A stretch of 64,000 nucleotides of DNA from Verrucomicrobiales bacterium (lineage in GTDB: Bacteria > Verrucomicrobiota > Verrucomicrobiia > Verrucomicrobiales > DEV007): positions 47,165 through 111,164 of the forward strand of contig JARGOP010000006.1 of assembly GCA_029233965.1 (NCBI GenBank). The letters are read 5' to 3'. How positions within the stretch are numbered: the stretch's first letter is position 1; every line of letters begins with the position of its first letter. Below are positions 1 to 64,000 of this stretch, in pieces. Both the position numbers and the translations under genes were made by a program. Under the pieces are notes generated by a model. It was not told the DNA's origin and searched no databases. It worked only from the letters and a program-made list of their open reading frames with translations.

Positions 1-1
1 G

Positions 2-142
2 CAACCGGCGCCCGGCCAGACCCTCGGAGCGATCGGGATGCTGATTGGCTATGTCTGGCTCGTGATCACCATTTTGATCCTCGGTGTGCTCATTCTTTTC
101 GAAGACTCCATCCGCGAAATGGTCCAGGGCCGGGGTGCCTGA
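2..142 (+). CDS. C-terminal end of a membrane protein (partial)
   Basis: The frame is open from the window edge to a TGA at 140-142 and gives 46 residues. It holds one strongly hydrophobic segment (YVWLVITILILGVLILF) followed by a short charged tail ending in QGRGA. This looks like the last transmembrane helix of an inner-membrane protein whose start lies outside the window. An internal ATG at 38 could start a 34-residue product, but the open frame upstream makes a truncated larger protein more likely. The family cannot be named from this fragment. Confidence 0.5.
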   Translation, partial: QPAPGQTLGAIGMLIGYVWLVITILILGVLILFEDSIREMVQGRGA

Positions 143-243
143 ATCAACGTGCACCAGCTTCCCCAACCCGCTCCGTTGCGAGGTTGATGCTTGCATTTCG
201 ACCGGTTTCGATTACCGCTGCGCGAGAGATAAATTGGATTCAC

Positions 244-249
244 TATAAT
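244..249 (+). promoter_or_regulatory. Candidate -10 box upstream of eno
   Basis: A perfect TATAAT lies about 60 bases before the eno start, in an AT-rich stretch (about 235-300) that contrasts with the GC-rich surroundings. No good TTGACA-like -35 box sits at the right distance, so this is only a candidate. Confidence 0.3.
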
Positions 250-287
250 TTCAGTCCTTTTGATATTGAAGATTTCTAAAATAATAG

Positions 288-1595
<1,308 letters not shown>

Positions 1596-1624
1596 CCCCC
1601 GCGGCTGAAGCCGTTATCCCACCT

Positions 1625-1984
1625 ATGCGTGACCCCGAATTTCAGGATCATCCCGATCTCCCTCTCCAGATTCAGGAAGAGGGCGGAAAGCCGAAGTCAA
1701 ATTTTTGGCAGCGGCTTTCCCGGGGCATGGAGGTGGTGATATACCTGTTACTTCTGCTTTCTGTCTACAAACTCTTCGGGCCCGAAGTCACCCGGCAGGA
1801 AGAGTTGACGGCGGAGATCAATCGTCTTCAGCAGATCGAGGCGGCGAAAAAGGAGCAGGTCATCAGGCTCCGTCAGGAACATCGGCTTCTTAAGACCGAT
1901 AAAGATTATCTTGAGGCGATCGCCCGGGACCGACTCGCGTTGCAACGCCCCGGGGAATACATCTTCCGCATCGAGCGGGAGTAG
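1625..1984 (+). CDS. FtsB/DivIC-like septum formation protein
   Basis: A 119-residue protein with a cytoplasmic N-terminus of about 35 residues, one transmembrane helix (VVIYLLLLLSVYKLF, about residues 37-51), then a heptad-rich coiled coil (about 55-95) and a short C-terminal segment ending in RPGEYIFRIERE. This is the layout of FtsB/DivIC, the bitopic divisome proteins that bridge FtsL and FtsQ. The segment with YLEAIARDRLALQRPGE is the conserved FtsB-type tail. Its place just behind eno supports the call. FtsB and DivIC are hard to tell apart by sequence alone, so no symbol is given. Confidence 0.85.
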   Translation: MRDPEFQDHPDLPLQIQEEGGKPKSNFWQRLSRGMEVVIYLLLLLSVYKLFGPEVTRQEELTAEINRLQQIEAAKKEQVIRLRQEHRLLKTDKDYLEAIARDRLALQRPGEYIFRIERE

Positions 1985-2114
1985 GAGCGAAGCTTCTTTT
2001 TCCTTTTTCTTTTCCTCCGGTCGCGAATGCTCGTACAGACCGGGGGAAGGAGAATTGACTCCCGGGCAGATTACTGAGCGGAAGCCATGGCAAAGGCGGG
2101 CCGACCTGCCACTG

Positions 2115-2486
2115 CTACGATCCCGGAAAGCCGGGGTAGTCTTTTTCCTCCTGCCCGATGCCAACCATCTCGACCTCTTCGTTTTCCTCAAGATCCTCCT
2201 GCAGGGGAGCAAAACGCTCGGCGCGAAATCCCAGTTCCTGCTCGATGCTGGAATGGGGATCGTTCGGGTTGGGGAGCTCTTCAAGCAGGATGAGAATGTC
2301 GAACTCGGCTGCTCCGATTGAGAGATTGGCATTGTCGTCGACGACAAACTGCGGGTTCGAGCGCCCTGACTTCACGGCTTTCACCGTGTAAATCGAGTTC
2401 TTTTTCGGAAGCGACTTATACAGGTCAAAGACCCAGGGCTCGAAGGAATCATCGATGCAGACGACGCGTTGTCCGTTTTGAAACAT
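2115..2486 (-). CDS. Conserved hypothetical protein, acidic
   Basis: The 123-residue product has no signal peptide or membrane segment. Its N-terminus (MFQNGQRVVCIDDSF) is followed by a small beta-rich stretch with YTVKAVKSG, then LLEELPNPNDP and a strongly acidic segment (EDLEENEEVEMVGI). I do not recognise a named family. It starts 24 bases after the stop of the upstream Dabb-domain gene, so the two may be one transcript. GC3 and amino-acid composition look like real coding sequence. Confidence 0.6.
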   Translation of the reverse strand: MFQNGQRVVCIDDSFEPWVFDLYKSLPKKNSIYTVKAVKSGRSNPQFVVDDNANLSIGAAEFDILILLEELPNPNDPHSSIEQELGFRAERFAPLQEDLEENEEVEMVGIGQEEKDYPGFPGS

Positions 2487-2510
2487 GGCTGACCGTTCGG
2501 GGAAGAAATC

Positions 2511-2897
2511 TTACTTTCGTGCCGTGTAATCAAACACGAACACCTTATCGAGATGCGGCTTCAGGATTTCGACGAAGGCCATGTGATCCGGGTGCGGGAT
2601 GTAAGTCTCCAGTCCGGCTTTGTCCTTGAAGGTCACGAGAAAAGCGTGAGTGAATTCATCGTTCAAACCTTCAACACTCTCGGAGAAACCCCACTCGATG
2701 TCGACGATGGTGTCGATCTTTCCTTGGAGCATCATGAACTCGTCGACGATCCGCTGAATATCGTTATCGGTGGCGGTCTCTTTGAACTTGAAGAAAACAG
2801 CGTGACGAAACGGAGGGCCCTCGTGACTGTCCGCAAGGGCAGGCGAAGCGATCACGGAAAATGAAAGAATCAGGGTGAGAAGGCGAAGAAATTTCAT
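2511..2897 (-). CDS. Secreted Dabb (stress-response A/B barrel) protein
   Basis: I chose the ATG at 2897 because it begins a clear signal peptide (MKFLRLLTLILSFSVIASPALA, cleavage after ALA near residue 22). The longer open frame upstream lacks coding character and would overlap the divergent pgi gene. The mature part has the Dabb pattern: FRHAVFFKFKETA at its start, a central HAFLVTFKD strand, and the terminal YIPHPDHMAFVEILKPHLDKVFVFDY. Dabb domains form small dimeric beta-barrels. Exported versions are common in PVC bacteria, but their function is unknown. The gene is divergent from pgi with about 50 bases between the starts. Confidence 0.82.
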   Translation of the reverse strand: MKFLRLLTLILSFSVIASPALADSHEGPPFRHAVFFKFKETATDNDIQRIVDEFMMLQGKIDTIVDIEWGFSESVEGLNDEFTHAFLVTFKDKAGLETYIPHPDHMAFVEILKPHLDKVFVFDYTARK

Positions 2898-2947
2898 CTC
2901 GAAACCTTTTGCGTAAAGATCGGTTCTGTCGAACATAAAAGTCATCC

Positions 2948-4516
2948 ATGAGTAACTGGCAGACCTTTCAACAATCGCTTCTTCGTTATCCTGAACTCGG
3001 CTTCGCCCTCGACACGAGTCGGATGGATGCGCCGGGGAGCTGGTCGCCGGAGATGCAGGCAAAAGTGGAACGGGCGTTTGCTGACCGGGCCGCGACCGAA
3101 GCCGGGGAAATCATGAACCCGGATGAGGGTCGTGCCGTGGGACACTACTGGCTTCGCAATCCCGACCTCGCTCCTGAAGCAGAGGGGAAATGGATCCGTG
3201 AGGTTGTCGATCAGGTGAAACAGATTTCCCGTCAGGTCCTCGCCGGAGAGATCCAGGCTCCGAACGGGAATTCCTTCCGTCATGTTCTCCTCGTGGGGAT
3301 CGGCGGGTCCGCGCTGGGACCGCAGTTGGTTTCGAAGGCCCTGCTCCCTCCCAATGCGCCGGTCGATATTCATTTCCTCGACAACACGGACCCGGGCGGG
3401 ATGGACTTCGTCTTCGAACAGCTGGGTGCAGGCCTCGCCGAAACCCTTGTCATTGTCATTTCCAAATCCGGGGGCACTGCCGAAACGCGGAACGGGATGT
3501 TGGAAACGGAAGCTGCCTTTGCGGCCCGCGGGCTCGACTTTCCGAGGCAGGCCATTGCCGTGACGGGGGAGGGGAGTAAACTCGGAAAATATGCGGAGGA
3601 GAACGGCTGGATCACTCAGGTCCCGATGTCTGATTGGATCGGTGGTCGCACTTCCATCATGAGCGCGGTGGGCCTGCTTCCCGCAGCCCTTCTCGGTATC
3701 GATATCGACGAATTTCTTGCCGGAGCGAAAGCGATGGATGAAAAGACCCGCGTCGATGACGTGGACTCGAACGCCGCGATGCAGCTCGCCCTGATGTGGC
3801 ATCACGCCGGAGACGGGGCAGGGAAGAAGGACATGGTCATCCTGCCCTACAGCGACCGGCTCGATCTCATGAGCAAATACCTTCAGCAACTCGTCATGGA
3901 ATCGCTCGGGAAAGAGCTCGATCTCGACGGTAAGGTCGTGAATCAGGGGATCGCGGTGTACGGGAACAAGGGCTCCACCGACCAACACGCCTATGTGCAG
4001 CAACTGCGTGACGGCCTTGCGAATTTCTTCGTTACCTTCATCGAAGTGCGTTCGACGAGAAAAGGGCAGTCAATGGGGATGGATGAACTTGGTTCCACCG
4101 CGGAAGATTACCTCCAGGGATTTCTCCGGGGAACCCGCAGTGCTCTCTACGAAAGCGGTCGCCACTCGATGACGATTTCCCTTGATCAGATCAATGCTTT
4201 TTCAGTCGGGATGCTCATCGCACTCTACGAGAGGGCGGTTTCGTTCTACGCCAGCCTCGTGAATATCAATGCCTATCACCAGCCCGGTGTCGAAGCCGGC
4301 AAAAAAGCGGCCGGGACTTTTCTGGATCTGCTCGCGAGGGTGAAGGGGCATCTCGCCGAAACCGGTTCCTCCGGGGTCACGGCAGAGCAGATGGCCTCTA
4401 ATCTCGGGGAAGGGGATCCTGAAGTGGTTTACCACTGCCTCAATCATCTTGCGGGGAATGGCTTTTGCTCGCGGGAGGAAGGGGCCACGGCGGGAGAGGA
4501 TGTGTTTCGCTGTTAG
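2948..4516 (+). CDS. pgi: Glucose-6-phosphate isomerase
   Basis: Interconverts glucose-6-phosphate and fructose-6-phosphate in the cytoplasm. The 522 residues contain the phosphosugar-binding SIS fold: LLVGIGGSALGPQLVSKAL (near residue 117), VISKSGGTAETRNGM near residue 173, and the C-terminal active-site region STDQHAYVQQLRDG (near residue 343) carrying the catalytic histidine context. The last 60 residues (LAETGSSGVTAEQMA onward) read like a small extra winged-helix-type tail that is not part of the minimal enzyme. It is divergent from the Dabb gene and convergent with hisF. Confidence 0.96.
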   Translation: MSNWQTFQQSLLRYPELGFALDTSRMDAPGSWSPEMQAKVERAFADRAATEAGEIMNPDEGRAVGHYWLRNPDLAPEAEGKWIREVVDQVKQISRQVLAGEIQAPNGNSFRHVLLVGIGGSALGPQLVSKALLPPNAPVDIHFLDNTDPGGMDFVFEQLGAGLAETLVIVISKSGGTAETRNGMLETEAAFAARGLDFPRQAIAVTGEGSKLGKYAEENGWITQVPMSDWIGGRTSIMSAVGLLPAALLGIDIDEFLAGAKAMDEKTRVDDVDSNAAMQLALMWHHAGDGAGKKDMVILPYSDRLDLMSKYLQQLVMESLGKELDLDGKVVNQGIAVYGNKGSTDQHAYVQQLRDGLANFFVTFIEVRSTRKGQSMGMDELGSTAEDYLQGFLRGTRSALYESGRHSMTISLDQINAFSVGMLIALYERAVSFYASLVNINAYHQPGVEAGKKAAGTFLDLLARVKGHLAETGSSGVTAEQMASNLGEGDPEVVYHCLNHLAGNGFCSREEGATAGEDVFRC

Positions 4517-4664
4517 GGGCGGAGGGAGTTTCGAATGCCGAAATACCCCGGGGAAGTCCGAAGGCATAACATCCGAATGCCTCTATCAGGGAGCCTGAAC
4601 GTAAGCGTTTCGATTTCGGATATCGGTATTCTTTCGTGCCCGGGTACTTGGAGGCATTTGCTCT

Positions 4665-5453
4665 TTACCTCGCGTCCTCAACCAGCGTCCTCACCGGCAC
4701 GCCATGACCGGCGAGGTATGCCTTCACATCCCCGACGGTGTACTCCCCGAAGTGAAAAATACTCGCGGCGAGGACGGCGTCGGCTTTGCCTTTTTCGAGC
4801 ACATCGACCATGTGGCTGAGATCTTTCCCGGCTCCGCCACTCGCGATGACGGGAATGGTGATCGCCTCGCTGATCGCGGCGGTGAGTTCGAGATCGTAGC
4901 CGGCGCCGGTGCCGTCGGCATCCATGCTCGTAAGCAAAATTTCGCCGGCACCACGCTCGTGCACTTCGCGGGCCCATTCGATCGCATCGCGACCGGTCGG
5001 CGTTCTTCCTCCGTGAGTGAAGACCTCCCAGCCATCCTTCGGGTCACCGGTCCGGCGCTTTGCGTCGATTGCAACGACGATGCACTGGGCACCAAAAGCT
5101 TTTGATCCTGCCGAAACGACATCCGGATTGTTCACTGCGGCGGTGTTCACCCCTACCTTGTCAGCGCCGGCCATGAGCATCTCCCGCATGTCTTCGACCG
5201 TGCGGATCCCGCCACCCACCGTCACCGGCATGAAACAACGCTCCGCAGTTTGCCTGACAACATCAACCATCGTCTTCCTCTCGTCAGAGGAAGCGGTGAT
5301 GTCGAGGAAGACCAATTCATCGGCTCCCTGACGGTTGTATTCGACCGCGCAGTCGACCGGATCACCCGCGTCCCGCAGGTTTACAAAGTTGGTCCCTTTG
5401 ACGACACGGCCGTCGGTAACATCTAAACACGGGATGATTCGCTTGGTCAGCAT
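4665..5453 (-). CDS. hisF: Imidazole glycerol phosphate synthase subunit HisF
   Basis: The cyclase half of the HisHF complex, which makes imidazole glycerol phosphate and AICAR in histidine synthesis. The 262-residue TIM barrel begins [20 protein letters not shown], where the aspartate of CLDV is the family catalytic base. It carries [14 protein letters not shown] (phosphate site) and a second phosphate loop with [26 protein letters not shown] holds the second catalytic aspartate. No other his gene is nearby, so the pathway is dispersed in this genome. An AT-rich 130-base gap separates it from the divergent DUF4912-like gene. Confidence 0.97.
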
Positions 5454-5583
5454 GAGGCAAGATAGCAGCGCAATTCGTTCCTGCTCAAAGATGAATGAAA
5501 AAAATTTGAATAATTTTCACAAAAGTTCTGGTAATTTGGAATGATTAATGGTTAAGTTTTATTAGATAAATCTCGTATTCGTT

Positions 5584-5997
5584 ATGGAAGCTGCAGCTGT
5601 TGAACTTTCCTCGTCGGAGTCCTTTTTTGATGACTCCTTTACCGTGATTCCGAGAAATTGTGACACGGCAGTCGTCTATTGGAACCTGACGAGCGAACGG
5701 CAGCCTTTTTCTTCGAAGGTCAGGCTCTGTCTCCAAATCAACGGAAAAGAGTCGGACGCAGAGGAAACCATCATTCTTCATCGCGAGTCCGGACATTTTA
5801 TCGTTCCTCTTCTCGCCGATGATCGGGAGTACTCCATCGCCCTGGGATGGACAGATACTTACGGCTTCCGCCCCATCTTCGAGCAGTGTGTCAAACTTCC
5901 GAATTATCCGGAATCCTCTGTTGGCGCGATGAGCAGCTCGATGAGCTTCCGCGGCTCACACTTCTGGCCGAAAGGATACGGCTCCTCGGTCAACTAG
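5584..5997 (+). CDS. DUF4912-like protein
   Basis: The 137-residue product has no signal or membrane segment. The core matches the DUF4912 pattern: RNCDTAVVYWNLTSE (compare the family's LYVYWEV), a middle strand of charged residues, then DDREYSIALGWTDTYGFRPI, and a short CVKLP end. The domain is thought to be a small beta-sandwich of unknown role. The C-terminal 25 residues are Ser/Met rich (VGAMSSSMSFRGSHFWP). It stops 12 bases before the XerC/D-type recombinase, suggesting cotranscription. The family call is by eye and should be confirmed by profile search. Confidence 0.6.
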   Translation: MEAAAVELSSSESFFDDSFTVIPRNCDTAVVYWNLTSERQPFSSKVRLCLQINGKESDAEETIILHRESGHFIVPLLADDREYSIALGWTDTYGFRPIFEQCVKLPNYPESSVGAMSSSMSFRGSHFWPKGYGSSVN

Positions 5998-6009
5998 GCC
6001 GGTATTGCC

Positions 6010-6924
6010 GTGACTGACCCATCCGCCACCGGGGAAACGGGCGACGGGCTCGTAGACTCGTTTCTTGAGTATTTGTCAGTCGAGAAAAACTCTTCTCACC
6101 GGACTCTTGCCAATTATCATCATGCCATGACCCGCTTCCGGGAATGGCATCCATCGTTTCCGGGCTGGATGAAGATCGAGCCCGACGACTTCCGCGACTA
6201 TCTCTACGAGTGCATGAAGGCGGAGTTGGCGCGTTCGACGATCCGGTTGCACTTCGCGGCGCTGCGCAGTTTCTACAAATTTCTCACGCGCCGGGAGGGG
6301 CTCGCGGTTAACCCGGTTGTGGAAGTTCAACTTCCCAAGGCGGAGAAGAAACTGCCGGTGGTCTTGACTCAGGCGCAGGTGACGGAGCTGCTGGAAATGC
6401 CTTTCAAGGCGGAGCAGCCAAAGCAGGCGCCGGAATGGACGGCCTGGAGAGACGCGGCCATCCTCGAACTCTTTTACAGCTCAGGCGTTCGACTCGCTGA
6501 ACTCGCCTCCCTCAACATCGACGACTTCGATTTTCATCAGGAGTGCGTGAGGGTCTTCGGTAAGGGCAGTAAGGAGCGAATCTGCCCGGTCGGGACGATG
6601 GCCGCGGAAGCGATTCATGCCTATCGCAACCGGGCCCGGGTCATGAACGGCCCGCTTTTCATCAGCAAGCTGCGGCGCCGCTTGTCCACGAGGGCGATCT
6701 CGGATGTTTTCAAAAAGTATCACGCCCTTTCCAGCATTCCGGTGAATGTCAGCCCACACAAGCTTCGCCACAGTTTCGCGACCCACCTGCTGGATCACGG
6801 GGCTGACTTGAGAAGTGTGCAGACGCTGCTCGGGCATGCGAGCCTCTCAACGACCCAGATCTATACTCACGTGTCGATCGAGAGGATGAAAAGCGTCTAC
6901 GAAAAAGCCCACCCGCGGGCCTGA
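6010..6924 (+). CDS. Tyrosine recombinase, XerC/XerD type
   Basis: A site-specific recombinase of the kind that resolves chromosome dimers at dif. The 304-residue length is typical. An N-terminal SAM-like DNA-binding domain (about 12-100) is followed by the catalytic domain with all expected residues: R in SSGVRLAELASL, K in GKGSKERICPVG, HKLRHSFATHLL (H-x-x-R), LLGHASLSTTQIYTHV with the second H and the nucleophilic Y. The start is a GTG at 6010, placed 12 bases after the previous stop. No phage or integron genes are near, so a housekeeping Xer role is preferred over a mobile-element integrase. XerC and XerD cannot be told apart here. Confidence 0.9.
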   Translation: MTDPSATGETGDGLVDSFLEYLSVEKNSSHRTLANYHHAMTRFREWHPSFPGWMKIEPDDFRDYLYECMKAELARSTIRLHFAALRSFYKFLTRREGLAVNPVVEVQLPKAEKKLPVVLTQAQVTELLEMPFKAEQPKQAPEWTAWRDAAILELFYSSGVRLAELASLNIDDFDFHQECVRVFGKGSKERICPVGTMAAEAIHAYRNRARVMNGPLFISKLRRRLSTRAISDVFKKYHALSSIPVNVSPHKLRHSFATHLLDHGADLRSVQTLLGHASLSTTQIYTHVSIERMKSVYEKAHPRA

Positions 6925-6925
6925 T

Positions 6926-7324
6926 TCAGCCTTCAACTTCGTCTTTGGGCACGAAACGAAGTGCCGCCGAGTTGATGCAGTAGCGCAATCCGGTCGGTTC
7001 GGGGCCGTCTGGAAAAACGTGGCCGAGATGAGCGTTTCCGGTCTTTGATCTCACCTCGACCCGTCTCATCCCGTAGCTGGTGTCTTCGACTTCGACTACC
7101 TCTTCGGGGTCGATCGGGGCGAAAAAGCTGGGCCAGCCGGTGCCGCTGTCGAATTTCGCTTCGGACGAGAAGAGCGGTTTCCCCGAAATGACGTCGACAT
7201 AAATACCCTCACCCTTGTGGTCCCAGTATTCGTTGTCGAAAGGGGGCTCCGTGCCGCCTTCGCAGGCGATGTGGTATTGATCGGCGGTAAGGCGTTGTTT
7301 CAAGTCTTCGAGTGAATCGGACAT
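6926..7324 (-). CDS. msrB: Peptide-methionine (R)-S-oxide reductase MsrB, zinc-less type
   Basis: Repairs oxidised methionine, reducing the R-sulfoxide. The 132-residue single domain contains [19 protein letters not shown], the diagnostic [22 protein letters not shown] and the catalytic cysteine in RYCINSAAL. The two CxxC zinc pairs found in many MsrB proteins are absent: the first position reads [11 protein letters not shown], and no second pair is seen. That places it in the zinc-free subgroup. No signal peptide is seen, so it is cytoplasmic. It is convergent with the recombinase, with a single base between the stop codons. Confidence 0.93.
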
Positions 7325-7460
7325 GGTGCTTTGGGGTTCGTTTCCTTACTGGATTACGATTCTCCCGGGTAATCAAGACGGCATCGGCGGATTCGGCGCG
7401 GAAGCATCCTCAAGTTTGGGTTTTATTTCGTGACGAATCGCAAATATAAAACTCATTATT

Positions 7461-8034
7461 ATGAAGGTTAACAAAGTCGCGATTTTTATCCCTGTGCTTT
7501 CTCAGCGCATTTTGGCTGGAAGCCAGTGATGTCACTTTCGACCTCGACCGGATCAATACGGAGAACGGCCGGGTCTACCGGGATATTCTCATTCTCGACT
7601 CGGACCGGCACGGGTTGCTTTTCCGGCATGAGAAGGGGATCGCAAAATTCAATTACGATCAGTTGTCGATGAATCTCCGGATGCTTTATGAGCCGGTCGG
7701 GGAGATCGCGGAGGAGTCAACCGTTCCGGAAGCGGAGGAATCTCCTCCCGGTGGTTTGGCTTTTCCGGATAAAGATCTGTCTTTCACGCTGACGGTGAGG
7801 AGTCGCATCGTTTCGCCGTGGTTGCCATGGCAAGGCGATCCGGGATTCTGTCGAAGCCGCTGCTCAGAGTGCCGCCGGGCCTGGCCGCAGCACGGGTCGC
7901 GGTATCATCGGGCGCTTCGTCTCGCAATTCCGGAGTGTCGTGCGTTTGCGGTCGATGACTTTCTGATCACCACAGGATTAGTCCGGCGACCTCCCGGTGT
8001 GATGACCTACCGGTTACCCTACAATCGACCTTAG
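7461..8034 (+). pseudogene. Secreted hypothetical protein with an N-terminal frameshift
   Basis: An ATG at 7461 opens a signal-peptide-like start (MKVNKVAIFIPVL) that hits a stop at 7527-7529. One base out of phase, the next frame reads straight on with FLSAFWLEASDVTFDLDR and continues open to 8034. Dropping one base near 7497 would join them into a plausible signal peptide ending WLEA before SDVTF. The downstream frame has coding character (RVYRDILILDSDRHGLLFRHEKG; CRAFAVDDFLITTGLV near the end). The intact product would be about 190 residues and matches no family I know. It may be a true pseudogene, a sequencing error, or a shorter gene that begins inside (ATG at 7615 or later). Confidence 0.5.
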
Positions 8035-8129
8035 CTCCTTCATTAAGAACCGCTGCCCCCGCTGAACGGCTCGTGTATTTTCTAAGACGGCGATTGGCCG
8101 AACGTTAACTCTAAGGTATAATTCCGATT

Positions 8130-9062
8130 ATGATGATGGATCACGAGGACTTGGGAGAACGTCGGCAGGTGAATCACACCCCGACAATTGCGCTTGGCAT
8201 TGCCGCTCTGCTGCTGCTGATCGTCGGCGCGATGAGTTATCGCGATTTCGTCCGGACCAGTTATGAGAAGGAGTACGCTGAGAAAGAGCGGCAGCTTCTC
8301 GCGAGGCATGGTTATCAGGTAGCTCCTTTCACGACGAATGGTCAGCAGGCCATTCAGGGCCAGATGCCGAACCTGCAGCCGCCTCAAGTGCAGGGGAATC
8401 CCGGTCAGCAGGGGGGGGGATACCCGCAGCCTCAGCAACAGGCGCAGCCGCCTCAGCAACAGGCGCAGCCGCCTCAGCAACAGGTGCAGCAATCTCAGGC
8501 GGTCAGTCCCGGGCTGGTACAAAACGCGGCGAATATGCAGATCGAATCCTCGCTCCCGCAGCCGGTCGATCCTGAGATCGATTCGATTCGCAATTCGCTC
8601 GAGCAGGTCCGGGAGCAGTCCCGTCGGACGGAAGAGCAGTTTCTCGATATCACCGGAAATAGGGAGTCCCGGCTCGATGCCGCCGCGCAGCAGACTCAGG
8701 AAATCACTGAAGAGCTCCCCGATTTTCTTCGGGATGCGGTCGAGAACCCTCCGGGCGGCAATCCGGAAGTCGAAGAGCGACTCGCCCGAATGCGGAATCA
8801 AGTGCTTCAGGCACCTTCACTTGCCAGAGTGACCGGTTTTGACAATGACTGGGGAATCGTCACCTTCAATGCGGGGGCGACACAGAACGTGAAAAAAGAT
8901 CAGCGGTTCGCAGTGCGTCGCGGAGCAGACATTCTCGGCTGGATCAAAGTTGACGAAGTGCAGGAGAATCAATCCATCGCCGTGCTTGTCACGAACCGGG
9001 ACGACGAGACGGTCCAGAAGCCGGAAGTCGGCGATGATCTGATTGATTTCGAATTGTTCTGA
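8130..9062 (+). CDS. Single-pass membrane protein with a Gln/Pro repeat and coiled coil
   Basis: A 310-residue protein of no recognised family. A short cytoplasmic N-terminus precedes one transmembrane helix (IALGIAALLLLIVGAM, about residues 20-35) and a charged stretch. A Q/P-rich low-complexity linker (about 70-130) contains a 7-residue unit PQQQAQP repeated about three times. An Arg/Glu-rich helical region follows (about 145-220). The C-terminal 85 residues form a compact beta-rich domain (RVTGFDNDWGIVTFNAG, FAVRRGADILGWIKVDEV, VGDDLIDFELF), with the barrel-like look of domains that end in a VGD-x-hydrophobic strand. The coding sequence holds a run of nine G at 8411-8419. Confidence 0.7.
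   Translation: MMMDHEDLGERRQVNHTPTIALGIAALLLLIVGAMSYRDFVRTSYEKEYAEKERQLLARHGYQVAPFTTNGQQAIQGQMPNLQPPQVQGNPGQQGGGYPQPQQQAQPPQQQAQPPQQQVQQSQAVSPGLVQNAANMQIESSLPQPVDPEIDSIRNSLEQVREQSRRTEEQFLDITGNRESRLDAAAQQTQEITEELPDFLRDAVENPPGGNPEVEERLARMRNQVLQAPSLARVTGFDNDWGIVTFNAGATQNVKKDQRFAVRRGADILGWIKVDEVQENQSIAVLVTNRDDETVQKPEVGDDLIDFELF
8430..8491 (+). repeat. 21-base tandem repeat inside a coding sequence
   Basis: A 21-base unit (CCTCAGCAACAGGCGCAGCC plus G) occurs twice exactly and a third time with changes, keeping the frame and encoding PQQQAQP units. It lies 11 bases after a G9 run. Both are slip-prone and could vary in length between strains. Confidence 0.9.
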
Positions 9063-9080
9063 GAGCGCGGGCCAACTGGA

Positions 9081-10316
9081 TCATCCCGTTTTGCGCTCCT
9101 GAATGAGATCGAAGAGGTTGTTCTGCAGTTTCGTTGCCTCGTAGGGCTTCTGCAGGAAAGCAATATTGGGGGTATTCCCAAGACCGTGATCTTCCGGTTT
9201 CTCATTGTAGCCGCCGGTGAGAAGGATACCGAGTTCCGGGCGCTGCTGATAGAGCTGTTTTGCGAGGTCCCACCCGGAAACGCCTTCGGGCATGATGATG
9301 TCACTCACGACCACCGAGACTTCATCGCAGACTTCGGGCCAGATCTCGAGCGCCTGTTTTCCCGAACTCGCTTCAATGACGGTGCAGCCTTGCATCTCAA
9401 GGAGTTTTTTTACCAGCTTTCGAACCGCCGACTCGTCTTCCACCGGAAAAACCCGTGAACCACGGATGCTCCGCTTCTCATTCGCAATACTTTCCGGAGG
9501 AGAGGGTTTGGTGCGATCAGCGGCGGAAGTTTTCACCGCGGGAAAGAGAATCTCAACTTTCGTCCCCCTGCCCGGTTCGCTGGAAATATCGATTACCCCG
9601 CTATGTTGACGCACGAGGCCGGCCACGTTGGCTAGCCCGAGGCCGGTGCCTTTGGGTTTGGTGGTGTAGAAGGGATCGAAAACTCTGGCGAGTTCACTTT
9701 TCAGGATACCGCATCCAGTGTCACTGATGGTCAACATCACGCAGGGACGGTGATGGCTATCACCATCGGGAGGGCGGTGAGCCGTTTCGATTACGATTTC
9801 GCCTCCTTTCGGCATGGCGTCTCTCGCATTTACGACCAGGTTCATCAGGATCTGACTCAGGATTCCTTTGTCAGCCCGGATCCAATCCGCTTCTGGGTCG
9901 AGTTCGAGGCGAATTCCGATGGTTTCCTCGACCATACGTCTGATCATTTTCGAGGAGTCACCGACTACGATATTGAGATCGAGCGTTTCGAAGCTGGCCT
10001 TCTGGTCGCGACTGAAAAGGAGCAGCAGTTTCACCAGTCCCACTGATTGAGAGGCGGCATTTTGAATCAACTCAATTGATTCGATCGCTCTGGGATCGGT
10101 CCACGACCGGGCGGCCATCTCGACGAATCCGGTGTGACCCTGAATAACGGTGAGCAGGTTGTTGAAATCATGGGCGATGCCGCCGGCGAGTTGCCCCGTG
10201 CAGTTCAGCTTCCGGGAATGGTAGAACATCTCCTCTGCGGAAATACGCCGTTCGGTTTCCTGAACGAGTCTTGCCTCTCTTGCGACCAGAGTCGTCGTGA
10301 GGACAAGCCTCTCCAA
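9081..10316 (-). CDS. Hybrid sensor histidine kinase with C-terminal receiver
   Basis: The kinase part has an H-box (GQLAGGIAHDFNNLLTVIQG, phospho-acceptor H near residue 49), an N-box (LMNLVVNARDAMPKGG), a G1 box (DTGCGI), an F-box (FDPFYTTKPKGTGLGLA) and a G2 motif. A receiver domain follows (about 290-405) with VEDE and the phospho-acceptor D in VVVSDIIMPEG. The best in-frame start by codon is a TTG at 10316, but protein-like sequence (HLYVSLIPAPEP, VIVELSETVTNSE) stays open upstream to a TGA at 10464-10466 and looks like the end of a PAS-type sensor. The true N-terminus is therefore unresolved or lost. The signal sensed and the partner are unknown. Confidence 0.85.
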   Translation of the reverse strand: MERLVLTTTLVAREARLVQETERRISAEEMFYHSRKLNCTGQLAGGIAHDFNNLLTVIQGHTGFVEMAARSWTDPRAIESIELIQNAASQSVGLVKLLLLFSRDQKASFETLDLNIVVGDSSKMIRRMVEETIGIRLELDPEADWIRADKGILSQILMNLVVNARDAMPKGGEIVIETAHRPPDGDSHHRPCVMLTISDTGCGILKSELARVFDPFYTTKPKGTGLGLANVAGLVRQHSGVIDISSEPGRGTKVEILFPAVKTSAADRTKPSPPESIANEKRSIRGSRVFPVEDESAVRKLVKKLLEMQGCTVIEASSGKQALEIWPEVCDEVSVVVSDIIMPEGVSGWDLAKQLYQQRPELGILLTGGYNEKPEDHGLGNTPNIAFLQKPYEATKLQNNLFDLIQERKTG

Positions 10317-10463
10317 TTCAGAGTTGGTGACGGTTTCAGAGAGCTCGACGATGACCGGAGAGGCTTTATCCGGTTCCGGAGCTGGAATCAGACTGACGTA
10401 GAGGTGACGGGGAGCACGTGGGATTTCAATCCATCTTGAGGAGGGGCGGGATGAATTTTTTTT

Positions 10464-10781
10464 TCACCCTCCAGTTTGCTGAGAACGAATTTTACAAGGG
10501 AAGTTGACATCAGTCGAAGACGTCAAACTCGAATAGGGATCCCTCGCCCCGGAGGTGTGGGAATGCACCGTGGTGAGAGTGATGCTCTGCACGCCCAGGT
10601 AGTCCCGGATCTTCGAAAGCCATTGGCGACGATCTCCATCCGGCTTCAAAACCGGAAACGGAAACTTTGTCTCTCGCGGCGGAAGGGCGTGGAGCTCCGA
10701 CCCGCTTCCGGCGATTCTTCCGAAAGGACGCGAGGTAGAAGTCTCGATCAGTGGATCATGAGACTTCTGGCTGAGGTTGAG
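10464..10781 (-). pseudogene. Possible degraded N-terminal part of the histidine kinase
   Basis: Immediately upstream of the kinase and in the same reading frame lies about 105 codons of open sequence (including RRQWLSKIRDYLGVQSITL) between a TAA at 10782-10784 and the TGA at 10464-10466. Part of it has GC3 like neighbouring genes. A run of nine A on the coding strand (10456-10464) sits at the break, so a slip or a nonsense mutation could have split one longer kinase. I do not recognise a domain in this piece. The rest of the gap to 10886 (including an AT-rich patch at about 10805-10855) shows no gene. Confidence 0.3.
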
Positions 10782-10886
10782 TTACGATTCCTTCACGGAA
10801 TCAAATGCATCAATTTAATTAAAATTATGTAAATACTAATTCACGTAATTTTACTCTCTCTCCCCAATCGTATGGATCTAAACGGA

Positions 10887-10918
10887 AAAGACCGAAAAGC
10901 CTGAGCTTTTCGGTCTTT
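10887..10918. terminator. Intrinsic terminator between two minus-strand units
   Basis: Perfect 14-base arms (AAAGACCGAAAAGC and its complement) flank a CTGA loop. T-runs occur in both directions. It lies about 60 bases past the stop of the DUF4340 gene and is well placed to end the minus-strand gld-type operon. Confidence 0.85.
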
Positions 10919-10975
10919 CGAAAGACGTTCGCGGGTTTTGGATCGTTTCCCGGGACAATATAGTGAGGCACAGGC

Positions 10976-12178
10976 TCAGGGAATCTTCACTCCCGGAGCG
11001 ATCTCTTCGCCACCGGAAGCGTCCGCTTCTTTCTCGTCTTCGACGAGGATTTCGGAACGCTTCTTGATGATCGAGTCAACAATGTAGCTTCTTACTTTGA
11101 AGACATGGCCTTCGAGCACTTTCTCCGCGGCGAGCTTTTCGTTGTGTTGGGCAAGGGCATCCGCAAACTCCTTGTCGAGGCGCTCTTTCTCTTCGTCGCT
11201 CTCCTCTTCGCCCTCTTTGCGCTTCTCCTCGAATTTTCCGGAGACCTTGATCGCGAGGGGCAATTCGTTGAGGTCGTTTTTCTCACCGACGGAGATTTCG
11301 TAGTGGAAACCGTCAAAAGTGCTGATCTTGAAGGTCGTTCCTTCCGGCTTGTTTTCCTTCAGCGCATCACCGGTAAAAACGTCTTCGACCTGAGCATTGG
11401 AGAACGCGCTCTTCATGCTGGAGACTTTATTCTGATCCAGTTCCTCGTTTTCCTTCGCGTTGGCGAGGGCAAAGTTGGCTTCGCCCTCCTTGCGGGTGAG
11501 CTTCCAATCCTCCTTCTTTTCGCCCGAAATGATTTCGATCGACTGAATATCCTCGACCCGGAAGAAGGATTTATCGATCCACTCGGAAGGCTCGGTGGTG
11601 ATGTCGCTGAAGGTTTCACCGACGAGGAAAACCGAGTTGCTGCTGCCGGTTTTGACGTAGCGTCCAGCTTCACTGGTTGCCATTCCGCCACCGAAAGGAT
11701 CAGGACGTCCCTCCGATCTTTCGAAGAGTTTCCCGAGCCAGAGGGAATGCAGATCCTTTCCTTCGGCATCCTTGAAGGTGACGATGGTCGCCGCTTCGTC
11801 GGAGCTTGTCGCTTCGTCGGGAGAGATCAGGCTGAGTCTTCCGTATTGGCTTCGACCGATCGTGACGGGCTGCACGATGTTCAGATCCCAGAGCATGCGG
11901 AGCATTCCGACGATGGGCTCGGCGTTGGCCGGGTAGCCATCGCGCTCCGCGACGACCCACGCGGTTTCCCCTTTCTTGAGAGTGAGTTCACCCTCCTGCG
12001 ATTTTACATGAATTTGCGCGACCTCGTTGATCGGAAAGTCGCTGAAGACTTTGGTCTTGTTCGTCGTCGCGGTTTCCCGTGAGACTCCGCCTCCTGATCC
12101 GGCGAAGTGGAGGATGGCCGCGATGCCGCCGATCACTGCCAGCACGATGAGTAGTCGAATGAGTGTTTTAGTTCCCAT
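10976..12178 (-). CDS. DUF4340 domain protein of a Gld-type ABC system
   Basis: A 400-residue protein with an N-terminal membrane anchor (LIRLLIVLAVIGGIAAILHF, about residues 6-25) and a large extracytoplasmic part. Residues from about 45 onward give the DUF4340 pattern: FPINEVAQIHVKSQEGELTLKKG, WVVAERDGYPANAE, LRMLWDLNIVQPVTIG. A charged Lys/Glu helical segment lies near residues 300-365. It is the last gene of a four-gene minus-strand operon after ATPase, permease and GldG-like protein, the usual PVC order. In Bacteroidetes the GldA-GldF-GldG complex is tied to gliding. In PVC bacteria the role of this set is unknown, and DUF4340 is presumed to work with GldG on the outer face. Confidence 0.88.
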   Translation of the reverse strand: MGTKTLIRLLIVLAVIGGIAAILHFAGSGGGVSRETATTNKTKVFSDFPINEVAQIHVKSQEGELTLKKGETAWVVAERDGYPANAEPIVGMLRMLWDLNIVQPVTIGRSQYGRLSLISPDEATSSDEAATIVTFKDAEGKDLHSLWLGKLFERSEGRPDPFGGGMATSEAGRYVKTGSSNSVFLVGETFSDITTEPSEWIDKSFFRVEDIQSIEIISGEKKEDWKLTRKEGEANFALANAKENEELDQNKVSSMKSAFSNAQVEDVFTGDALKENKPEGTTFKISTFDGFHYEISVGEKNDLNELPLAIKVSGKFEEKRKEGEEESDEEKERLDKEFADALAQHNEKLAAEKVLEGHVFKVRSYIVDSIIKKRSEILVEDEKEADASGGEEIAPGVKIP

Positions 12179-12226
12179 GATGGTTCGATTGTATCGTTTT
12201 GAAATTGAATTGGGTAAGGCGGGTAA

Positions 12227-14284
12227 TTATCGAGCGGCAATACGCTTGCGTCGGGCAATGGCGAGACCGATTCCGAAGAGAATCACGATAACCGGCATGA
12301 CGAGAGCATTGCCGAATTTGTAGGTCGCGAGCTTTCGCCGAAACTCCTTCGTGACTTCCTTCTGGAGCTCACGTTCGTTGCGCCGGAATTCCACCTCCTG
12401 CTCCTGGAGCTTCCGCATTTCCGCCTGGACCTCGGGAGAAAGGAGCGCCTGGTCGATGTTTTCCGGGGTCTGGGAGAGAATTTCGTTGAGTCGGGCTTCC
12501 ACTTCGCTCGCCTGGGTGCTGAATTTAGCAACCTCCGCTGCGTATTTTTCCTGCGCCTCGCGATACCATTCGTTCTGACGGGTGAAAGGTCTCCGGACCG
12601 TAGTGCGGCTGCGGACGTTGATCAGGTCAGGGTCCCCCGAGAGCTGCTCGGCTGCGTTCTGCACGAGGGTGAGGTTCTCATTGAGCATCTCGGGAATGAC
12701 GATGTTGAGACCGGGAATCTGATTCCGGCGAACGACATTGGCGTCGTAGATGAAGTCGACATCAGAAATGAGGATGACCCGGCCCGGGGCGGTTGCGGCC
12801 TTCAGGGAATCATCGGCTTCTTCCGCCTCGGCTTCCTCCGCCTTGCCGCCGTCAGCTTTCGTCTCTTCGGTATCTTCGCCGCCTTCGTCTTCAGCGGCTT
12901 TCGAAGGATCCCCTTCCGGGAAGGCTGTCTTGAATTCACCGCTGAGGCGCGCCACGAGAACCCGGCGCTTGCCGTAAGGTTCGAAGTCTTCGCGAATCCG
13001 GTCCGCGCCACCTTCCTGAGTCGGGTCGGCGTCGAAAGATCCAACGAGCTGGTTCATTTTCGAAGTAAGAACGAGACGGTCCACTTCGATGCCTTCGGGC
13101 GGATTGATTTCGAAGGCACCCGGAGTGAGCATGTTTAACTGGTTCAACATCTGCGTCATCGGATCGTTCAGGCCGGGATCGGAAGATTCGGATCCCAGTG
13201 CCTGCCGGTCGAGTGTCAGGAAAGTGGGCGAAAAGTTTCCGCGGCGAATGATTTCAGACCCGAAGCTCAAGTCGGCAAGGACACGATTTGAGTCGTAGGA
13301 GACGCCCCACGCTTTGAAGAGCTTGTCGAGATCCGAAGTTGGAGCCGGGCCCCCCTGAGGTGGCATGCCGGGCAGTTGGGGCTGCTGCTGCGCCATCGAC
13401 CGTGAGTAGAAAAAGTTCGGATCGACGAAGGCGAGGACGTTTCCTCCTTTGAGCAGATACTGATCGATCGCAAACTGTCCGTCATCGGTGATGTCGTATG
13501 GATGAATCACGATGAGCGTGGTGGTTCCCTCTGGAATCTCGGCTGCATTCGAAGGAATCACTTCGACTTCGTAATCGCGAACGAGTTGCTCGTAGAGCAT
13601 CCACGGCTGCTGCGGCGGAGCCTGAAAGTTGCCACCGAATCCGCCACTGACGGGCATACCGGTCATCATGACGATCTTCTTCTGTTTTCCGCCATGAACG
13701 GTGGAAACGGCACGGGCGAGATCGTATTCCAACATCGTTTCAGGACGTGCCGGGATGAACGGAATCGCCTCGTTGGCGTCAAGGCTCTGGACGGCAATGC
13801 CGAAGTAAAGCTCGTTTCCGGTTTCCCCGGAGGAACCTGCCTGGAGTCCGTCAATGATCGCGGAGTCCTCGGCGTCCGTATTCGGCTCGGGATTCAGCTT
13901 TTTGACGGTCAGCATTTTGATCCGCTTCGTCTCGAACTCGCCTTCCGCATTCGCGATCTCCACTTCTTTGACGGGGGAAGCCTGGACGAACTCATTGAGG
14001 AGGTCTTCAACGCGGCGTGCACTGGCCCGTTCGCTCGGGCTCATGATTTTGCTGTCGTCGGTGACGTAGTAGCGAACCTCGACCGGAGTCTCAAGACCAC
14101 CGAGAATATTCCTGGTGCCCTCGGAGAGGGTAAAAGTTTTGTATTCGGTCAGGTCGACTCGGAAACTCATTTTCCCGGCAAGAAAATTGACGAGAAGAAC
14201 GATGACAAAAACGACGGCGAGGCCGATGAGGGCCGTGTTGGTTCGGGTTAGCTTGTGGCGGGGGGCCTGGGTCGATTCACTCAT
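12227..14284 (-). CDS. GldG-like ABC-associated membrane protein
   Basis: The 685-residue product has one N-terminal transmembrane helix (ALIGLAVVFVIVLLVNFLAG, about 19-38) and one at the C-terminus (ALVMPVIVILFGIGLAIARR), with a large periplasmic domain between. The domain begins FRVDLTEYKTFTLSEGTRNIL and includes PVEVRYYVTDD and LLKGGNVLAFVDPNFF, the hallmarks of the GldG/ABC-type uncharacterised transport family. A Glu/Ala-rich acidic linker (EDTEETKADGGKAEEAEAEE) sits near residue 475 and a long coiled coil near 590-650. It lies between the ABC-2 permease and the DUF4340 gene, with 42 and 48 bases of spacing. Confidence 0.9.
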   Translation of the reverse strand: MSESTQAPRHKLTRTNTALIGLAVVFVIVLLVNFLAGKMSFRVDLTEYKTFTLSEGTRNILGGLETPVEVRYYVTDDSKIMSPSERASARRVEDLLNEFVQASPVKEVEIANAEGEFETKRIKMLTVKKLNPEPNTDAEDSAIIDGLQAGSSGETGNELYFGIAVQSLDANEAIPFIPARPETMLEYDLARAVSTVHGGKQKKIVMMTGMPVSGGFGGNFQAPPQQPWMLYEQLVRDYEVEVIPSNAAEIPEGTTTLIVIHPYDITDDGQFAIDQYLLKGGNVLAFVDPNFFYSRSMAQQQPQLPGMPPQGGPAPTSDLDKLFKAWGVSYDSNRVLADLSFGSEIIRRGNFSPTFLTLDRQALGSESSDPGLNDPMTQMLNQLNMLTPGAFEINPPEGIEVDRLVLTSKMNQLVGSFDADPTQEGGADRIREDFEPYGKRRVLVARLSGEFKTAFPEGDPSKAAEDEGGEDTEETKADGGKAEEAEAEEADDSLKAATAPGRVILISDVDFIYDANVVRRNQIPGLNIVIPEMLNENLTLVQNAAEQLSGDPDLINVRSRTTVRRPFTRQNEWYREAQEKYAAEVAKFSTQASEVEARLNEILSQTPENIDQALLSPEVQAEMRKLQEQEVEFRRNERELQKEVTKEFRRKLATYKFGNALVMPVIVILFGIGLAIARRKRIAAR

Positions 14285-14326
14285 GGGATGATCGGAAGCT
14301 GTTGAGTTTGAAAATCACTGGAAAGA

Positions 14327-15169
14327 TTAAGCTCTGCGGAGACGAATGGCGACAGAGGTCGCGAAAAGGCAGAAGGCGATAAAGGTGAAAAAGAAGACGA
14401 TGTCGCGAAATCCGAGAACGCCTTTCGCGAGTTCGGAGAAATGCGGCATCAGTCCGACGACATTGATGAGCTTGACGACGGGCCAGAAAATGAGCCATCC
14501 GCCTTTCATGTTCATGAGAAGCTCACTGATGTTGGGAAGGCCCCCGAGCCAGAGAACCATGCAGATTGTCACCGAGACGAGCAGAGCAACGAGCTGGCTG
14601 CGGGTCAGGGCGGAAACCACTGAGGTGACGGCGAGGAAACAGAGCGCGACGAAGAAAGTCGCGACAAACCCGGCCATGATCACTCCATTGTCCGGGTCGC
14701 CCAGATAATTGATCGTCCAGACGATCGGGAAGGAAAGCACGAGCATTCCGAAGAGGACGACGGCCGCGGCGAGATATTTGCCGAGAATAGCGTGCCAGGG
14801 AGCAATTGGCATCGTGAGAAGAAGTTCCATCGTGCCGAGACGCTGTTCCTCCGACCAGAGGCGCATCCCGACAGCCGGGGCGATGAGAACCAGATACCAG
14901 GGCAGATACTGGAAGTAGGGGAGAAAAAGATCCGCCTCACCGCCTTCGAGAATCCCGGTGAAGAAAAACGAGAGCGTGTTCGAAATGCCGAGGAAAACGA
15001 CAAAGAGAACGTAGGCGATCGGCGAGGTGAAATAGCTTTTCAGCTCCCGCTTGAAGATCGTGCGAACTTCCCGGGGAAGCAGGAAAACGAGAATGGCAAT
15101 GAAAATCGCGGAGACCACCAGCGTGGGGATCGCGAATTCCAGGATCAAGGTTTTAAGGGCATCCAACAT
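14327..15169 (-). CDS. ABC-2 type permease (GldF-like)
   Basis: A 280-residue inner-membrane protein with about seven hydrophobic segments. After an N-terminal helix comes the cytoplasmic stretch FKRELKSYFTSPIAYVLFVVF, typical of GldF/NosY-type ABC-2 permeases. RLWSEEQRLGTMELLLTMPI is the conserved amphipathic coupling region, followed by four more helices. It sits 41 bases after the ATPase gene and before the GldG-like gene, so the three would form one complex. The substrate is unknown. Confidence 0.92.
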   Translation of the reverse strand: MLDALKTLILEFAIPTLVVSAIFIAILVFLLPREVRTIFKRELKSYFTSPIAYVLFVVFLGISNTLSFFFTGILEGGEADLFLPYFQYLPWYLVLIAPAVGMRLWSEEQRLGTMELLLTMPIAPWHAILGKYLAAAVVLFGMLVLSFPIVWTINYLGDPDNGVIMAGFVATFFVALCFLAVTSVVSALTRSQLVALLVSVTICMVLWLGGLPNISELLMNMKGGWLIFWPVVKLINVVGLMPHFSELAKGVLGFRDIVFFFTFIAFCLFATSVAIRLRRA

Positions 15170-15210
15170 GTCTTAAAATGGGTGAGTCAGTGAAGGTGGG
15201 GAAAATCCGC

Positions 15211-16161
15211 TCAGGCTTCGGAGTCGGTCTTGGTGATTTCACGGAAGAGTTCGTCGAGACGGCCCTCATCAATCCGGAGCTCGGAAACGTTGAGGTCCTT
15301 CTCTTTGCAGAGCCGATAGATGGCTGAACTCAGCTCGCCGGCCTTGCCTTTGGCCGGGAGAATGCGGGCTTTGAGATTGTCGTCGCCGGACTCGAGGACT
15401 TCGACTGAGGATGCCTCACTCAGCTTCTCCAGTTCCGCCTGGATTCCGCTCCCGGCGAGGCCGGAGACGGTGAGGATGGTCGAGCCCGCGTTTCTGGATT
15501 TCGCTTTCAGTTCGTCCGGAGTCCCGTCGGCAATGACGCGGCCGCGGTCGATGATGATCGCCCGGGTGCAGGAGGCTTCGACCTCTTCGAGAATGTGCGT
15601 GGAGAAGATAATCGCCTTCGTCTCACCCATGCGCTTGATGAGTTGTCGCACTTCGTGTTTCTGATTGGGATCGAGGCCGTCGGTCGGCTCGTCGAGAATC
15701 AGCACCTCCGGATCATGGATGATGGATTGGGCGAAGCAGGTGCGGTGGCGGTACCCTTTGGAAAGCGTGTCGACACTCTGATGCCGCACCGGCTCGAGGA
15801 AAGTGGTCTTGATGGCCTTGTCGACTGCGGCATCAAGCTCAGCGGCAGGGACGCCGCGCAACTCGGCGGAGAACTTCAGAAAGTCCTCCACTGTCATGTC
15901 CGAGTAGAGCGGAGCGGCTTCCGGGAGGTAGCCGATTTTGGCCTTGGCGGCGATTTCGTTTTCCTCGATATCGGCTCCTCCGATGGAGATCCTGCCCTCG
16001 GTAGCGGGAAGGAATCCGGTGACCATACGCATCGTGGTCGACTTGCCGGCTCCGTTGGGCCCGAGAAATCCGAGGACTTCTCCTTTCTTCACCGTGAAGG
16101 AAACTCCATCAACGGCGACCTTGGCACCGAAGTGCTTGTGTAGATTTTCGACTTCTATCAT
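15211..16161 (-). CDS. ABC transporter ATPase (GldA-like)
   Basis: A 316-residue ATPase with Walker A GPNGAGKST (near residue 36), Q-loop region YLPEAAPLYSDM, a signature written LSKGYRHRT rather than the usual LSGGxxxR, Walker B VLILDEPTDGLDP and H-loop FSTHILEEVE. The altered signature is common in the ABC-2/Gld group. A C-terminal extension (about 230-316) matches the regulatory tail of this group. It is the first gene of the four-gene operon. The 200-base leader upstream contains an A-rich patch but no clear promoter. Confidence 0.95.
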   Translation of the reverse strand: MIEVENLHKHFGAKVAVDGVSFTVKKGEVLGFLGPNGAGKSTTMRMVTGFLPATEGRISIGGADIEENEIAAKAKIGYLPEAAPLYSDMTVEDFLKFSAELRGVPAAELDAAVDKAIKTTFLEPVRHQSVDTLSKGYRHRTCFAQSIIHDPEVLILDEPTDGLDPNQKHEVRQLIKRMGETKAIIFSTHILEEVEASCTRAIIIDRGRVIADGTPDELKAKSRNAGSTILTVSGLAGSGIQAELEKLSEASSVEVLESGDDNLKARILPAKGKAGELSSAIYRLCKEKDLNVSELRIDEGRLDELFREITKTDSEA

Positions 16162-16364
16162 TGCTGAAACCGCTTGGGTTTGGACTTTTTAGCGAAACGG
16201 GGTCGCTGATTTGTTTGAAAAAAAACGCAAAAAATGAGCGAAAGAAGTTCGCGCCATTCGGGGGTTTTGCGCCATCTGTATTTCCTCGCGATCAGGGGAA
16301 TCGCAAGAATTATTCTTTACATAGTAAAGCCAGAGCGTAAGGCCTTCTGGCGAATAACCTAGCG

Positions 16365-17123
16365 ATGAAACTGATTAGTTGGAATGTGAACGGGATCCGG
16401 GCGGTGCTGAAGAAAAACTTTCTCGAGTTCCTCGAAGAACACGATCCCGATGTTCTCCTTTTGCAGGAGGTGAAGGCGGAGCGTGACCAGGTCGAAGAGC
16501 CTTTCGAGGAGCAGGGCTGGCATGTGAGCTGGAATCCGGCGGTGAAGAAAGGCTATTCCGGAGTGGCGGCCCTGAGCAAAGTGGAGCCTCTCTCGGTCAT
16601 GGCGGGAATGGGGTTCAATGAACATGATCAGGAAGGGCGCGTTCTCACGCTCGAGTTCGACGAGTTCTTTGTCGTGAACGTCTATACGCCGAATTCTCAA
16701 AATGAGCTGAGAAGGCTTCCCTACCGGATGGAGTGGAACGCCGCTTTTCTCGATCATGTCAAAAGCCTCGAAAAGGCGAAGCCGGTCATTTTCGCGGGAG
16801 ATCTGAACGTGGCGCATCAGGAAATCGACCTCGCCCGACCGAAAACGAACCGGAAGAGCGCCGGATTCTCCGACGAAGAGCGGGCCGGATTCGATGACAT
16901 CATCGCTGCCGGATTCGTCGACACCTTCCGTCATTTCCATCCGGACGAGCCGGATCATTACAGTTGGTGGAGCTATCGCGGCGGGGCCCGCGGGAAGAAC
17001 GTGGGCTGGCGGATCGACTACTTCTGTGTCTCGCAACCTTTCCTGGACCGCGTCCAGTCATCGATCATTCTGCCCGAGGTAATGGGGTCCGATCACTGTC
17101 CTGTGCAACTCATCCTCAACTGA
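16365..17123 (+). CDS. xth: Exodeoxyribonuclease III / AP endonuclease
   Basis: Repairs abasic and oxidised DNA ends. The 252 residues match the ExoIII family length. It starts [14 protein letters not shown], has the metal-binding Glu in LLLQEVKAE (near residue 33), [17 protein letters not shown], the active-site Asp/Asn pair in FAGDLNVAH (near 143), [21 protein letters not shown] and the terminal GSDHCPV with the catalytic Asp-His. It is convergent with rdgB, with six bases between stops. Confidence 0.97.
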
Positions 17124-17129
17124 GGAACC

Positions 17130-17726
17130 TCAGGGACGACCGTTCCACCACTCGCGGAACTGCTCGAGGGCGCGGCCGCGGTGGCTCATGCTGTTTTTCA
17201 CTTCTTCGGAAAGTTGTCCGAAGGAGCTTTCGAACCCGTCCGGGATGAACAGGGGATCATAGCCGAAGCCTCCTTCGCCGGTCATCTCCAGGGCGATCTG
17301 CCCTTCGACGATGCCATGGAAGCTCGCCAGCACCTCTCCACCCCGGGCAACTGTAATGACACAGCGAAAGCGGGCCGTTCTCGGCTCATCGATGCCGTCG
17401 AGGTCGGCGATGAGCTTTTCGCGGTTCGAGGCATCGGTCGCGTCCTCTCCTGAAAACCTGGAGGAGTAGATTCCCGGCGCACCGTGCAGGGCATCGACCT
17501 CGAGGCCGGAATCATCGGCGAGGATGAGGGCGTCGGGGCGCTCCCTGCTCGCGGCGAGGGCTTTGATCGCCGAATTTGCGGCAAAACTGTCGCCATCTTC
17601 CTCCGGGGGAACGAGATCGGGGATGGAGGTGAGGTCTTCAATCTCCTCGAAGAGATCTCCGAGGATCGCGCGCATTTCGCCGGTTTTGTGGGCATTGTGG
17701 GTCGCGACAATGAGGGGCCTGGCCAT
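17130..17726 (-). CDS. rdgB: Non-canonical purine NTP pyrophosphatase (RdgB/HAM1)
   Basis: Hydrolyses ITP, dITP and XTP to monophosphates, keeping deaminated purines out of DNA and RNA. I chose the ATG at 17726 because it gives the family start MARPLIVATHNAHKTGEM; the frame could extend nine codons to a TTG. Motifs present are ATHNxxK, ALILADDSGLEVDALHGAPGIYSSRF (read in parts), a Gly-rich GEGGFGYDPLFIPDG and the terminal EEVKNSMSHRGRAL. About 198 residues, typical for the family. Confidence 0.96.
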   Translation of the reverse strand: MARPLIVATHNAHKTGEMRAILGDLFEEIEDLTSIPDLVPPEEDGDSFAANSAIKALAASRERPDALILADDSGLEVDALHGAPGIYSSRFSGEDATDASNREKLIADLDGIDEPRTARFRCVITVARGGEVLASFHGIVEGQIALEMTGEGGFGYDPLFIPDGFESSFGQLSEEVKNSMSHRGRALEQFREWWNGRP

Positions 17727-17795
17727 GGTCCAGCTTCGGGGCAGCCGCTGCAAGATTCAAGAGGAGAAGCGCAGCGGCTGTGATAGAATCCCCCC

Positions 17796-20246
17796 ATGGG
17801 TCAAAGACCGACAGAACTGCTCGCTCCGGCGGGGAACTGGGAATGCGCGCGTGCGGCGGTCGCCAACGGGGCCGACGCGATCTACTTCGGCATGCCCGTT
17901 TTCAACGCCCGGATCCGGGCCGATAATTTCACGCCGGAAGATCTCCCGGAGTTGATGACTTTTCTCCACGAGCACGGGGTCCGCGGGTTTGTCGCGTTCA
18001 ACGTTCTCATTTTCCCTTCCGAACTCGAAGCGGCCGCAGCGCAGTTGCGCCTTCTCAGCGAAGCGGGCGTGGATGCGATCATTGTGCAGGACCTCGGCCT
18101 CGCAACGATGGCCCGGGCGATGGTCCCTGATTTACACGTCCACGCTTCGACCCAGATGACGATCACCTCGCCCGAGGCGCTCGCGTTTGCCGACGAACTC
18201 TTCGATCTCGATCGGGCGGTCATTGCACGCGAGAATTCGATGCGGGAGATACGCCTTTTCCATGCGAATGAGCCGGATTCGGTCGAGTTGGAAACCTTTG
18301 TTCACGGAGCCCTCTGTGTCGCCTACTCAGGACAGTGCCTCACGAGCGAATCGCTCGGCCAGCGCAGTGCAAATCGCGGGGAATGCGCCCAGGCCTGCCG
18401 GATGCCCTACGAACTCGTCGTCGATGGAAAGACGAGAGACATGGGCGATCAGAAATATCTTCTCTCCCCGCAGGATCTTGCGGGGATTGATCAAATCCCG
18501 GAGCTGATCCGCCTCGGCGTCGTAAGTTTCAAGATCGAGGGCCGTCTCAAGACGCCGGAATACGTCGCTGCGGTGACACGTGCCTATCGGAAGGTGATCG
18601 ACGCTGCGCAGCGGGGAGAGGAAAAGGTTTCGACGCCGGAAGATCGCTACGAACTGGAAATGGCCTTTTCCCGCGGGCTCTCGACCGGCTGGCTCAACGG
18701 GATCGATAACAAGAAGCTCGTCCATGCCCGATTCGGGAAAAAGAGGGGAGCCTACGTGGGACACATCACCGGAGTGGGCGACGGCTGGGTCGAGGTGGAC
18801 GGAACCACGGCAATCAAGAAGGGTGACGGAGTCGTTTTCGATACCGGGGGAAATACGGATCGTGAGCAGGGCGGGCGGATTTATGAGGTCGCGAATCGCC
18901 GCCTCACCTTCCAGTGGGATCGGATCAAATTTGATCAACTTGCCGTCGGTGACCGGATCTGGAAAACGGACGATCCCGGCCTGAATGCCGAGCTGCAGAG
19001 CACCTGGAAGCGGGAGCATCTCCGGGGCCGCAAAAAGGGCCTGCATTGGAGGGTTTTTGCTGCCGTGGGAAAGCCAATCGTGTTGCGTGATGAGGCTCAC
19101 GGGATCGAAGTCGCTTCCGCGTTTTCATTGGAGGCTGCGGAGAAGCGACCCGTTTCGCAGGAGTATCTTGAAAACCAACTGGGTCGTCTCGGGAATACGG
19201 CCTACGAACTTGAGAGCCTGACGCTGGAGTTGGAGGGGGAGCCGATGTGTCCCGCGAGCGAACTGAACCGGATGCGCCGCGAACTCGTCGAGCAGCTTGA
19301 TCGCGAGCGGGATGAAGCCCCTGAAGAGCGCCGTTCTTCCGGGGTCACCGTGCGTGACATGTTGCCTGAAGTCGTCGAGTCGGCGCCGGGGAAAACTCCG
19401 GAACTGCGCGTCCTCTGCCGAACGGAGGAACAGGTCAATGCCGCGATTGAGAGCGGGGTCGCGAAACTCTATGTCGATCTCGAAGACGTCCGTCGTTACA
19501 AAAAGGTGGTAGAGCAGGTCCGCGTGGAGAGCCCTGACACCAGGCTGTTCCTCGCGACACCGCGCATTCAGAAGGCGGGGGAGACAGGTCTCTTTCGCGT
19601 CGTCGAAAAAGCGAAACCCGATGGAGTCCTCGTCCGAAATCTCGGAGGAGTGCAGCATTTCCGAAATCACCCGGAGTTGAAGATGGTCGGGGACTTTTCG
19701 CTCAACGTCGCCAACCCGATCAGTGCGGGACGATTGATGGATCAGGGTTTTGAAAACCTGACCATTTCCTACGACCTGAACATCGAGCAGGTTCTCGACC
19801 TCTTGCACGCCGCGCCACCGGATTGGTTCGAGATCACGCTTCATCAGCACATGCCGATGTTTCATATGGAGCACTGTGTCTTCTGCACCTTTCTCTCCGA
19901 AGGAACCGATGTGACCAACTGTGGACGCCCCTGCGACAAACACGAAGTCCAGCTCCGCGACCGGGTCGGGCAGTTGCATCCGCTGAAAGCCGACGTCGGC
20001 TGTCGGAACACGTTGTTCAACGGTCGTGCGCAGAGCGGGGCCCGGTTTTTTGAGCCTCTCCGAGGAGCCGGTCTCCGGATTTATCGTGTCGAATTGCTGA
20101 AAGAAGACGCCGCCGGATCGCTCAAGACGATTCAGGCCTACCAAAACCTCATTCGGAGCGAAAATGGCGGTCAGGAGCTGTGGTCAATGCTGCAGGTCGA
20201 TTCCCGGCTCGGCGTCGTCGAGGGCACGCTTGAGGCCGGATCATGA
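17796..20246 (+). CDS. U32 family peptidase-like protein (RlhA/YegQ type)
   Basis: An 816-residue cytoplasmic protein. The N-terminal TIM-barrel starts ELLAPAGNWECARAAVANGAD and leads to the U32 signature ETFVHGALCVAYSGQC with further cysteines in RGECAQACRMPY (about residues 168-205), which bind an Fe-S cluster in known members. The middle (about 350-500) matches the DUF3656 region, and a second barrel-like half (about 545-740) contains MFHMEHCVFCTF and NCGRPCD, a further cysteine group. RlhA, of similar domain order, is needed for hydroxylation of 23S rRNA C2501. That role is inferred here, and U32 proteins are probably not proteases in this subgroup. Confidence 0.9.
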   Translation: MGQRPTELLAPAGNWECARAAVANGADAIYFGMPVFNARIRADNFTPEDLPELMTFLHEHGVRGFVAFNVLIFPSELEAAAAQLRLLSEAGVDAIIVQDLGLATMARAMVPDLHVHASTQMTITSPEALAFADELFDLDRAVIARENSMREIRLFHANEPDSVELETFVHGALCVAYSGQCLTSESLGQRSANRGECAQACRMPYELVVDGKTRDMGDQKYLLSPQDLAGIDQIPELIRLGVVSFKIEGRLKTPEYVAAVTRAYRKVIDAAQRGEEKVSTPEDRYELEMAFSRGLSTGWLNGIDNKKLVHARFGKKRGAYVGHITGVGDGWVEVDGTTAIKKGDGVVFDTGGNTDREQGGRIYEVANRRLTFQWDRIKFDQLAVGDRIWKTDDPGLNAELQSTWKREHLRGRKKGLHWRVFAAVGKPIVLRDEAHGIEVASAFSLEAAEKRPVSQEYLENQLGRLGNTAYELESLTLELEGEPMCPASELNRMRRELVEQLDRERDEAPEERRSSGVTVRDMLPEVVESAPGKTPELRVLCRTEEQVNAAIESGVAKLYVDLEDVRRYKKVVEQVRVESPDTRLFLATPRIQKAGETGLFRVVEKAKPDGVLVRNLGGVQHFRNHPELKMVGDFSLNVANPISAGRLMDQGFENLTISYDLNIEQVLDLLHAAPPDWFEITLHQHMPMFHMEHCVFCTFLSEGTDVTNCGRPCDKHEVQLRDRVGQLHPLKADVGCRNTLFNGRAQSGARFFEPLRGAGLRIYRVELLKEDAAGSLKTIQAYQNLIRSENGGQELWSMLQVDSRLGVVEGTLEAGS

Positions 20247-20403
20247 TTCAGTGGAAAATTTCTGAGAATTCAGACAATCAATCCTGGAAAAAAAAACGCT
20301 TCGGTCGTTGCATAAGTGTTCGACTGTTGATGCCTGAGGCTTAAGGGTCTTCTCTTATCCTTCTGTCTTCGCAAAGACACGTTCCCCGAAAAGAAGATCG
20401 CAC

Positions 20404-21858
20404 ATGGGCGAGATACAAAATGTCATTATTGTTCCGGTGTTGGAATCCGATCTGGGTCTGATCAAGTCAGTGCTGCGTTATTGGGTTCACGAGTGCCCGC
20501 CTCTGGAGACCGGCTCAGAGGCGGTCTCGAAGCTGGATTTGATCTACGTTTTCAGCGGTTCGGAGAACGCGGGCGTGAAGGAGGCAATGGAGGCGATTCT
20601 CGACGAAAGTGAAGTCCGGAAACATTTCAGGAAAGTATTTGTTCATTTCGCGGGGGTTCCCCCTGAACTGGACTACTACCAGAGGAATACCAAAGGCCTG
20701 CCGCCGACCGCGAATGGATTTGCCTCGGGTCCCAATGAGGTCTTCTTCCACATGGCGACTGCTTTCGGGAACAGATATGAGTGCTCATTGTTGATGGAGC
20801 TCGATTGTCTGCCCATCCGGGGAAACTGGGCCGAGCTGCTGCAGGAGGAGATGAAAAAGAATCCTCAGGCCTGGGTGACCGGAAGCTGCTATCAAGGATG
20901 GTCGTGGCTTTCCCCGGGAATCAAAAATCACATCAACGGGAACGCGATTTACCGCTTCAGCGATCCTGATTTTCAAAAGTTCCTGAAAGAGGTTTGGAAA
21001 CCCGGGGTGAAGGAGCTTCAGCAGTGGGGGTATCCTGAACTGGCCTATGACTGCTTTCCTGCGCTTCTTGAGTCACTCTCGCGCGGGCCTCTCGTTCCCG
21101 GCGAATTGAGAGCGAAAGCTTCCATGGCCTTCGGGCGTTTCCATGAGAGCTATTTTGTTCTCAATCTTGGCGGATCCGAAGATGCGCGCTCCGATTACCG
21201 AAGCCTTGAGCTTTTAAAAAAGCAGAACCCGCAAACGATCATGTTTCACGCAGGTTGGTTGATGGACGAATTGCTTGAGCCTGCAGAAATGCTGAGACCG
21301 GAGCAGGGGAAATCTGCAAGCGTTGCTGAAAAGTGTCGTGAAGAGGAATTAACTCATTCGATAAAACACATCTACGCAAGTGAAGGGGTCTGGATATATG
21401 GAAACCGGTTTTCCTTCATGCGGAAAGAATCGGTCATCACATTGCACATCCTTTTGGACAAAAAGAAACTGCACAAAATGACCGTGAGAGTCGAGTCAAA
21501 CGAGAGGATTCCGATGATGGTAAGGAGTTGGAATGAAACGTTTTCGGTGGGGCTTAATTTTTTCAGTGCAATCGGAGCTATCCTCAAATATTGCGGATTG
21601 TTTCGCCTCTTCCATCTAACGGAGGTTCGTAAATATCTTCGGAACAGATTGAGCTGGATTGACTATTTCTCGCGAAATAGTGCCCTGAGTCTCGTGCGTA
21701 TCTCGATTGCACAATTGAGAGGTAGAAAAATTACTTCGGCCGAAAATGAAGTCTCTTTTTCGACAAAGCAGCTCAAAAAGTCGAACGGAGTTATAGTTAC
21801 CCTCTCATGTGACGGAGCATTAGTGGAAGGAACAATTCATGTACGGGTCGAAAACTGA
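20404..21858 (+). CDS. Putative glycosyltransferase-like protein
   Basis: A 484-residue protein without signal peptide. The first 270 residues have a GT-A-like look: strand NVIIVPVLESD, strand LDLIYVFSGS, an acidic motif LLMELDCLPIRGNW (near residue 132) at a DxD-like position, then WVTGSCYQGWSWLSPG and HINGNAIYRF. The last 150 residues are less typical, richer in Lys and Arg, and encoded by more AT-rich DNA (about 21330-21850). Its stop overlaps the start of a Wzm-like remnant by 20 bases. It was probably the last intact gene of a surface-polysaccharide cluster and may be of foreign origin. Enzyme activity is inferred, not shown. Confidence 0.5.
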   Translation: MGEIQNVIIVPVLESDLGLIKSVLRYWVHECPPLETGSEAVSKLDLIYVFSGSENAGVKEAMEAILDESEVRKHFRKVFVHFAGVPPELDYYQRNTKGLPPTANGFASGPNEVFFHMATAFGNRYECSLLMELDCLPIRGNWAELLQEEMKKNPQAWVTGSCYQGWSWLSPGIKNHINGNAIYRFSDPDFQKFLKEVWKPGVKELQQWGYPELAYDCFPALLESLSRGPLVPGELRAKASMAFGRFHESYFVLNLGGSEDARSDYRSLELLKKQNPQTIMFHAGWLMDELLEPAEMLRPEQGKSASVAEKCREEELTHSIKHIYASEGVWIYGNRFSFMRKESVITLHILLDKKKLHKMTVRVESNERIPMMVRSWNETFSVGLNFFSAIGAILKYCGLFRLFHLTEVRKYLRNRLSWIDYFSRNSALSLVRISIAQLRGRKITSAENEVSFSTKQLKKSNGVIVTLSCDGALVEGTIHVRVEN

Positions 21859-22042
21859 GAATACAGGATTCAGCTCGCTCGTCACTTCTGCAAACCGGGA
21901 GCTTGTTGAGTCTGTCCAGCGTATCCCCGTTGCGTGGCTCCTTGCGGTTCTCTCGATCAAGCATCGGTATGAACGGTCTCTTTTGGGACCTTTTTGGATC
22001 ACTTTTTCCCAGGCAGTCTACATCGTCGTTATCGCCTTTGGC
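21839..22042 (+). pseudogene. N-terminal remnant of an O-antigen ABC permease (Wzm-like)
   Basis: From the ATG at 21839 the frame encodes about 68 residues that match the start of polysaccharide-export permeases: LLAVLSIKHRYERSLLGPFW (the conserved R-Y-x-R-S-x-LGPFW box) and SQAVYIVVIAFGS, the first membrane helix. After FGS the homology stops abruptly and the frame runs on with non-family residues to 22252. Five further helices expected of Wzm are missing. The start overlaps the preceding glycosyltransferase-like gene. Confidence 0.7.
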
Positions 22043-22485
22043 TCCGAAAAGCGGGGCCACTTCACGGTATTCAGGAAGATGGAAACGGCTACGAAAACAT
22101 TCAGATCCTTTCCCGTTTGCTGGGTTATCCCAGGTCTGAGCTCGCTTCCATCGCCGAAGACGTCGTTTCGTTCTGTGATCTCGGAAGCGCTCTTGACCGT
22201 CCCGTTCGTACCTATTCAAACGGCATGCGCTTGCGACTCTGTTTTGGAGTGATTACGGCCTGGCCTGCTGACATCCTGCTGGTCGATGAGGTGATCGGGG
22301 TGGGAGACAACGATTTTAAGCAACGCGCGATCGAGCGGATGAAAGACTTTATTTTTCGTTCAGGGATCCTGATTCTCGCCTCCCATGATCAGGGCATTCT
22401 CAGTTCCTTTTGTAAGGAATCCATTCTGCTGGATAAGGGGGAAATCGTTGAACGCACCGTCCTCAAGGACCCGGATCCCGGCTAA
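22043..22485 (+). pseudogene. C-terminal remnant of a polysaccharide-export ATPase (Wzt-like)
   Basis: In a different frame from the Wzm piece, this stretch encodes the second half of a Wzt/TagH-type ATPase: GNGYENIQILSRLLGYP, RTYSNGMRLRLCFGV (signature), ADILLVDEVIGVGD (Walker B) and ILASHDQGIL (H-loop). Walker A and the whole first half are absent. An ATG at 21994 opens this frame, but its first 20 or so residues are out-of-phase permease DNA. The piece cannot bind ATP normally. Its last four bases overlap the stop of trpF on the other strand. Confidence 0.75.
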
Positions 22486-23141
22486 ACCGCTGCCGCTTCG
22501 ATAAACGCCCGCACCAACTCCAGGTCTTTGACACCGGGAGAACTTTCCACACCACTGGCGACATCAACGCCTGCGGGGCGGACCTGGCGAATCGCTTCAG
22601 TGACGTTCCCGGGCTTCAGTCCGCCCGCCAGAATGATTTGGCGGTCAGGCCATTTTTCAACTGCTTCGGCGCCGAGAGACCAATCCATCGTTTCTCCGCT
22701 GCCTCCGTATTCGGTCGGCGCGTAGGCGTCGAGGAGGAGGGTGATGGACTCATAGTCGGCAGCGGTTTCGAGCGTGGCCCGGTCTTTTACCCCCATCGCT
22801 TTGAAAACGGGTAAACCCTGTTTGGTCAGTGACCTGACCCTGTCAGCTGTCTCGTCTCCATGGAGTTGAATGAAATCGATTCCTCCGGACTCATAGATGG
22901 CGATGAGTTCATCATCGGTCGCGTTCACCGTCACGGCGACGCGCGGGACCGTGCCGGCGAGGTCGAGAAGCCAGGGAAGAGCCGCCTCGAGGGCCACGTA
23001 GCGCTTTGATTTCGGCCAGAAATTAATCCCGAGGGCATCAGCGCCGGCTTCAACAATCGCGGATGCCTGAGCACCGGTGGTGATTCCGCAAATTTTGACT
23101 GCACTTCGCCCGGGGGTTGTCGGGAAAAGGCGGTCGTTCAT
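22482..23141 (-). CDS. trpF: Phosphoribosylanthranilate isomerase
   Basis: Third step of tryptophan synthesis, converting N-(5-phosphoribosyl)anthranilate to CdRP. The 219-residue TIM barrel carries VKICGITTGAQA (catalytic Cys, near residue 18), INFWPKSKRYV, FIQLHGDE, LLLDAY (catalytic Asp), LAGGLKPGNV and the final phosphate-site segment GVDVASGVESSPGVKD. No other trp gene is nearby. The class V aminotransferase lies eight bases upstream on the same strand, so the two may be cotranscribed. Confidence 0.97.
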   Translation of the reverse strand: MNDRLFPTTPGRSAVKICGITTGAQASAIVEAGADALGINFWPKSKRYVALEAALPWLLDLAGTVPRVAVTVNATDDELIAIYESGGIDFIQLHGDETADRVRSLTKQGLPVFKAMGVKDRATLETAADYESITLLLDAYAPTEYGGSGETMDWSLGAEAVEKWPDRQIILAGGLKPGNVTEAIRQVRPAGVDVASGVESSPGVKDLELVRAFIEAAAV

Positions 23142-23149
23142 GAGGAAAC

Positions 23150-24229
23150 CTAAAGCTTTGCAAGCGAATCGTCGAGGGCAGTGAGGAGGTTCCCGATTGT
23201 CTCTTCAGTCTCGTCGCCCATGTTGGAAAGACGGAAGGTCGTGCCTTTGATTTTACCGTAGCCACCATCGATCGCCAGAGAATGCTCTTCACGCATGATC
23301 TGCCCGAGCTTCGCGACATCGATGCCCTTGTTATTCGCGAGGCAGGTCAGCGACTTGGAACGGAAACCTTCCGGAGCGAAGAACTCGAAGCCGTTCGCGC
23401 GAACCCAGTCGTGAACCATGTCGTTGAGTTTTTCGTGTCGGGCGAAGCGATTTTCGACGCCTTCCTCGAAGATGACATCGAGCTGATGGCGCAAACCGTA
23501 GATCGTCGCGATGCAGGGCGTGCTCGGCGTCATCGACTTTTCCTGATTCTTCCTGAACTCGATGAAGTCGAAATAGTAGCCACGATCTTCCATCGCCGCA
23601 GCACGCTCGAACGCGGCTTCGGAAACACTGAAAATAGCGAGTCCCGGAGGGAGTGCGAAGGCCTTTTGACTGCCCGTGAGAAGCACATCGATCCCGAGCT
23701 TGTCGAACTCGATCGGAACGACGGTGAAGCTGGAGACCGTATCCGTCACGAGAAGAACATCGTCGTATTTGTTCACGACGGCTGCCACTTCGGCGAGTGG
23801 GTTCATAACCCCGGTGGAGGTTTCGTTGTGAATGAAAGTGACGACGTCGAATTCACCGGTCGCGAGCTTCGCATCGATATCTGCCGGATCAATCGGTGTG
23901 CCCCATTCATACTGAAGAGCTTCCGCATTTTTCCCGCAACGGGCGGCAACGTCGACCCATTTGTCGGAGAAGGCGCCGGAACAACAACAGAGAACCTTCT
24001 TGTTCACGAGGTTGCGGATCGCACCCTCCATGACGCCCCAGGCGGACGAGGTCGAGAGGAAAACCGGCTGCGTCGTGCCCATGAGGGACTGGAGGCGCGG
24101 GTGGATGTCGTCGTAAAGACGGACGAAGTCCTTGCTGCGGTGCCCGATCATAGGGGCAGCCATCGCTTCGTAGGTGCCTGGTGAGACCTCAACGGGTCCC
24201 GGAATGTGGAGTCTGATGTGATCGCTCAT
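23150..24229 (-). CDS. Class V PLP aminotransferase (alanine-glyoxylate/serine type)
   Basis: A fold-type I PLP enzyme of 359 residues. It starts HIRLHIPGPVEVSPGTYEAM, then MIGHRSKDFVRLYDDI, STSSAWGVMEGAIRNLV, FIHNETSTGVMNP and VTDTVSSF with the PLP-ring Asp. The Schiff-base lysine is in LLTGSQKAFALPPGLA (near residue 196), and the C-terminus holds KGTTFRLSNMG with the carboxylate Arg. Members act on alanine, serine, glyoxylate or 3-phosphohydroxypyruvate. In organisms without classical SerC such enzymes can serve in serine synthesis, but nothing nearby decides the substrate. Confidence 0.9.
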   Translation of the reverse strand: MSDHIRLHIPGPVEVSPGTYEAMAAPMIGHRSKDFVRLYDDIHPRLQSLMGTTQPVFLSTSSAWGVMEGAIRNLVNKKVLCCCSGAFSDKWVDVAARCGKNAEALQYEWGTPIDPADIDAKLATGEFDVVTFIHNETSTGVMNPLAEVAAVVNKYDDVLLVTDTVSSFTVVPIEFDKLGIDVLLTGSQKAFALPPGLAIFSVSEAAFERAAAMEDRGYYFDFIEFRKNQEKSMTPSTPCIATIYGLRHQLDVIFEEGVENRFARHEKLNDMVHDWVRANGFEFFAPEGFRSKSLTCLANNKGIDVAKLGQIMREEHSLAIDGGYGKIKGTTFRLSNMGDETEETIGNLLTALDDSLAKL

Positions 24230-24292
24230 GTTTTGCGCAATAAGAACGCCGATCCGGAAATCACAAATCGAAATTCGTGTCGGCGCTGGAGG

Positions 24293-24745
24293 TTACGATG
24301 TGGATGGCTCTGTTGGCACTGGCAATTCGAGTGGTCGCTTTCCCGCTTTCTCCCGAATCCAGTTGACCGCGCGGTTCAGGGGTCCGAGTCGGATCAGCCA
24401 AATCTCAAAACGCCGTTTGCCGGGAAAATTCATCAGCAGGAGCCCGATGAGGATGGTGAGGACGCCCTGACCCGGTGTCAGAAGCATGAGAATCCCCCCG
24501 AGAAGGAGGATGCCCCCGAAGAAGTTTTTCAGGATGAGAAAGAGGACACGGAGAACGGGATGACCTTCGCGAATCGCTTCCGCGCTCGCACTGTCCTCAA
24601 GGAAGTAGTCGTGGGGCATGCGCCGGATAATGATCGGCACGACGATAGCACTCACGATGAGCGTGAGGAGAGAAAGAGAACCTACCCAGGCGAGCAGGGT
24701 TTCGTTCTCCCCGGTCCAGTTCCAAATGTCAGTAATCCACTCCAT
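24293..24745 (-). CDS. PGPGW-type transmembrane protein
   Basis: A roughly 150-residue membrane protein. One N-terminal helix (LAWVGSLSLLTLIVSAIVVPIII) is followed by a soluble linker. Two more helices flank the family core LLTPGQGVLTILIGLLLMNFPGKR, which matches the PGPGW domain with Q in place of the usual second P. I prefer the ATG at 24745; a TTG at 24781 would overlap the nuoC stop and add 12 residues. Function unknown. It follows nuoC closely, but PGPGW proteins are not known respiratory subunits. Confidence 0.8.
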   Translation of the reverse strand: MEWITDIWNWTGENETLLAWVGSLSLLTLIVSAIVVPIIIRRMPHDYFLEDSASAEAIREGHPVLRVLFLILKNFFGGILLLGGILMLLTPGQGVLTILIGLLLMNFPGKRRFEIWLIRLGPLNRAVNWIREKAGKRPLELPVPTEPSTS

Positions 24746-24777
24746 CGCGGGAAGCGTCCCGCCTGTAAGAAGTGTAA

Positions 24778-25347
24778 TCAATCGATTTCCCGCGAACGGG
24801 GTTCACGATGAACGGTGCTTGCGGAAGTCGGAGAGGTCACGAAAGGTCCACCTTCGAGAGGGGCCTTGTCGGTGAAGGCGACATCAGGCATTTCGCTGGG
24901 ACGTCCCGCGAGCGGGAAATCTTTGCGGAGCGGAAAGTAAGGGTAGCCCTCCCACATGAGAATGCGGCGATGGTCGGCGAGGCCGTTGAATTCGATGCCC
25001 ATCATGTCGTAGATCTCCCGTTCGTGCCAGCCGGCAGTCGGCCAGATGTCGGAGACGGAGTCTGCCTTGGAGTCCTCGGCGAGGTCGTATTTGATGCGGA
25101 GGTGATGATTGGCCCCGTTCGCCATTGTGTAAAGCTCGTAGACCATGGTCCAGCGCGGCTCGATGCCGAAGTTATCGAGGCTGCTGATGTCGATGAGATA
25201 ATCAAAGGCGAGTTCGTCGCAGCAGTATTTCAGGATCTCCTTCGCTTTTGCCTGATCGACAAGGAGCGTCTGCTCGCCGCGGAACTCGACGACTTCTACA
25301 ATCGACTCACCGAAGCGGTCCTGAAGGGTGGAAAGGATGCTGATCAT
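24778..25347 (-). CDS. nuoC: NADH-quinone oxidoreductase subunit C
   Basis: Peripheral-arm subunit of complex I that contacts NuoB and NuoD. The ATG at 25347 follows the nuoB stop almost at once and gives 189 residues starting MISILSTLQDRFGE. The upstream open frame inside nuoB is not coding. Family marks are YLIDISSLDNFG, and the signature GWHEREIYDMMGIEFNG followed by DHRRILMWEGYPYFPLRKDFP (read in parts). A C-terminal tail of about 35 residues (after AGRPSEMPDVAF) is variable. No NuoD fusion is present. Confidence 0.96.
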   Translation of the reverse strand: MISILSTLQDRFGESIVEVVEFRGEQTLLVDQAKAKEILKYCCDELAFDYLIDISSLDNFGIEPRWTMVYELYTMANGANHHLRIKYDLAEDSKADSVSDIWPTAGWHEREIYDMMGIEFNGLADHRRILMWEGYPYFPLRKDFPLAGRPSEMPDVAFTDKAPLEGGPFVTSPTSASTVHREPRSREID

Positions 25348-25348
25348 C

Positions 25349-25891
25349 TCAGGCGGTCTTTTCGGATTTGTATTCCTCTTTCGATTGGAAATGCTCTTTC
25401 GCTGACTCGGACTTGCCAATTTTGTCCTGAAGCTTCATGAGGCCTTCGATGAGCGCTTCGGGGCGGGGAGGGCATCCGGAGACGTAAACGTCGACAGGAA
25501 TGAGATTATCGATTCCCTGCAGCACCGCGTAGCTGCGGTACATGCCGCCGGAGGACGCGCAGGCACCCATCGCGATACACCACTTCGGCTCAGGCATCTG
25601 GTCCCAGACGCGCTTCACGGCGAGGGCCATTTTGTAAGTGACGGTGCCGGCGACGATCATGACGTCGGACTGGCGGGGGGAAAAGCGCATCACCTCAGCG
25701 CCGAAACGGGCGATGTCGAAGCGGGAGGAGGCGGACCCCATCAGCTCAATCGCACAGCAGGCGAGCCCCATGGGCATCGGCCAGAGCGAGTTTTTCCGCA
25801 TCCAGTTGATGGCGGCATCGGCCTGGGTGAAAATGATATTCCCTTCGACCTTGGAGTCGTAGGCGGCGTGCTGTTCAATAGCTTCAGGCAT
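25349..25891 (-). CDS. nuoB: NADH-quinone oxidoreductase subunit B
   Basis: Carries the N2 Fe-S cluster next to the quinone site of complex I. The 180 residues include all four cluster ligands: [11 protein letters not shown] (two adjacent Cys), [12 protein letters not shown] and [15 protein letters not shown]. Start [17 protein letters not shown] is typical. nuoB and nuoC are adjacent, but neither nuoA upstream nor nuoD downstream is present in the window, so the complex I genes are split. The C-terminal Lys/Glu tail is species specific. Confidence 0.97.
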
Positions 25892-26121
25892 CGGTTCGTC
25901 TGCTTATTTAGCAGATGTTACGACTGCCACCCCCCTGAGCAACCCGTTTGTGAAAAATTTCATCGAAGGTGGAAGCCTCTGTTGACGGTGCGGATCGTGC
26001 GTTCTTTCCCGTGAGACGGGAAAAAGGAAGGGTTCTCAACGATTTCGCAGTATAATCTCATCTGGCGTGTTTTGCCTGCTGATGAAATTCACTATATCGG
26101 CAACCTGTCGGAAGCGTGGCC

Positions 26122-27390
26122 TCAGAGGGGGCGGTGACCGGGAGTTTCGGTCGGAATCTGTGCCATTTTCCGGGGTGCTCCCGGCAGGGCGATGGTGATG
26201 CAGACGGCCGCGATGATAAATCCTGCGCTGGTCCAGAGACAGCCGGGAAGGCCTGCCCACAAGTAGACGACCCCGGATAGCAGGGTCCCGACGAGTCGGC
26301 CGCACGCATTGGCCATGTAGTAAAACCCGACGTTGAGAGCCACTTTATCCGAGTCAGTATAAGCGAGAATGAGGTAGGAATGGACCGAGGAGTTGACGGC
26401 AAAAATAATCCCGAATAAGGCGAGCCCGGCGAAGATCACGACGGTGGTGTGAAATTCGAATTCAACCGCGAAGGCCATGCCTGCCGTGACGAGGGCGAGG
26501 GCGATTCCCCAGCCCAGCGCAGCTTTGGCTCCCGACTCGATCTCGGCACCGGCTTTCCTTCGAATCAGGGCCGGGGCCGATGCTTGCACGAGCCCGTAGC
26601 CGACGACCCACGCAGCCATGAACGCGCCGATCTTCCAGAATGACCACCCCAGCCCTTCGGCGAGAAAGATCGGCAGTGCAACCACGAACCAAAGGTCACG
26701 TGAGCCGAAGAGGAAAAAGCGGGCCGCCGAGAGCAGGTTGATCTCCCTCGATTTCGCAAACAACTTCGAGAATTTCACTTTCTCTTTCGAGCGCCCCAGA
26801 TCGCCTTTGAGGAGAATCAGCGCGAAGACGAGGATGAGGAACAGTGCTCCGGCCATCGACCAAAGTGCCGGAGCGAAACCGATCCAGGTCAGCAGAAGTG
26901 CCCCGAAGAAGAATCCGACGCCCTTCAGTGCGTTTTTCGACCCGGTAAGAATGGCGACGAGTTTGAAGAGCAACCGCTCGGAATGCGATGATTCCCCGGT
27001 TGAGGGGACGAGTAATTTGACGGAGCTCTTCGAACTCATCTTGGTCAGATCCTTGGCAATGCCTGAAAGCGCCTGGGAGATCATGACGTAGGAAACCGAG
27101 AGGAGGGTCGTCCAGGCGGGATCCAAAAACGACAGCATGGAAAGGGCACCTATCTGAATGGTAAGCCCGGCAAAGAGAGTGGCCTTCAATCCGACCCGCG
27201 ATCCGATCCATCCACCGAAGAGATTGGTCAGGATTCCGCAGAATTCGTAGAGAAGGAAGAGGAATGCGATCTGCACCGGCGAATAGCCCAGCCCGTGAAA
27301 ATGCAGGAGCACGAGCATGCGCAGAGCGCCATCAGTGATCGTGAATCCCCAGTAGGCAGCGGTGACGAGAACGTAGTCGCGCGAGTTCAT
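26122..27390 (-). CDS. arsJ: ArsJ-type MFS exporter of organoarsenical (1-arseno-3-phosphoglycerate)
   Basis: A 422-residue MFS protein with about 12 helices. The ATG at 27390 gives the family start MNSRDYVLVTAAYWGFTITDG; the longer frame upstream overlaps the GAPDH gene and lacks a helix. Typical ArsJ sequence includes GYSPVQIAFLFLLYEFCG, GIAKDLTKMSSKSSVKLL and GSKNALKGVGFF. Placement 20 bases after a GAPDH gene inside an arsR-arsC operon is diagnostic of the known pathway: GAPDH makes unstable 1-arseno-3-phosphoglycerate from arsenate, and ArsJ expels it so that arsenate is released outside. Confidence 0.93.
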   Translation of the reverse strand: MNSRDYVLVTAAYWGFTITDGALRMLVLLHFHGLGYSPVQIAFLFLLYEFCGILTNLFGGWIGSRVGLKATLFAGLTIQIGALSMLSFLDPAWTTLLSVSYVMISQALSGIAKDLTKMSSKSSVKLLVPSTGESSHSERLLFKLVAILTGSKNALKGVGFFFGALLLTWIGFAPALWSMAGALFLILVFALILLKGDLGRSKEKVKFSKLFAKSREINLLSAARFFLFGSRDLWFVVALPIFLAEGLGWSFWKIGAFMAAWVVGYGLVQASAPALIRRKAGAEIESGAKAALGWGIALALVTAGMAFAVEFEFHTTVVIFAGLALFGIIFAVNSSVHSYLILAYTDSDKVALNVGFYYMANACGRLVGTLLSGVVYLWAGLPGCLWTSAGFIIAAVCITIALPGAPRKMAQIPTETPGHRPL

Positions 27391-27410
27391 TTTTCTCGGA
27401 TGTGTCGCGG

Positions 27411-28421
27411 TCAGGAGAGACTGCGGGCCACTTTCGCGACCAGTTCCATGAGTCGGTTGGCGTATCCCCATTCGTTGTCATACCAGACGAGGATTTTCAC
27501 CTGGGTGTTGTCAACGACCATCGTCGAGAGCCCATCAACGATGCCGGAGCGGGGGTCGTTCACGTAGTCGGTTGAGACAAGGGGGCGCTCTTCAACGCCG
27601 AGGATTCCGGAAAGCTCCCTCTCGGCGGCGTCCTTGAGTTTTGCATTAATTTCCTCGACGGTGGTGCTGCGCTTCAACTCAAAGACACAATCAGTGAGGG
27701 AGGCGTTGAGCAGCGGAACACGCACGGCAATTCCGTTGAGTTTTCCCTTCAGGTCGGGGTAGATCATCGTGATTGCCGTGGCGGATCCGGTGGTCGTGGG
27801 AATCAGGGAATTGAGGGCGGACCTGGCGCGCCGGAAGTCTTTGTGCGGGGCATCAACGACCACCTGCGTATTGGTCACATCGTGGATTGTCGTGATGAGC
27901 CCATGCTCGATTCCAATCTGCTCGTGGATGACTTTCACGACCGGGGCGATGCAGTTCGTGGTGCAGGATGCCGCCGTGAGGAGATGATGTTCTGCCGGAT
28001 CGTAGAGATGGTCGTTGCATCCCATGACGAGGTTGAGCGCCCCCTCTTTGACCGGGGCGGCAACCACTACTTTTCTGGCTCCATTGTCGAAGTGGGGTTG
28101 GATTGTTTCCGGAGTTCGGAATTTCCCCGAGCTTTCCACGACGAGATCGACCCCGAGACCGCTCCAGTCGATCTTTGCCGGATCATTGTGGTTGCTGAAA
28201 CTGACGCGTTTGCCCTCCACGTTGAAATGGTGTTTCCCTGCTTCAATATCGCGATGCCAGCGTCCGTGCACCGTGTCAAATTCGAGAAGGTGCGCCGCGA
28301 GCGCGGCTCCGCCTGATGCTTCATTTACGTGGACGATCTCGTAGTCGTCGCGGTCCCAGGCGGCCCGGAATCCGAGACGTCCGATTCTGCCAAAGCCATT
28401 GATGCCGATTCGTATGCTCAT
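27411..28421 (-). CDS. Glyceraldehyde-3-phosphate dehydrogenase of the arsenic operon
   Basis: A 336-residue phosphorylating GAPDH with an NAD-binding start ([18 protein letters not shown]), catalytic Cys in [13 protein letters not shown] (near residue 152), the His partner in the [11 protein letters not shown] region, and the C-terminal [16 protein letters not shown]. In this operon it probably accepts arsenate in place of phosphate, making the substrate of ArsJ. Some residues differ from housekeeping GAPDH (for example [12 protein letters not shown]-like sequence near residue 32), as is usual in the ars-linked clade. It lies between arsC (54 bases upstream) and arsJ. Confidence 0.93.
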
Positions 28422-28475
28422 TCGTGATGGGTTCTAAGGGTGGGAGTGGCAGGTGGTGCTGCGCAGGGAGAGATA

Positions 28476-28916
28476 TCACGCTGCGCTGGTGTCCAGGGCG
28501 GCGACAAATTCGCGGATTTTTTCGTCGATCAGATTTCGCACTTCGCGAAATGCTTCGACTTCAGAGCCAAGTTCCTCCGCAAGAGCGTGCGGAGCCGGAA
28601 TCCTCCATTGGTGGGAATGGGTCGCGAAGGGAAAAATCCGCGGACAATCAGTTTCCGATTCGGAACAGAGAAAGATCGCATGATGAATGACTTCGCGGCC
28701 AAGAAACTCTTTCGTCGACTTACTTCGCTTGTGGCTGATGTCGATACCGATCTCATTCATCGCCCTGATCGTGCCGACCGCGAGGGGGCGGGGATCCAAT
28801 CCGGCACTGAAGACGCGGAAGTGGAGATCTCCCTTGGCAAGGAGGAGCGCTTCGGCCATCTGGCTTCGCGCAGAGTTGTGATTGCAGAGAAAGAGGACGT
28901 TTTGATCGTGTTGCAT
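28476..28916 (-). CDS. arsC: Arsenate reductase, thioredoxin-coupled ArsC (LMW phosphatase fold)
   Basis: The ATG at 28916 gives 146 residues starting MQHDQNVLFLCNHNSARSQM. The P-loop C-x5-R (CNHNSAR, about residues 11-17) is followed near residue 80 by two cysteines seven apart in FLCSESETDCPRIF. These are the Cys-Cys relay of the Staphylococcus-type reductase, which distinguishes it from a plain tyrosine phosphatase. It reduces arsenate to arsenite. It lies 32 bases after arsR. No arsenite efflux gene (arsB or acr3) is present in the operon. Confidence 0.9.
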   Translation of the reverse strand: MQHDQNVLFLCNHNSARSQMAEALLLAKGDLHFRVFSAGLDPRPLAVGTIRAMNEIGIDISHKRSKSTKEFLGREVIHHAIFLCSESETDCPRIFPFATHSHQWRIPAPHALAEELGSEVEAFREVRNLIDEKIREFVAALDTSAA

Positions 28917-28948
28917 TTTGTTTCGGGTCGGATGGTTGGATGCCGCGA

Positions 28949-29287
28949 CTAGAGGGAAAGACAGGATTCCTCGACACAGGCCCCGGGAAGGCAGAGGTCG
29001 GGTCGACCCTGACAGCAGTCTTCGGTGAGAAAGCACATCAGTTCCCGCATGCTTTTGGTGTTGAGGCGGTAAATGATCGACCTGCCGCAGCGTTCCGACC
29101 TCACGAGCGAGGCGCTGACCAAATCCTTGAGATGGAAAGAAAGCGTGTTCTTCGGAATATCGAGCTCCCGGGAGAGGTCACCGGCACAGAGCCCTTCGCC
29201 ACCGGCTTTCACCAGCAATCGGAAGGCCCGGAGCCTCGTTGGCTGGGCCAGAGAGGAGAGAGCGGTAACGGCCTCAGATAGTTCCAT
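28949..29287 (-). CDS. arsR: ArsR-family arsenic-responsive repressor
   Basis: A 112-residue winged-helix regulator: ALSSLAQPTRLRAFRLLVKAG, then the recognition helix region DIPKNTLSFHLKDLVSASLV and the wing RCGRSIIYRLN. The C-terminus is cysteine-rich (ELMCFLTEDCC, LCLPGACVEESC), suitable for As(III) binding but unlike the classic CVC box in helix 4. That arrangement is typical of an ArsR subgroup with C-terminal thiols. It heads the arsR-arsC-GAPDH-arsJ operon and should repress it until arsenite binds. Confidence 0.92.
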   Translation of the reverse strand: MELSEAVTALSSLAQPTRLRAFRLLVKAGGEGLCAGDLSRELDIPKNTLSFHLKDLVSASLVRSERCGRSIIYRLNTKSMRELMCFLTEDCCQGRPDLCLPGACVEESCLSL

Positions 29288-29306
29288 GATTCCGGAACTA
29301 TGGAAC
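29281..29306. promoter_or_regulatory. Candidate ArsR operator over the arsR start codon
   Basis: A 26-base near-perfect palindrome with GTTCCAT / ATGGAAC arms around a TTCCGGAA centre; only two base pairs are mismatched. The arsR ATG (29285-29287) lies inside its left arm, and no Shine-Dalgarno sequence precedes it, so the transcript may be nearly leaderless. Size, symmetry and place fit autoregulation by ArsR. Function is inferred. Confidence 0.65.
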
Positions 29307-29406
29307 GGATTGCGGCGCCGTCAACGAAGAAGGCATGCTTCAAGGGTGACGATTCAGTCACCTGCGTTTCGAGAAACGACGGAACACGAAAACCGGAACG
29401 GGAAAA

Positions 29407-29575
29407 GAAAAGGGCGTAGCGGAACGGGCCACCGTTCCGAAGGCAGAGCCCGGGACAGCCCGTCGGAAGCGTGGCCGCATCCGCTACTTTTGAAAAGGGC
29501 GTAGCGGAACGGGCCACCGTTCCGAAGGCAGAGCCCGGGACAGCCCGTCGGAAGCGTGGCCGCATCCGCTACTTT
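29407..29575. repeat. Tandem pair of an 85-base palindromic repeat element
   Basis: An 85-base unit occurs twice in a row with no difference except the last base or two. Each copy is bounded by GTAGCGGA and TCCGCTAC (29416-29487 and 29501-29572) and holds a hairpin with 8-base arms CGGAACGG/CCGTTCCG and a GCCA loop (29420-29439, 29505-29524). Relatives lie near 32913 and 60749-60791. The whole 420-base gap between arsR and dapL shows no gene. Its right part (29576-29708) holds further GC-rich inverted sequence. Confidence 0.9.
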
Positions 29576-29708
29576 CTTGAGCGCGCCTCGTCGTCCTCAA
29601 TCACGAATGCGCTGAGAATGAGAGGCGCGGCGCGAGGGATCCCCCCGTTTCGCTGCGTCTGTCATAAGGTGCTGCGGTCTCCCGGGACAGGACAGGGGCG
29701 TCAAGTCC

Positions 29709-30941
29709 CTACCCGAGATTTTCCTGAATGCGGCGGCAGACTTCCCCCACATTCTCGCGGCTGTTGAAGGCGGAGATGCGGAAGTAGCCTTCACCGGCGG
29801 CGCCGAATCCGGCTCCGGGGGTGATGACGACCTGCGCTTCCGCGAGCATGCGGTCAAACATGTCCCATGAACTCACGCCCTCAGGACAGCCGACCCAGAC
29901 ATAGGGAGCATTGATTCCGCCGTAGACGGGGAGGCCTATCTTTTCGCAGGCTTCGCGGAGGAGTTTGGCATTGGCCATGTAGCCTTCGATGAGAGCCGCG
30001 ACCTGCTTTTTGCCCTCTTCGGAAAAGACGGCAGCAGCGCCGCGCTGGACGGGGTAGCTCGCCCCATTGAATTTCGTGCTGTGACGGCGGGACCAGAGGG
30101 GATGGATCGCCTGCTCTTGACCGTCTTCGGTGTAGCCCTTGAGTCCTTTGGGGATGATTACATAAGCGCAACGCGTGCCGGTGAATCCACCGTTCTTGGA
30201 GAAGGAACGGAATTCGATCGCGCACTCGTGAGCGCCTTCGATTTCAAAAATGGAGTGGGGGACGTCATCTTCCTGGATGAAGGCCTCATAGGCGGCATCG
30301 TAGAGGATGATTGCCTGATTTTCTTTGGCGTAGGCGACCCAGGCCTGGAGTTGCTCGCGGGTCGCCGTTTCTCCGGTCGGATTGTTGGGGTAGCAGAGAT
30401 AGATGAGATCGACTTTCTCTTCCGGAATCGCCGGGACGAAATCGTTCTCCGCCGTGCAGGGAAGGTAGACGAGTCCGGCATACCGGCCGGTGTCGTCGGC
30501 TTCGCCGGTGTTTCCGATCATGACGTTGGTATCAACGTAGACCGGGTAAACCGGATCAGTGATCGCGATTTTGTTTCCGGGGCCGAAGATATCGAGAATG
30601 TTTCCGGTGTCGCACTTCGAGCCGTCGGAAACGAAGACCTCATCGGCTGAGATACCGAGACCGGCGAACTGGTTTTCAACGATGGCTTCGCGGAGAAAGT
30701 CGTAGCCCTGCTCAGGACCGTAGCCACGGAAAGTCTTCGCGTCGCCCTGCTCATCGACGGCGGCGTGCATCGCTTCGCGGCAGGCGAGGGGGAGCGGCTC
30801 GGTGACGTCGCCGATGCCGCACCGGATCAGTTTGGCGGCGGCTTCAGGATTCGCGGAAGTGTAAGCGCTGACGCGACGACCGATTTCGGGGAAGAGGTAG
30901 CCGGCCTTGAGTTTGAGGAAGTTGTCGTTAATGCGTGCCAT
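29709..30941 (-). CDS. dapL: LL-diaminopimelate aminotransferase
   Basis: Converts tetrahydrodipicolinate directly to LL-diaminopimelate for lysine and peptidoglycan, bypassing the succinylase route. The 410 residues match Dap[21 protein letters not shown] at the start, [62 protein letters not shown] and the PLP lysine in [18 protein letters not shown] (near residue 250). DapL is frequent in Chlamydiae, Verrucomicrobiota and plants, which supports the taxonomic guess. It is divergent from a secreted hypothetical protein, with 44 bases between. Confidence 0.97.
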
Positions 30942-30985
30942 GAGTCCAGGGGATGGGGTATTTTGGTCCTGTATAGAGAGGTAAG

Positions 30986-31537
30986 ATGAGAAGAGAGCAA
31001 CGAATTTTTCACCGCCACCGCGTTTTTACGATTTTCGCCTTTGTTGCGATATTGCCCGGGGCGGGAACCGGTTCCGCTGCGGAGAGGGTGCTCATTGCCG
31101 ACGGGAAAATTTCGATCGAGTTGGCCGATGGCTGGGCGGAGACTGATTTGAATCCCGGGAAAGTGCTGGCGGGATTTGCGACTCAGGACAAAAAGAACTC
31201 TCTGTTTCTCACCGGGTTTCAATCCGGCGGCAGTCTGCTTGAGCTCATGGATCAAACGATCACCAACTTCGGGCAGACCTTTGAAATCACGAGTGAGGAG
31301 AAGGCGAAAACCGGCCAGGTGAATGGTCCCGGTGACAAAAAGTGGCCGGCGGTTTTCAAGAGTCTCGAGGCCGATGTCAAAAATGGAAACGGCACCTTCC
31401 CGATGAAGTTCCATCTTCTTGTTTTCGACACAGGTTCGCAGCTCTATACCTTTCAGGCAAGCAGCCTCAAGCCGGTTCGCGAGGCGCGGGAGAGGCAGAT
31501 TTTCGAAATGATCCGCTCTCTCGTTGCCAAGCCCTGA
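30986..31537 (+). CDS. Secreted hypothetical protein
   Basis: A 183-residue protein with a basic N-terminus and a hydrophobic export segment ([20 protein letters not shown], cleavage likely after SAA near residue 32). The mature part starts [19 protein letters not shown] and reads like a small beta-rich domain, with [19 protein letters not shown] and a final helix [14 protein letters not shown]. This pattern resembles other short exported proteins in which a predicted value-like domain precedes a C-terminal helix, but I cannot assign a family. It precedes infA by 21 bases. Confidence 0.6.
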
Positions 31538-31558
31538 ATTTCTGACACACTTTCAACT

Positions 31559-31777
31559 ATGGCGGAACGACCTCCGATACGGGCGCAGGGGCGCATCACT
31601 GAGACGCTTGAGGCGGCTCGACTTTTTGAAGTGGAGATGCCGAATGGCTATCGGGCCTACGCTATTCTGGAGAAAAAAGGGCCCCCTCCGCCGTCAGAGG
31701 ATCCTTCGGGCACGACCGTGACGGTGGATTTTTCCCCCTACGACATGAGTCGATGTCGCGTTGTCGAGTGGGTCTGA
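31559..31777 (+). CDS. infA: Translation initiation factor IF-1
   Basis: A 72-residue S1/OB-fold protein that binds the 30S A site during initiation. RAQGRITETLEAARLFEVEM, NGYRAYAILEKKG, and the conserved end TVDFSPYDMSRCRVVEWV match IF-1. The residues around the loop (GPPPPSEDPSGTTV) are more divergent than in housekeeping copies, and the usual R-x-R-I-L-xGD box is missing. It could therefore be a second, divergent IF-1. It is not in a ribosomal operon; an oligopeptide ATPase gene starts 20 bases later. Confidence 0.85.
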   Translation: MAERPPIRAQGRITETLEAARLFEVEMPNGYRAYAILEKKGPPPPSEDPSGTTVTVDFSPYDMSRCRVVEWV

Positions 31778-31797
31778 AAGACGTAGGGTTTTCACGC

Positions 31798-32772
31798 ATG
31801 GCACTCCTCGAAGTCAACGATCTCAAGACCTGGTTCCACACTCGCGATGGCGTCGTGAAAGCGGTCGACGGCGTCTCCTTCGATGTGGAGGCCGGCGAAA
31901 CGGTGGGAATCGTGGGCGAGTCCGGGTCCGGGAAGTCGGTGACCTGCTACTCGTTGCTCCAGCTCATTCCGCGGCCTCCCGGTCGCATCGAAGGGGGGAG
32001 CGCGAAATTCGGGGATCTCGATCTGCTTTCCCTGAGAGAAGACGAAATCCGAAAGGTCAGGGGAAAACGGATCGGGCTGATTTTTCAGGATCCGATGACT
32101 TCGTTGAATCCCTACCTCAAGATTTCGACCCAACTCATCGAGCCTCTCCTCATTCACGAGGGGATTTCGAAAGCGGAAGCGCTTGACCGGGCCGTCGCCG
32201 AGCTTGCCGCGGTCGGGATTCCGGATCCAAAAAAGCGGATTCACAGCTACCCCCACGAATTTTCCGGGGGGATGCGCCAGCGGGTCATGATTGCGATGGC
32301 ATTGATTACCCGCCCTGAGATTCTCATCGCCGACGAGCCGACAACGGCTCTCGATGTTACGATTCAGCGTCAGGTGCTGGACCTCATCAAGGCCCGACAG
32401 GAGGAACTGGGCACGGCGGTGATTTTCATCACTCACGACCTCGCGGTCGTGTCCGAGGTTTGCGACAAGGTGAACGTGATGTATGCAGGGCGCTTTGTGG
32501 AGCGGGCCGATGTGAAGACGCTTTTTTCCAATCCCCGCCATGCCTACACGAGGGCGCTGCAGCGATCAATTCCCGCCCTGCAGGCGAAAGGGGAAAAGCT
32601 CTACACCATTCCCGGACTGCCACCGAATCTCGCTCACGAAATCCCCGGCTGTGCCTTCGCTCCGCGCTGCCCTGTTGCAGGAATCGATCATGCCGCTTCC
32701 CGCCCTTCGCTGAAAGAACTGGAATCCGGCCACTGGGTTCAGGATTGCCCGGCGTGCCTCATTCAGAAGTAA
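31798..32772 (+). CDS. Oligopeptide/dipeptide ABC transporter ATPase (OppD-like)
   Basis: The ATG at 31798 gives 324 residues beginning [20 protein letters not shown]. Walker A is [11 protein letters not shown], signature [15 protein letters not shown], Walker [14 protein letters not shown]-loop FITHDLAVV. The C-terminal oligopeptide-family extension is present, with [38 protein letters not shown] and DCPACL, a cysteine set that binds an Fe-S cluster in some relatives. It pairs with the OppF-like gene 150 bases downstream. No permease or binding protein gene adjoins, so these must be encoded elsewhere. Confidence 0.94.
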
Positions 32773-32864
32773 AAGGTGGGAAGGTGAAAGGTAGGAAGGT
32801 TGAGATTGGCGGGCGGGTGCCCGCAGATGTTGATATATTTTGTTTTTAGGGTGATGTGCTGAGA

Positions 32865-32908
32865 TACTTTCCTACTTTCCTACTTTCCTACTTTCCTACT
32901 TTCCTACT
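32865..32908. repeat. Five 8-base tandem repeats (TACTTTCC) with an inverted partner
   Basis: TACTTTCC occurs five times head to tail at 32865-32904 and once more in part. The opposite-sense pattern (GGTAGGAAGG, GGTGGGAAGG) lies at 32774-32800, so the two flanks could fold on each other across an AT-rich centre. The array fills most of the gap between the OppD-like and OppF-like genes. Confidence 0.85.
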
Positions 32909-32925
32909 GCCGCGTAGCGGAAAAG

Positions 32926-33720
32926 ATGTCCTACCTCGAACTTCAGAATCTGACAAAGCACTTCACGAAGCGTGATGGCTGGCTGGGCAGTGGAACGACC
33001 ACGGTAAAGGCCGTGGATGACGTTTCGTTGAAAATAGAGAAAGGGGAGATTCTCGGGTTGGTCGGGGAGAGCGGATGTGGCAAATCGACGCTCTCGCGTC
33101 TCGTCATGCAATTGCTGATGCCGACTTCGGGGAGTGTCGTTCTCGAAGGGGAGCGGCTCGCCGACTTGCCGCCTCATGAAATCCGGAAACGGCGACGTGA
33201 TTTCCAGATGATTTTTCAGGATCCCTACGCGTCCCTGAATCCCCGGATGACCATTTTCAGCACCCTCGCGGAAGCCATTCTGACCCGCCGTACCCTGTTG
33301 CAATCAGATCGCGATGGACTGGAGGAGGCCGTTTCTGAGCTGATGGAGCGGGTTGGACTCGACGGGCGCTACATCCGTAAGTATCCGCATGAGTTCTCCG
33401 GTGGGCAGCGTCAGCGGATTGCGATTGCCCGTGCCCTCGGGCCGGAGCCGAAACTGATCCTCGCCGATGAGCCGGTCTCGGCGCTCGATGTTTCGATTCA
33501 GTCTCAGATTCTCAATCTTCTGCGGCAGTTGCGCGATGAGTTGGAACTCACGATGATCTTCATTTCCCACGACCTTTCCGTGGTTCGCTACATTGCAGAT
33601 CGGATCGCGGTGATGGATCAGGGAAAAATTGTCGAAGTGGGGGAAGCCGACGCGGTTTTCGACTCGCCGCAGAGCGAGGTGACGGAGATTCTCCTCAGTG
33701 CGATTCCGCAGATACGCTAG
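32926..33720 (+). CDS. Oligopeptide/dipeptide ABC transporter ATPase (OppF-like, short)
   Basis: A 264-residue ATPase with Walker [12 protein letters not shown], signature FSGGQRQRIAIARAL, Walker B LILADEPVSALDVSIQ and H-loop FISHDLSVV. It begins MSYLELQNLTKHFTKRDGWLG, as in OppF/DppF. At 264 residues it lacks most of the usual C-terminal cysteine-bearing extension (OppF is normally about 320) and ends at DSPQSEVTEILLSAIPQIR. With its OppD-like partner it would power peptide uptake. Confidence 0.92.
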   Translation: MSYLELQNLTKHFTKRDGWLGSGTTTVKAVDDVSLKIEKGEILGLVGESGCGKSTLSRLVMQLLMPTSGSVVLEGERLADLPPHEIRKRRRDFQMIFQDPYASLNPRMTIFSTLAEAILTRRTLLQSDRDGLEEAVSELMERVGLDGRYIRKYPHEFSGGQRQRIAIARALGPEPKLILADEPVSALDVSIQSQILNLLRQLRDELELTMIFISHDLSVVRYIADRIAVMDQGKIVEVGEADAVFDSPQSEVTEILLSAIPQIR

Positions 33721-33766
33721 GGATCTTATGCTTGGCGGTGACGGCGGATCCTGTCAGGCTTCGGGG

Positions 33767-34465
33767 ATGAAGATCCTCCTGCTCTGCTCCCTTGTCCTCC
33801 TTGCTTTTCCGGTTCCGGGTTTCACCGGGGAAAAGGAACCCGCGGTTCTTTTTGACGGCACTTCGCTCGAAGCGTTCGATTTCGCGGAAGGGGCCTGGGA
33901 AATCGCAGAAGACGGCTCCCTGACCTGCAAGATGAAGGAGGTCGTCGACAAAAACGGGAAGAAGAAGATCCAGGGAATGGGCTACCTCTGGACGAAGGGA
34001 GAGTACGAAAACTTCGAGCTCACCCTTTCCTACAAACTCTCCGAGGGAGCCAACAGCGGCGTTTTTTATCGTTCCACGAGAGATGATTCCGTTCATCAGG
34101 GGCACGAGGTGCAACTCATGGACAATGTCGGCTTTCAGAAAACGCACGGGGAGAAGGATGAGCGAAAACTGAACGGCTCATTTTACGAGGGAAAGGGACC
34201 CTCGGCGCATCCCGCCAATCCAGTGGGAGAATGGGACACGCTCAAGCTGCGAGCAGTCGGTCCGAACATTGTTTGCCATATCAACGGTGTCGAAGTTTTC
34301 AACGTCGATGTGAATGATTGGCCCGAAGTCGGAAAAAATCCCGACGGGACCACGAACAAGTTCAAGGTCGCGATCAAAGACAAGCCGAGGAAAGGCTACA
34401 TCGGGCTTCAGAATCACGGTCAGGTGGTCTGGTTCAAGGACATCAAGCTGACGCGGCTGGATTAG
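33767..34465 (+). CDS. Secreted DUF1080 (3-keto-disaccharide hydrolase-like) protein
   Basis: I chose the ATG at 33767, after a GGGG stretch, because it starts a clean signal peptide (MKILLLCSLVLLAFPVPGFTG). The 232-residue product is a concanavalin-like DUF1080 domain: EPAVLFDGTSLEAFDF, GYLWTKGEYENFELTLSYKL, NSGVFYRS, GHEVQLMDN, GEWDTLKLRAVG and GYIGLQNHGQVVWFKDIKL. DUF1080 proteins are very abundant in PVC bacteria; some hydrolyse 3-keto-glycosides. The target sugar is unknown. Confidence 0.92.
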   Translation: MKILLLCSLVLLAFPVPGFTGEKEPAVLFDGTSLEAFDFAEGAWEIAEDGSLTCKMKEVVDKNGKKKIQGMGYLWTKGEYENFELTLSYKLSEGANSGVFYRSTRDDSVHQGHEVQLMDNVGFQKTHGEKDERKLNGSFYEGKGPSAHPANPVGEWDTLKLRAVGPNIVCHINGVEVFNVDVNDWPEVGKNPDGTTNKFKVAIKDKPRKGYIGLQNHGQVVWFKDIKLTRLD

Positions 34466-34466
34466 C

Positions 34467-34598
34467 CATGGAGGGACCGGTTCCAACCGGTCCCGGAAGC
34501 ATTGCGAGCCGGGGCATTGCGGACGACACAGAGGTCGTCCCCCCTGATTTCGGGTCCGGATGCGGGATGGTCATGGAGGGACCGGTTCCATCCGGTCC
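34467..34598. repeat. Two copies of a 27-base palindromic repeat
   Basis: CATGGAGGGACCGGTTCCA and the following eight bases occur at 34467-34493 and 34572-34598, differing by one base. Each can form a hairpin (arms GGGACCGG/CCGGTCCC in the first copy). They lie in the 174-base gap between two convergent genes and may help end transcription. Confidence 0.85.
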
Positions 34599-34639
34599 GC
34601 GGAGGATGGGTCGGCGACGACATCGCAGCGCTCCCGGGG

Positions 34640-35332
34640 TTACTCTTTCGGCTTGATTTGCTTCTTCGCCCACGGCATCAGGGTCCTGCCAACCCACGAA
34701 GCGACGGTGAAAAAGCCGTCCAGATAGGCGGTGCTCGCGGCTCCCATGACCCGCTCGACGCCGACCCGCTCGTCGAGATTCCGAAACACCTTGAGCTTCT
34801 CAAGCTGCTTCTTGGCACGTTCGCCGGCATCGAGTTCGGTGGGAATCGTGGCAATGTTCCAAAAGGCAATTGCGGACCAGGCTAGAAGAGCCATCGGGAG
34901 CATGGTTTTCGTCATGCCGAGAAGGGTCACTAAAACCGCGACGAGGGCGAGAGGAATGCTCAGGTAAACGGTCCAGCGAATCACCGAGGTGCGCCAGAGA
35001 AGGGGGCGATGACCCTCGAAGTCCTGTATCGCTTTCCCGGCCTGTTGGGCGGCGATTGCGAGGGCGGGGAAATTGGTCCCGTCAAAATGCCAGGGGGCGA
35101 GAGAGATCTCTTTTTTCGCCGGGGAATAGAAATCCTCAAGCACGCTGCGGCTCCTCACAACGGTTACGCCTTCGATGCCCCGGGACTTCAGGATCTTCTC
35201 AGCCAGTTCGCTTCCGGAGAGGTTCGACGGCAGTCGATTCTCCGTTTCCTGGCCGTAAATCTTCACGTAGCGCCCCCTTCCCCAGAAGGTGATGCCGAGG
35301 GCTATCATAAAGATGAAGACAAAGATATACAT
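34640..35332 (-). CDS. YugP-like membrane protein with destroyed zinc-protease motif
   Basis: A 230-residue protein that follows the YugP/zinc metallopeptidase family layout: an N-terminal helix, a soluble part with VLEDFYSPAKKEISLAPWHF, then two close helices and NIATIPTELDAGERAKKQL, the conserved family tail (usually VEFNASxRA). The catalytic H-E-x-x-H of the family reads Q-Q-A-G-K here (AIAAQQAGKAIQD, residues 96-100), so no zinc site can form. It is most likely a catalytically dead relative. It lies head to tail with a Coa1-like gene, both on the minus strand, 58 bases apart. Confidence 0.75.
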   Translation of the reverse strand: MYIFVFIFMIALGITFWGRGRYVKIYGQETENRLPSNLSGSELAEKILKSRGIEGVTVVRSRSVLEDFYSPAKKEISLAPWHFDGTNFPALAIAAQQAGKAIQDFEGHRPLLWRTSVIRWTVYLSIPLALVAVLVTLLGMTKTMLPMALLAWSAIAFWNIATIPTELDAGERAKKQLEKLKVFRNLDERVGVERVMGAASTAYLDGFFTVASWVGRTLMPWAKKQIKPKE

Positions 35333-35390
35333 GCCGGGAGGTTCGCACCAAGGGCGGGTCAGAGCAATGGACGGAAAAGGGAGACTTCGA

Positions 35391-35819
35391 TCACGGACCC
35401 AACTGGATCACGGGAGCGTCCTCCCCGTCGATGCGGAGTTCCCGGGTCGTGTAATTCCAGGTCTTGGACCCACCCGGTTTGTCGGCGACGACATGGAAGG
35501 TGCCGCTTCCTTTGGGGCCGGAAACCGGGACGGAGAGGTTGGCCGCACCTTCCCCGTTCTTACTTTGAATGTTTCCTGTCAGCCACAGTCCTGCTTCGAT
35601 CGGTTCCCCCAGCGCTTCGATGGCCTGCGGATTCGACTGGATCAGGGCGAGGGTGTCTCCGTAGGTGTCGCTGCTCTTTACCGCACCGATCACGGAGAAG
35701 AAAATGATCGCTACTCCGGCCGCGACGAGGGCAATAAGCCCGAGGCACCCGCAGCCGGAGAAAGCGATGATTTTTCCGGTGGAGGTCTTCTTTTGCGGTT
35801 CAGGAGTGACGTCTTCCAT
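35391..35819 (-). CDS. Coa1/Tim21-like membrane protein
   Basis: A 142-residue protein with one transmembrane helix (LGLIALVAAGVAIIFFSVIGAV, about residues 26-48) and a periplasmic domain matching the bacterial Coa1 family: SDTYGDTLALIQSNPQAIEALGEPIEAG and NLSVPVSGPKGSGTFHVVADK (read in parts). Eukaryotic Coa1 helps assemble cytochrome oxidase. Bacterial homologues are common and their role is not established. No oxidase gene is near. The C-terminus ends in RELRIDGEDAPVIQL. Confidence 0.8.
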   Translation of the reverse strand: MEDVTPEPQKKTSTGKIIAFSGCGCLGLIALVAAGVAIIFFSVIGAVKSSDTYGDTLALIQSNPQAIEALGEPIEAGLWLTGNIQSKNGEGAANLSVPVSGPKGSGTFHVVADKPGGSKTWNYTTRELRIDGEDAPVIQLGP

Positions 35820-36096
35820 GACTGTAAGGTCTCAATTTCAGAGGCTGTGGGCAATCGAAAAGGGCATGGAAAAACCGGAAGAAACGCCAGTGCAATGTCT
35901 GCTCCCGTTTCAATTCAACAGAGTTAAGTGCCTGATTCAAAGGGGGGTGGTGACGGTTTGGGCCGTGTCCGAAAGCGGTCCTTTGTGACAAGATTGATAC
36001 CGGTCGCCATTTGCTGATGGGAGAGCGCTCGCGCAGTGTCAACCCGAACCCGGATTTGCGGGTTCTCTACACAAACCAACTCTGAATAAACAATTG

Positions 36097-36909
36097 ATGA
36101 AAAAAACACTCGCTCTCTTTGCCGCCGTCGCCCTCGTCGCCGGTGCTAACGCGGAAGACAAAATCGTGATCAAGGGGTCTGATACCCTCGGCGCCAAAAT
36201 GGTTCCCCAGCTCGCTGAGGCCTACAAGGAAGCCGGAAACGAAGTCTCTTTCGAAATCGCCGCTGAAGGATCTTCTTCCGCTTTCACCAACCTTCTCGCC
36301 GGAACTGCCGACATCGGGATGTCGAGCCGTAACATCAAGGACTCTGAAGTGGACGAGTTCACGGCCAAGGGCATGGAGATTAAGGACTGGATCGGTGCCT
36401 ACGACATGATCGGCGTGATCGTGAATGAGAACAGCAGCATCGAAGGTCTCACGGTCGAGCAGATCGAAGGTATTTTCACCGGGGACATCACGGACTGGTC
36501 TGAGGTCGGCGGTGACGCGGGTCCGATCTCCGTCTACACCCGCAACACTTCTTCCGGAACCTACAAGTCGTTCCAGGAGATGGCGATGAACAAGCGCGAC
36601 TACGGTGCTGACACCCAGAAGATGGCCGGTAACGAGCAGATCGCTGAGGAAGTGGCCAAGAACGCCAACGGAATCGGTTACGTCGGACTTGCTTACACAG
36701 ACAAGGATGGCATCAAAGCGGTTGCGGTTAACGACGTCGAGCTCAAGCCTGAGAACGCGAAGGACTACCCAATCGCCCGGAGCCTTCACTATTACACGAT
36801 TGACGGAAAGCTTTCCGAGGCTGCTACCAAGTTTCTCACTTGGGCAACCACCGACGAGAAGGCTGCAGAGATTGTTTCCCGTGTTGGATTCATCGCTCTC
36901 TCCGAGTAA
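36097..36909 (+). CDS. pstS: Phosphate ABC transporter substrate-binding protein
   Basis: The ATG at 36097 gives 270 residues with a signal peptide (MKKTLALFAAVALVAGANA). The mature protein begins DKIVIKGSDTLGAKMVPQL, the phosphate-binding first loop, then SSSAFTNLLAGTADIGMSSR and RNTSSGTYKSFQEM, both part of the PBP-like phosphate site. At 270 residues it is the short PstS type. It lacks a lipobox, so it is probably free in the periplasm. It leads the pstS-pstC-pstA-pstB cluster, with a terminator-like hairpin between it and pstC that would let pstS be made in excess. Confidence 0.95.
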   Translation: MKKTLALFAAVALVAGANAEDKIVIKGSDTLGAKMVPQLAEAYKEAGNEVSFEIAAEGSSSAFTNLLAGTADIGMSSRNIKDSEVDEFTAKGMEIKDWIGAYDMIGVIVNENSSIEGLTVEQIEGIFTGDITDWSEVGGDAGPISVYTRNTSSGTYKSFQEMAMNKRDYGADTQKMAGNEQIAEEVAKNANGIGYVGLAYTDKDGIKAVAVNDVELKPENAKDYPIARSLHYYTIDGKLSEAATKFLTWATTDEKAAEIVSRVGFIALSE

Positions 36910-36959
36910 TTCCCGGATTTTGTTCGACCTCTCCGCGAGGTCGGGCGATAGAAATCACG

Positions 36960-36990
36960 AGGTCTGACAGGTTGCCTGTCAGACCTTTTT
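36960..36990 (+). terminator. Intrinsic terminator or attenuator after pstS
   Basis: Perfect 12-base arms (AGGTCTGACAGG/CCTGTCAGACCT) with a TTG loop and a run of T. It sits about 50 bases after the pstS stop and 130 before pstC. A second small hairpin (CGACCT/AGGTCG) lies at about 36925-36943. Confidence 0.9.
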
Positions 36991-37121
36991 CCGTTTCAAT
37001 GCAGTTCTCCTGAATCGAGCCGGTCGTGTCTGAATCGTCACGAATTCCGTTGAGACAAAATTGCGATCTGATTCTCTTGTAGAGCATCGAAAAACGAAGC
37101 ATACCTTTTCCCTGAAATTCC

Positions 37122-39167
37122 ATGAGCCAAACTGCACCAACCGGGGATAATAAGCCCAATCCAGAAGCGGGCAGCGTCGTCTTCAAGCGCAAGGGCTTTC
37201 AGTTCATGGGGCTCGGAACTCAGGACTTTATCCGGTTCTTTTTCGGCGGAAATGCCAGTCTCGCGATCATCATTCTGATTCTGATCTGCGTCTTTCTCGC
37301 GAAAGAGGCGTTTATGTTTTTTCCTCAGCATCATGCCGGGCTGAAGGACTACCGCCAGTCCGGGCAGGAGTTCGTGGATTACATCGGCGATGAGATCGGA
37401 GCGCACACGAATCTCTACAGCAGCGCGAACATCGCTTATTTCGCCGAGGTGAACCGAACCTCGCGGGAGGAGGATGATATTCTCCGTGCTCACCGGGCGG
37501 TGCTGGCCAATCTTGAGAATCTCACCTCGAAGACCTGGGGGCGTTTCGAGCGCGAAGTGGATGCTCTCGAAGACGTCGGGGACGACCTCGAAGATCTCGA
37601 CCCTGCAAAAGAGGAGGATCAGCCGAAAATCGCGGCGCTTCAGGAAGAGAAGGAGCGCCTCGAAAAGGAAATCGTGAAGTTCCGAGTTGAGTTGAAGGAG
37701 GAGGTTTCCGCCGCGATCAACACCAATGAGGCGTGGGAACTGGGAGTTGGTTCCGATGCTCCCCCACCCGAGTCGCTTCCCAAGCTGCGGGAGGCTGTTC
37801 TTTTTGAAGCCTCGCCCGAGGTCGATGAGGAGCACCCCTACATCGCGGAGCTGAAAGCGGTCAGTAAGGCGAAAAAAGCGGCCGCAGTGGAGGAGTTTGC
37901 CGACTTCAAAGCGACCTTAAAAGCAATGCAGGACGTGGTTCGTCCGCTGAAGTCGCTGCATTCGGAGATCAGAAGTATTGCGAGTGAGAACAAGGCGGTA
38001 CTCGTGAAGCTGTCTACGGCAGCAGATCGCAAAGAGGCCTGGATCAAAGGCGCCGCGGCCACGAAGGATCCGGACGAAAAAGCGAGAATGCTCGCGGAAG
38101 CGGAGAAGGTGGTCATCGAAGCCCCCGACTACGACGCAATGGCCGAGCCGTTTTACGAAGTGATTCCGGAACATGCGGCTCTGATTGCCCCGATCGATAC
38201 GGAGATGGCGGTGCTTTTCCAGCAGCTTCCAGACAAGGTGGAGACGAGGAGTGCCCACGAAAATCTCAAGAGAGCCAAGGTCTATTATGATCGCTTTGTC
38301 AAAACCGTTGCCGAGAATCGTGAGAACATCAAAGGATGGAGTCACGAAAAGCCGGTCTCAGCGGTGGAGTCTGTCTCGTCGTTTCTGTTCGGGCGCGACT
38401 GGATCACAAACAGTTCCTGGCACGACGTTTATGGCCTCCTGCCAATCTTCACCGGTTCGTTGCTCATCTCGATCATTGCTCTCGTTGTGGCGGTCCCATT
38501 CGCCGTCTCCGCAGCGATCTACGTGAACCAGTTGGCGCCGCTCAGGGAGCAGAATTTCGTGAAGCCGGCGATTGAGTTTATCGAAGCAATTCCATCAGTG
38601 GTGCTCGGGTTCTTCGGCATTCTGGTCTTCGGTGAGACCTTGCGGGTCGTCAGTCAGGTCGAGTGGCTCCAGTGGGTGCCCGGCTTCCCCATGGCTGAGC
38701 GGTTGACGATTTTAAATGCGGGACTCCTTCTCGCTTTCATGGCGATTCCGACCATTTTCACCCTTACCGAGGATGCCCTGAACAATATTCCGCAGGCGCT
38801 CACCGAAAATTCTCTGGCGATGGGGGCGAGCAAGCTTCAGACCGTATTCCGCGTCGTCGTCCCCACCGCTGTCTCCGGGATCATTGCCGCCGTGCTTCTG
38901 GGATTCGGGCGCATCATCGGAGAGACCATGGTGGTGCTCCTCGTGGCCGGAAACAAGATCAAGATTCCCGATTTCACCGAAGGAATCGGGGTCATTGCGC
39001 AGCCGACCCACACCATGACCGGGATCATTGCCCAGGAACTCGCGGAGGTGGACGCCGGGTCGCTTCACTGGAGAGCCCTCTTCATGGTGGGAATGGTGCT
39101 CTTTGCGATCTCCCTCATCGTCAACTTCTCGGCACAGAGAGTGCTGAAGAGATTCCAGAAAATTTAA
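37122..39167 (+). CDS. pstC: Phosphate ABC transporter permease PstC with large periplasmic insertion
   Basis: At 681 residues this is twice the usual PstC. The first helix (SLAIIILILICVFLAKEAFMFF, about 46-67) is followed by about 360 extra residues (70-430) that are charged and helical, with heptad stretches such as LQEEKERLEKEIVKF and KAKKAAAVEEFADFKATL. The normal permease core then runs to the end: helix LPIFTGSLLISIIALVVAVPF, EFIEAIPSVVLGFFG, the coupling EAA-type loop EDALNNIPQALTENSLAMGASKL and the GETMVVLLVAGN helix. Topology puts the insertion outside the cytoplasm. Similar long PstC proteins exist in other bacteria; the insert's role is unknown. Confidence 0.95.
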   Translation: MSQTAPTGDNKPNPEAGSVVFKRKGFQFMGLGTQDFIRFFFGGNASLAIIILILICVFLAKEAFMFFPQHHAGLKDYRQSGQEFVDYIGDEIGAHTNLYSSANIAYFAEVNRTSREEDDILRAHRAVLANLENLTSKTWGRFEREVDALEDVGDDLEDLDPAKEEDQPKIAALQEEKERLEKEIVKFRVELKEEVSAAINTNEAWELGVGSDAPPPESLPKLREAVLFEASPEVDEEHPYIAELKAVSKAKKAAAVEEFADFKATLKAMQDVVRPLKSLHSEIRSIASENKAVLVKLSTAADRKEAWIKGAAATKDPDEKARMLAEAEKVVIEAPDYDAMAEPFYEVIPEHAALIAPIDTEMAVLFQQLPDKVETRSAHENLKRAKVYYDRFVKTVAENRENIKGWSHEKPVSAVESVSSFLFGRDWITNSSWHDVYGLLPIFTGSLLISIIALVVAVPFAVSAAIYVNQLAPLREQNFVKPAIEFIEAIPSVVLGFFGILVFGETLRVVSQVEWLQWVPGFPMAERLTILNAGLLLAFMAIPTIFTLTEDALNNIPQALTENSLAMGASKLQTVFRVVVPTAVSGIIAAVLLGFGRIIGETMVVLLVAGNKIKIPDFTEGIGVIAQPTHTMTGIIAQELAEVDAGSLHWRALFMVGMVLFAISLIVNFSAQRVLKRFQKI

Positions 39168-39200
39168 TCGATCGTTTGTTCTTCCCAGCCTCTCTTTGTC

Positions 39201-40352
39201 ATGCACGACCAAGCCACTGATCCGCCCTTGCAGAAGAGCGAGAATCCTTTCCAGAAGAAGATCACGCCCCAGAAGCGTCAGGATGCCGTGGTCTCCACCG
39301 TGCTGCGGATGGCGACCTACTTCATTCTCATCTGCGCGGCCTTCATCTTTCTCGATATCATCCGGAAAGGGGCTCCGGTCGTTTTCCAGACTGAGTTTCC
39401 TTTCGTGAATACCAAGTTTTTCACGGACAGTCCCGAAACGCTCATGACCTTCGAGACGGAGGATGGAACCTTCTACAAGATGGACTTCAGTGATTATTCC
39501 CAGTGGAAGCGGGACAATCCGGAGGGTCGCATCGTGGAAGAGCATTCCCACGCCTACTCAGGCGGTGGCATTTTCGGCCCGCTCGTGGGAACCGCATTGC
39601 TGACGATTATTTGTATCATTGTCGCGCTTTTTGTCGGCCTGACGACTGCGGTGTACTTGAACGAGTATTCCTCAAAGGGCCGGTTCATGGACATGGTTCG
39701 TCTTGCGATTATGAACCTCGCCGGGGTGCCCTCGATTGTCTTCGGCCTCTTCGGTCTCGGTCTCTTCTGTTTTGTCGCTCCCGTCATTACGGGGGAGCCT
39801 CAGGAGCGTTCGATCCTGAATATTCCGCTTTTCGGGGGCAACTTTCTCGCCTTTCAGGGATGGGGGACGTCCATGATCGCAGGTGGATTTACCCTTGCCG
39901 TCATGATTCTTCCCGTGATTATTGCCGCCTGTGAGGAGTCACTGAAAGCGATTCCGATGGGATTCCGGGAAGCCTCTCTCGCTCTCGGGGCGACGAAATG
40001 GCAGTCAATTTCCAAGTCGGTCCTGCCCTATGCTTTCCCGGGGATGCTGACGGCGTCAATTCTGGGCATCACCCGCGTCGCCGGGGAAACGGCTCCGATC
40101 ATGTTCACCGCGGCACTGGCGCACAAAGACAAGCTTCCCTGGCAGGACACGGATTCAATCGGGGGCTTTTTCTCGCAGTCAGTGCAGGCGATGCCGTACC
40201 ACATTTACACGGTAGCGGCACGGATCCCGCAGTCGGAATACACGAAGCCCATGCAATTCGGCTCTGTGTTCGTCTTCATGGTGCTCGTGATGTGCTTCGC
40301 CGCACTCTCGATTTTCATGCGAATTAACTACCGCAAGCGTGTGAAATGGTGA
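39201..40352 (+). CDS. pstA: Phosphate ABC transporter permease PstA
   Basis: A 383-residue permease, longer than the usual 280-300. After a charged cytoplasmic N-terminus and the first helix (TYFILICAAFIFLDII), a soluble insertion of about 70 residues (APVVFQTEFPF to EEHSHAYSGGG) lies before the permease core. The core holds GIFGPLVGTALLTIICII, NLAGVPSIVFGLFGLGLF, the coupling loop EESLKAIPMGFREASLALGATKWQS and RVAGETAPIMFTAA. It pairs with PstC as the transmembrane channel and lies 33 bases after it. Confidence 0.96.
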   Translation: MHDQATDPPLQKSENPFQKKITPQKRQDAVVSTVLRMATYFILICAAFIFLDIIRKGAPVVFQTEFPFVNTKFFTDSPETLMTFETEDGTFYKMDFSDYSQWKRDNPEGRIVEEHSHAYSGGGIFGPLVGTALLTIICIIVALFVGLTTAVYLNEYSSKGRFMDMVRLAIMNLAGVPSIVFGLFGLGLFCFVAPVITGEPQERSILNIPLFGGNFLAFQGWGTSMIAGGFTLAVMILPVIIAACEESLKAIPMGFREASLALGATKWQSISKSVLPYAFPGMLTASILGITRVAGETAPIMFTAALAHKDKLPWQDTDSIGGFFSQSVQAMPYHIYTVAARIPQSEYTKPMQFGSVFVFMVLVMCFAALSIFMRINYRKRVKW

Positions 40353-40414
40353 TAAAACGACCTCCCTTTTCGTGGGGATGTCTTTGATAGAATTTTTTTG
40401 GATCAGGATTAAAC

Positions 40415-41266
40415 ATGAAAACAACTATGTCGGACGAAACACGAGAAGGCTCTCTCTCCACAGATGAAACCCCGGGCGGTTCATCAGCTGTGGCGCCTGC
40501 GACTGCAGACACAGTGATCGAGGTGGATGATGTGAACTTCGCTTATGTGAAGGGCAAGGATGTCCTCCGCGATATCTCCATGCAGATTAACAAAGGGCAG
40601 GTGACCGCCTTCATCGGACCCTCCGGTTGCGGCAAGTCGACGCTCCTGCGCTGCCTCAACCGGATGAATGATCTCATTCCCACTGCGGAGATCACGAAAG
40701 GGGAAATCCGCATCCTCGGGACCGACATTTACGATCCGTCCGTGGACGTGATCGAACTTCGGAAGCACGTCGGGATGGTCTTTCAGAAGTACAATCCGTT
40801 CCCGAAGAGCATCTACGAAAACGTGGCCTTCGGTCTTCGCATTCAGGGGATCAAGAGCAAGTCGGTTCTCGATGAAGCAGTCGAGCGGTCGCTCAAGCTC
40901 GCCGGTCTCTGGGAGGAAGTGAAGGATCGTCTCGATTCGAGTGGTCTCGGTCTCTCCGGTGGTCAGCAGCAGCGTCTCTGTATCGCCCGGACCATTGCGG
41001 TGCAGCCGAAGATCGTTCTCATGGATGAGCCTTGCTCAGCGCTCGACCCGATTTCCACGACGATCATTGAGGAACTTATCACGCAGCTGAAGGACGAGTT
41101 CACCATCGTCATCGTGACTCATAACATGCAGCAGGCGACCCGCGTTTCCGACCGGACCGCTTACTTCTACCTAGGCGAGCTGATCGAGATGGATGACACG
41201 ATCAAGATCTTCAACAATCCTTCCCGCAAGGAGACTGAGGATTACGTGTCAGGACGATTCGGTTGA
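40415..41266 (+). CDS. pstB: Phosphate ABC transporter ATP-binding protein PstB
   Basis: A 283-residue ATPase: Walker [20 protein letters not shown], signature [14 protein letters not shown], Walker [15 protein letters not shown]-loop [13 protein letters not shown], and the PstB-specific [15 protein letters not shown]. The N-terminal 35 residues ([19 protein letters not shown]) are a low-complexity extension. A second ATG five codons in is also possible. No phoU follows. The 3' end overlaps the FHA-cyclase gene on the other strand by 25 bases. Confidence 0.97.
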
Positions 41267-42183
41267 TTCACCAATGCGCAGCTTTCGGGGAGCGTCGTCA
41301 GTGCAAAGACTTCGACTCCCTGAGCGCGGCCCTTTACTTTGTGAACCCCGAGATTCTTCGTTCCGGCGTAGCCTGCCGGAATCTTCCGGTTGATGTCCCC
41401 GGTCACCAGCGCCGCCTGTTGAAGCTCGCGGGTTAACGATTCGAGGCGGAAAGTCAGGTTCACCGGGTCACCCAAGAGGGTGCTTTCCCCCTGGCTGAGA
41501 CCGCCGAGAGCGACCTTGCCCGCATGAAGCGCAAGGCCGATGTCAAATCTGCCCCCGATCTTCTCAAAGATATCGGCGTGGAGTTCCTGAATTCGGGTGC
41601 AGCTCTCGAAGAGTTTCCCGGCTGCCTGGAGGGCCGCTTTGATCGCGTCTTCGTCGACCTTGGTCCAGTAAGCGAGGACACAGTCGCCGATAAATTTATC
41701 GACGGTGCCGCCGGCCCCGCTGATGATTGTTTCCACATCGGAATACCAGGCTCCGATGACCTGGGCGAGTTCATCGGAGTCCATCGCTTCTGACATCGTG
41801 GTGTAACCCATGATGTCACTCACGAGAATAATCACCGGAGTCGAGCGGATCAGTGCGGTAGTGGAGTCGCCCATCTCATCGATGTTAGTCGCGACTTTTC
41901 CCCCGTTCTGTTGGAACTGCAGTTCATGTTCAGCCAGTGAGATGATATCTCCGTTTTTCAACTGCCTGGCTGCCGTGACGCGGGACCCATTCAGGTAGCT
42001 GCCATTGAAGCTGCCGAGATCGAAGAGATAGAATCCTCCATCCTGTTTTCGAATCATCGCGTGTCTCCGCGAAACCCGGGGGTCGGGAATCGCGATCTGA
42101 CACTCCGAACTGCGACCGATGATAGACACATTGGCAAGTTCGTGAACTTCGCCGTTCGCGATCAGTTTGAGGTGACCTTTCAA
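41242..42183 (-). CDS. FHA-domain class III adenylate/guanylate cyclase
   Basis: A 313-residue cytoplasmic protein. Residues about 1-95 form an FHA domain ([37 protein letters not shown]), which binds phosphothreonine. Residues about 110-300 form a class III cyclase with both metal Asp residues ([21 protein letters not shown]), the transition-state Asn/Arg pair ([13 protein letters not shown]) and VHAG-like [11 protein letters not shown]. All key residues are present, so it is probably active and makes a cyclic nucleotide in response to a phosphorylated partner. No kinase gene adjoins. It is convergent with pstB. Confidence 0.92.
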
Positions 42184-42238
42184 AGGGGGCAGTTGGAAAG
42201 AGGTGGGAAGTTGAAAAAAATTCGAGTCAGCGAGGTGA

Positions 42239-44101
42239 TCAGGGCAGACCTTTCACGATGGTCTCTGAGTATCGGAATTCACCGGTGAGGGCATCATAGA
42301 ATTGAAAGACTACCTGAGGGTGGGGGAAGGCATACCAGCGCTCCCCGCTACGTTCGACGGGATTATTGAACACATTGTTTACCCGCACGACGCAGAAGTG
42401 TGGAAATGTCCGCTCTGCGCGCGGAATGTCGTCCATCGCGTAGGTGGACCAGCGGATTTCGCATTCACGGGGACCATATTTGAATTTTCCATTGATGGGG
42501 CGCCCGCCTTCATCATTCATCGGGGCATGGTTGATGGAGTTGTGAGGACCGCTCGCAAACTCAAAGACATTGTCGGTGATGCGGATTGCGAAGGAGTTAT
42601 GGAGGTCTCCGGTGAGGACGAAGACAGGTTGGTCGAGCTCATCGCAGTGCTCGATCAGTTCTTCCCGCTCTTCGAGAAATACGGTCCAGGCGTCGTCCTT
42701 TTTCAGAGTGAGTTGCTTGTCATCGCCTCCGCCGCTGCCGACGTGAGGGACCATGAAATTCACCGAGGAGACGATGAAGAGGAAGTCCGCCTCACTCTTC
42801 GCGATGCCCTCTTTGAGCCAGTTGAACTGCTGCTTGCCGAGCATCGAAGCGCCCGGTTTGTCAGGATTGTCGACGTCATGCAGGTCGCGATGAGAGCGTG
42901 TGTCGAGAATGAAGAAGTCGCAGTTGGAGACGGTGAATTTTCCATAGCAGCGTCGACCGATCGAGTAGCTCTGCGTTCCGTCCGCCTTTGCGGCAGGGGA
43001 GATCCGAACCTGGTTTGGTCCGAGCACTTCGACGATGTCGTAGACGGCTGAGTTGGGGTCGCCGGTTTGAGAATCGAGAATCGCGTCTTTCACGCCGGCA
43101 GTATCCGTTCCCCAGTGGACATGGAGATTGGCCATGTCTTCGAGATTCAGCTTCGTGAAGTCCGCTTCAGGATCTTTTAAAATATCACTGCCGGCGGTGA
43201 ATTCACCGGTGCCGAACCACGCCGGCTTGTCGTGCGCCATGGGGTTGGCCCAGGCGAGGTAGTCGAACCAGGCCTTCGTCGCGATGTCGCGGAAGACGGC
43301 GCGGCGGTTCACGTAACCGGCTTCGCCGGTGCCGTAGATGTCGTTGAGTAGTTCGTGATCGTCGGCAGTGTAGAACGTCGGCACGTGGCGGTGCCACTCG
43401 CTAAGGTTGCGACCGCGTTCGAGGTAGATTTTGTAGTTTTCCCAAACTCCGGAAATGGTCGGCGCCTTCTGAACGATTCGCGGCGCCTCCTCCATGCTGT
43501 TGAGCCCTACCTGATGCAGCCAGGAACCCGCGGGATACTCGCGGCGGTCTTCATAGAGCCAGTCCCCGTTGAGAATCGCAAAGTGGACCTTCTCCCGCCA
43601 CTCGTTATTGAGGATTTCGTAGACAGGAAGGTGAGGACCGGCACTGTCGCCTGCTCCGCGCTGGTTGTTTCCGCAGGCGAATTCGAAGCTGAAATTGAAG
43701 AGGCCTTCCGGGTTCGAATCAGGGTTCCTGAACTGCTCAGGATCCGGCATCGTGATGAATGACCCGCCGAGTTGATGATCCTCGATCCGGTAGTGGTAAC
43801 GCGTATTCGGCTCGAGATTTTCGAGAGTAACGAGACCGGTGTTGTCACGATCAATCGAGGTCACCAGCTCCGGGGCCACCTGGTCGAGTTTGTCCTCATT
43901 CCTACCGTAAAAAATGGTCACGGGACCGGCGTCGTTGGTTCGCACCCAGATCGTCATCGAAGTTGCGGTAGGGCGGCCCAGCATAGGCCCGTGGGTGACC
44001 CGGATTGCAGTGGGCTCACCGTCCTGTGCCAAAAGAGCGGAGGCCGTGAGGATTGAGGTGAAAACAAGTGATTGAAAGCAGTTCATGATTGGCTGAAACA
44101 T
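42239..44101 (-). CDS. PhoD-like alkaline phosphatase/phosphodiesterase
   Basis: A 620-residue exported enzyme with a signal peptide (SLVFTSILTASALLA, cleavage before QDGEP; ATG at 44101 or 44086). An N-terminal Fn3-like PhoD domain (IRVTHGPMLGRPTATSMTIWVRT) leads into the metallophosphatase part: FEFACGNNQRG, LNGDWLYEDRR, TADDHELLNDIYG and VLTGDLHNSFAIRI. PhoD enzymes use Ca and Fe to free phosphate from mono- and diesters. Its neighbourhood with pstSCAB suggests control by phosphate starvation, though no Pho box is evident. The usual Tat twin arginine is not visible; the signal looks Sec-type. Confidence 0.9.
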   Translation of the reverse strand: MFQPIMNCFQSLVFTSILTASALLAQDGEPTAIRVTHGPMLGRPTATSMTIWVRTNDAGPVTIFYGRNEDKLDQVAPELVTSIDRDNTGLVTLENLEPNTRYHYRIEDHQLGGSFITMPDPEQFRNPDSNPEGLFNFSFEFACGNNQRGAGDSAGPHLPVYEILNNEWREKVHFAILNGDWLYEDRREYPAGSWLHQVGLNSMEEAPRIVQKAPTISGVWENYKIYLERGRNLSEWHRHVPTFYTADDHELLNDIYGTGEAGYVNRRAVFRDIATKAWFDYLAWANPMAHDKPAWFGTGEFTAGSDILKDPEADFTKLNLEDMANLHVHWGTDTAGVKDAILDSQTGDPNSAVYDIVEVLGPNQVRISPAAKADGTQSYSIGRRCYGKFTVSNCDFFILDTRSHRDLHDVDNPDKPGASMLGKQQFNWLKEGIAKSEADFLFIVSSVNFMVPHVGSGGGDDKQLTLKKDDAWTVFLEEREELIEHCDELDQPVFVLTGDLHNSFAIRITDNVFEFASGPHNSINHAPMNDEGGRPINGKFKYGPRECEIRWSTYAMDDIPRAERTFPHFCVVRVNNVFNNPVERSGERWYAFPHPQVVFQFYDALTGEFRYSETIVKGLP

Positions 44102-44125
44102 CGGGCGACTTTATAACCTCCTTCG

Positions 44126-45580
44126 ATGAGTGACGCACGCCCAAACATCATTTTCATTATCACGGATCAGCAGCGCTTTGATACAATCGCCGCCCTCGGG
44201 CATCCTCACATGGATACGCCGCATCTGGACCGGCTCGTGAATGAGGGCGTGACCTTCACCAACTGTCACATCACGGCACCAAGTTGCGCTCCTTCGCGCG
44301 CGAGTCTCTTCACCGGCCAGTATCCCCACACCACGGGAATCATGAAGAATGCGGATGAGTGGACCCGGAGCTGGGTCGAAGATCTCAGCGCGAGCGGTTA
44401 CCAGAGCGTCAACATCGGCAAGATGCACACCTGGCCGTTCACGACGCCCTGCGGATTTCATCAGCGCTATGTCGTCGAGAACAAGGACCGCTTTCTCGAA
44501 GGCCGCTATTTCTTCGATGAATGGGACAAAGCACTCGCGACGCGAGGGCTCGTGAAACAGCAGCGCGAGTTGTATCGGCAACGCGAGGATTATGAGGACG
44601 CCGTCGGTAGCTTTACCTGGGACCTCCCCGGAGACATGCAGTCGGATAATTTCGTGGGCGGCATGGCTCAATGGTGGACGAAGACCTACCCGCCGACGGA
44701 ACCGCTTTTTCTCCAGATCGGGTTTCCCGGCCCGCACCCGCCCTACGACCCGACTCCGGAGGCCCTCGAGCCGTATCGGGAAAGAGAGATTCCCCTCGAT
44801 CCGCTTACGGATGAGGATCTCAGCGGACAGCCCGAAGCCTACCGGGGAATGCGGGTTCATAACAATGAGGTCGATCACGATTCGGTGATTCTCCCTCTTG
44901 CCCCCACAGAAGCCCAGCGGCTCAATCAGCGGCGGCACTACTGCGCGAATGTCTCCATGATCGATGAACAGGTCGGCCAAATCATGGAGCGTCTCGACGA
45001 GCAGGGATACCTGGAGAATTCGGTCTTCATTTTCACGAGTGATCACGGTGATTGCCTCACCGATCACGGGCATTCGCAGAAATGGACGATGTATGAGCAG
45101 GTCATCAAAGTTCCGCTCATCGTCTGGACTCAGGATGGTCGCTTCGGCAAAGGACGCCGCGTTGAGGAACTGGTATCCCTCTTCGACCTCGGACCCACGA
45201 TTCTCGAGATGGCAGGGTGCGAGGTGCCTGATCATTTCTCGGCAGAGTCGTTGATGCCCGCCTTGAATGGAAACAACGACTGGGTCGGCCGTGACTTTGT
45301 TTTCGCCGAGCATCCGCGCGATGGCAATTTCACCACCGCGGACTACCAGGTCATGGTGAGATCAGAGAAGTGGAAGCTGATTGAAATTTACGGCTCCGAT
45401 GAGGTCGAAGGAGGGCGCGAGGGGATGCTCTTCGATTTGGAGCACGATCCGAAGGAGCTGACTAATCTTTACGGCGCGCCGGCGCTGGATTCCGTGCGGG
45501 AAGAACTTCGCGAAGCGCTTCTCGCCTGGCGGATCGAGACCGGGAGAGAAGCTTCGAAAACTTTTTCCGACCGGCGTTAG
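44126..45580 (+). CDS. Arylsulfatase-type sulfatase
   Basis: A 484-residue sulfatase without an evident signal peptide, so it is possibly cytoplasmic. It starts PNIIFIITDQQRFDTIAALG with the metal-binding Asp, carries the formylglycine site in TAPSCAPSRASLFTGQYPH (C-x-P-S-R, near residue 53), FLQIGFPGPHPPYDPTP, and the second metal site FTSDHGDCLTDHG near residue 312. The Cys must be oxidised by the formylglycine-generating enzyme encoded at 56060-56971. Sulfated polysaccharides are common substrates in PVC bacteria, but the specificity is unknown. It is divergent from the PhoD gene with 24 bases between. Confidence 0.94.
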   Translation: MSDARPNIIFIITDQQRFDTIAALGHPHMDTPHLDRLVNEGVTFTNCHITAPSCAPSRASLFTGQYPHTTGIMKNADEWTRSWVEDLSASGYQSVNIGKMHTWPFTTPCGFHQRYVVENKDRFLEGRYFFDEWDKALATRGLVKQQRELYRQREDYEDAVGSFTWDLPGDMQSDNFVGGMAQWWTKTYPPTEPLFLQIGFPGPHPPYDPTPEALEPYREREIPLDPLTDEDLSGQPEAYRGMRVHNNEVDHDSVILPLAPTEAQRLNQRRHYCANVSMIDEQVGQIMERLDEQGYLENSVFIFTSDHGDCLTDHGHSQKWTMYEQVIKVPLIVWTQDGRFGKGRRVEELVSLFDLGPTILEMAGCEVPDHFSAESLMPALNGNNDWVGRDFVFAEHPRDGNFTTADYQVMVRSEKWKLIEIYGSDEVEGGREGMLFDLEHDPKELTNLYGAPALDSVREELREALLAWRIETGREASKTFSDRR

Positions 45581-45602
45581 TGTAAATTCAATTTCAGCCC
45601 GC

Positions 45603-45678
45603 TGGAGTGAGGCCTTCAGGCCCTGGCGAAGAATCCGTCTCTGCCGGGGCTTCGGAAAGGGCTGAAGCCCTCACTCCA
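45603..45678. repeat. Imperfect inverted repeat (palindromic element)
   Basis: Two arms of about 20 bases (TGGAGTGAGGCCTTCAGGCC at 45603 and its near complement at 45659-45678) can fold into a long hairpin, separated by 35 bases. It lies between the sulfatase and the Nramp-like gene and may be a REP-like element or a terminator. Confidence 0.85.
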
Positions 45679-45691
45679 ACCTCTTCTCAAC

Positions 45692-47053
45692 ATGCCTGAC
45701 ACCGGAATCAAATCTCCACCCACGAGCGCCAAAGGGGTGCTCAAGTCGCTCGGGCCGGGGCTGATTCTCGCAGCTTCCATCGTCGGCTCGGGCGAGTTGG
45801 TCGCAACGACGCGAACGGGGGCTGAAGCGGGTTTCGCTTTTCTCTGGCTCATTATTCTGGGCTGCACGATCAAGGTGTTCACCCAGATCGAGATCTGCCG
45901 ACACTGCATCACACACGGGGAAACGACGGTCACGGCACTGAATCGGATTCCGAAAATGGGACCCTTCATCGCCTGGTTCTGGCTCATCACATTTCTGACC
46001 GGCCTCGGACAGCTCGGCGGGATCGTCGGCGGCGTAGGACAGGCAGTCGCAATTTTCCTGCCTGTGACGGGGGAGCACTCGGACAAGTTCTGGGCCGGAA
46101 TCGTTACTGTGGCAACGGTCGGGATGCTGCTGCGGGGAGGCTTCACCTTCATCGAAATTTTCTGCACGGCGCTGGTTGCGTCTTTCACGGTTCTCACGAT
46201 CGGCAATCTTTTCGCGCTGCAGACACAGCCGGACTGGGCCATCGGATGGGCGGATTTGAAAGCAGGTCTCTCCTTTGGATTTCCGGAATCACCCGGGGCA
46301 CTCATCACCGCGCTCGCCGCGTTCGGGATCATCGGGATCGGGGCTGCCGAGTTGGTCGCCTATCCGTACTGGTGTCTGGAAAAGGGCTACGGGAAATGGA
46401 TCGGGCCACGCGGCGGGGATACGGGTTGGGCGCATCGGGCACGAGGCTGGGTTCGTGTTCTGCAATGGGATGCCTGGGGTTCCATGCTTGTCTACACCCT
46501 GAGCACGGTCGCATTTTACCTTCTCGGGGCAGCAGTCCTGCATCGCATGGAACTGGTCCCGGCTGGTTCCGAAATGATCGCGACGCTTGCCGAGATCTAC
46601 GGGCCCGTTTTCGGCAATACGGGGAAAATGATCCTCTTGATCGGAGCCTTCGCCGTCCTTTTCTCGACCTTTTTTGTTTCGAATGCGACGAAGGCCCGGC
46701 TCATGACCGATGCCCTGCATGTCTTCCGGATCCGGTCTTTGCCCGATGAAAGTTCCCGGCAAATATCAGTCCGCTTTTTCAGCGTCGCCTTTCCGATCCT
46801 GTGTTTCGTGATCTACACACTCTTTCCGAAGCCGGTCGTGTTGATTCTGCTCTCGGGCCTTATGCAGGCCCTGTTGCTTCCGATGCTGGGTGTCGCGGCG
46901 CTTTATTTCCGCTACCGGACGATTGATCCGGCCCTGCGTCCCGGAAAAGCCTGGGATGTCATGCTGATCCTCTCCGTCGTCGCGTTTCTCGTTGTCGGGA
47001 TATTCATCGCGTGGACGAAAGGCAGTGAGTTCGCTGCGCTCATTCTCTCGTAG
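45692..47053 (+). CDS. Nramp-superfamily transporter with atypical binding motifs
   Basis: A 453-residue protein with about 11 helices in the Nramp fold, beginning LGPGLILAASIVGSGELVATTRTGAEAGF (read in parts). The TM1 DPGN that binds metal in classical Nramp is replaced by G-S-G-E. The TM6 M-P-H reads A-E-L-V-A-Y-P-Y. Other marks are AAWFWLITFLTGLGQLGG-like sequence and GIIGIGAAELVAYPYW. Proteins of this PVC-rich subgroup are annotated as divalent-metal transporters, but the metal-binding residues differ, so the substrate is open. The rnpB gene follows directly. Confidence 0.82.
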   Translation: MPDTGIKSPPTSAKGVLKSLGPGLILAASIVGSGELVATTRTGAEAGFAFLWLIILGCTIKVFTQIEICRHCITHGETTVTALNRIPKMGPFIAWFWLITFLTGLGQLGGIVGGVGQAVAIFLPVTGEHSDKFWAGIVTVATVGMLLRGGFTFIEIFCTALVASFTVLTIGNLFALQTQPDWAIGWADLKAGLSFGFPESPGALITALAAFGIIGIGAAELVAYPYWCLEKGYGKWIGPRGGDTGWAHRARGWVRVLQWDAWGSMLVYTLSTVAFYLLGAAVLHRMELVPAGSEMIATLAEIYGPVFGNTGKMILLIGAFAVLFSTFFVSNATKARLMTDALHVFRIRSLPDESSRQISVRFFSVAFPILCFVIYTLFPKPVVLILLSGLMQALLLPMLGVAALYFRYRTIDPALRPGKAWDVMLILSVVAFLVVGIFIAWTKGSEFAALILS

Positions 47054-47084
47054 CAATTTGAGATTCCAGCGATTAGGTTCCCGA

Positions 47085-47509
47085 CGAAACAGGCCGGAGA
47101 TGATCGCTGGTTCCTTCGGGGGCCAGAGGAAAGTCCGGACACCGCACGACAGCATGCCCGGTGAAAGCCGGGGCACCCGACTGAAATGGCCGGGTGACGG
47201 AAAGTGTCGCAGAAAATAAACCGCCCGTCCCGCTTCGGCAGGTTGGGTAAGGGTGAAAAGGCGAGGTAAAAGCTCACCGCTCCAAGGGTAACCAGGGAGG
47301 CAGGATAAACCCCATGTGGTGCAAGACAGAACAGAGCAAACGGGCAGTCGGTCCGGTCCCGCTTGCGGGATACGCTTGGGTAATAGTCGCTCCATGCTTC
47401 GGCAGGGGCCGGGTGATCCTCCGGGTGACCCCGGTCAGATAAATGATCGTCCGCCGGCGCTGATTACAGCCCGGTGAACAGAATCCGGCTTACGAAGGCC
47501 TGTTTCACT
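47085..47509 (+). ncRNA. rnpB: RNase P RNA, bacterial type A
   Basis: The catalytic RNA that trims the 5' end of tRNA precursors. Conserved blocks are GAGGAAAGTCCGGAC (near 47127-47141), the GCAGAAAATAAACCGCC region in the middle, and ACAGAATCCGGCTTAC (near 47479-47494). Helix P1 is formed by GAAACAGGCC (47086-47095) and GGCCTGTTTC (47497-47506), which fixes both ends. A T-rich stretch follows. The length of about 425 bases is within the normal range. No protein gene overlaps on this strand. Confidence 0.95.
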
Positions 47510-47612
47510 TTTTCGCTCACGCATTCGCTTTCCGGATTGCGAAAGAGATTCCAATAGCACATTAGCGCCCTTGCTTATTCCGTGTCTTTGCGCCACTTAG
47601 GGCCCACACGGA

Positions 47613-49337
47613 ATGCGCGAAACAGAATCGGAAAGACTGGAATCTTTTCCCGATGAAGGGAATCGTTGTCGATGGGGGAAGGTTTCACTTATCGTCGTCA
47701 GTATTGTCGTGTTCCTTTCCGGTTGTTCGCCTGACATTTACCAGACCCGAGCCGACACGGAAGCCTACGCCACCATTTTCCGGAAAACTCCCGACGTTGA
47801 GAACGTTGAAAATGTCGATGTTGATCTCGCAACGCCGGCCCCGGTCGATCTCTCGAATCTTTCTCTGAGCAGCGACGGCGCCGACTATCTCGGAAAAGTG
47901 GCGAAGTATGAGAGCGGTGCCAAGGTGCTCCAGCTCGATGACGCTCTGGAAACCGGCATCACTTATGGTCGGGAGTATCTGAATGAAAAAGAGCGGGTCT
48001 TCCTTTCCGCACTCGATTTGACTCTGGCCCGCTTTCGCCTTTCCCCGATCTTTTTTGCGGAAGGCGGGCTCGACTGGGCATCGGACAGCCGCACGGCTCA
48101 ATTCCGTCAGGGGGCGACCGACCTTGTTGCGACCAATACCTTTGCAAGGACCGGTTCGGGAGGTTTCAACTGGCTCTACCGGACCGGAGCGCGAGTCTCT
48201 GCGGATTTCACGCGGGACTTTCTGCGATTCACGACGGGGAACCGCTCCGTCAATGCGTCTGATCTCGCCGTCTCGATTGTCCAGCCACTTCTGCAGGGTG
48301 GAGGCACAACAGTGACGATGGAGGCCTTAACTCAGGAGGAGCGAAATCTCCTCTATGACCTCCGTGATTTTGCAGACTTTCGCCGGTTTTTTGTCGTCGA
48401 TATCGTGAGCGAATACTATGAGGTGCTCCAGGCCAAGGATCAGGTGAAGAACAACTATGCCGCCTACAGCGGGTTTCTCAAAAGCGTCGAGCGGGAAGAG
48501 GGGCTCGCGGTGGAAGGTCTCAGAACGCAAACGCAACTTGGACGCTTGCGCCAGGCGGCGCTGCAGGCGGAGAGTCGCTGGATCGATTCGGTCCGGCGTT
48601 ACCAGACCCGTCTCGATCAGTTGAAGATCACGCTCGGGGTGCCGGTGGAAGATAAGATCATTCTCGACGATCGCGAACTGGCAAGGCTCCGAATCGATGA
48701 TCCGGACATCACGCGGGAGGAAGCGGTCAAGATTGCTCTTGTGACGCGCCCGGATCTCGCGACGACGGCGGACCGGATCGAAGATGCGGAACGTCAAATC
48801 AAGGTGGCGAAAAACGGACTTCTGCCGGGCCTCGATGTCTCAATGGACTACAATCCAAGGAGCGATCCGGGTGACACGACGCCCGGGATCAACTGGGATC
48901 GCCGGCGCTGGGAGACTTCTCTCGATCTGGATCTTCCTCTTGACCGGAAAGCAGAGCGCAACATCTACCGGGCCTCCCTGATTTTTCTGGAACGGGCGAA
49001 ACGGGCGGATGAACTGGCCCGTGATGAGGCTCGTCTCGACATCTATGACGGATGGCGTGCCATCGAGCAGGCGAAGTTGAATTTCAAAGTTGCCGAGTTG
49101 CAGGTGGAGGTCGCCAATCGTCGTCTCGAAGAGCAGATTCTCCTCGCGGAACTCGGGCGGGGAGATGCTCAGGACCTCGTCGATGCGCAGAATGATCTTC
49201 TCAGCGCTCAAAATCAGCGGACGTCAACCGTTGTTAGTCATACCTTAGCGCGGTTGCGCCTTTGGAGAGACATGGGAATCTTGTATATTCGTGAGGACGG
49301 AACCTGGGTGAAAAAGCTCAGGAACGAACCTCGCTAG
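47613..49337 (+). CDS. Outer-membrane efflux factor, TolC-like lipoprotein
   Basis: A 574-residue exported protein with a lipoprotein signal (VSLIVVSIVVFLSGCS, lipobox LSGC near residue 38). The rest has the two-fold TolC pattern of long helices: ARFRLSPIFFAEGGL, VVDIVSEYYEVLQAKDQVKNN, TQLGRLRQAALQAE and, in the second half, LLPGLDVSMDYNPR and QNDLLSAQNQRTST. It opens the operon with macA four bases later and should form the outer-membrane tunnel of that pump. Lipid-anchored OMFs are typical of the AdeK/OprM group. Confidence 0.88.
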   Translation: MRETESERLESFPDEGNRCRWGKVSLIVVSIVVFLSGCSPDIYQTRADTEAYATIFRKTPDVENVENVDVDLATPAPVDLSNLSLSSDGADYLGKVAKYESGAKVLQLDDALETGITYGREYLNEKERVFLSALDLTLARFRLSPIFFAEGGLDWASDSRTAQFRQGATDLVATNTFARTGSGGFNWLYRTGARVSADFTRDFLRFTTGNRSVNASDLAVSIVQPLLQGGGTTVTMEALTQEERNLLYDLRDFADFRRFFVVDIVSEYYEVLQAKDQVKNNYAAYSGFLKSVEREEGLAVEGLRTQTQLGRLRQAALQAESRWIDSVRRYQTRLDQLKITLGVPVEDKIILDDRELARLRIDDPDITREEAVKIALVTRPDLATTADRIEDAERQIKVAKNGLLPGLDVSMDYNPRSDPGDTTPGINWDRRRWETSLDLDLPLDRKAERNIYRASLIFLERAKRADELARDEARLDIYDGWRAIEQAKLNFKVAELQVEVANRRLEEQILLAELGRGDAQDLVDAQNDLLSAQNQRTSTVVSHTLARLRLWRDMGILYIREDGTWVKKLRNEPR

Positions 49338-49340
49338 TGT

Positions 49341-51149
49341 ATGAAAAAATGGATGATTTCAGGAGTGGCAATCGCGGTCGTCGCGGTCGCTTTGATCGGG
49401 GTCTTCAGCTCCAAACGAGGCGGAGTGGACGTGGACTCACTTCCCGTGGCTGCGGCCCAGCAGGGAGATCTCGTCATTGATGTGCTCGAAGGTGGAAATA
49501 TTCAGGCGCTGAACTACCTCGAATTTCGCAACGAAGTGACAGCCAGTTCCGGCGTCAAGATCCTCGAAATCATTGATGAAGGTTACATGGTGACGGAGGA
49601 GGATGTTGCCAATGGAAAGATTCTCGTTCGACTCGACCCATCGCAACTGGAGGAGGAAATTGTCGATCACGATGTGGAATTTCAACAAACGGAGGCAGCC
49701 TATGCGGAGGCGAAGCAAAACATCGAGATTGAGGAAAGCGAGGCGCTCAGTGATATCAAAGCCGAGCGTCAGGTGCTTCGTTTTGCCCTGCTCGACTTTC
49801 AGAAGTTTGTGGGAGCCGAGGCTGCGGAAGCGACCCTGAAGAAGCTGAATCTTCCCTATGACAACGAATCGCTCACCCTCTACGAAGATGAGGCAACCGA
49901 GCTGATCGTGAAGTCTTTCGACACGGAGCGCCTCGCGCAAAGCGCGAAGAGCGATGAGGAGATGAATCCGTATAATCTGGAAGCAGAGGGAAGTCTCGCC
50001 TCGGAAGTCAATTTTTCGGCTTTCCTTGAGAATGAAATCCTCGGAGACGGAGAAGCTGAGCAGACGATCCGCCGCATGAAAGACGAAGCCCTTGTCGCTG
50101 CTTCGGAACTCTCCGTGAAGGAGGAGTCGGTTCAGGGTGCCCAGCGACTTTACGGACGGGAGTTTATCACTCGTCAGACACTCGATAACGAACTGGTGAG
50201 TTTGGATAAGGCGAAGCTGGCGCTGCAACGTTCAGAGACGGAGTTGGAGCTCTTCCGCGATTACGAGTTCCCGAAAGAAGCCGAGAAAATGCTCTCAAAT
50301 TACGAGGAGGCTCTCCTTTCGCTGATTCGCACGAAGCGCGAGGAAATGGCGAAGATGTCACAGATTTATGCCCGGTTCCGCTCCGCGAAGCGTCGTTATG
50401 AACTGCAACTCAAGAAGCGTGAAAACCTGGAGGAGCAACTCGCGAGTTGTATCATCCGTGCCGAATTGCCGGGGCTGGTTGCCTACGGCGGGGCGCAGGC
50501 GAATTACTACACCTCCCGCTACTATGACGGCATTTCCTCAGGGGCAACCTTGAAAACGGGGCAGCCAATCATCACGATCCCGAACATGTCGGAACTCGGG
50601 GTGGAGGTGAACATTCACGAATCGCATGTAAAGAAGATTGAGCTGGGCCAGAAAGCGTATATCACGGCTGAGTCGGTTCCTGACATGAAGCTCGAGGGGC
50701 GCATTATGAAAGTGGCGGTCCTTCCCGATTCAAATGCTTCACGCTACAATCCATCGCTGAAAGTGTATCCGGCGACGATTGAGATTGATGGAACTCATGA
50801 ATTCCTCAAGCCGGGGATGAGTGCCAAAGTTGAGATCATCGTGAAGGAACTGGAGGATGTGACCTACGTTCCCGTGCAGTCCATCTTTGTTGAGGAATCC
50901 GAGCACTTCGTTTTTCTGAAGACTTTCGGTGGCTATGAGCGCCGCAAGGTAGAGGTCGGGATGCACAACAGTGACTTCATCGAGGTCACTTCAGGTATCG
51001 ATCCGGGTGAGGAAGTCATCCTCAAAATGCCCGATGATTATGAGCCTCCCAAGGTTCAAATTGCTGACCAAACCAAGAAGAAGCAGGCAGACAGTAAGAC
51101 GGCGGCCAAAGATGCTGAATCGCAGCCGAAATCGTTGAAGAATGCTTGA
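49341..51149 (+). CDS. MacA-like periplasmic adaptor (membrane fusion protein)
   Basis: A 602-residue HlyD/MacA-type adaptor with an N-terminal anchor (VAIAVVAVALIGVFSS, about 8-23). The first lipoyl/barrel half (GDLVIDVLEGGNIQALN) precedes an unusually long coiled-coil hairpin (about 95-360, Glu/Lys rich, EIEESEALSDIKAE, LQRSETELELFRDYEFP). The second lipoyl half (ASCIIRAELPGLVAYGG) and beta-barrel (ESHVKKIELGQKAYI, VKELEDVTYVPVQSIF) follow. MacA is normally about 370 residues; the difference is in the hairpin, which would reach a more distant outer-membrane partner. Its stop overlaps the ATPase start by eight bases. Confidence 0.9.
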   Translation: MKKWMISGVAIAVVAVALIGVFSSKRGGVDVDSLPVAAAQQGDLVIDVLEGGNIQALNYLEFRNEVTASSGVKILEIIDEGYMVTEEDVANGKILVRLDPSQLEEEIVDHDVEFQQTEAAYAEAKQNIEIEESEALSDIKAERQVLRFALLDFQKFVGAEAAEATLKKLNLPYDNESLTLYEDEATELIVKSFDTERLAQSAKSDEEMNPYNLEAEGSLASEVNFSAFLENEILGDGEAEQTIRRMKDEALVAASELSVKEESVQGAQRLYGREFITRQTLDNELVSLDKAKLALQRSETELELFRDYEFPKEAEKMLSNYEEALLSLIRTKREEMAKMSQIYARFRSAKRRYELQLKKRENLEEQLASCIIRAELPGLVAYGGAQANYYTSRYYDGISSGATLKTGQPIITIPNMSELGVEVNIHESHVKKIELGQKAYITAESVPDMKLEGRIMKVAVLPDSNASRYNPSLKVYPATIEIDGTHEFLKPGMSAKVEIIVKELEDVTYVPVQSIFVEESEHFVFLKTFGGYERRKVEVGMHNSDFIEVTSGIDPGEEVILKMPDDYEPPKVQIADQTKKKQADSKTAAKDAESQPKSLKNA

Positions 51150-51888
51150 ATCCGGTTCGACAGTGAAGCTGCGTTCGCGGGCGGATCAGAATGCTGATCC
51201 GGTGATCGAGCTTCGCGGAGTCGAGAAGCATTACTTGATGGGCGACTTTCTGGTGAAGGCGCTCAAGGGAATCGATCTCAAAATTTTTCCGGGAGATTAT
51301 ATCTCCATTCTCGGGCCGTCCGGTTGCGGCAAGTCAACGATGCTCAATATCCTCGGTTGTCTCGATCAGCCGACTGTCGGCGAGTATTTTCTCGACGGGG
51401 TCGATGTCGCCCAGCTCACGGACGACGACCTTTCCAGTGTTCGCGGAAAGAAGCTTGGATTCATTTTCCAGAGTTATAATCTCATTCAGCAACTGTCCGT
51501 CGTCGAAAACATTGAGGTCCCGCTCTATTACCAGGGGGTTCACGAAGACGAGAGTCGGGTCATCGCGGTCGAGCTCGCCAAAAAGGTGGGCCTGGGAAAA
51601 CGACTCGACCACAAGCCGACGGAGCTTTCCGGCGGGCAACAGCAACGGGTTGCGATCGCCCGTGCCCTTTCGAACGATCCGTCGGTGATCCTTGCGGATG
51701 AGGCGACCGGTAATCTCGACTCGAAATCCGGTAGCGATATTCTCCAGATTTTCGACGATCTGAATGCGGAGGGAAAGACTCTCATCATGATCACGCACGA
51801 TGAGGAGATGGCGAAACGGACACCCCGCGTCATTCGACTCAAAGACGGTGAGATTGGGTACGACACTTACCTTCACGGCGACAAATGA
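51142..51888 (+). CDS. MacB/LolD-type ABC ATPase
   Basis: A 248-residue ATPase with Walker [17 protein letters not shown], signature [15 protein letters not shown], Walker B VILADEATGNLDS and H-loop MITHDEEMAKR. FIFQSYNLIQQLSVVENIEVP is the MacB/LolD-type Q-loop region. In enteric MacB the ATPase and permease are one chain; here they are two genes whose ends overlap by four bases (ATGA), so translational coupling is likely. Confidence 0.95.
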   Translation: MLESGSTVKLRSRADQNADPVIELRGVEKHYLMGDFLVKALKGIDLKIFPGDYISILGPSGCGKSTMLNILGCLDQPTVGEYFLDGVDVAQLTDDDLSSVRGKKLGFIFQSYNLIQQLSVVENIEVPLYYQGVHEDESRVIAVELAKKVGLGKRLDHKPTELSGGQQQRVAIARALSNDPSVILADEATGNLDSKSGSDILQIFDDLNAEGKTLIMITHDEEMAKRTPRVIRLKDGEIGYDTYLHGDK

Positions 51889-53198
51889 GCGCGACTCTTC
51901 CACGCGAACTCACGCTCTTTCGGCTGAAGCGGTCCGTCATTCTTGGAATCAAGAGTCTCTGGATGCACAAGCTGCGTTCGCTCCTCACCGCACTGGGGAT
52001 TGTCTTCGGTGTTGCTTCGGTCATTTCCATGCTCGCGATTGGAGAAGGAGCGAGTTATGAGGCTCAACAGCAGATCAAAGAGCTGGGAAGTCAAAACATC
52101 ATTCTTGAGTCGGTTAAGCCCACGAACACAACTACCGCCGGCGAGCAGGAGCGGTCTCTCATTCTCGAATACGGCCTCACCTATCGGGATATCGCGCAGA
52201 TCCAGGCGACCGTTCCCGGGGTCACGGTGACCGTTCCGACGCGGGAAATTAAGGACTTTCTCTGGGGCGGGCCGAACAGTGTGGATGGTGTTGCCATCGG
52301 AACCGTTGCCTGGTTTCCGACCATGAAAAATCGCGACATCGTCCGGGGTCGATATTTCAACGAAATTGAAATGAAGGATCGCTCTCCCGTGTGCGTCCTC
52401 ACGGAAAGCCTTTCCCGTAAGCTCTTCCCGCTCAAAGACCCTATCGGGCAGACGGTGAGAATGCAAACCAGTTACTTCCGGGTCGTCGGGGTGATCGAAG
52501 ATGATCCGGCCGTGGCGGCGGCCTCGGAAGATCTCAAGGGTTCTTCGGAGTCAGGGGAGGGGATGGAAATGATGATACCGATTTCCACCCTCGAAGATCA
52601 CTTTGGCGAAGTTCTCTTCAAATACCGTTCCGGCAGTTTTGAGGCGGAGAAGGTGGAATTACACGAAGTGACAGCCCGAATTGATGATCCCGATCGGGTC
52701 ATGCCGGCTGCTCTCGCGATTCAGCATATTCTCGAGCGAAATCACAAAGAGGTGGATTACAAGATGACCGTGCCGCTCGACCTGCTTCGTCGTGCGGAGC
52801 GGACGAAGCAAATTTTTAATATTGTGTTGGGATCTATTGCCGCCATTTCGCTCCTCGTGGGTGGTATCGGGATCATGAACATCATGCTCGCGACGGTAAC
52901 GGAGCGAACCCGCGAGATCGGAATCCGACGTGCTCTCGGCGCGAAGAAAAAGGACATCGTCTTTCAGTTCCTCATCGAGACAGTGATCCTTTCCGGAGCC
53001 GGTGGTGTTCTCGGCGTTGCCCTCGGTCTCGGCGTCCCTCTCATGGTTTCCTATTTTGCCGGGATGGTGACGATCATTCAGTTCTGGGCTCCGACTCTGG
53101 CCTTCGGAATCTCGGTCACGATCGGAATTCTTTTCGGAATCTATCCGGCTTTTCGTGCCGCCGACATGAATCCGGTCGAAGCCCTTCGACACGAGTAG
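51885..53198 (+). CDS. MacB/FtsX-type ABC permease
   Basis: A 437-residue permease with the MacB topology: an N-terminal helix (LRSLLTALGIVFGVASVISMLAI), a periplasmic MacB-PCD domain (about 55-300; GQTVRMQTSYFRVVGVIED), then three helices (FNIVLGSIAAISLLVGGIGIMNIML, LSGAGGVLGVALGLGVPLMV, FGISVTIGILFGIYPAFRAA) and the terminal MNPVEALRHE, the conserved MacB ending. It completes the OMF-MacA-MacB operon, a tripartite exporter that may pump out peptides, toxins or lipids. Confidence 0.95.
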   Translation: MSATLPRELTLFRLKRSVILGIKSLWMHKLRSLLTALGIVFGVASVISMLAIGEGASYEAQQQIKELGSQNIILESVKPTNTTTAGEQERSLILEYGLTYRDIAQIQATVPGVTVTVPTREIKDFLWGGPNSVDGVAIGTVAWFPTMKNRDIVRGRYFNEIEMKDRSPVCVLTESLSRKLFPLKDPIGQTVRMQTSYFRVVGVIEDDPAVAAASEDLKGSSESGEGMEMMIPISTLEDHFGEVLFKYRSGSFEAEKVELHEVTARIDDPDRVMPAALAIQHILERNHKEVDYKMTVPLDLLRRAERTKQIFNIVLGSIAAISLLVGGIGIMNIMLATVTERTREIGIRRALGAKKKDIVFQFLIETVILSGAGGVLGVALGLGVPLMVSYFAGMVTIIQFWAPTLAFGISVTIGILFGIYPAFRAADMNPVEALRHE

Positions 53199-53286
53199 GG
53201 GACGAAAGAGTCACGCCTTTTCGCTGCCGCATTCCATTCCGCCTCTGCGTGCGGATCGCAACGGAATGGCACCTGCATCAAGGCAA

Positions 53287-53318
53287 AAAGCCCGAACCTA
53301 TCGGTGCGGGCTTTCTCG
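53287..53318. terminator. Intrinsic terminator between the MacB permease and EF-hand genes
   Basis: Arms AAAGCCCG and CGGGCTTT with a 12-base loop, followed by TTTCTC. It lies between convergent genes and can serve both strands. The T-run on the plus strand is short. Confidence 0.6.
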
Positions 53319-53350
53319 ATTGAAGGCGGGATTCTATTGAGCCGAACGGA

Positions 53351-54220
53351 TCAAGCGGATGCCGGAGCGTAATCCTTACGGTCTTTGTAGACCTTTTCGA
53401 GTTCCTCTTTGCTCACGACCCCGTCGGCGTCGGTGTCAGCTTTGCGAAGTTTGCCCCACATTTCGGCGGGAACTTCAGACTCGGAGAGTTTTCCGTCGTT
53501 GTCTTTATCAAACCGGGAAAATGTCGCGCCCGGGCCGCCCTGCGCCGGGCCGCCTTTTCCTTTGCCTCCGCGCATCGCGGCCATGCCGGCGGCCATTTCC
53601 TCTTTGCTGACAACGCCATCGCTGTCCTTGTCGAGCCTGCCGAGGCGGGTCCACGCTTCTTCGGGGACTTCGTCTTTGGAAATGTTTCCATCACCGTTCC
53701 TGTCGGCGCGCTTCAGCATTTCACCGGGTCCACCTTTGCCCGGTTCGCCCTTTCCAGGTCCGCCGGGAGCACCGGGGCCATCCGGACGGGCTGCTTTTGC
53801 CTCTTCCGCGGAGACCGCGTCGTCTCCGTTCTTGTCGAGCCTGCCCAGCCTGTTCCATGCTTCCGCAGGAACTTCGTCTTTCGAAATCTTACCATCGTTA
53901 TTCTTGTCGGCACGCTTGAACATTTCGCCGGGACCTCCTTTACCGGGGCCTTCACCGGGACCGGGGCGTTCGCCCGCACCGGGACGAGCGGCGGCCATTT
54001 CCTGCAGCGTGACTTTGCCGTCGCTGTCCTTGTCGAGTTTGCTCATGCGCTCCCAGCGTTCCCCGGCTTCCTCTTTCGAGATCGCCTTGTCTCCATCCTT
54101 GTCGATGGATTTAAAGAATGAGCCGTCGGCTTTGCCTTTTCCGGGGCGGGCGTTTTCCTCGCCAAGGAGAGGGCAAATCGCGAGAGCGGCGGTCAGAAGA
54201 ATTGAGATCGATTGTTTCAT
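53351..54220 (-). CDS. Secreted protein with eight EF-hand motifs
   Basis: The ATG at 54220 starts a signal peptide (MKQSISILLTAALAICPLLG). The 289-residue product then carries eight 12-residue EF-hand loops in four pairs (for example DKDGDKAISKEE, DKNNDGKISKDE, DRNGDGNISKDE, DTDADGVVSKEE). They are separated by Gly/Pro-rich linkers (GPGEGPGKGGPGEM, GPGAPGGPGKGEPGKGG) that are near repeats of each other. Most loops keep the Asp/Asn ligand spacing of calcium-binding EF-hands. Such exported calcium-binding repeats are frequent in PVC bacteria; function unknown. Confidence 0.92.
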   Translation of the reverse strand: MKQSISILLTAALAICPLLGEENARPGKGKADGSFFKSIDKDGDKAISKEEAGERWERMSKLDKDSDGKVTLQEMAAARPGAGERPGPGEGPGKGGPGEMFKRADKNNDGKISKDEVPAEAWNRLGRLDKNGDDAVSAEEAKAARPDGPGAPGGPGKGEPGKGGPGEMLKRADRNGDGNISKDEVPEEAWTRLGRLDKDSDGVVSKEEMAAGMAAMRGGKGKGGPAQGGPGATFSRFDKDNDGKLSESEVPAEMWGKLRKADTDADGVVSKEELEKVYKDRKDYAPASA

Positions 54221-54279
54221 GGTTTTTCGATGAGTTCGAAAATTGAAACACCCGCCTTCGTGACTGGTTGCGATTTTTT

Positions 54280-55263
54280 TTACGTCTGTTTGCGCGAAGC
54301 GGAAATTTGTTTGGCCACTTCGTCTCCGACCGCGCCGGCGAGAATGACTGCTCCGATTACCGCGAATTCGATATTCTGCGGGATGTAGTCGACGAGGGTG
54401 ATCATGTTCCGAAGCAGCTGAATCAGGGCCGTCCCGATGATCACTCCAATGATCGTCCCGGAGCCGCCCCGGAGGCTGCATCCCCCTAACACTGCCGCCG
54501 CGATTGCGAAGAGTTCGTAAAAATTACCGAAGTCGACCGGCTGCGCGGAGTTGGTGTCGAGGACAAAAAGGAGCCCGCCGAGTCCGGCGAGAAATGAGCA
54601 AATCACGTAGGCGAGAATGGTCATGCGCTTCGTGTCGATCCCGCTGAAACGGGCCGCGTCTTCATTGTTGCCGAGCGCGAGCAGGTAGCGTCCGTAGATC
54701 GTCCGGTTGAGAAAAATCGAAGCCGCGACCGCGATGAGGATGAGAATGATCAAGGGCACGGGAAGCCCAAATCCCGAAGTGATCGGGATTTCCCCGTTCG
54801 CGAACCAGCGAAGCGTTTTAAATTCCCCCTGAAAGCCCGCTGTTTGATCGTTGGTCAGTCCCCGCGTCAGTCCGCGGTAGAGGAGAAGTCCGCAAAGTGT
54901 GACGATGAATGGCTGTAAGCGGAGGAAGGTCACGAGAACCCCATGGCTCAGCCCGATCAGGAGCGAAAGAATTACCACGAGCGGCAAGGCAACTCCCAGC
55001 GGGACATTCAGTTCCGTCACCATCCAGGGAAAGCCGACCCCGACGAGGCAAATCACCGATCCGATCGAAAGATCAATGCCTCCGGTCATGATCACGAATG
55101 CCACGCCAATCCCGATGATCCCGAAGAGCGCGGTGCGTCGCAGTAGATTTTCCTGATTGAACGCCGAGAGAAAACTCTGACGACCGGTCATCAGATCACT
55201 CATGACCCAGGTCGCGAGATAGACGACGATCAGGAGAACAAAGATACCGAGGATGCGTTTCAT
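54280..55263 (-). CDS. RbsC-like sugar ABC transporter permease (orphan)
   Basis: A 327-residue inner-membrane permease of the BPD_transp_2 (ribose/xylose/galactose) family with about eight to ten helices. Marks are TALFGIIGIGVAFVIMTGGIDLSIGS, LQPFIVTLCGLLLYRGLTRG, ALGNNEDAARFSGID and the C-terminal LRGGSGTIIGVIIGTALIQLLRNM. These place it with RbsC. The neighbours are an EF-hand protein and a hypothetical, and no ATPase or binding protein adjoins, so the substrate cannot be read from context. The rest of the system may be encoded just outside, on either side of these strand switches, or elsewhere. Confidence 0.92.
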   Translation of the reverse strand: MKRILGIFVLLIVVYLATWVMSDLMTGRQSFLSAFNQENLLRRTALFGIIGIGVAFVIMTGGIDLSIGSVICLVGVGFPWMVTELNVPLGVALPLVVILSLLIGLSHGVLVTFLRLQPFIVTLCGLLLYRGLTRGLTNDQTAGFQGEFKTLRWFANGEIPITSGFGLPVPLIILILIAVAASIFLNRTIYGRYLLALGNNEDAARFSGIDTKRMTILAYVICSFLAGLGGLLFVLDTNSAQPVDFGNFYELFAIAAAVLGGCSLRGGSGTIIGVIIGTALIQLLRNMITLVDYIPQNIEFAVIGAVILAGAVGDEVAKQISASRKQT

Positions 55264-55369
55264 AGGAGGTCCTTTTCTATCGGGTCGCGGCGCGCTCTGT
55301 CAATGCGCGCGCTGCCGTGTATCGGAAATCGGTCTTTGCGTTTCCGGTCTGAGGAGGCAAAGTCCTGCC

Positions 55370-56053
55370 ATGTCCACAGGAGACACTCCCCCTGCCGCCG
55401 GCCTGAAATCGTCACCTTATCCCGGGTGTGTGATTCTCTGCACCATCGTGCTCGTTTTCGGAGGATTGATCGTTCTCTACACCACCGTCGGCAACTATCA
55501 GAAAAAGGAGATCGCGACGTTCACACAGGAGGAACCGGCCCAGATCAAAACCCTCGAGCCCTCTCCTGCAGAGGTAGCGGCGGCGAAAGCAAAGCTCGCG
55601 TCCGTTCAAACAGCCGTGGAGGAGGGGAAAGCCGGGCGCATTCTCTTTTCCGCGAACGATCTCAATCTTCTCATCGCCGGGCTCGATGAACTCGAAGACT
55701 TCCGCGGGCAGACCTACATCGAACGCATCTCACCGCAGGGAATCGTCGCGATGATGGCTCAGCCGATGCGGAAGGGATTCATCAAAAAGGATATTCATTA
55801 TCTCAACGCCACCTTCGTCCTGAAGCCGGAACTTCGCGCGCGGACGGTCGCTTTCAAGGTGATCGATATTCGTCCTGTCGTCGGAGAGATCCCGAAGCAG
55901 TTCATCGACAGCTACGCCGTCCTCGATTTTTTCCGCCTTGATCCGGAGTTGGAAGCCATTTCCGGAAACATCAAATCAATCGCCGCAATTTACACCGAGG
56001 GAGCATCGCTCGTCGTTGAAACGCAGGTCCCGACCGCGGCCGAAGAGGAGTAA
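55370..56053 (+). CDS. Membrane-anchored hypothetical protein
   Basis: The ATG at 55370 follows a good Shine-Dalgarno (GAGGAGG, 55351-55357) and gives 227 residues. One transmembrane helix (VILCTIVLVFGGLIVLYTTV, about 21-40) is followed by a helical linker (AEVAAAKAKLASVQTAVEEG) and a globular beta-rich part with ILFSANDLNLLIAGLDEL and SPQGIVAMMAQPMR. It ends SLVVETQVPTAAEEE. I do not recognise the family. It lies seven bases before the formylglycine-generating enzyme gene and may be cotranscribed with it. Confidence 0.65.
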   Translation: MSTGDTPPAAGLKSSPYPGCVILCTIVLVFGGLIVLYTTVGNYQKKEIATFTQEEPAQIKTLEPSPAEVAAAKAKLASVQTAVEEGKAGRILFSANDLNLLIAGLDELEDFRGQTYIERISPQGIVAMMAQPMRKGFIKKDIHYLNATFVLKPELRARTVAFKVIDIRPVVGEIPKQFIDSYAVLDFFRLDPELEAISGNIKSIAAIYTEGASLVVETQVPTAAEEE

Positions 56054-56059
56054 ACGACC

Positions 56060-56971
56060 ATGGACGGAAAATCCTGCTGTGCTCCGTCCGGTGGATCCCG
56101 TGATCACAAGGCGACTCCGCAGGTGGTCGGGCGGTCGCCTGACTCAGGATCCAAAACCGGCATGGTTCAGCTCAATGGCGGCTTCTTTCTCATGGGTGCC
56201 GACGGACCCGAGACCTGGCGCTCCGATCAGGAAGGTCCCGTGCGCGAGGTCGAGGTGAAACCTTTCTGGATTGAGCAAACCACGGTCACGAATGACCAGT
56301 TCGCCGCCTTCGTCGAGGCGACCGGCTACGTCACCGAGGCCGAGCAATTCGGCTGGTCCTTCGTTTTTCACAACCAGATCCCGAAGCAGCATCGCAAAAA
56401 TGTCCAGCTGGTCTCCGTCGAGGGCACGGCCTGGTGGGCCCGGCTCGACAGAGCGGATTGGCGGAAGCCGGGCGGCCCCGGAACGAATTTGAAAAAGATC
56501 GGCGATCACCCCGTCGTCCACGTTTCCTGGAACGACGCCTCGGCCTACGCCTCCTGGATCGGAAAACGGCTTCCCACCGAGAGCGAATGGGAGTTCGCCG
56601 CCCGCGGGGGACTCGTGCAGAAAATTTATCCCTGGGGCGATGAACTGATGCCGGACGGGAAACACCGCTGCAATATCTGGCAGGGGAGGTTCCCACAGGA
56701 GGACACCGGCGAAGACGGCTACACCGGCACCGCTCCCGCGAAGAGCTTTCGCGCGAACGGCTACGGGCTCTACCATTGCGTCGGCAACGTCTGGGAGTGG
56801 ACTGCCGACTGGTTCGCGGGATCCGGCACGGGTCGGGTCATTCGCGGTGGCTCCTACCTTTGCCACGACTCTTATTGCAATCGCTACCGGAACTCTGCGA
56901 GGACCAAAAACACCCCCGACTCCTCGACCGGTCACACCGGTTTTCGATGTGCCGTTTCCGTAGCGGAATGA
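56060..56971 (+). CDS. Formylglycine-generating enzyme (sulfatase activator)
   Basis: Oxidises the Cys of C-x-P-S-R sites in sulfatases to formylglycine, using copper and oxygen. The 303-residue protein has the FGE fold: VQLNGGFFLMGADGPETWRSDQ (read in parts), WIEQTTVTNDQFAAFVEATG, HPVVHVSWNDASAYASWIGKRLPTESEWEFAARGG, GYGLYHCVGNVWEWTADW and the copper-binding pair in GGSYLCHDSYCNRYR near residue 268. That C-x4-C pattern separates true FGE from the many SUMF1-like proteins without it. The N-terminus has SCCAPSGGSR, which imitates a substrate motif. The nearest target is the sulfatase at 44126-45580. Confidence 0.93.
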   Translation: MDGKSCCAPSGGSRDHKATPQVVGRSPDSGSKTGMVQLNGGFFLMGADGPETWRSDQEGPVREVEVKPFWIEQTTVTNDQFAAFVEATGYVTEAEQFGWSFVFHNQIPKQHRKNVQLVSVEGTAWWARLDRADWRKPGGPGTNLKKIGDHPVVHVSWNDASAYASWIGKRLPTESEWEFAARGGLVQKIYPWGDELMPDGKHRCNIWQGRFPQEDTGEDGYTGTAPAKSFRANGYGLYHCVGNVWEWTADWFAGSGTGRVIRGGSYLCHDSYCNRYRNSARTKNTPDSSTGHTGFRCAVSVAE

Positions 56972-57073
56972 CGGGCCGCCCGCTCTGAATCTCTCTTGAC
57001 CGCGCGGGACGTTTCCGTACCGTCATCAAGCAACTACTACAATCCAAATCCCAATACCTAATACCCAATCACC

Positions 57074-57568
57074 ATGGCACTCACTGTAGGCACCACCGCC
57101 CCAGATTTTGAACTCACCACCCTTGGAGCCGAAGGCCCTGAAGTCGTCAAGCTCAGCGAGCAGCTCGGCGAAGGCAGCGTTCTTCTCCTTTTTGTCCCCA
57201 TGGCCTTCACCGGCGTCTGCACGACCGAGTTCTGTTCCGTTACAAGCGAACTCTCCGAGTATGCCGACCTCAACGCGAAGGTCTTCGGCATCAGCGGCGA
57301 CAATCCTTTCGCCCAGCAGAACTGGAAAGAGAAAGAGGGCATCGGGATCAACCTCCTCAGTGACTACGAGCACGAAGTCGCCAAAGCCTATGACGTTGCC
57401 TACGACAGCTTCCTCCCTGAGAAAAATCTCCACATGGGTGGCGTCCCGAAGCGTTCCGCCTTCATCGTCGACAAAGACGGCGTCATTCAGTATGCCGAGA
57501 GCAGCGACAGCCCCGGCGATCTTCCGAACTTCGACGCGATCAAAGCGAAGCTTGGCGAGCTTTCCTGA
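57074..57568 (+). CDS. Peroxiredoxin (AhpE/Prx5-like thiol peroxidase)
   Basis: A 164-residue cytoplasmic peroxiredoxin that reduces hydrogen peroxide and organic peroxides. TAPDFELTTLG opens the thioredoxin fold, and the peroxidatic Cys lies in AFTGVCTTEFCSVTSEL near residue 50 (C-x-x-x-x-x-C; the second Cys may resolve). GISGDNPFAQQNWKEKEG and FIVDKDGVIQYAES match AhpE/Prx5 members rather than 2-Cys AhpC. It is followed by a strong terminator, so it is a single-gene unit. Confidence 0.93.
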   Translation: MALTVGTTAPDFELTTLGAEGPEVVKLSEQLGEGSVLLLFVPMAFTGVCTTEFCSVTSELSEYADLNAKVFGISGDNPFAQQNWKEKEGIGINLLSDYEHEVAKAYDVAYDSFLPEKNLHMGGVPKRSAFIVDKDGVIQYAESSDSPGDLPNFDAIKAKLGELS

Positions 57569-57638
57569 AGAAAGGGAGGAGTCGAGAAGCAGAGAACTCA
57601 AAATCTCTGCGAACTGGCTCACCGATTCCATTTCGAAG

Positions 57639-57666
57639 AGGCCCGGAGCGATCCGGGCCTTTTTTG
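57639..57666 (+). terminator. Intrinsic terminator after the peroxiredoxin gene
   Basis: Perfect 9-base GC-rich arms (AGGCCCGGA/TCCGGGCCT), GCGA loop and six T. It lies about 70 bases after the stop. Confidence 0.95.
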
Positions 57667-57914
57667 CGCCCGCGGGTCCATTCTCGCAGATCAGCGCTCA
57701 TCAGCGTTTCAACCGCCAACAAGCCCCGGGATCCAAAGTCCACGATCCAAAACCCGGCGCATTCGGCCCGCTTTTTGCGTAAAGGTGCCTTGAAACGCAA
57801 GGCTTCGTGCCGTACAGATGGCCCGAAATAATCCGGAGCAACCCACGTTCCGGATCCAAGAGGGTTCACTCACGGGCCCAACCCTGTTCAGTCTCCGATA
57901 ATACCCTGACCAAG
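57667..57914. other. Leader region of acnA with no gene seen
   Basis: About 250 bases between the peroxiredoxin terminator and aconitase. Only short inverted pieces (such as GCCTTGAAACGCAAGGC near 57787) are visible. No ORF with coding character, tRNA or riboswitch was recognised. Confidence 0.5.
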
Positions 57915-60698
57915 ATGAGTTTAGACGTCCTACGATCCTTCACCACCGGCTCCGGAGCCGAAGGTCAATTTTACTCCCTTCCTGCGCTCGCCGAGTCCGG
58001 GATCGCTCCGAATCTGAGCCGTCTCCCTGTCAGCATCCGCATCGTCCTTGAGTCGGTCCTCCGCAATATGGACGGCCGCAAAGTCAGCGAAGACGATGTC
58101 AAAAACCTTGCCGGCTGGAATGCGAAAGCTCCCGGCGAATACGAAATCCCGTTCACCGTCGCGCGGATCGTTCTTCAGGACTTCACCGGTGTTCCTCTGC
58201 TTGTCGATGTCGCCGCAATGCGTGACGCCGCCGTCGCCCGGGGGGCTGACGCCGCGAAGGTCGAGCCGCTTGTGCCTGTCGATCTTGTCGTCGATCACTC
58301 TGTGCAGGTCGATTTTGCCGGATCCCAGAGCGCCCTCGACCGGAACATGGCGATCGAATTTATCCGCAACCGCGAGCGCTACGAGTTCCTCAAGTGGGGC
58401 CAGCAGGCTTTCAAGACTTTCTCCGTGGTCCCTCCCGGCATCGGCATCGTTCACCAGGTGAACCTCGAATATCTCGCCAAAGGTGTCCTTTCCAAAGACG
58501 GCGTCTACTACCCGGATACCCTCGTCGGCACCGACTCTCACACCACCATGATCAACGGCCTCGGTGTGGTTGGCTGGGGTGTTGGCGGCATCGAAGCGGA
58601 AGCGGGGATGCTCGGTCAGCCTGTGACCTTCCTCGTTCCTGAAGTCGTCGGCGTCTACCTCCATGGGGCGCTGAAAGAAGGCGTCACTGCGACCGACCTC
58701 ACTCTTCGTGTCACTGAGATTCTCCGGAAACACGGCGTCGTCGGCAAGTTTGTCGAATTCTTCGGCCCCGGAGCGGAAGCTCTTTCGCTGCCTGACCGTG
58801 CCACAATCGCAAACATGGCTCCTGAATACGGCGCGACGATGGGATTCTTCCCCGTCGACGGCGAAACGATCAATTACCTCCGCGGCACCGGTCGCTCCGA
58901 AGAGCTTTGCACCACCGTCGAAAATTACTTCAAGGCCCAGGATCTCTTCGGGATTCCGGACAAAGGCGATTGCGACTACACCGATCTCCTCGAACTCGAT
59001 CTTGCCACGATCGTTCCCGCCGTCGCGGGTCCGAAGCGCCCTCAGGACCGCATCGACGTGCCTGCACTTGGGGATTCGTTCAACTACCTCTTCAGCGCGC
59101 CTGTCTGCGAAGGAGGTTTCGGCCTCGATGCCGCCGCCCGAGACGTCACCGTGCCGATGCACCTCAACTCACCTGCCGGTGAATTCGACAATCCTCTTAT
59201 CGAAGGGGAAACGATCACCGCCCTCGACGTCGACACGCAGCTCCGTCATGGCTCTGTCCTCATTGCCGCGATCACGAGTTGCACGAACACCTCCAACCCG
59301 AGCGTCATGCTCGCGGCCGGGCTCGTCGCGAAGAAGGCGAATGAAAAGGGACTCACCGTTGCTCCTTTCGTGAAGACCTCGCTCGGACCCGGCTCCCGCG
59401 TTGTCACCGATTACCTCGATGCGACCGGTCTCTCCGCCGAACTCGACAAGCTCGGCTTTGAAACGGTCGGCTACGGCTGCACGACCTGTATCGGCAACTC
59501 CGGTCCACTTCACCCCGCCGTCGAAGGGGCGATCAAAGAGGGCGAACTTGTCTGTGCCTCCGTCCTTTCCGGCAACCGGAACTTCGAGGCCCGGGTCCAC
59601 GGTTCCATCAAGGCGAACTTCCTCATGTCGCCACCGCTCGTCGTCGCTTACGCCCTCGCGGGACGCGTCGATCTCGATCTCACGACCGAGCCTCTCGGCT
59701 CCGACAGCAATGGTGATCCTGTCTTTCTCGCCGACGTCTGGCCGACGCAAGCCGAAGTCACCGAGCAGCTCGCTTCCGCCCTCAAGCCGGAGGTTTACAA
59801 CAAGCTTTACGGCAACGTTGATACCGCCAATCCGAAGTGGGCCGAAATCCACGGCACCACTGGGGACACCTACAGCTGGGACGAGACCTCGACCTACGTG
59901 CAGTCACCTCCATTTTTCGAAAGCAAGATCGGCGGCAGTGAAGACATTGTCGGCGCCCGCCCTCTCGGGATCTTCGGCGATTCCGTCACGACCGACCACA
60001 TTTCCCCGGCCGGAGCGATCAAGGAGACTACACCCGCCGGGCAGTATTTGCTCGAGAACGGTGTCGAAAAGGCCTCCTTCAACTCCTACGGCGCACGGCG
60101 CGGCAACGACCGCGTCATGACCCGGGGCACCTTCGCCAACGTTCGCATCAAAAACCTCATGTGCCCCGGGATTGAGGGGGGCTATACGCAGTACTTCGGC
60201 AACGAAGAGGTCCCTGCTCCCGACACCGCGATCGAGGCCTTCGGCAGCGCGAAGCCCACCTTCATCTACAACGCCTGCATGGCGTATCAGAACGAGGGCA
60301 CCCCGCTTGTCGTCATCGGTGGTGATGACTACGGCATGGGATCGAGCCGTGACTGGGCCGCAAAGGGGACGAGACTGCTCGGAGTGAAAGCCGTCGTGAC
60401 CAAGTCCTTCGAGCGGATCCACCGCTCCAACCTCATCGGTATGGGTGTTCTCCCGCTGAACTTCGTCGATGCCGCTGACTACGAGAAGGTGAAAGGGCTT
60501 GTCGACGCGACCTTCGACATCACCGGGATCGCCGGTGAGCTGAAGCCGATGCAGACCGCGACGCTCACCGCTCACGGCAGCGATGGAACGACCCTTGAGG
60601 TGCCGCTGAAGGTGCGTCTCGATACGCCCGCAGAGGTGGATTACTACAACGCCGGAGGGATTCTGCCCTATGTGTTGGAGCAGATTATTGCGGGGTGA
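57915..60698 (+). CDS. acnA: Aconitate hydratase A
   Basis: Interconverts citrate and isocitrate in the TCA cycle and contains a 4Fe-4S cluster. The ATG at 57915 begins [20 protein letters not shown], 927 residues, near the normal AcnA length. Signatures include [45 protein letters not shown] (first cluster Cys), [16 protein letters not shown] (the other two Cys) and, in the C-terminal swivel domain, [29 protein letters not shown]. An upstream in-frame codon at 57807 is possible but not supported. The next gene starts 220 bases on. Confidence 0.98.
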
Positions 60699-60748
60699 AG
60701 GTTTGAAAGGGCACATCCTGAGCCCGTCCATCAATAAAGAGCGCACTC

Positions 60749-60791
60749 CGGAAGGTTGGCACCTTCCGCTACGACTTCTGTAAGGTAGCGG
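60749..60791. repeat. Palindromic repeat of the GTAGCGG family
   Basis: A hairpin CGGAAGGT-TGGC-ACCTTCCG (60749-60768) is followed by CCGCTAC and then GTAGCGG (60766-60772, 60785-60791). Arm length, 4-base loop and the CCGCTAC end match the larger repeats at 29407-29575. The 220-base gap shows no gene. Confidence 0.75.
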
Positions 60792-60920
60792 AGCTTGCAG
60801 CGCGACTGCGGGGCTACGACGGCAGGAAGGAGAGCAAGCTCCCTCCGAAACGTCGCTTGCCTGCTTCCCTGAACCGGTGCTACCCTCGCGACAACCGCAG
60901 GACCGAGCGGATTTATCACC

Positions 60921-61919
60921 ATGAGTGCCGGATTGTTTGCTCTCCTCGACGACGTCGCCGGGATCGCTAAAGTTGCCGCGTCGTCGATCGACGATGTTGT
61001 CAGGCATGCCGCGAAGGCGAGTGCCAAATCCGCCGGGGTCGTGATCGATGATGCGGCGGTGACGCCGCGCTTCGTGGTCGGTTTCGCGGCGGAGCGCGAA
61101 CTGCCCATTATTGCGAAGATTGCGAAGGGCTCCCTGAAGAACAAACTCCTCTTCCTTCTTCCGGCCGCGCTTCTCCTTTCGCTTTTCGCCCCCTGGGCCG
61201 TGATGCCGCTGCTGATGCTGGGTGGAGCCTATCTTTGCTACGAAGGAGCTGAGAAAGTCTTTGAAGCGCTCTTTCCTCACCAGGCGCATTCCCACGAGAA
61301 AAAGATCAAACCGGATTCAGACGATCCGAAAGTCCTCGAAGAAGCCAAGGTCGCCGGCGCGATCCGAACCGACTTCATTCTCTCCGCCGAAATCATGGCG
61401 ATCTCCCTCGCCGCCCTGCCGGAGGGGAGCTTCTGGATGCGTGCTTTCGCGCTCGCCCTCGTCGCGGTCGCAATCACCGCCGGTGTCTATGGAGCGGTGG
61501 CCCTGATCGTGAAAGCCGACGATGTCGGTGTCGCGCTCGCCGCCAATCCGGCGGAGTATTTCGGAGGCTCGCTTTCCCGAAAGACCGGCAAAGGGATTGT
61601 CCTCGCGATGCCCTGGCTCCTGCGCGTCCTCGCCCTCGTCGGGACCGCGGCGATGATTTGGGTGGGGGGAGGCATTATTCTCCACGGCCTCGAAGAGTTC
61701 GGCGTCGGCGCACCCGCGCATTTCGTTCATCATCTTGCTGAAAAGGTTGGTCACGGCGTTCCGGCGATGGCCGGATTTCTGGAATGGCTGGTCTCCGCGA
61801 TCGGATCGGGAATTCTCGGGCTCGTGCTTGGCTTTGCGCTGATCCCGGTCGTGGGGAAGGTGATTGTGCCGGTTTGGCGTCGGGTGTTCGGGCAGCGGAA
61901 ATCCCCGGGCGCGAAGTGA
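60921..61919 (+). CDS. DUF808 family inner-membrane protein (YedI-like)
   Basis: A 332-residue membrane protein. It begins MSAGLFALLDDVAGIAKVAA, the diagnostic DUF808 start, followed by VVIDDAAVTPRFVVGFAAER, NKLLFLLPAALLLSLFAPW and GGAYLCYEGAEKVFE. Later come EVAGAIRTDFILSAEIMAISLA-like sequence and five or more helices, ending VVGKVIVPVWRRVFGQ. It is probably an integral inner-membrane protein. The function of DUF808/YedI is unknown. It is a single gene with no close partner. Confidence 0.95.
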   Translation: MSAGLFALLDDVAGIAKVAASSIDDVVRHAAKASAKSAGVVIDDAAVTPRFVVGFAAERELPIIAKIAKGSLKNKLLFLLPAALLLSLFAPWAVMPLLMLGGAYLCYEGAEKVFEALFPHQAHSHEKKIKPDSDDPKVLEEAKVAGAIRTDFILSAEIMAISLAALPEGSFWMRAFALALVAVAITAGVYGAVALIVKADDVGVALAANPAEYFGGSLSRKTGKGIVLAMPWLLRVLALVGTAAMIWVGGGIILHGLEEFGVGAPAHFVHHLAEKVGHGVPAMAGFLEWLVSAIGSGILGLVLGFALIPVVGKVIVPVWRRVFGQRKSPGAK

Positions 61920-61990
61920 TCCTCTTGCGATAGCGGATTTGCGAGGGAGCGCCACTTGACTCGTTCGCGGGTCGCCGATACAACGGCAAC

Positions 61991-62632
61991 ATGCCGAAGT
62001 CTTTCTCCTGCTTCCTCACCCTGCTCCCGGCCCTCCTCTTTGTGACGGCCTCGTCGACCCCGGCGCAGGATCCGGCCGCGGAACCGAAGTTCGTTTTCGA
62101 AACGGGCGTTCCTCCCTGGAAGGGCGAGCGGCTCGAGCTGCCGCCGGGATTCGCTCCCGATCTCGGCTGGATCGGGGTTGAGCATATCCGTTTTGCTCCC
62201 GGGATGTTTGACGCGGACGCCCCCGATTTCTTCTCCTACGTGCTGGCTTTTCTCCTCTCGGCTGACACCGATGTTTCAAAAGAAAATCTCGAAAAGGAGC
62301 TCCTCACCTACTATCGCGGATTGTCCAAAGCGGTGATGAAGGGCAAGGGGCAGTCGGTGAATGCGGAGAAATTTACGATCTCCCTTGAGAAAGCAGAAAC
62401 CCCCGGGAGCGTTCCCGCCTCGGCTGAGCAGGTCATGACCTATACCGGAGTTCTGGAATGGACAGAGCCATTCGTCACGCAAGAGGCCCAGACCCTGAAT
62501 CTCGAAATTTCCGTGTGGAATCATGGCGATCGACCGGTGGTCCTGTCGTCGGTTTCCCCGGTCGCATTCGATCAGGAAATGCCGTGGAAGAAGCTTCGCG
62601 AGATCTGTTCCCGGTTCCGACTTGAGCCGTGA
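61991..62632 (+). CDS. Secreted hypothetical protein
   Basis: A 213-residue protein with a signal peptide (SFSCFLTLLPALLFVTASSTPAQ, cleavage after AQ near residue 25). The mature part opens EPKFVFETGVPPWKGERLELPPGFAPD. It contains GWIGVEHIRFAPGMFDADAPDFF, a helical Lys-rich stretch (KENLEKELLTYYRGLSK) and a final beta pattern (LNLEISVWNHGDRPVVLSSV). I do not recognise the family. It looks exported, and its neighbours give no hint. Confidence 0.6.
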   Translation: MPKSFSCFLTLLPALLFVTASSTPAQDPAAEPKFVFETGVPPWKGERLELPPGFAPDLGWIGVEHIRFAPGMFDADAPDFFSYVLAFLLSADTDVSKENLEKELLTYYRGLSKAVMKGKGQSVNAEKFTISLEKAETPGSVPASAEQVMTYTGVLEWTEPFVTQEAQTLNLEISVWNHGDRPVVLSSVSPVAFDQEMPWKKLREICSRFRLEP

Positions 62633-62904
62633 GCTGGTCCGCCGTGATGGGAATTTTCAGCCTGGGATACCGATCGAAAACTCTCTGAAGAGGCGGGCGC
62701 GACAAGAGAGACTTCGTGATTTTTCACCTGATGGATAGAAATTTACTGATTGCTGGATTTTTTTGGGAGCATCGGTTCCGCCGGTTTTAAGCGGGCCGGA
62801 GAACGCGTTGCTGCCGCTCCTGCAAATCACGGTCCCCCCACGAACGTGGTAGTCCTGAGAGCGTGAGTTTTTTGAAGAACTGTGAGAACCTCTTCCCCGT
62901 TGTG

Positions 62905-64000
62905 ATGAAATTTCCCCTTTCCCTCATCTTCTGCCTCCCCGGACTTGTCCTCGCAGGTAATGCGAAGAAAGACACTTACGAAACGGTAATCAGGAAGGCG
63001 TCGCCGGTAGCTCATTGGAGTTTCGACGAGATGCCCGGGGTCACGGGGAAAGGCCGCGCCGCGACAGGACCGACCGCTCCGGTCTTTCCGGACTTCCCGG
63101 AGAAAAACCCGGCTCTCGGACTCGAGAAGACATCGCGAGTGCAGATTCCGGACGAGGGCGAGAGTTCCCGTTTCGATTTCCGGAAAGGGGATGAGATCAC
63201 GATCGAAGCTCTCGTGAATCCTGCCACGCTCAACGGTCACGGCTACATTCTTGGAAAAGGGCGCACCCACCGGTCCGGGTTTCCCGTGACCAATCAGAAC
63301 TGGGCGATGCGCCTCCGCAGTGTCAAAGGTCAGGCCGGTCTCAATTTTCTCTTCCACAGTGCCCCGGATGACAACGGGAGCGAGCCCGGGGAGTGGCATC
63401 GCTGGACCAGCCATCAGGGCTTTCCCGTGGGGACCGGCTGGCACCACGTCGCGATCAGCTACCGGTTCGGGGATCCCGAGTCGATACGCGGTTACATCGA
63501 CGGCAGTCAGGTGGAAGGTTCCTGGGATATGGGGGGAGCGACGACGCGCGGCCCGGTCGTCGACAATGACGAGGTCTGGATCGGTTCGGCGATGGGCGGA
63601 AACGCGGGCAACTCGTTCGACGGAGAACTCGACGAGATCGCCCTCTATCGCCGCATTCTTCCAAAGGAGGAGCTGGAATCCCGGTTCGACTGGACACCTG
63701 CTCCATTGATTCTTCCCGAACCGGTTCCGGGGAGTGATGTCACGATCTTCCTTCACGGGCCTTTCTCTGATTACGGATCGTTTCGCAACGATCCGGGCGA
63801 AGCCCTGACTTCGTGGGAACAGGGGCATATGGGATTCATCCGGGTGCCCCGAAAATTTGATTCGTGGGGTGTCCGCGAGAGCTGGGGCGACGGGGTCATG
63901 ATGCGCGCGGTTGCCGAGATTGAACTGGAGCCGGGAGACTATGAGTTTCTCGTTCGCAGTCGTGGCCTGAGTCGTCTCTGGATCGACGGAGAGCAGATCC
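62905..64000 (+). CDS. Secreted LamG/concanavalin-like protein (partial, runs off the window)
   Basis: An ATG at 62905 starts a signal peptide (KFPLSLIFCLPGLVLAG) and the frame stays open to the window end, at least 365 residues. After SPVAHWSFDEMPG, a concanavalin/LamG domain covers about residues 30-260 (FDFRKGDEITIEALVNPAT, GWHHVAISYRFGDPESIRGYIDG, SFDGELDEIALYRRIL). A PA14-like or jelly-roll segment (ELEPGDYEFLVRSRGLSRLWIDG) begins near residue 340. In PVC bacteria this order often precedes DUF1549 and DUF1553 domains in very long exported proteins. That continuation is expected but not seen here. The 270-base gap before it shows no gene. Confidence 0.85.
   Translation, partial: MKFPLSLIFCLPGLVLAGNAKKDTYETVIRKASPVAHWSFDEMPGVTGKGRAATGPTAPVFPDFPEKNPALGLEKTSRVQIPDEGESSRFDFRKGDEITIEALVNPATLNGHGYILGKGRTHRSGFPVTNQNWAMRLRSVKGQAGLNFLFHSAPDDNGSEPGEWHRWTSHQGFPVGTGWHHVAISYRFGDPESIRGYIDGSQVEGSWDMGGATTRGPVVDNDEVWIGSAMGGNAGNSFDGELDEIALYRRILPKEELESRFDWTPAPLILPEPVPGSDVTIFLHGPFSDYGSFRNDPGEALTSWEQGHMGFIRVPRKFDSWGVRESWGDGVMMRAVAEIELEPGDYEFLVRSRGLSRLWIDGEQI

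Follow-up and report, generated by a model that had tools for sequence, protein, structure and literature searches.

An IS3-family end at the junction of truncated wzm and wzt genes in a Verrucomicrobiales genome

The locus under study lies in a window of 64,000 nucleotides, i.e., the whole stretch of DNA that was analysed, which is carried by a 115,927-bp contig (C27) of a 4.83-Mb genome assembly (151 contigs; 96% complete). From a gene for a U32-family peptidase to the convergent trpF gene, the window contains, in this order, a gene for a putative transferase of 484 amino acids, a truncated wzm gene, one end of an IS3-family insertion sequence (IS) and a truncated wzt gene (Table 1). The stop codons of wzt and trpF overlap by 4 bp.

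Table 1. Features of the interval from the U32 peptidase gene to trpF (positions are those of the window).
Feature	Position	Strand	Evidence
U32-family peptidase gene, left anchor	17796..20246	+	PF01136, E 7e-90; neighbour kept in most genus members
Intact 484-aa ORF, putative transferase, first gene of the cassette	20404..21858	+	Full-length homologue at the same place in G012
Truncated wzm, codons 1-66	21839..22036	+	NF050109, E 4e-8; profile 7-56/272
33-bp IS3-family end (OrfA-side terminal repeat)	22032..22064	-	33/33 identical to the IS end on C65
Truncated wzt, codons ~106 to stop	22066..22485	+	NF050108, E 2e-34; profile 102-234/244
trpF, right anchor, convergent	22482..23141	-	PF00697, E 7e-46; conserved neighbour

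The intact state of the cassette is found in two relatives from the same genus. In G012 (JARGPJ010000001.1, a Verrucomicrobiales MAG), the U32 peptidase gene is followed by an ORF of ~490 codons, wzm (273 aa), wzt (243 aa) and trpF; G038 shares this arrangement, its intact pair consisting of 266 (wzm) and 265 (wzt) codons. The pairs are located between the two anchor genes at 4541-6110 of L009 (G012) and 4536-6137 of L023 (G038), and Pfam finds the ABC2_membrane (PF01061, E 9e-11 and 2e-12) and ABC_tran domains in the intact genes of both genomes.

The wzm remnant of the window is 76% identical at the amino-acid level to residues 11-74 of G012 Wzm and retains the RYERSLLGPFW box and the beginning of the first membrane helix; it yielded no Pfam hits at all, and the ABC2_membrane domain, extending over ~200 residues, is not found in it. 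The wzt remnant, in which the NF050108 match spans 22066-22482, is 76% identical to residues 105-241 of G012 Wzt. It keeps the signature (YSNGMRLRL), Walker B (ADILLVDEV) and the H-loop (ASHD) but has lost Walker A (GHNGAGKS in G012), and the motif set of a working ATPase (Walker A, signature, Walker B and H-loop) is thus incomplete. Since they match the NF050109 and NF050108 profiles, we regard the two pieces as true partial copies of wzm and wzt, to the exclusion of chance resemblance. Each is free of stop codons in its own frame and keeps its coding character, but the two frames differ, resulting in ORFs of 137 and 163 amino acids. Neither remnant is predicted to be able to work as an exporter subunit, and the exporter at this locus would be dead, because the permease is without nearly all of its membrane helices and the ATPase is without Walker A. 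Both ORFs should be annotated as pseudogenes, and the intact gene upstream should not be taken to indicate that an export route is active here.

Scaled on G012, the loss comprises wzm codons 66-273, the stop codon, a 16-bp spacer and wzt codons 1-105, or ~958 bp; the missing DNA thus amounts to about 0.95-1.0 kb. When the entire assembly was searched with the intact Wzm and Wzt of G012, the missing parts were not found elsewhere; the matches were the two remnants, one diverged intact pair (on contig C141) and unrelated ATPases. A preliminary description of the window, made from its letters alone, had proposed a deletion scar with a loss of roughly 1 kb, and these results, with the intact pair at the same position in G012 and G038, agree with it; they also answer its reservation that the two pieces might be fused in every relative. 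The change of frame and the loss of Walker A and of most membrane helices, likewise described there, can be read directly from the sequence.

The junction itself is more complex than a direct fusion. The DNA alignment with intact G012 wzm ends at ~22035 and that with G012 wzt begins at 22066, and with four homologous pairs aligned, bases 22037-22064 can be assigned to neither gene. The two pieces are therefore not directly adjacent, as had been described, and the 68 wzm codons initially counted reduce to 66, the final two (FG) being IS sequence; it is this IS3-family end, which points to the probable cause of the break, that the preliminary description had missed. The tip of the element, at 22064, points into wzt, while its inner end adjoins wzm and overlaps it by a microhomology of 4-5 bp, TCGC(C). 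Inward from its tip, the element in the window reads TGAAGTGGCCCCGCTTTTCGGAGCCAAAGGCGA; it follows the C65 copy for all 33 bases and then passes into wzm, the bases immediately left of 22032 being wzm and not IS. The position of the tip is certain to within one base (AGAAG in the copies of the relative G004; TGAAG in the copies of the genome under study).

When the whole genome was queried with TTTGGCTCCGAAAAGCGGGGCC, five other sites were found, of which four had no more than one mismatch, while the reversed pattern, serving as a control, gave 0 matches in the genome. The C27 copy, the one in the window, is found with an E-value of 3.6e-9. A native origin of the junction bases from wzm or wzt was rejected, given that the same bases occur at five other places in the genome.

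The nature of the element is revealed by relatives. In G023, the IS end continues inward and an ORF begins about 80 bases inside the tip (MKRKRRHLTAEFKARIALEALKGEKTAAEIARENDIAPTQICEWKKQLEE); the copies in G023 and G016 lead into an OrfA (MKRKRRHLTAEFKARIALEAL...) with an HTH_Tnp_1 domain (E 2e-10). The OrfA of G016 has 105 amino acids; after it, a different frame encodes IEKNAPELSIRQQCKLLGVNRNRL, apparently the start of an IS3-family OrfB. The terminal sequence (TGAAGTGGCCCCG...), an OrfA with HTH_Tnp_1 and the OrfB-like start in a shifted frame (G016) are features shared with IS3-family elements, of which the window, in contrast, has only the 33-bp end, without a transposase. Searching with OrfA, we did not find the IS body in the binned assembly of the genome under study, where the full element was never seen. 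Such a gap is expected of an unbinned repeat, given that three of the copies (on C65, C81 and C125) are within 70 bases of a contig end. In the relatives G004 and G045, too, every copy found breaks off where its contig does. This placement is as expected for an element present in many copies, through which the assembly could not be continued.

Two other contigs of the genome carry short intergenic remnants without an IS body. On C151 (L050, 985-1020), two IS ends are joined through GCCA to form a near-palindrome of ~31 bp; on C124 (L048, 1084-1116), the same IS3-type end occurs as another such remnant. Loss of the IS body is therefore not confined to the wzm-wzt locus.

The break is very probably the outcome of two events, in which a copy of the IS3-family element was inserted in wzt and a deletion at a microhomology then removed the IS body along with the 3′ portion of wzm and the 5′ portion of wzt. 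The ancestral export cassette (putative transferase, wzm and wzt) would have been located between the U32 peptidase gene and trpF. The element would have landed at about codon 105 of wzt, with its OrfA end toward the 3′ half of the gene and its tip at what is now 22064. Later, a deletion would have fused wzm, at codon 66, with the IS end 33 bases from its tip by means of the 4-5 shared bases (TCGC/C). Along with the remainder of the IS, ~105 codons from the start of wzt and ~207 codons from the end of wzm would have been lost. We infer both the sequence of these events and the route via microhomology. On the wzm side of the join, neither a second IS end nor a target duplication is retained; the other IS end would have been lost in the deletion.

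The same pieces could also have been left by a deletion of ~1 kb in a single step, in the course of which ~28-33 bases were copied as filler from an IS end elsewhere, wzt never having carried an insertion. An identical donor is indeed present at C65, and the presence of merely 33 IS bases, without a second end or a target duplication, would suit such copying. However, the IS sequence stops at the tip of the element on the wzt side, as it does in a true insertion, whereas filler synthesis need not respect that limit, and the IS copy without a body at C151, joined end to end, also speaks against it. We consider filler copying unlikely.

Less probable still is an artefact of assembly (or an error in the consensus of a population), by which the middle of the locus was skipped and the DNA actually holds wzm, a full IS and wzt, or else the intact pair. 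The involvement of a multi-copy element that breaks contigs elsewhere in the genome would invite such an error. Nevertheless, contigs that end in the IS elsewhere extend 46-62 bases into the element before stopping, whereas here 33 bases are followed by clean wzm sequence; the 4-5 bases shared by wzm and the IS end at the join are far fewer than the usual k-mer overlap; no other contig carries the missing ~1 kb; and the join sits inside a contig of 115.9 kb.

Both remnants look as though they had been constrained for most of the time since the window genome and G012 split, and the break would be recent on that scale, because they show no excess of amino-acid changes: with G038 as the outgroup, 13 changes are unique to the window in the two remnants and 12 are unique to the intact G012 genes. 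In the remnants, the window differs from G012 at 179 bases, 118 of which occupy third codon positions. That the joined region might be translated into a short permease or ATPase that has acquired a new role has next to no probability: the pieces are indeed stop-free and coding in character, but recency accounts for their good state, the difference in frame precludes a fusion protein, Walker A and most helices are gone, and the same join occurs in none of the relatives examined. A functional fused protein was likewise rejected, given the differing frames and the lost key motifs.

We have surveyed the slot between the U32 peptidase gene and trpF in the window (20247-22481) and in L009, L023, L024, L025, L026 and L027. 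Where a single contig holds both anchors, the interval measures just 19-177 bp in most members of the genus. One of these is the sister genome, G006 (support 100/99), which has the slot without the cassette; in G015 and G001 the slot is occupied by a molybdopterin oxidoreductase gene and in G040 by a DUF1254/DUF1214 gene. The wzm-wzt cassette is thus patchily present across the genus. The remnants are as similar to their G012 counterparts (76-78% identity) as the U32 gene is to its own (78.5%), and for this reason the comparison favours, without proving it, an old shared cassette that was lost in G006 and is decaying in the window genome over separate gains. More tentatively, the gap may be a slot that has repeatedly gained and lost the transferase-wzm-wzt cassette within one genus, with the window genome caught half-way through an IS3-mediated loss, a wider reading that we hold to be possible rather than probable.

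Intact G012 Wzm and Wzt match the mycobacterial Wzm-Wzt (RfbD/RfbE) galactan exporter of the PDB 9qfx group over nearly their full length (E 9e-33 and 1e-52), and their best NCBIfam models are NF050109 and NF050108. They score, however, just 161 and 215 bits, against curated cut-offs of 380 and 400. As far as these scores can tell, the G012-type pair is not the galactan exporter itself, because they fall so far short of the NCBIfam equivalog cut-offs. As in systems of the NF050108/9qfx type, the 243-aa Wzt of G012 is without a C-terminal sugar-binding domain. The mycobacterial exporter (9qfx) carries a lipid-linked polysaccharide. In the window, both genes of the pair are truncated. Galactan biosynthesis in mycobacteria is treated in PMC10951656.

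The intact paralogous wzm-wzt pair on C141 (L010) lies beside gmd and a GDP-fucose synthase-like gene. It is of the same exporter superfamily, its Wzm having 37% and its Wzt 51% identity with the corresponding G012 proteins, but differs from the window pair in being intact, in its gene neighbourhood and in a Wzt frame of 600 amino acids with a long C-terminal extension. The preliminary description had allowed for another exporter, and such a pair is indeed present; it may remain as an exporter for other glycans.

What the locus displays is ordinary pseudogenisation with an unusually readable cause. That insertion sequences bring about the loss of surface-glycan genes is generally well known, and the interest of the present case is mainly that of a clean worked example: an export cassette broken with the involvement of a mobile element can be viewed at the level of single bases, with the intact state extant in relatives and an empty site in the sister genome.

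The gene upstream of wzm, here a putative transferase, had been described as glycosyltransferase-like and intact, and it is a complete ORF, whose 3′ end overlaps the start of wzm by 20 bp, as it does in G012. Its product shares 43-44% identity with the G012 homologue and has a counterpart of 495 amino acids in G038; a contig scan with the 484-aa protein returned only G012. No Pfam or NCBIfam family matched the protein, nor did any PDB sequence credibly, and its structure model (pLDDT 39.7) was too poor for a fold search. Three genomes have a protein of ~490 amino acids upstream of such a wzm-wzt pair, with the conserved motifs LMELDCLP and GNAIYR, and these proteins possibly constitute an undescribed glycosyltransferase family.
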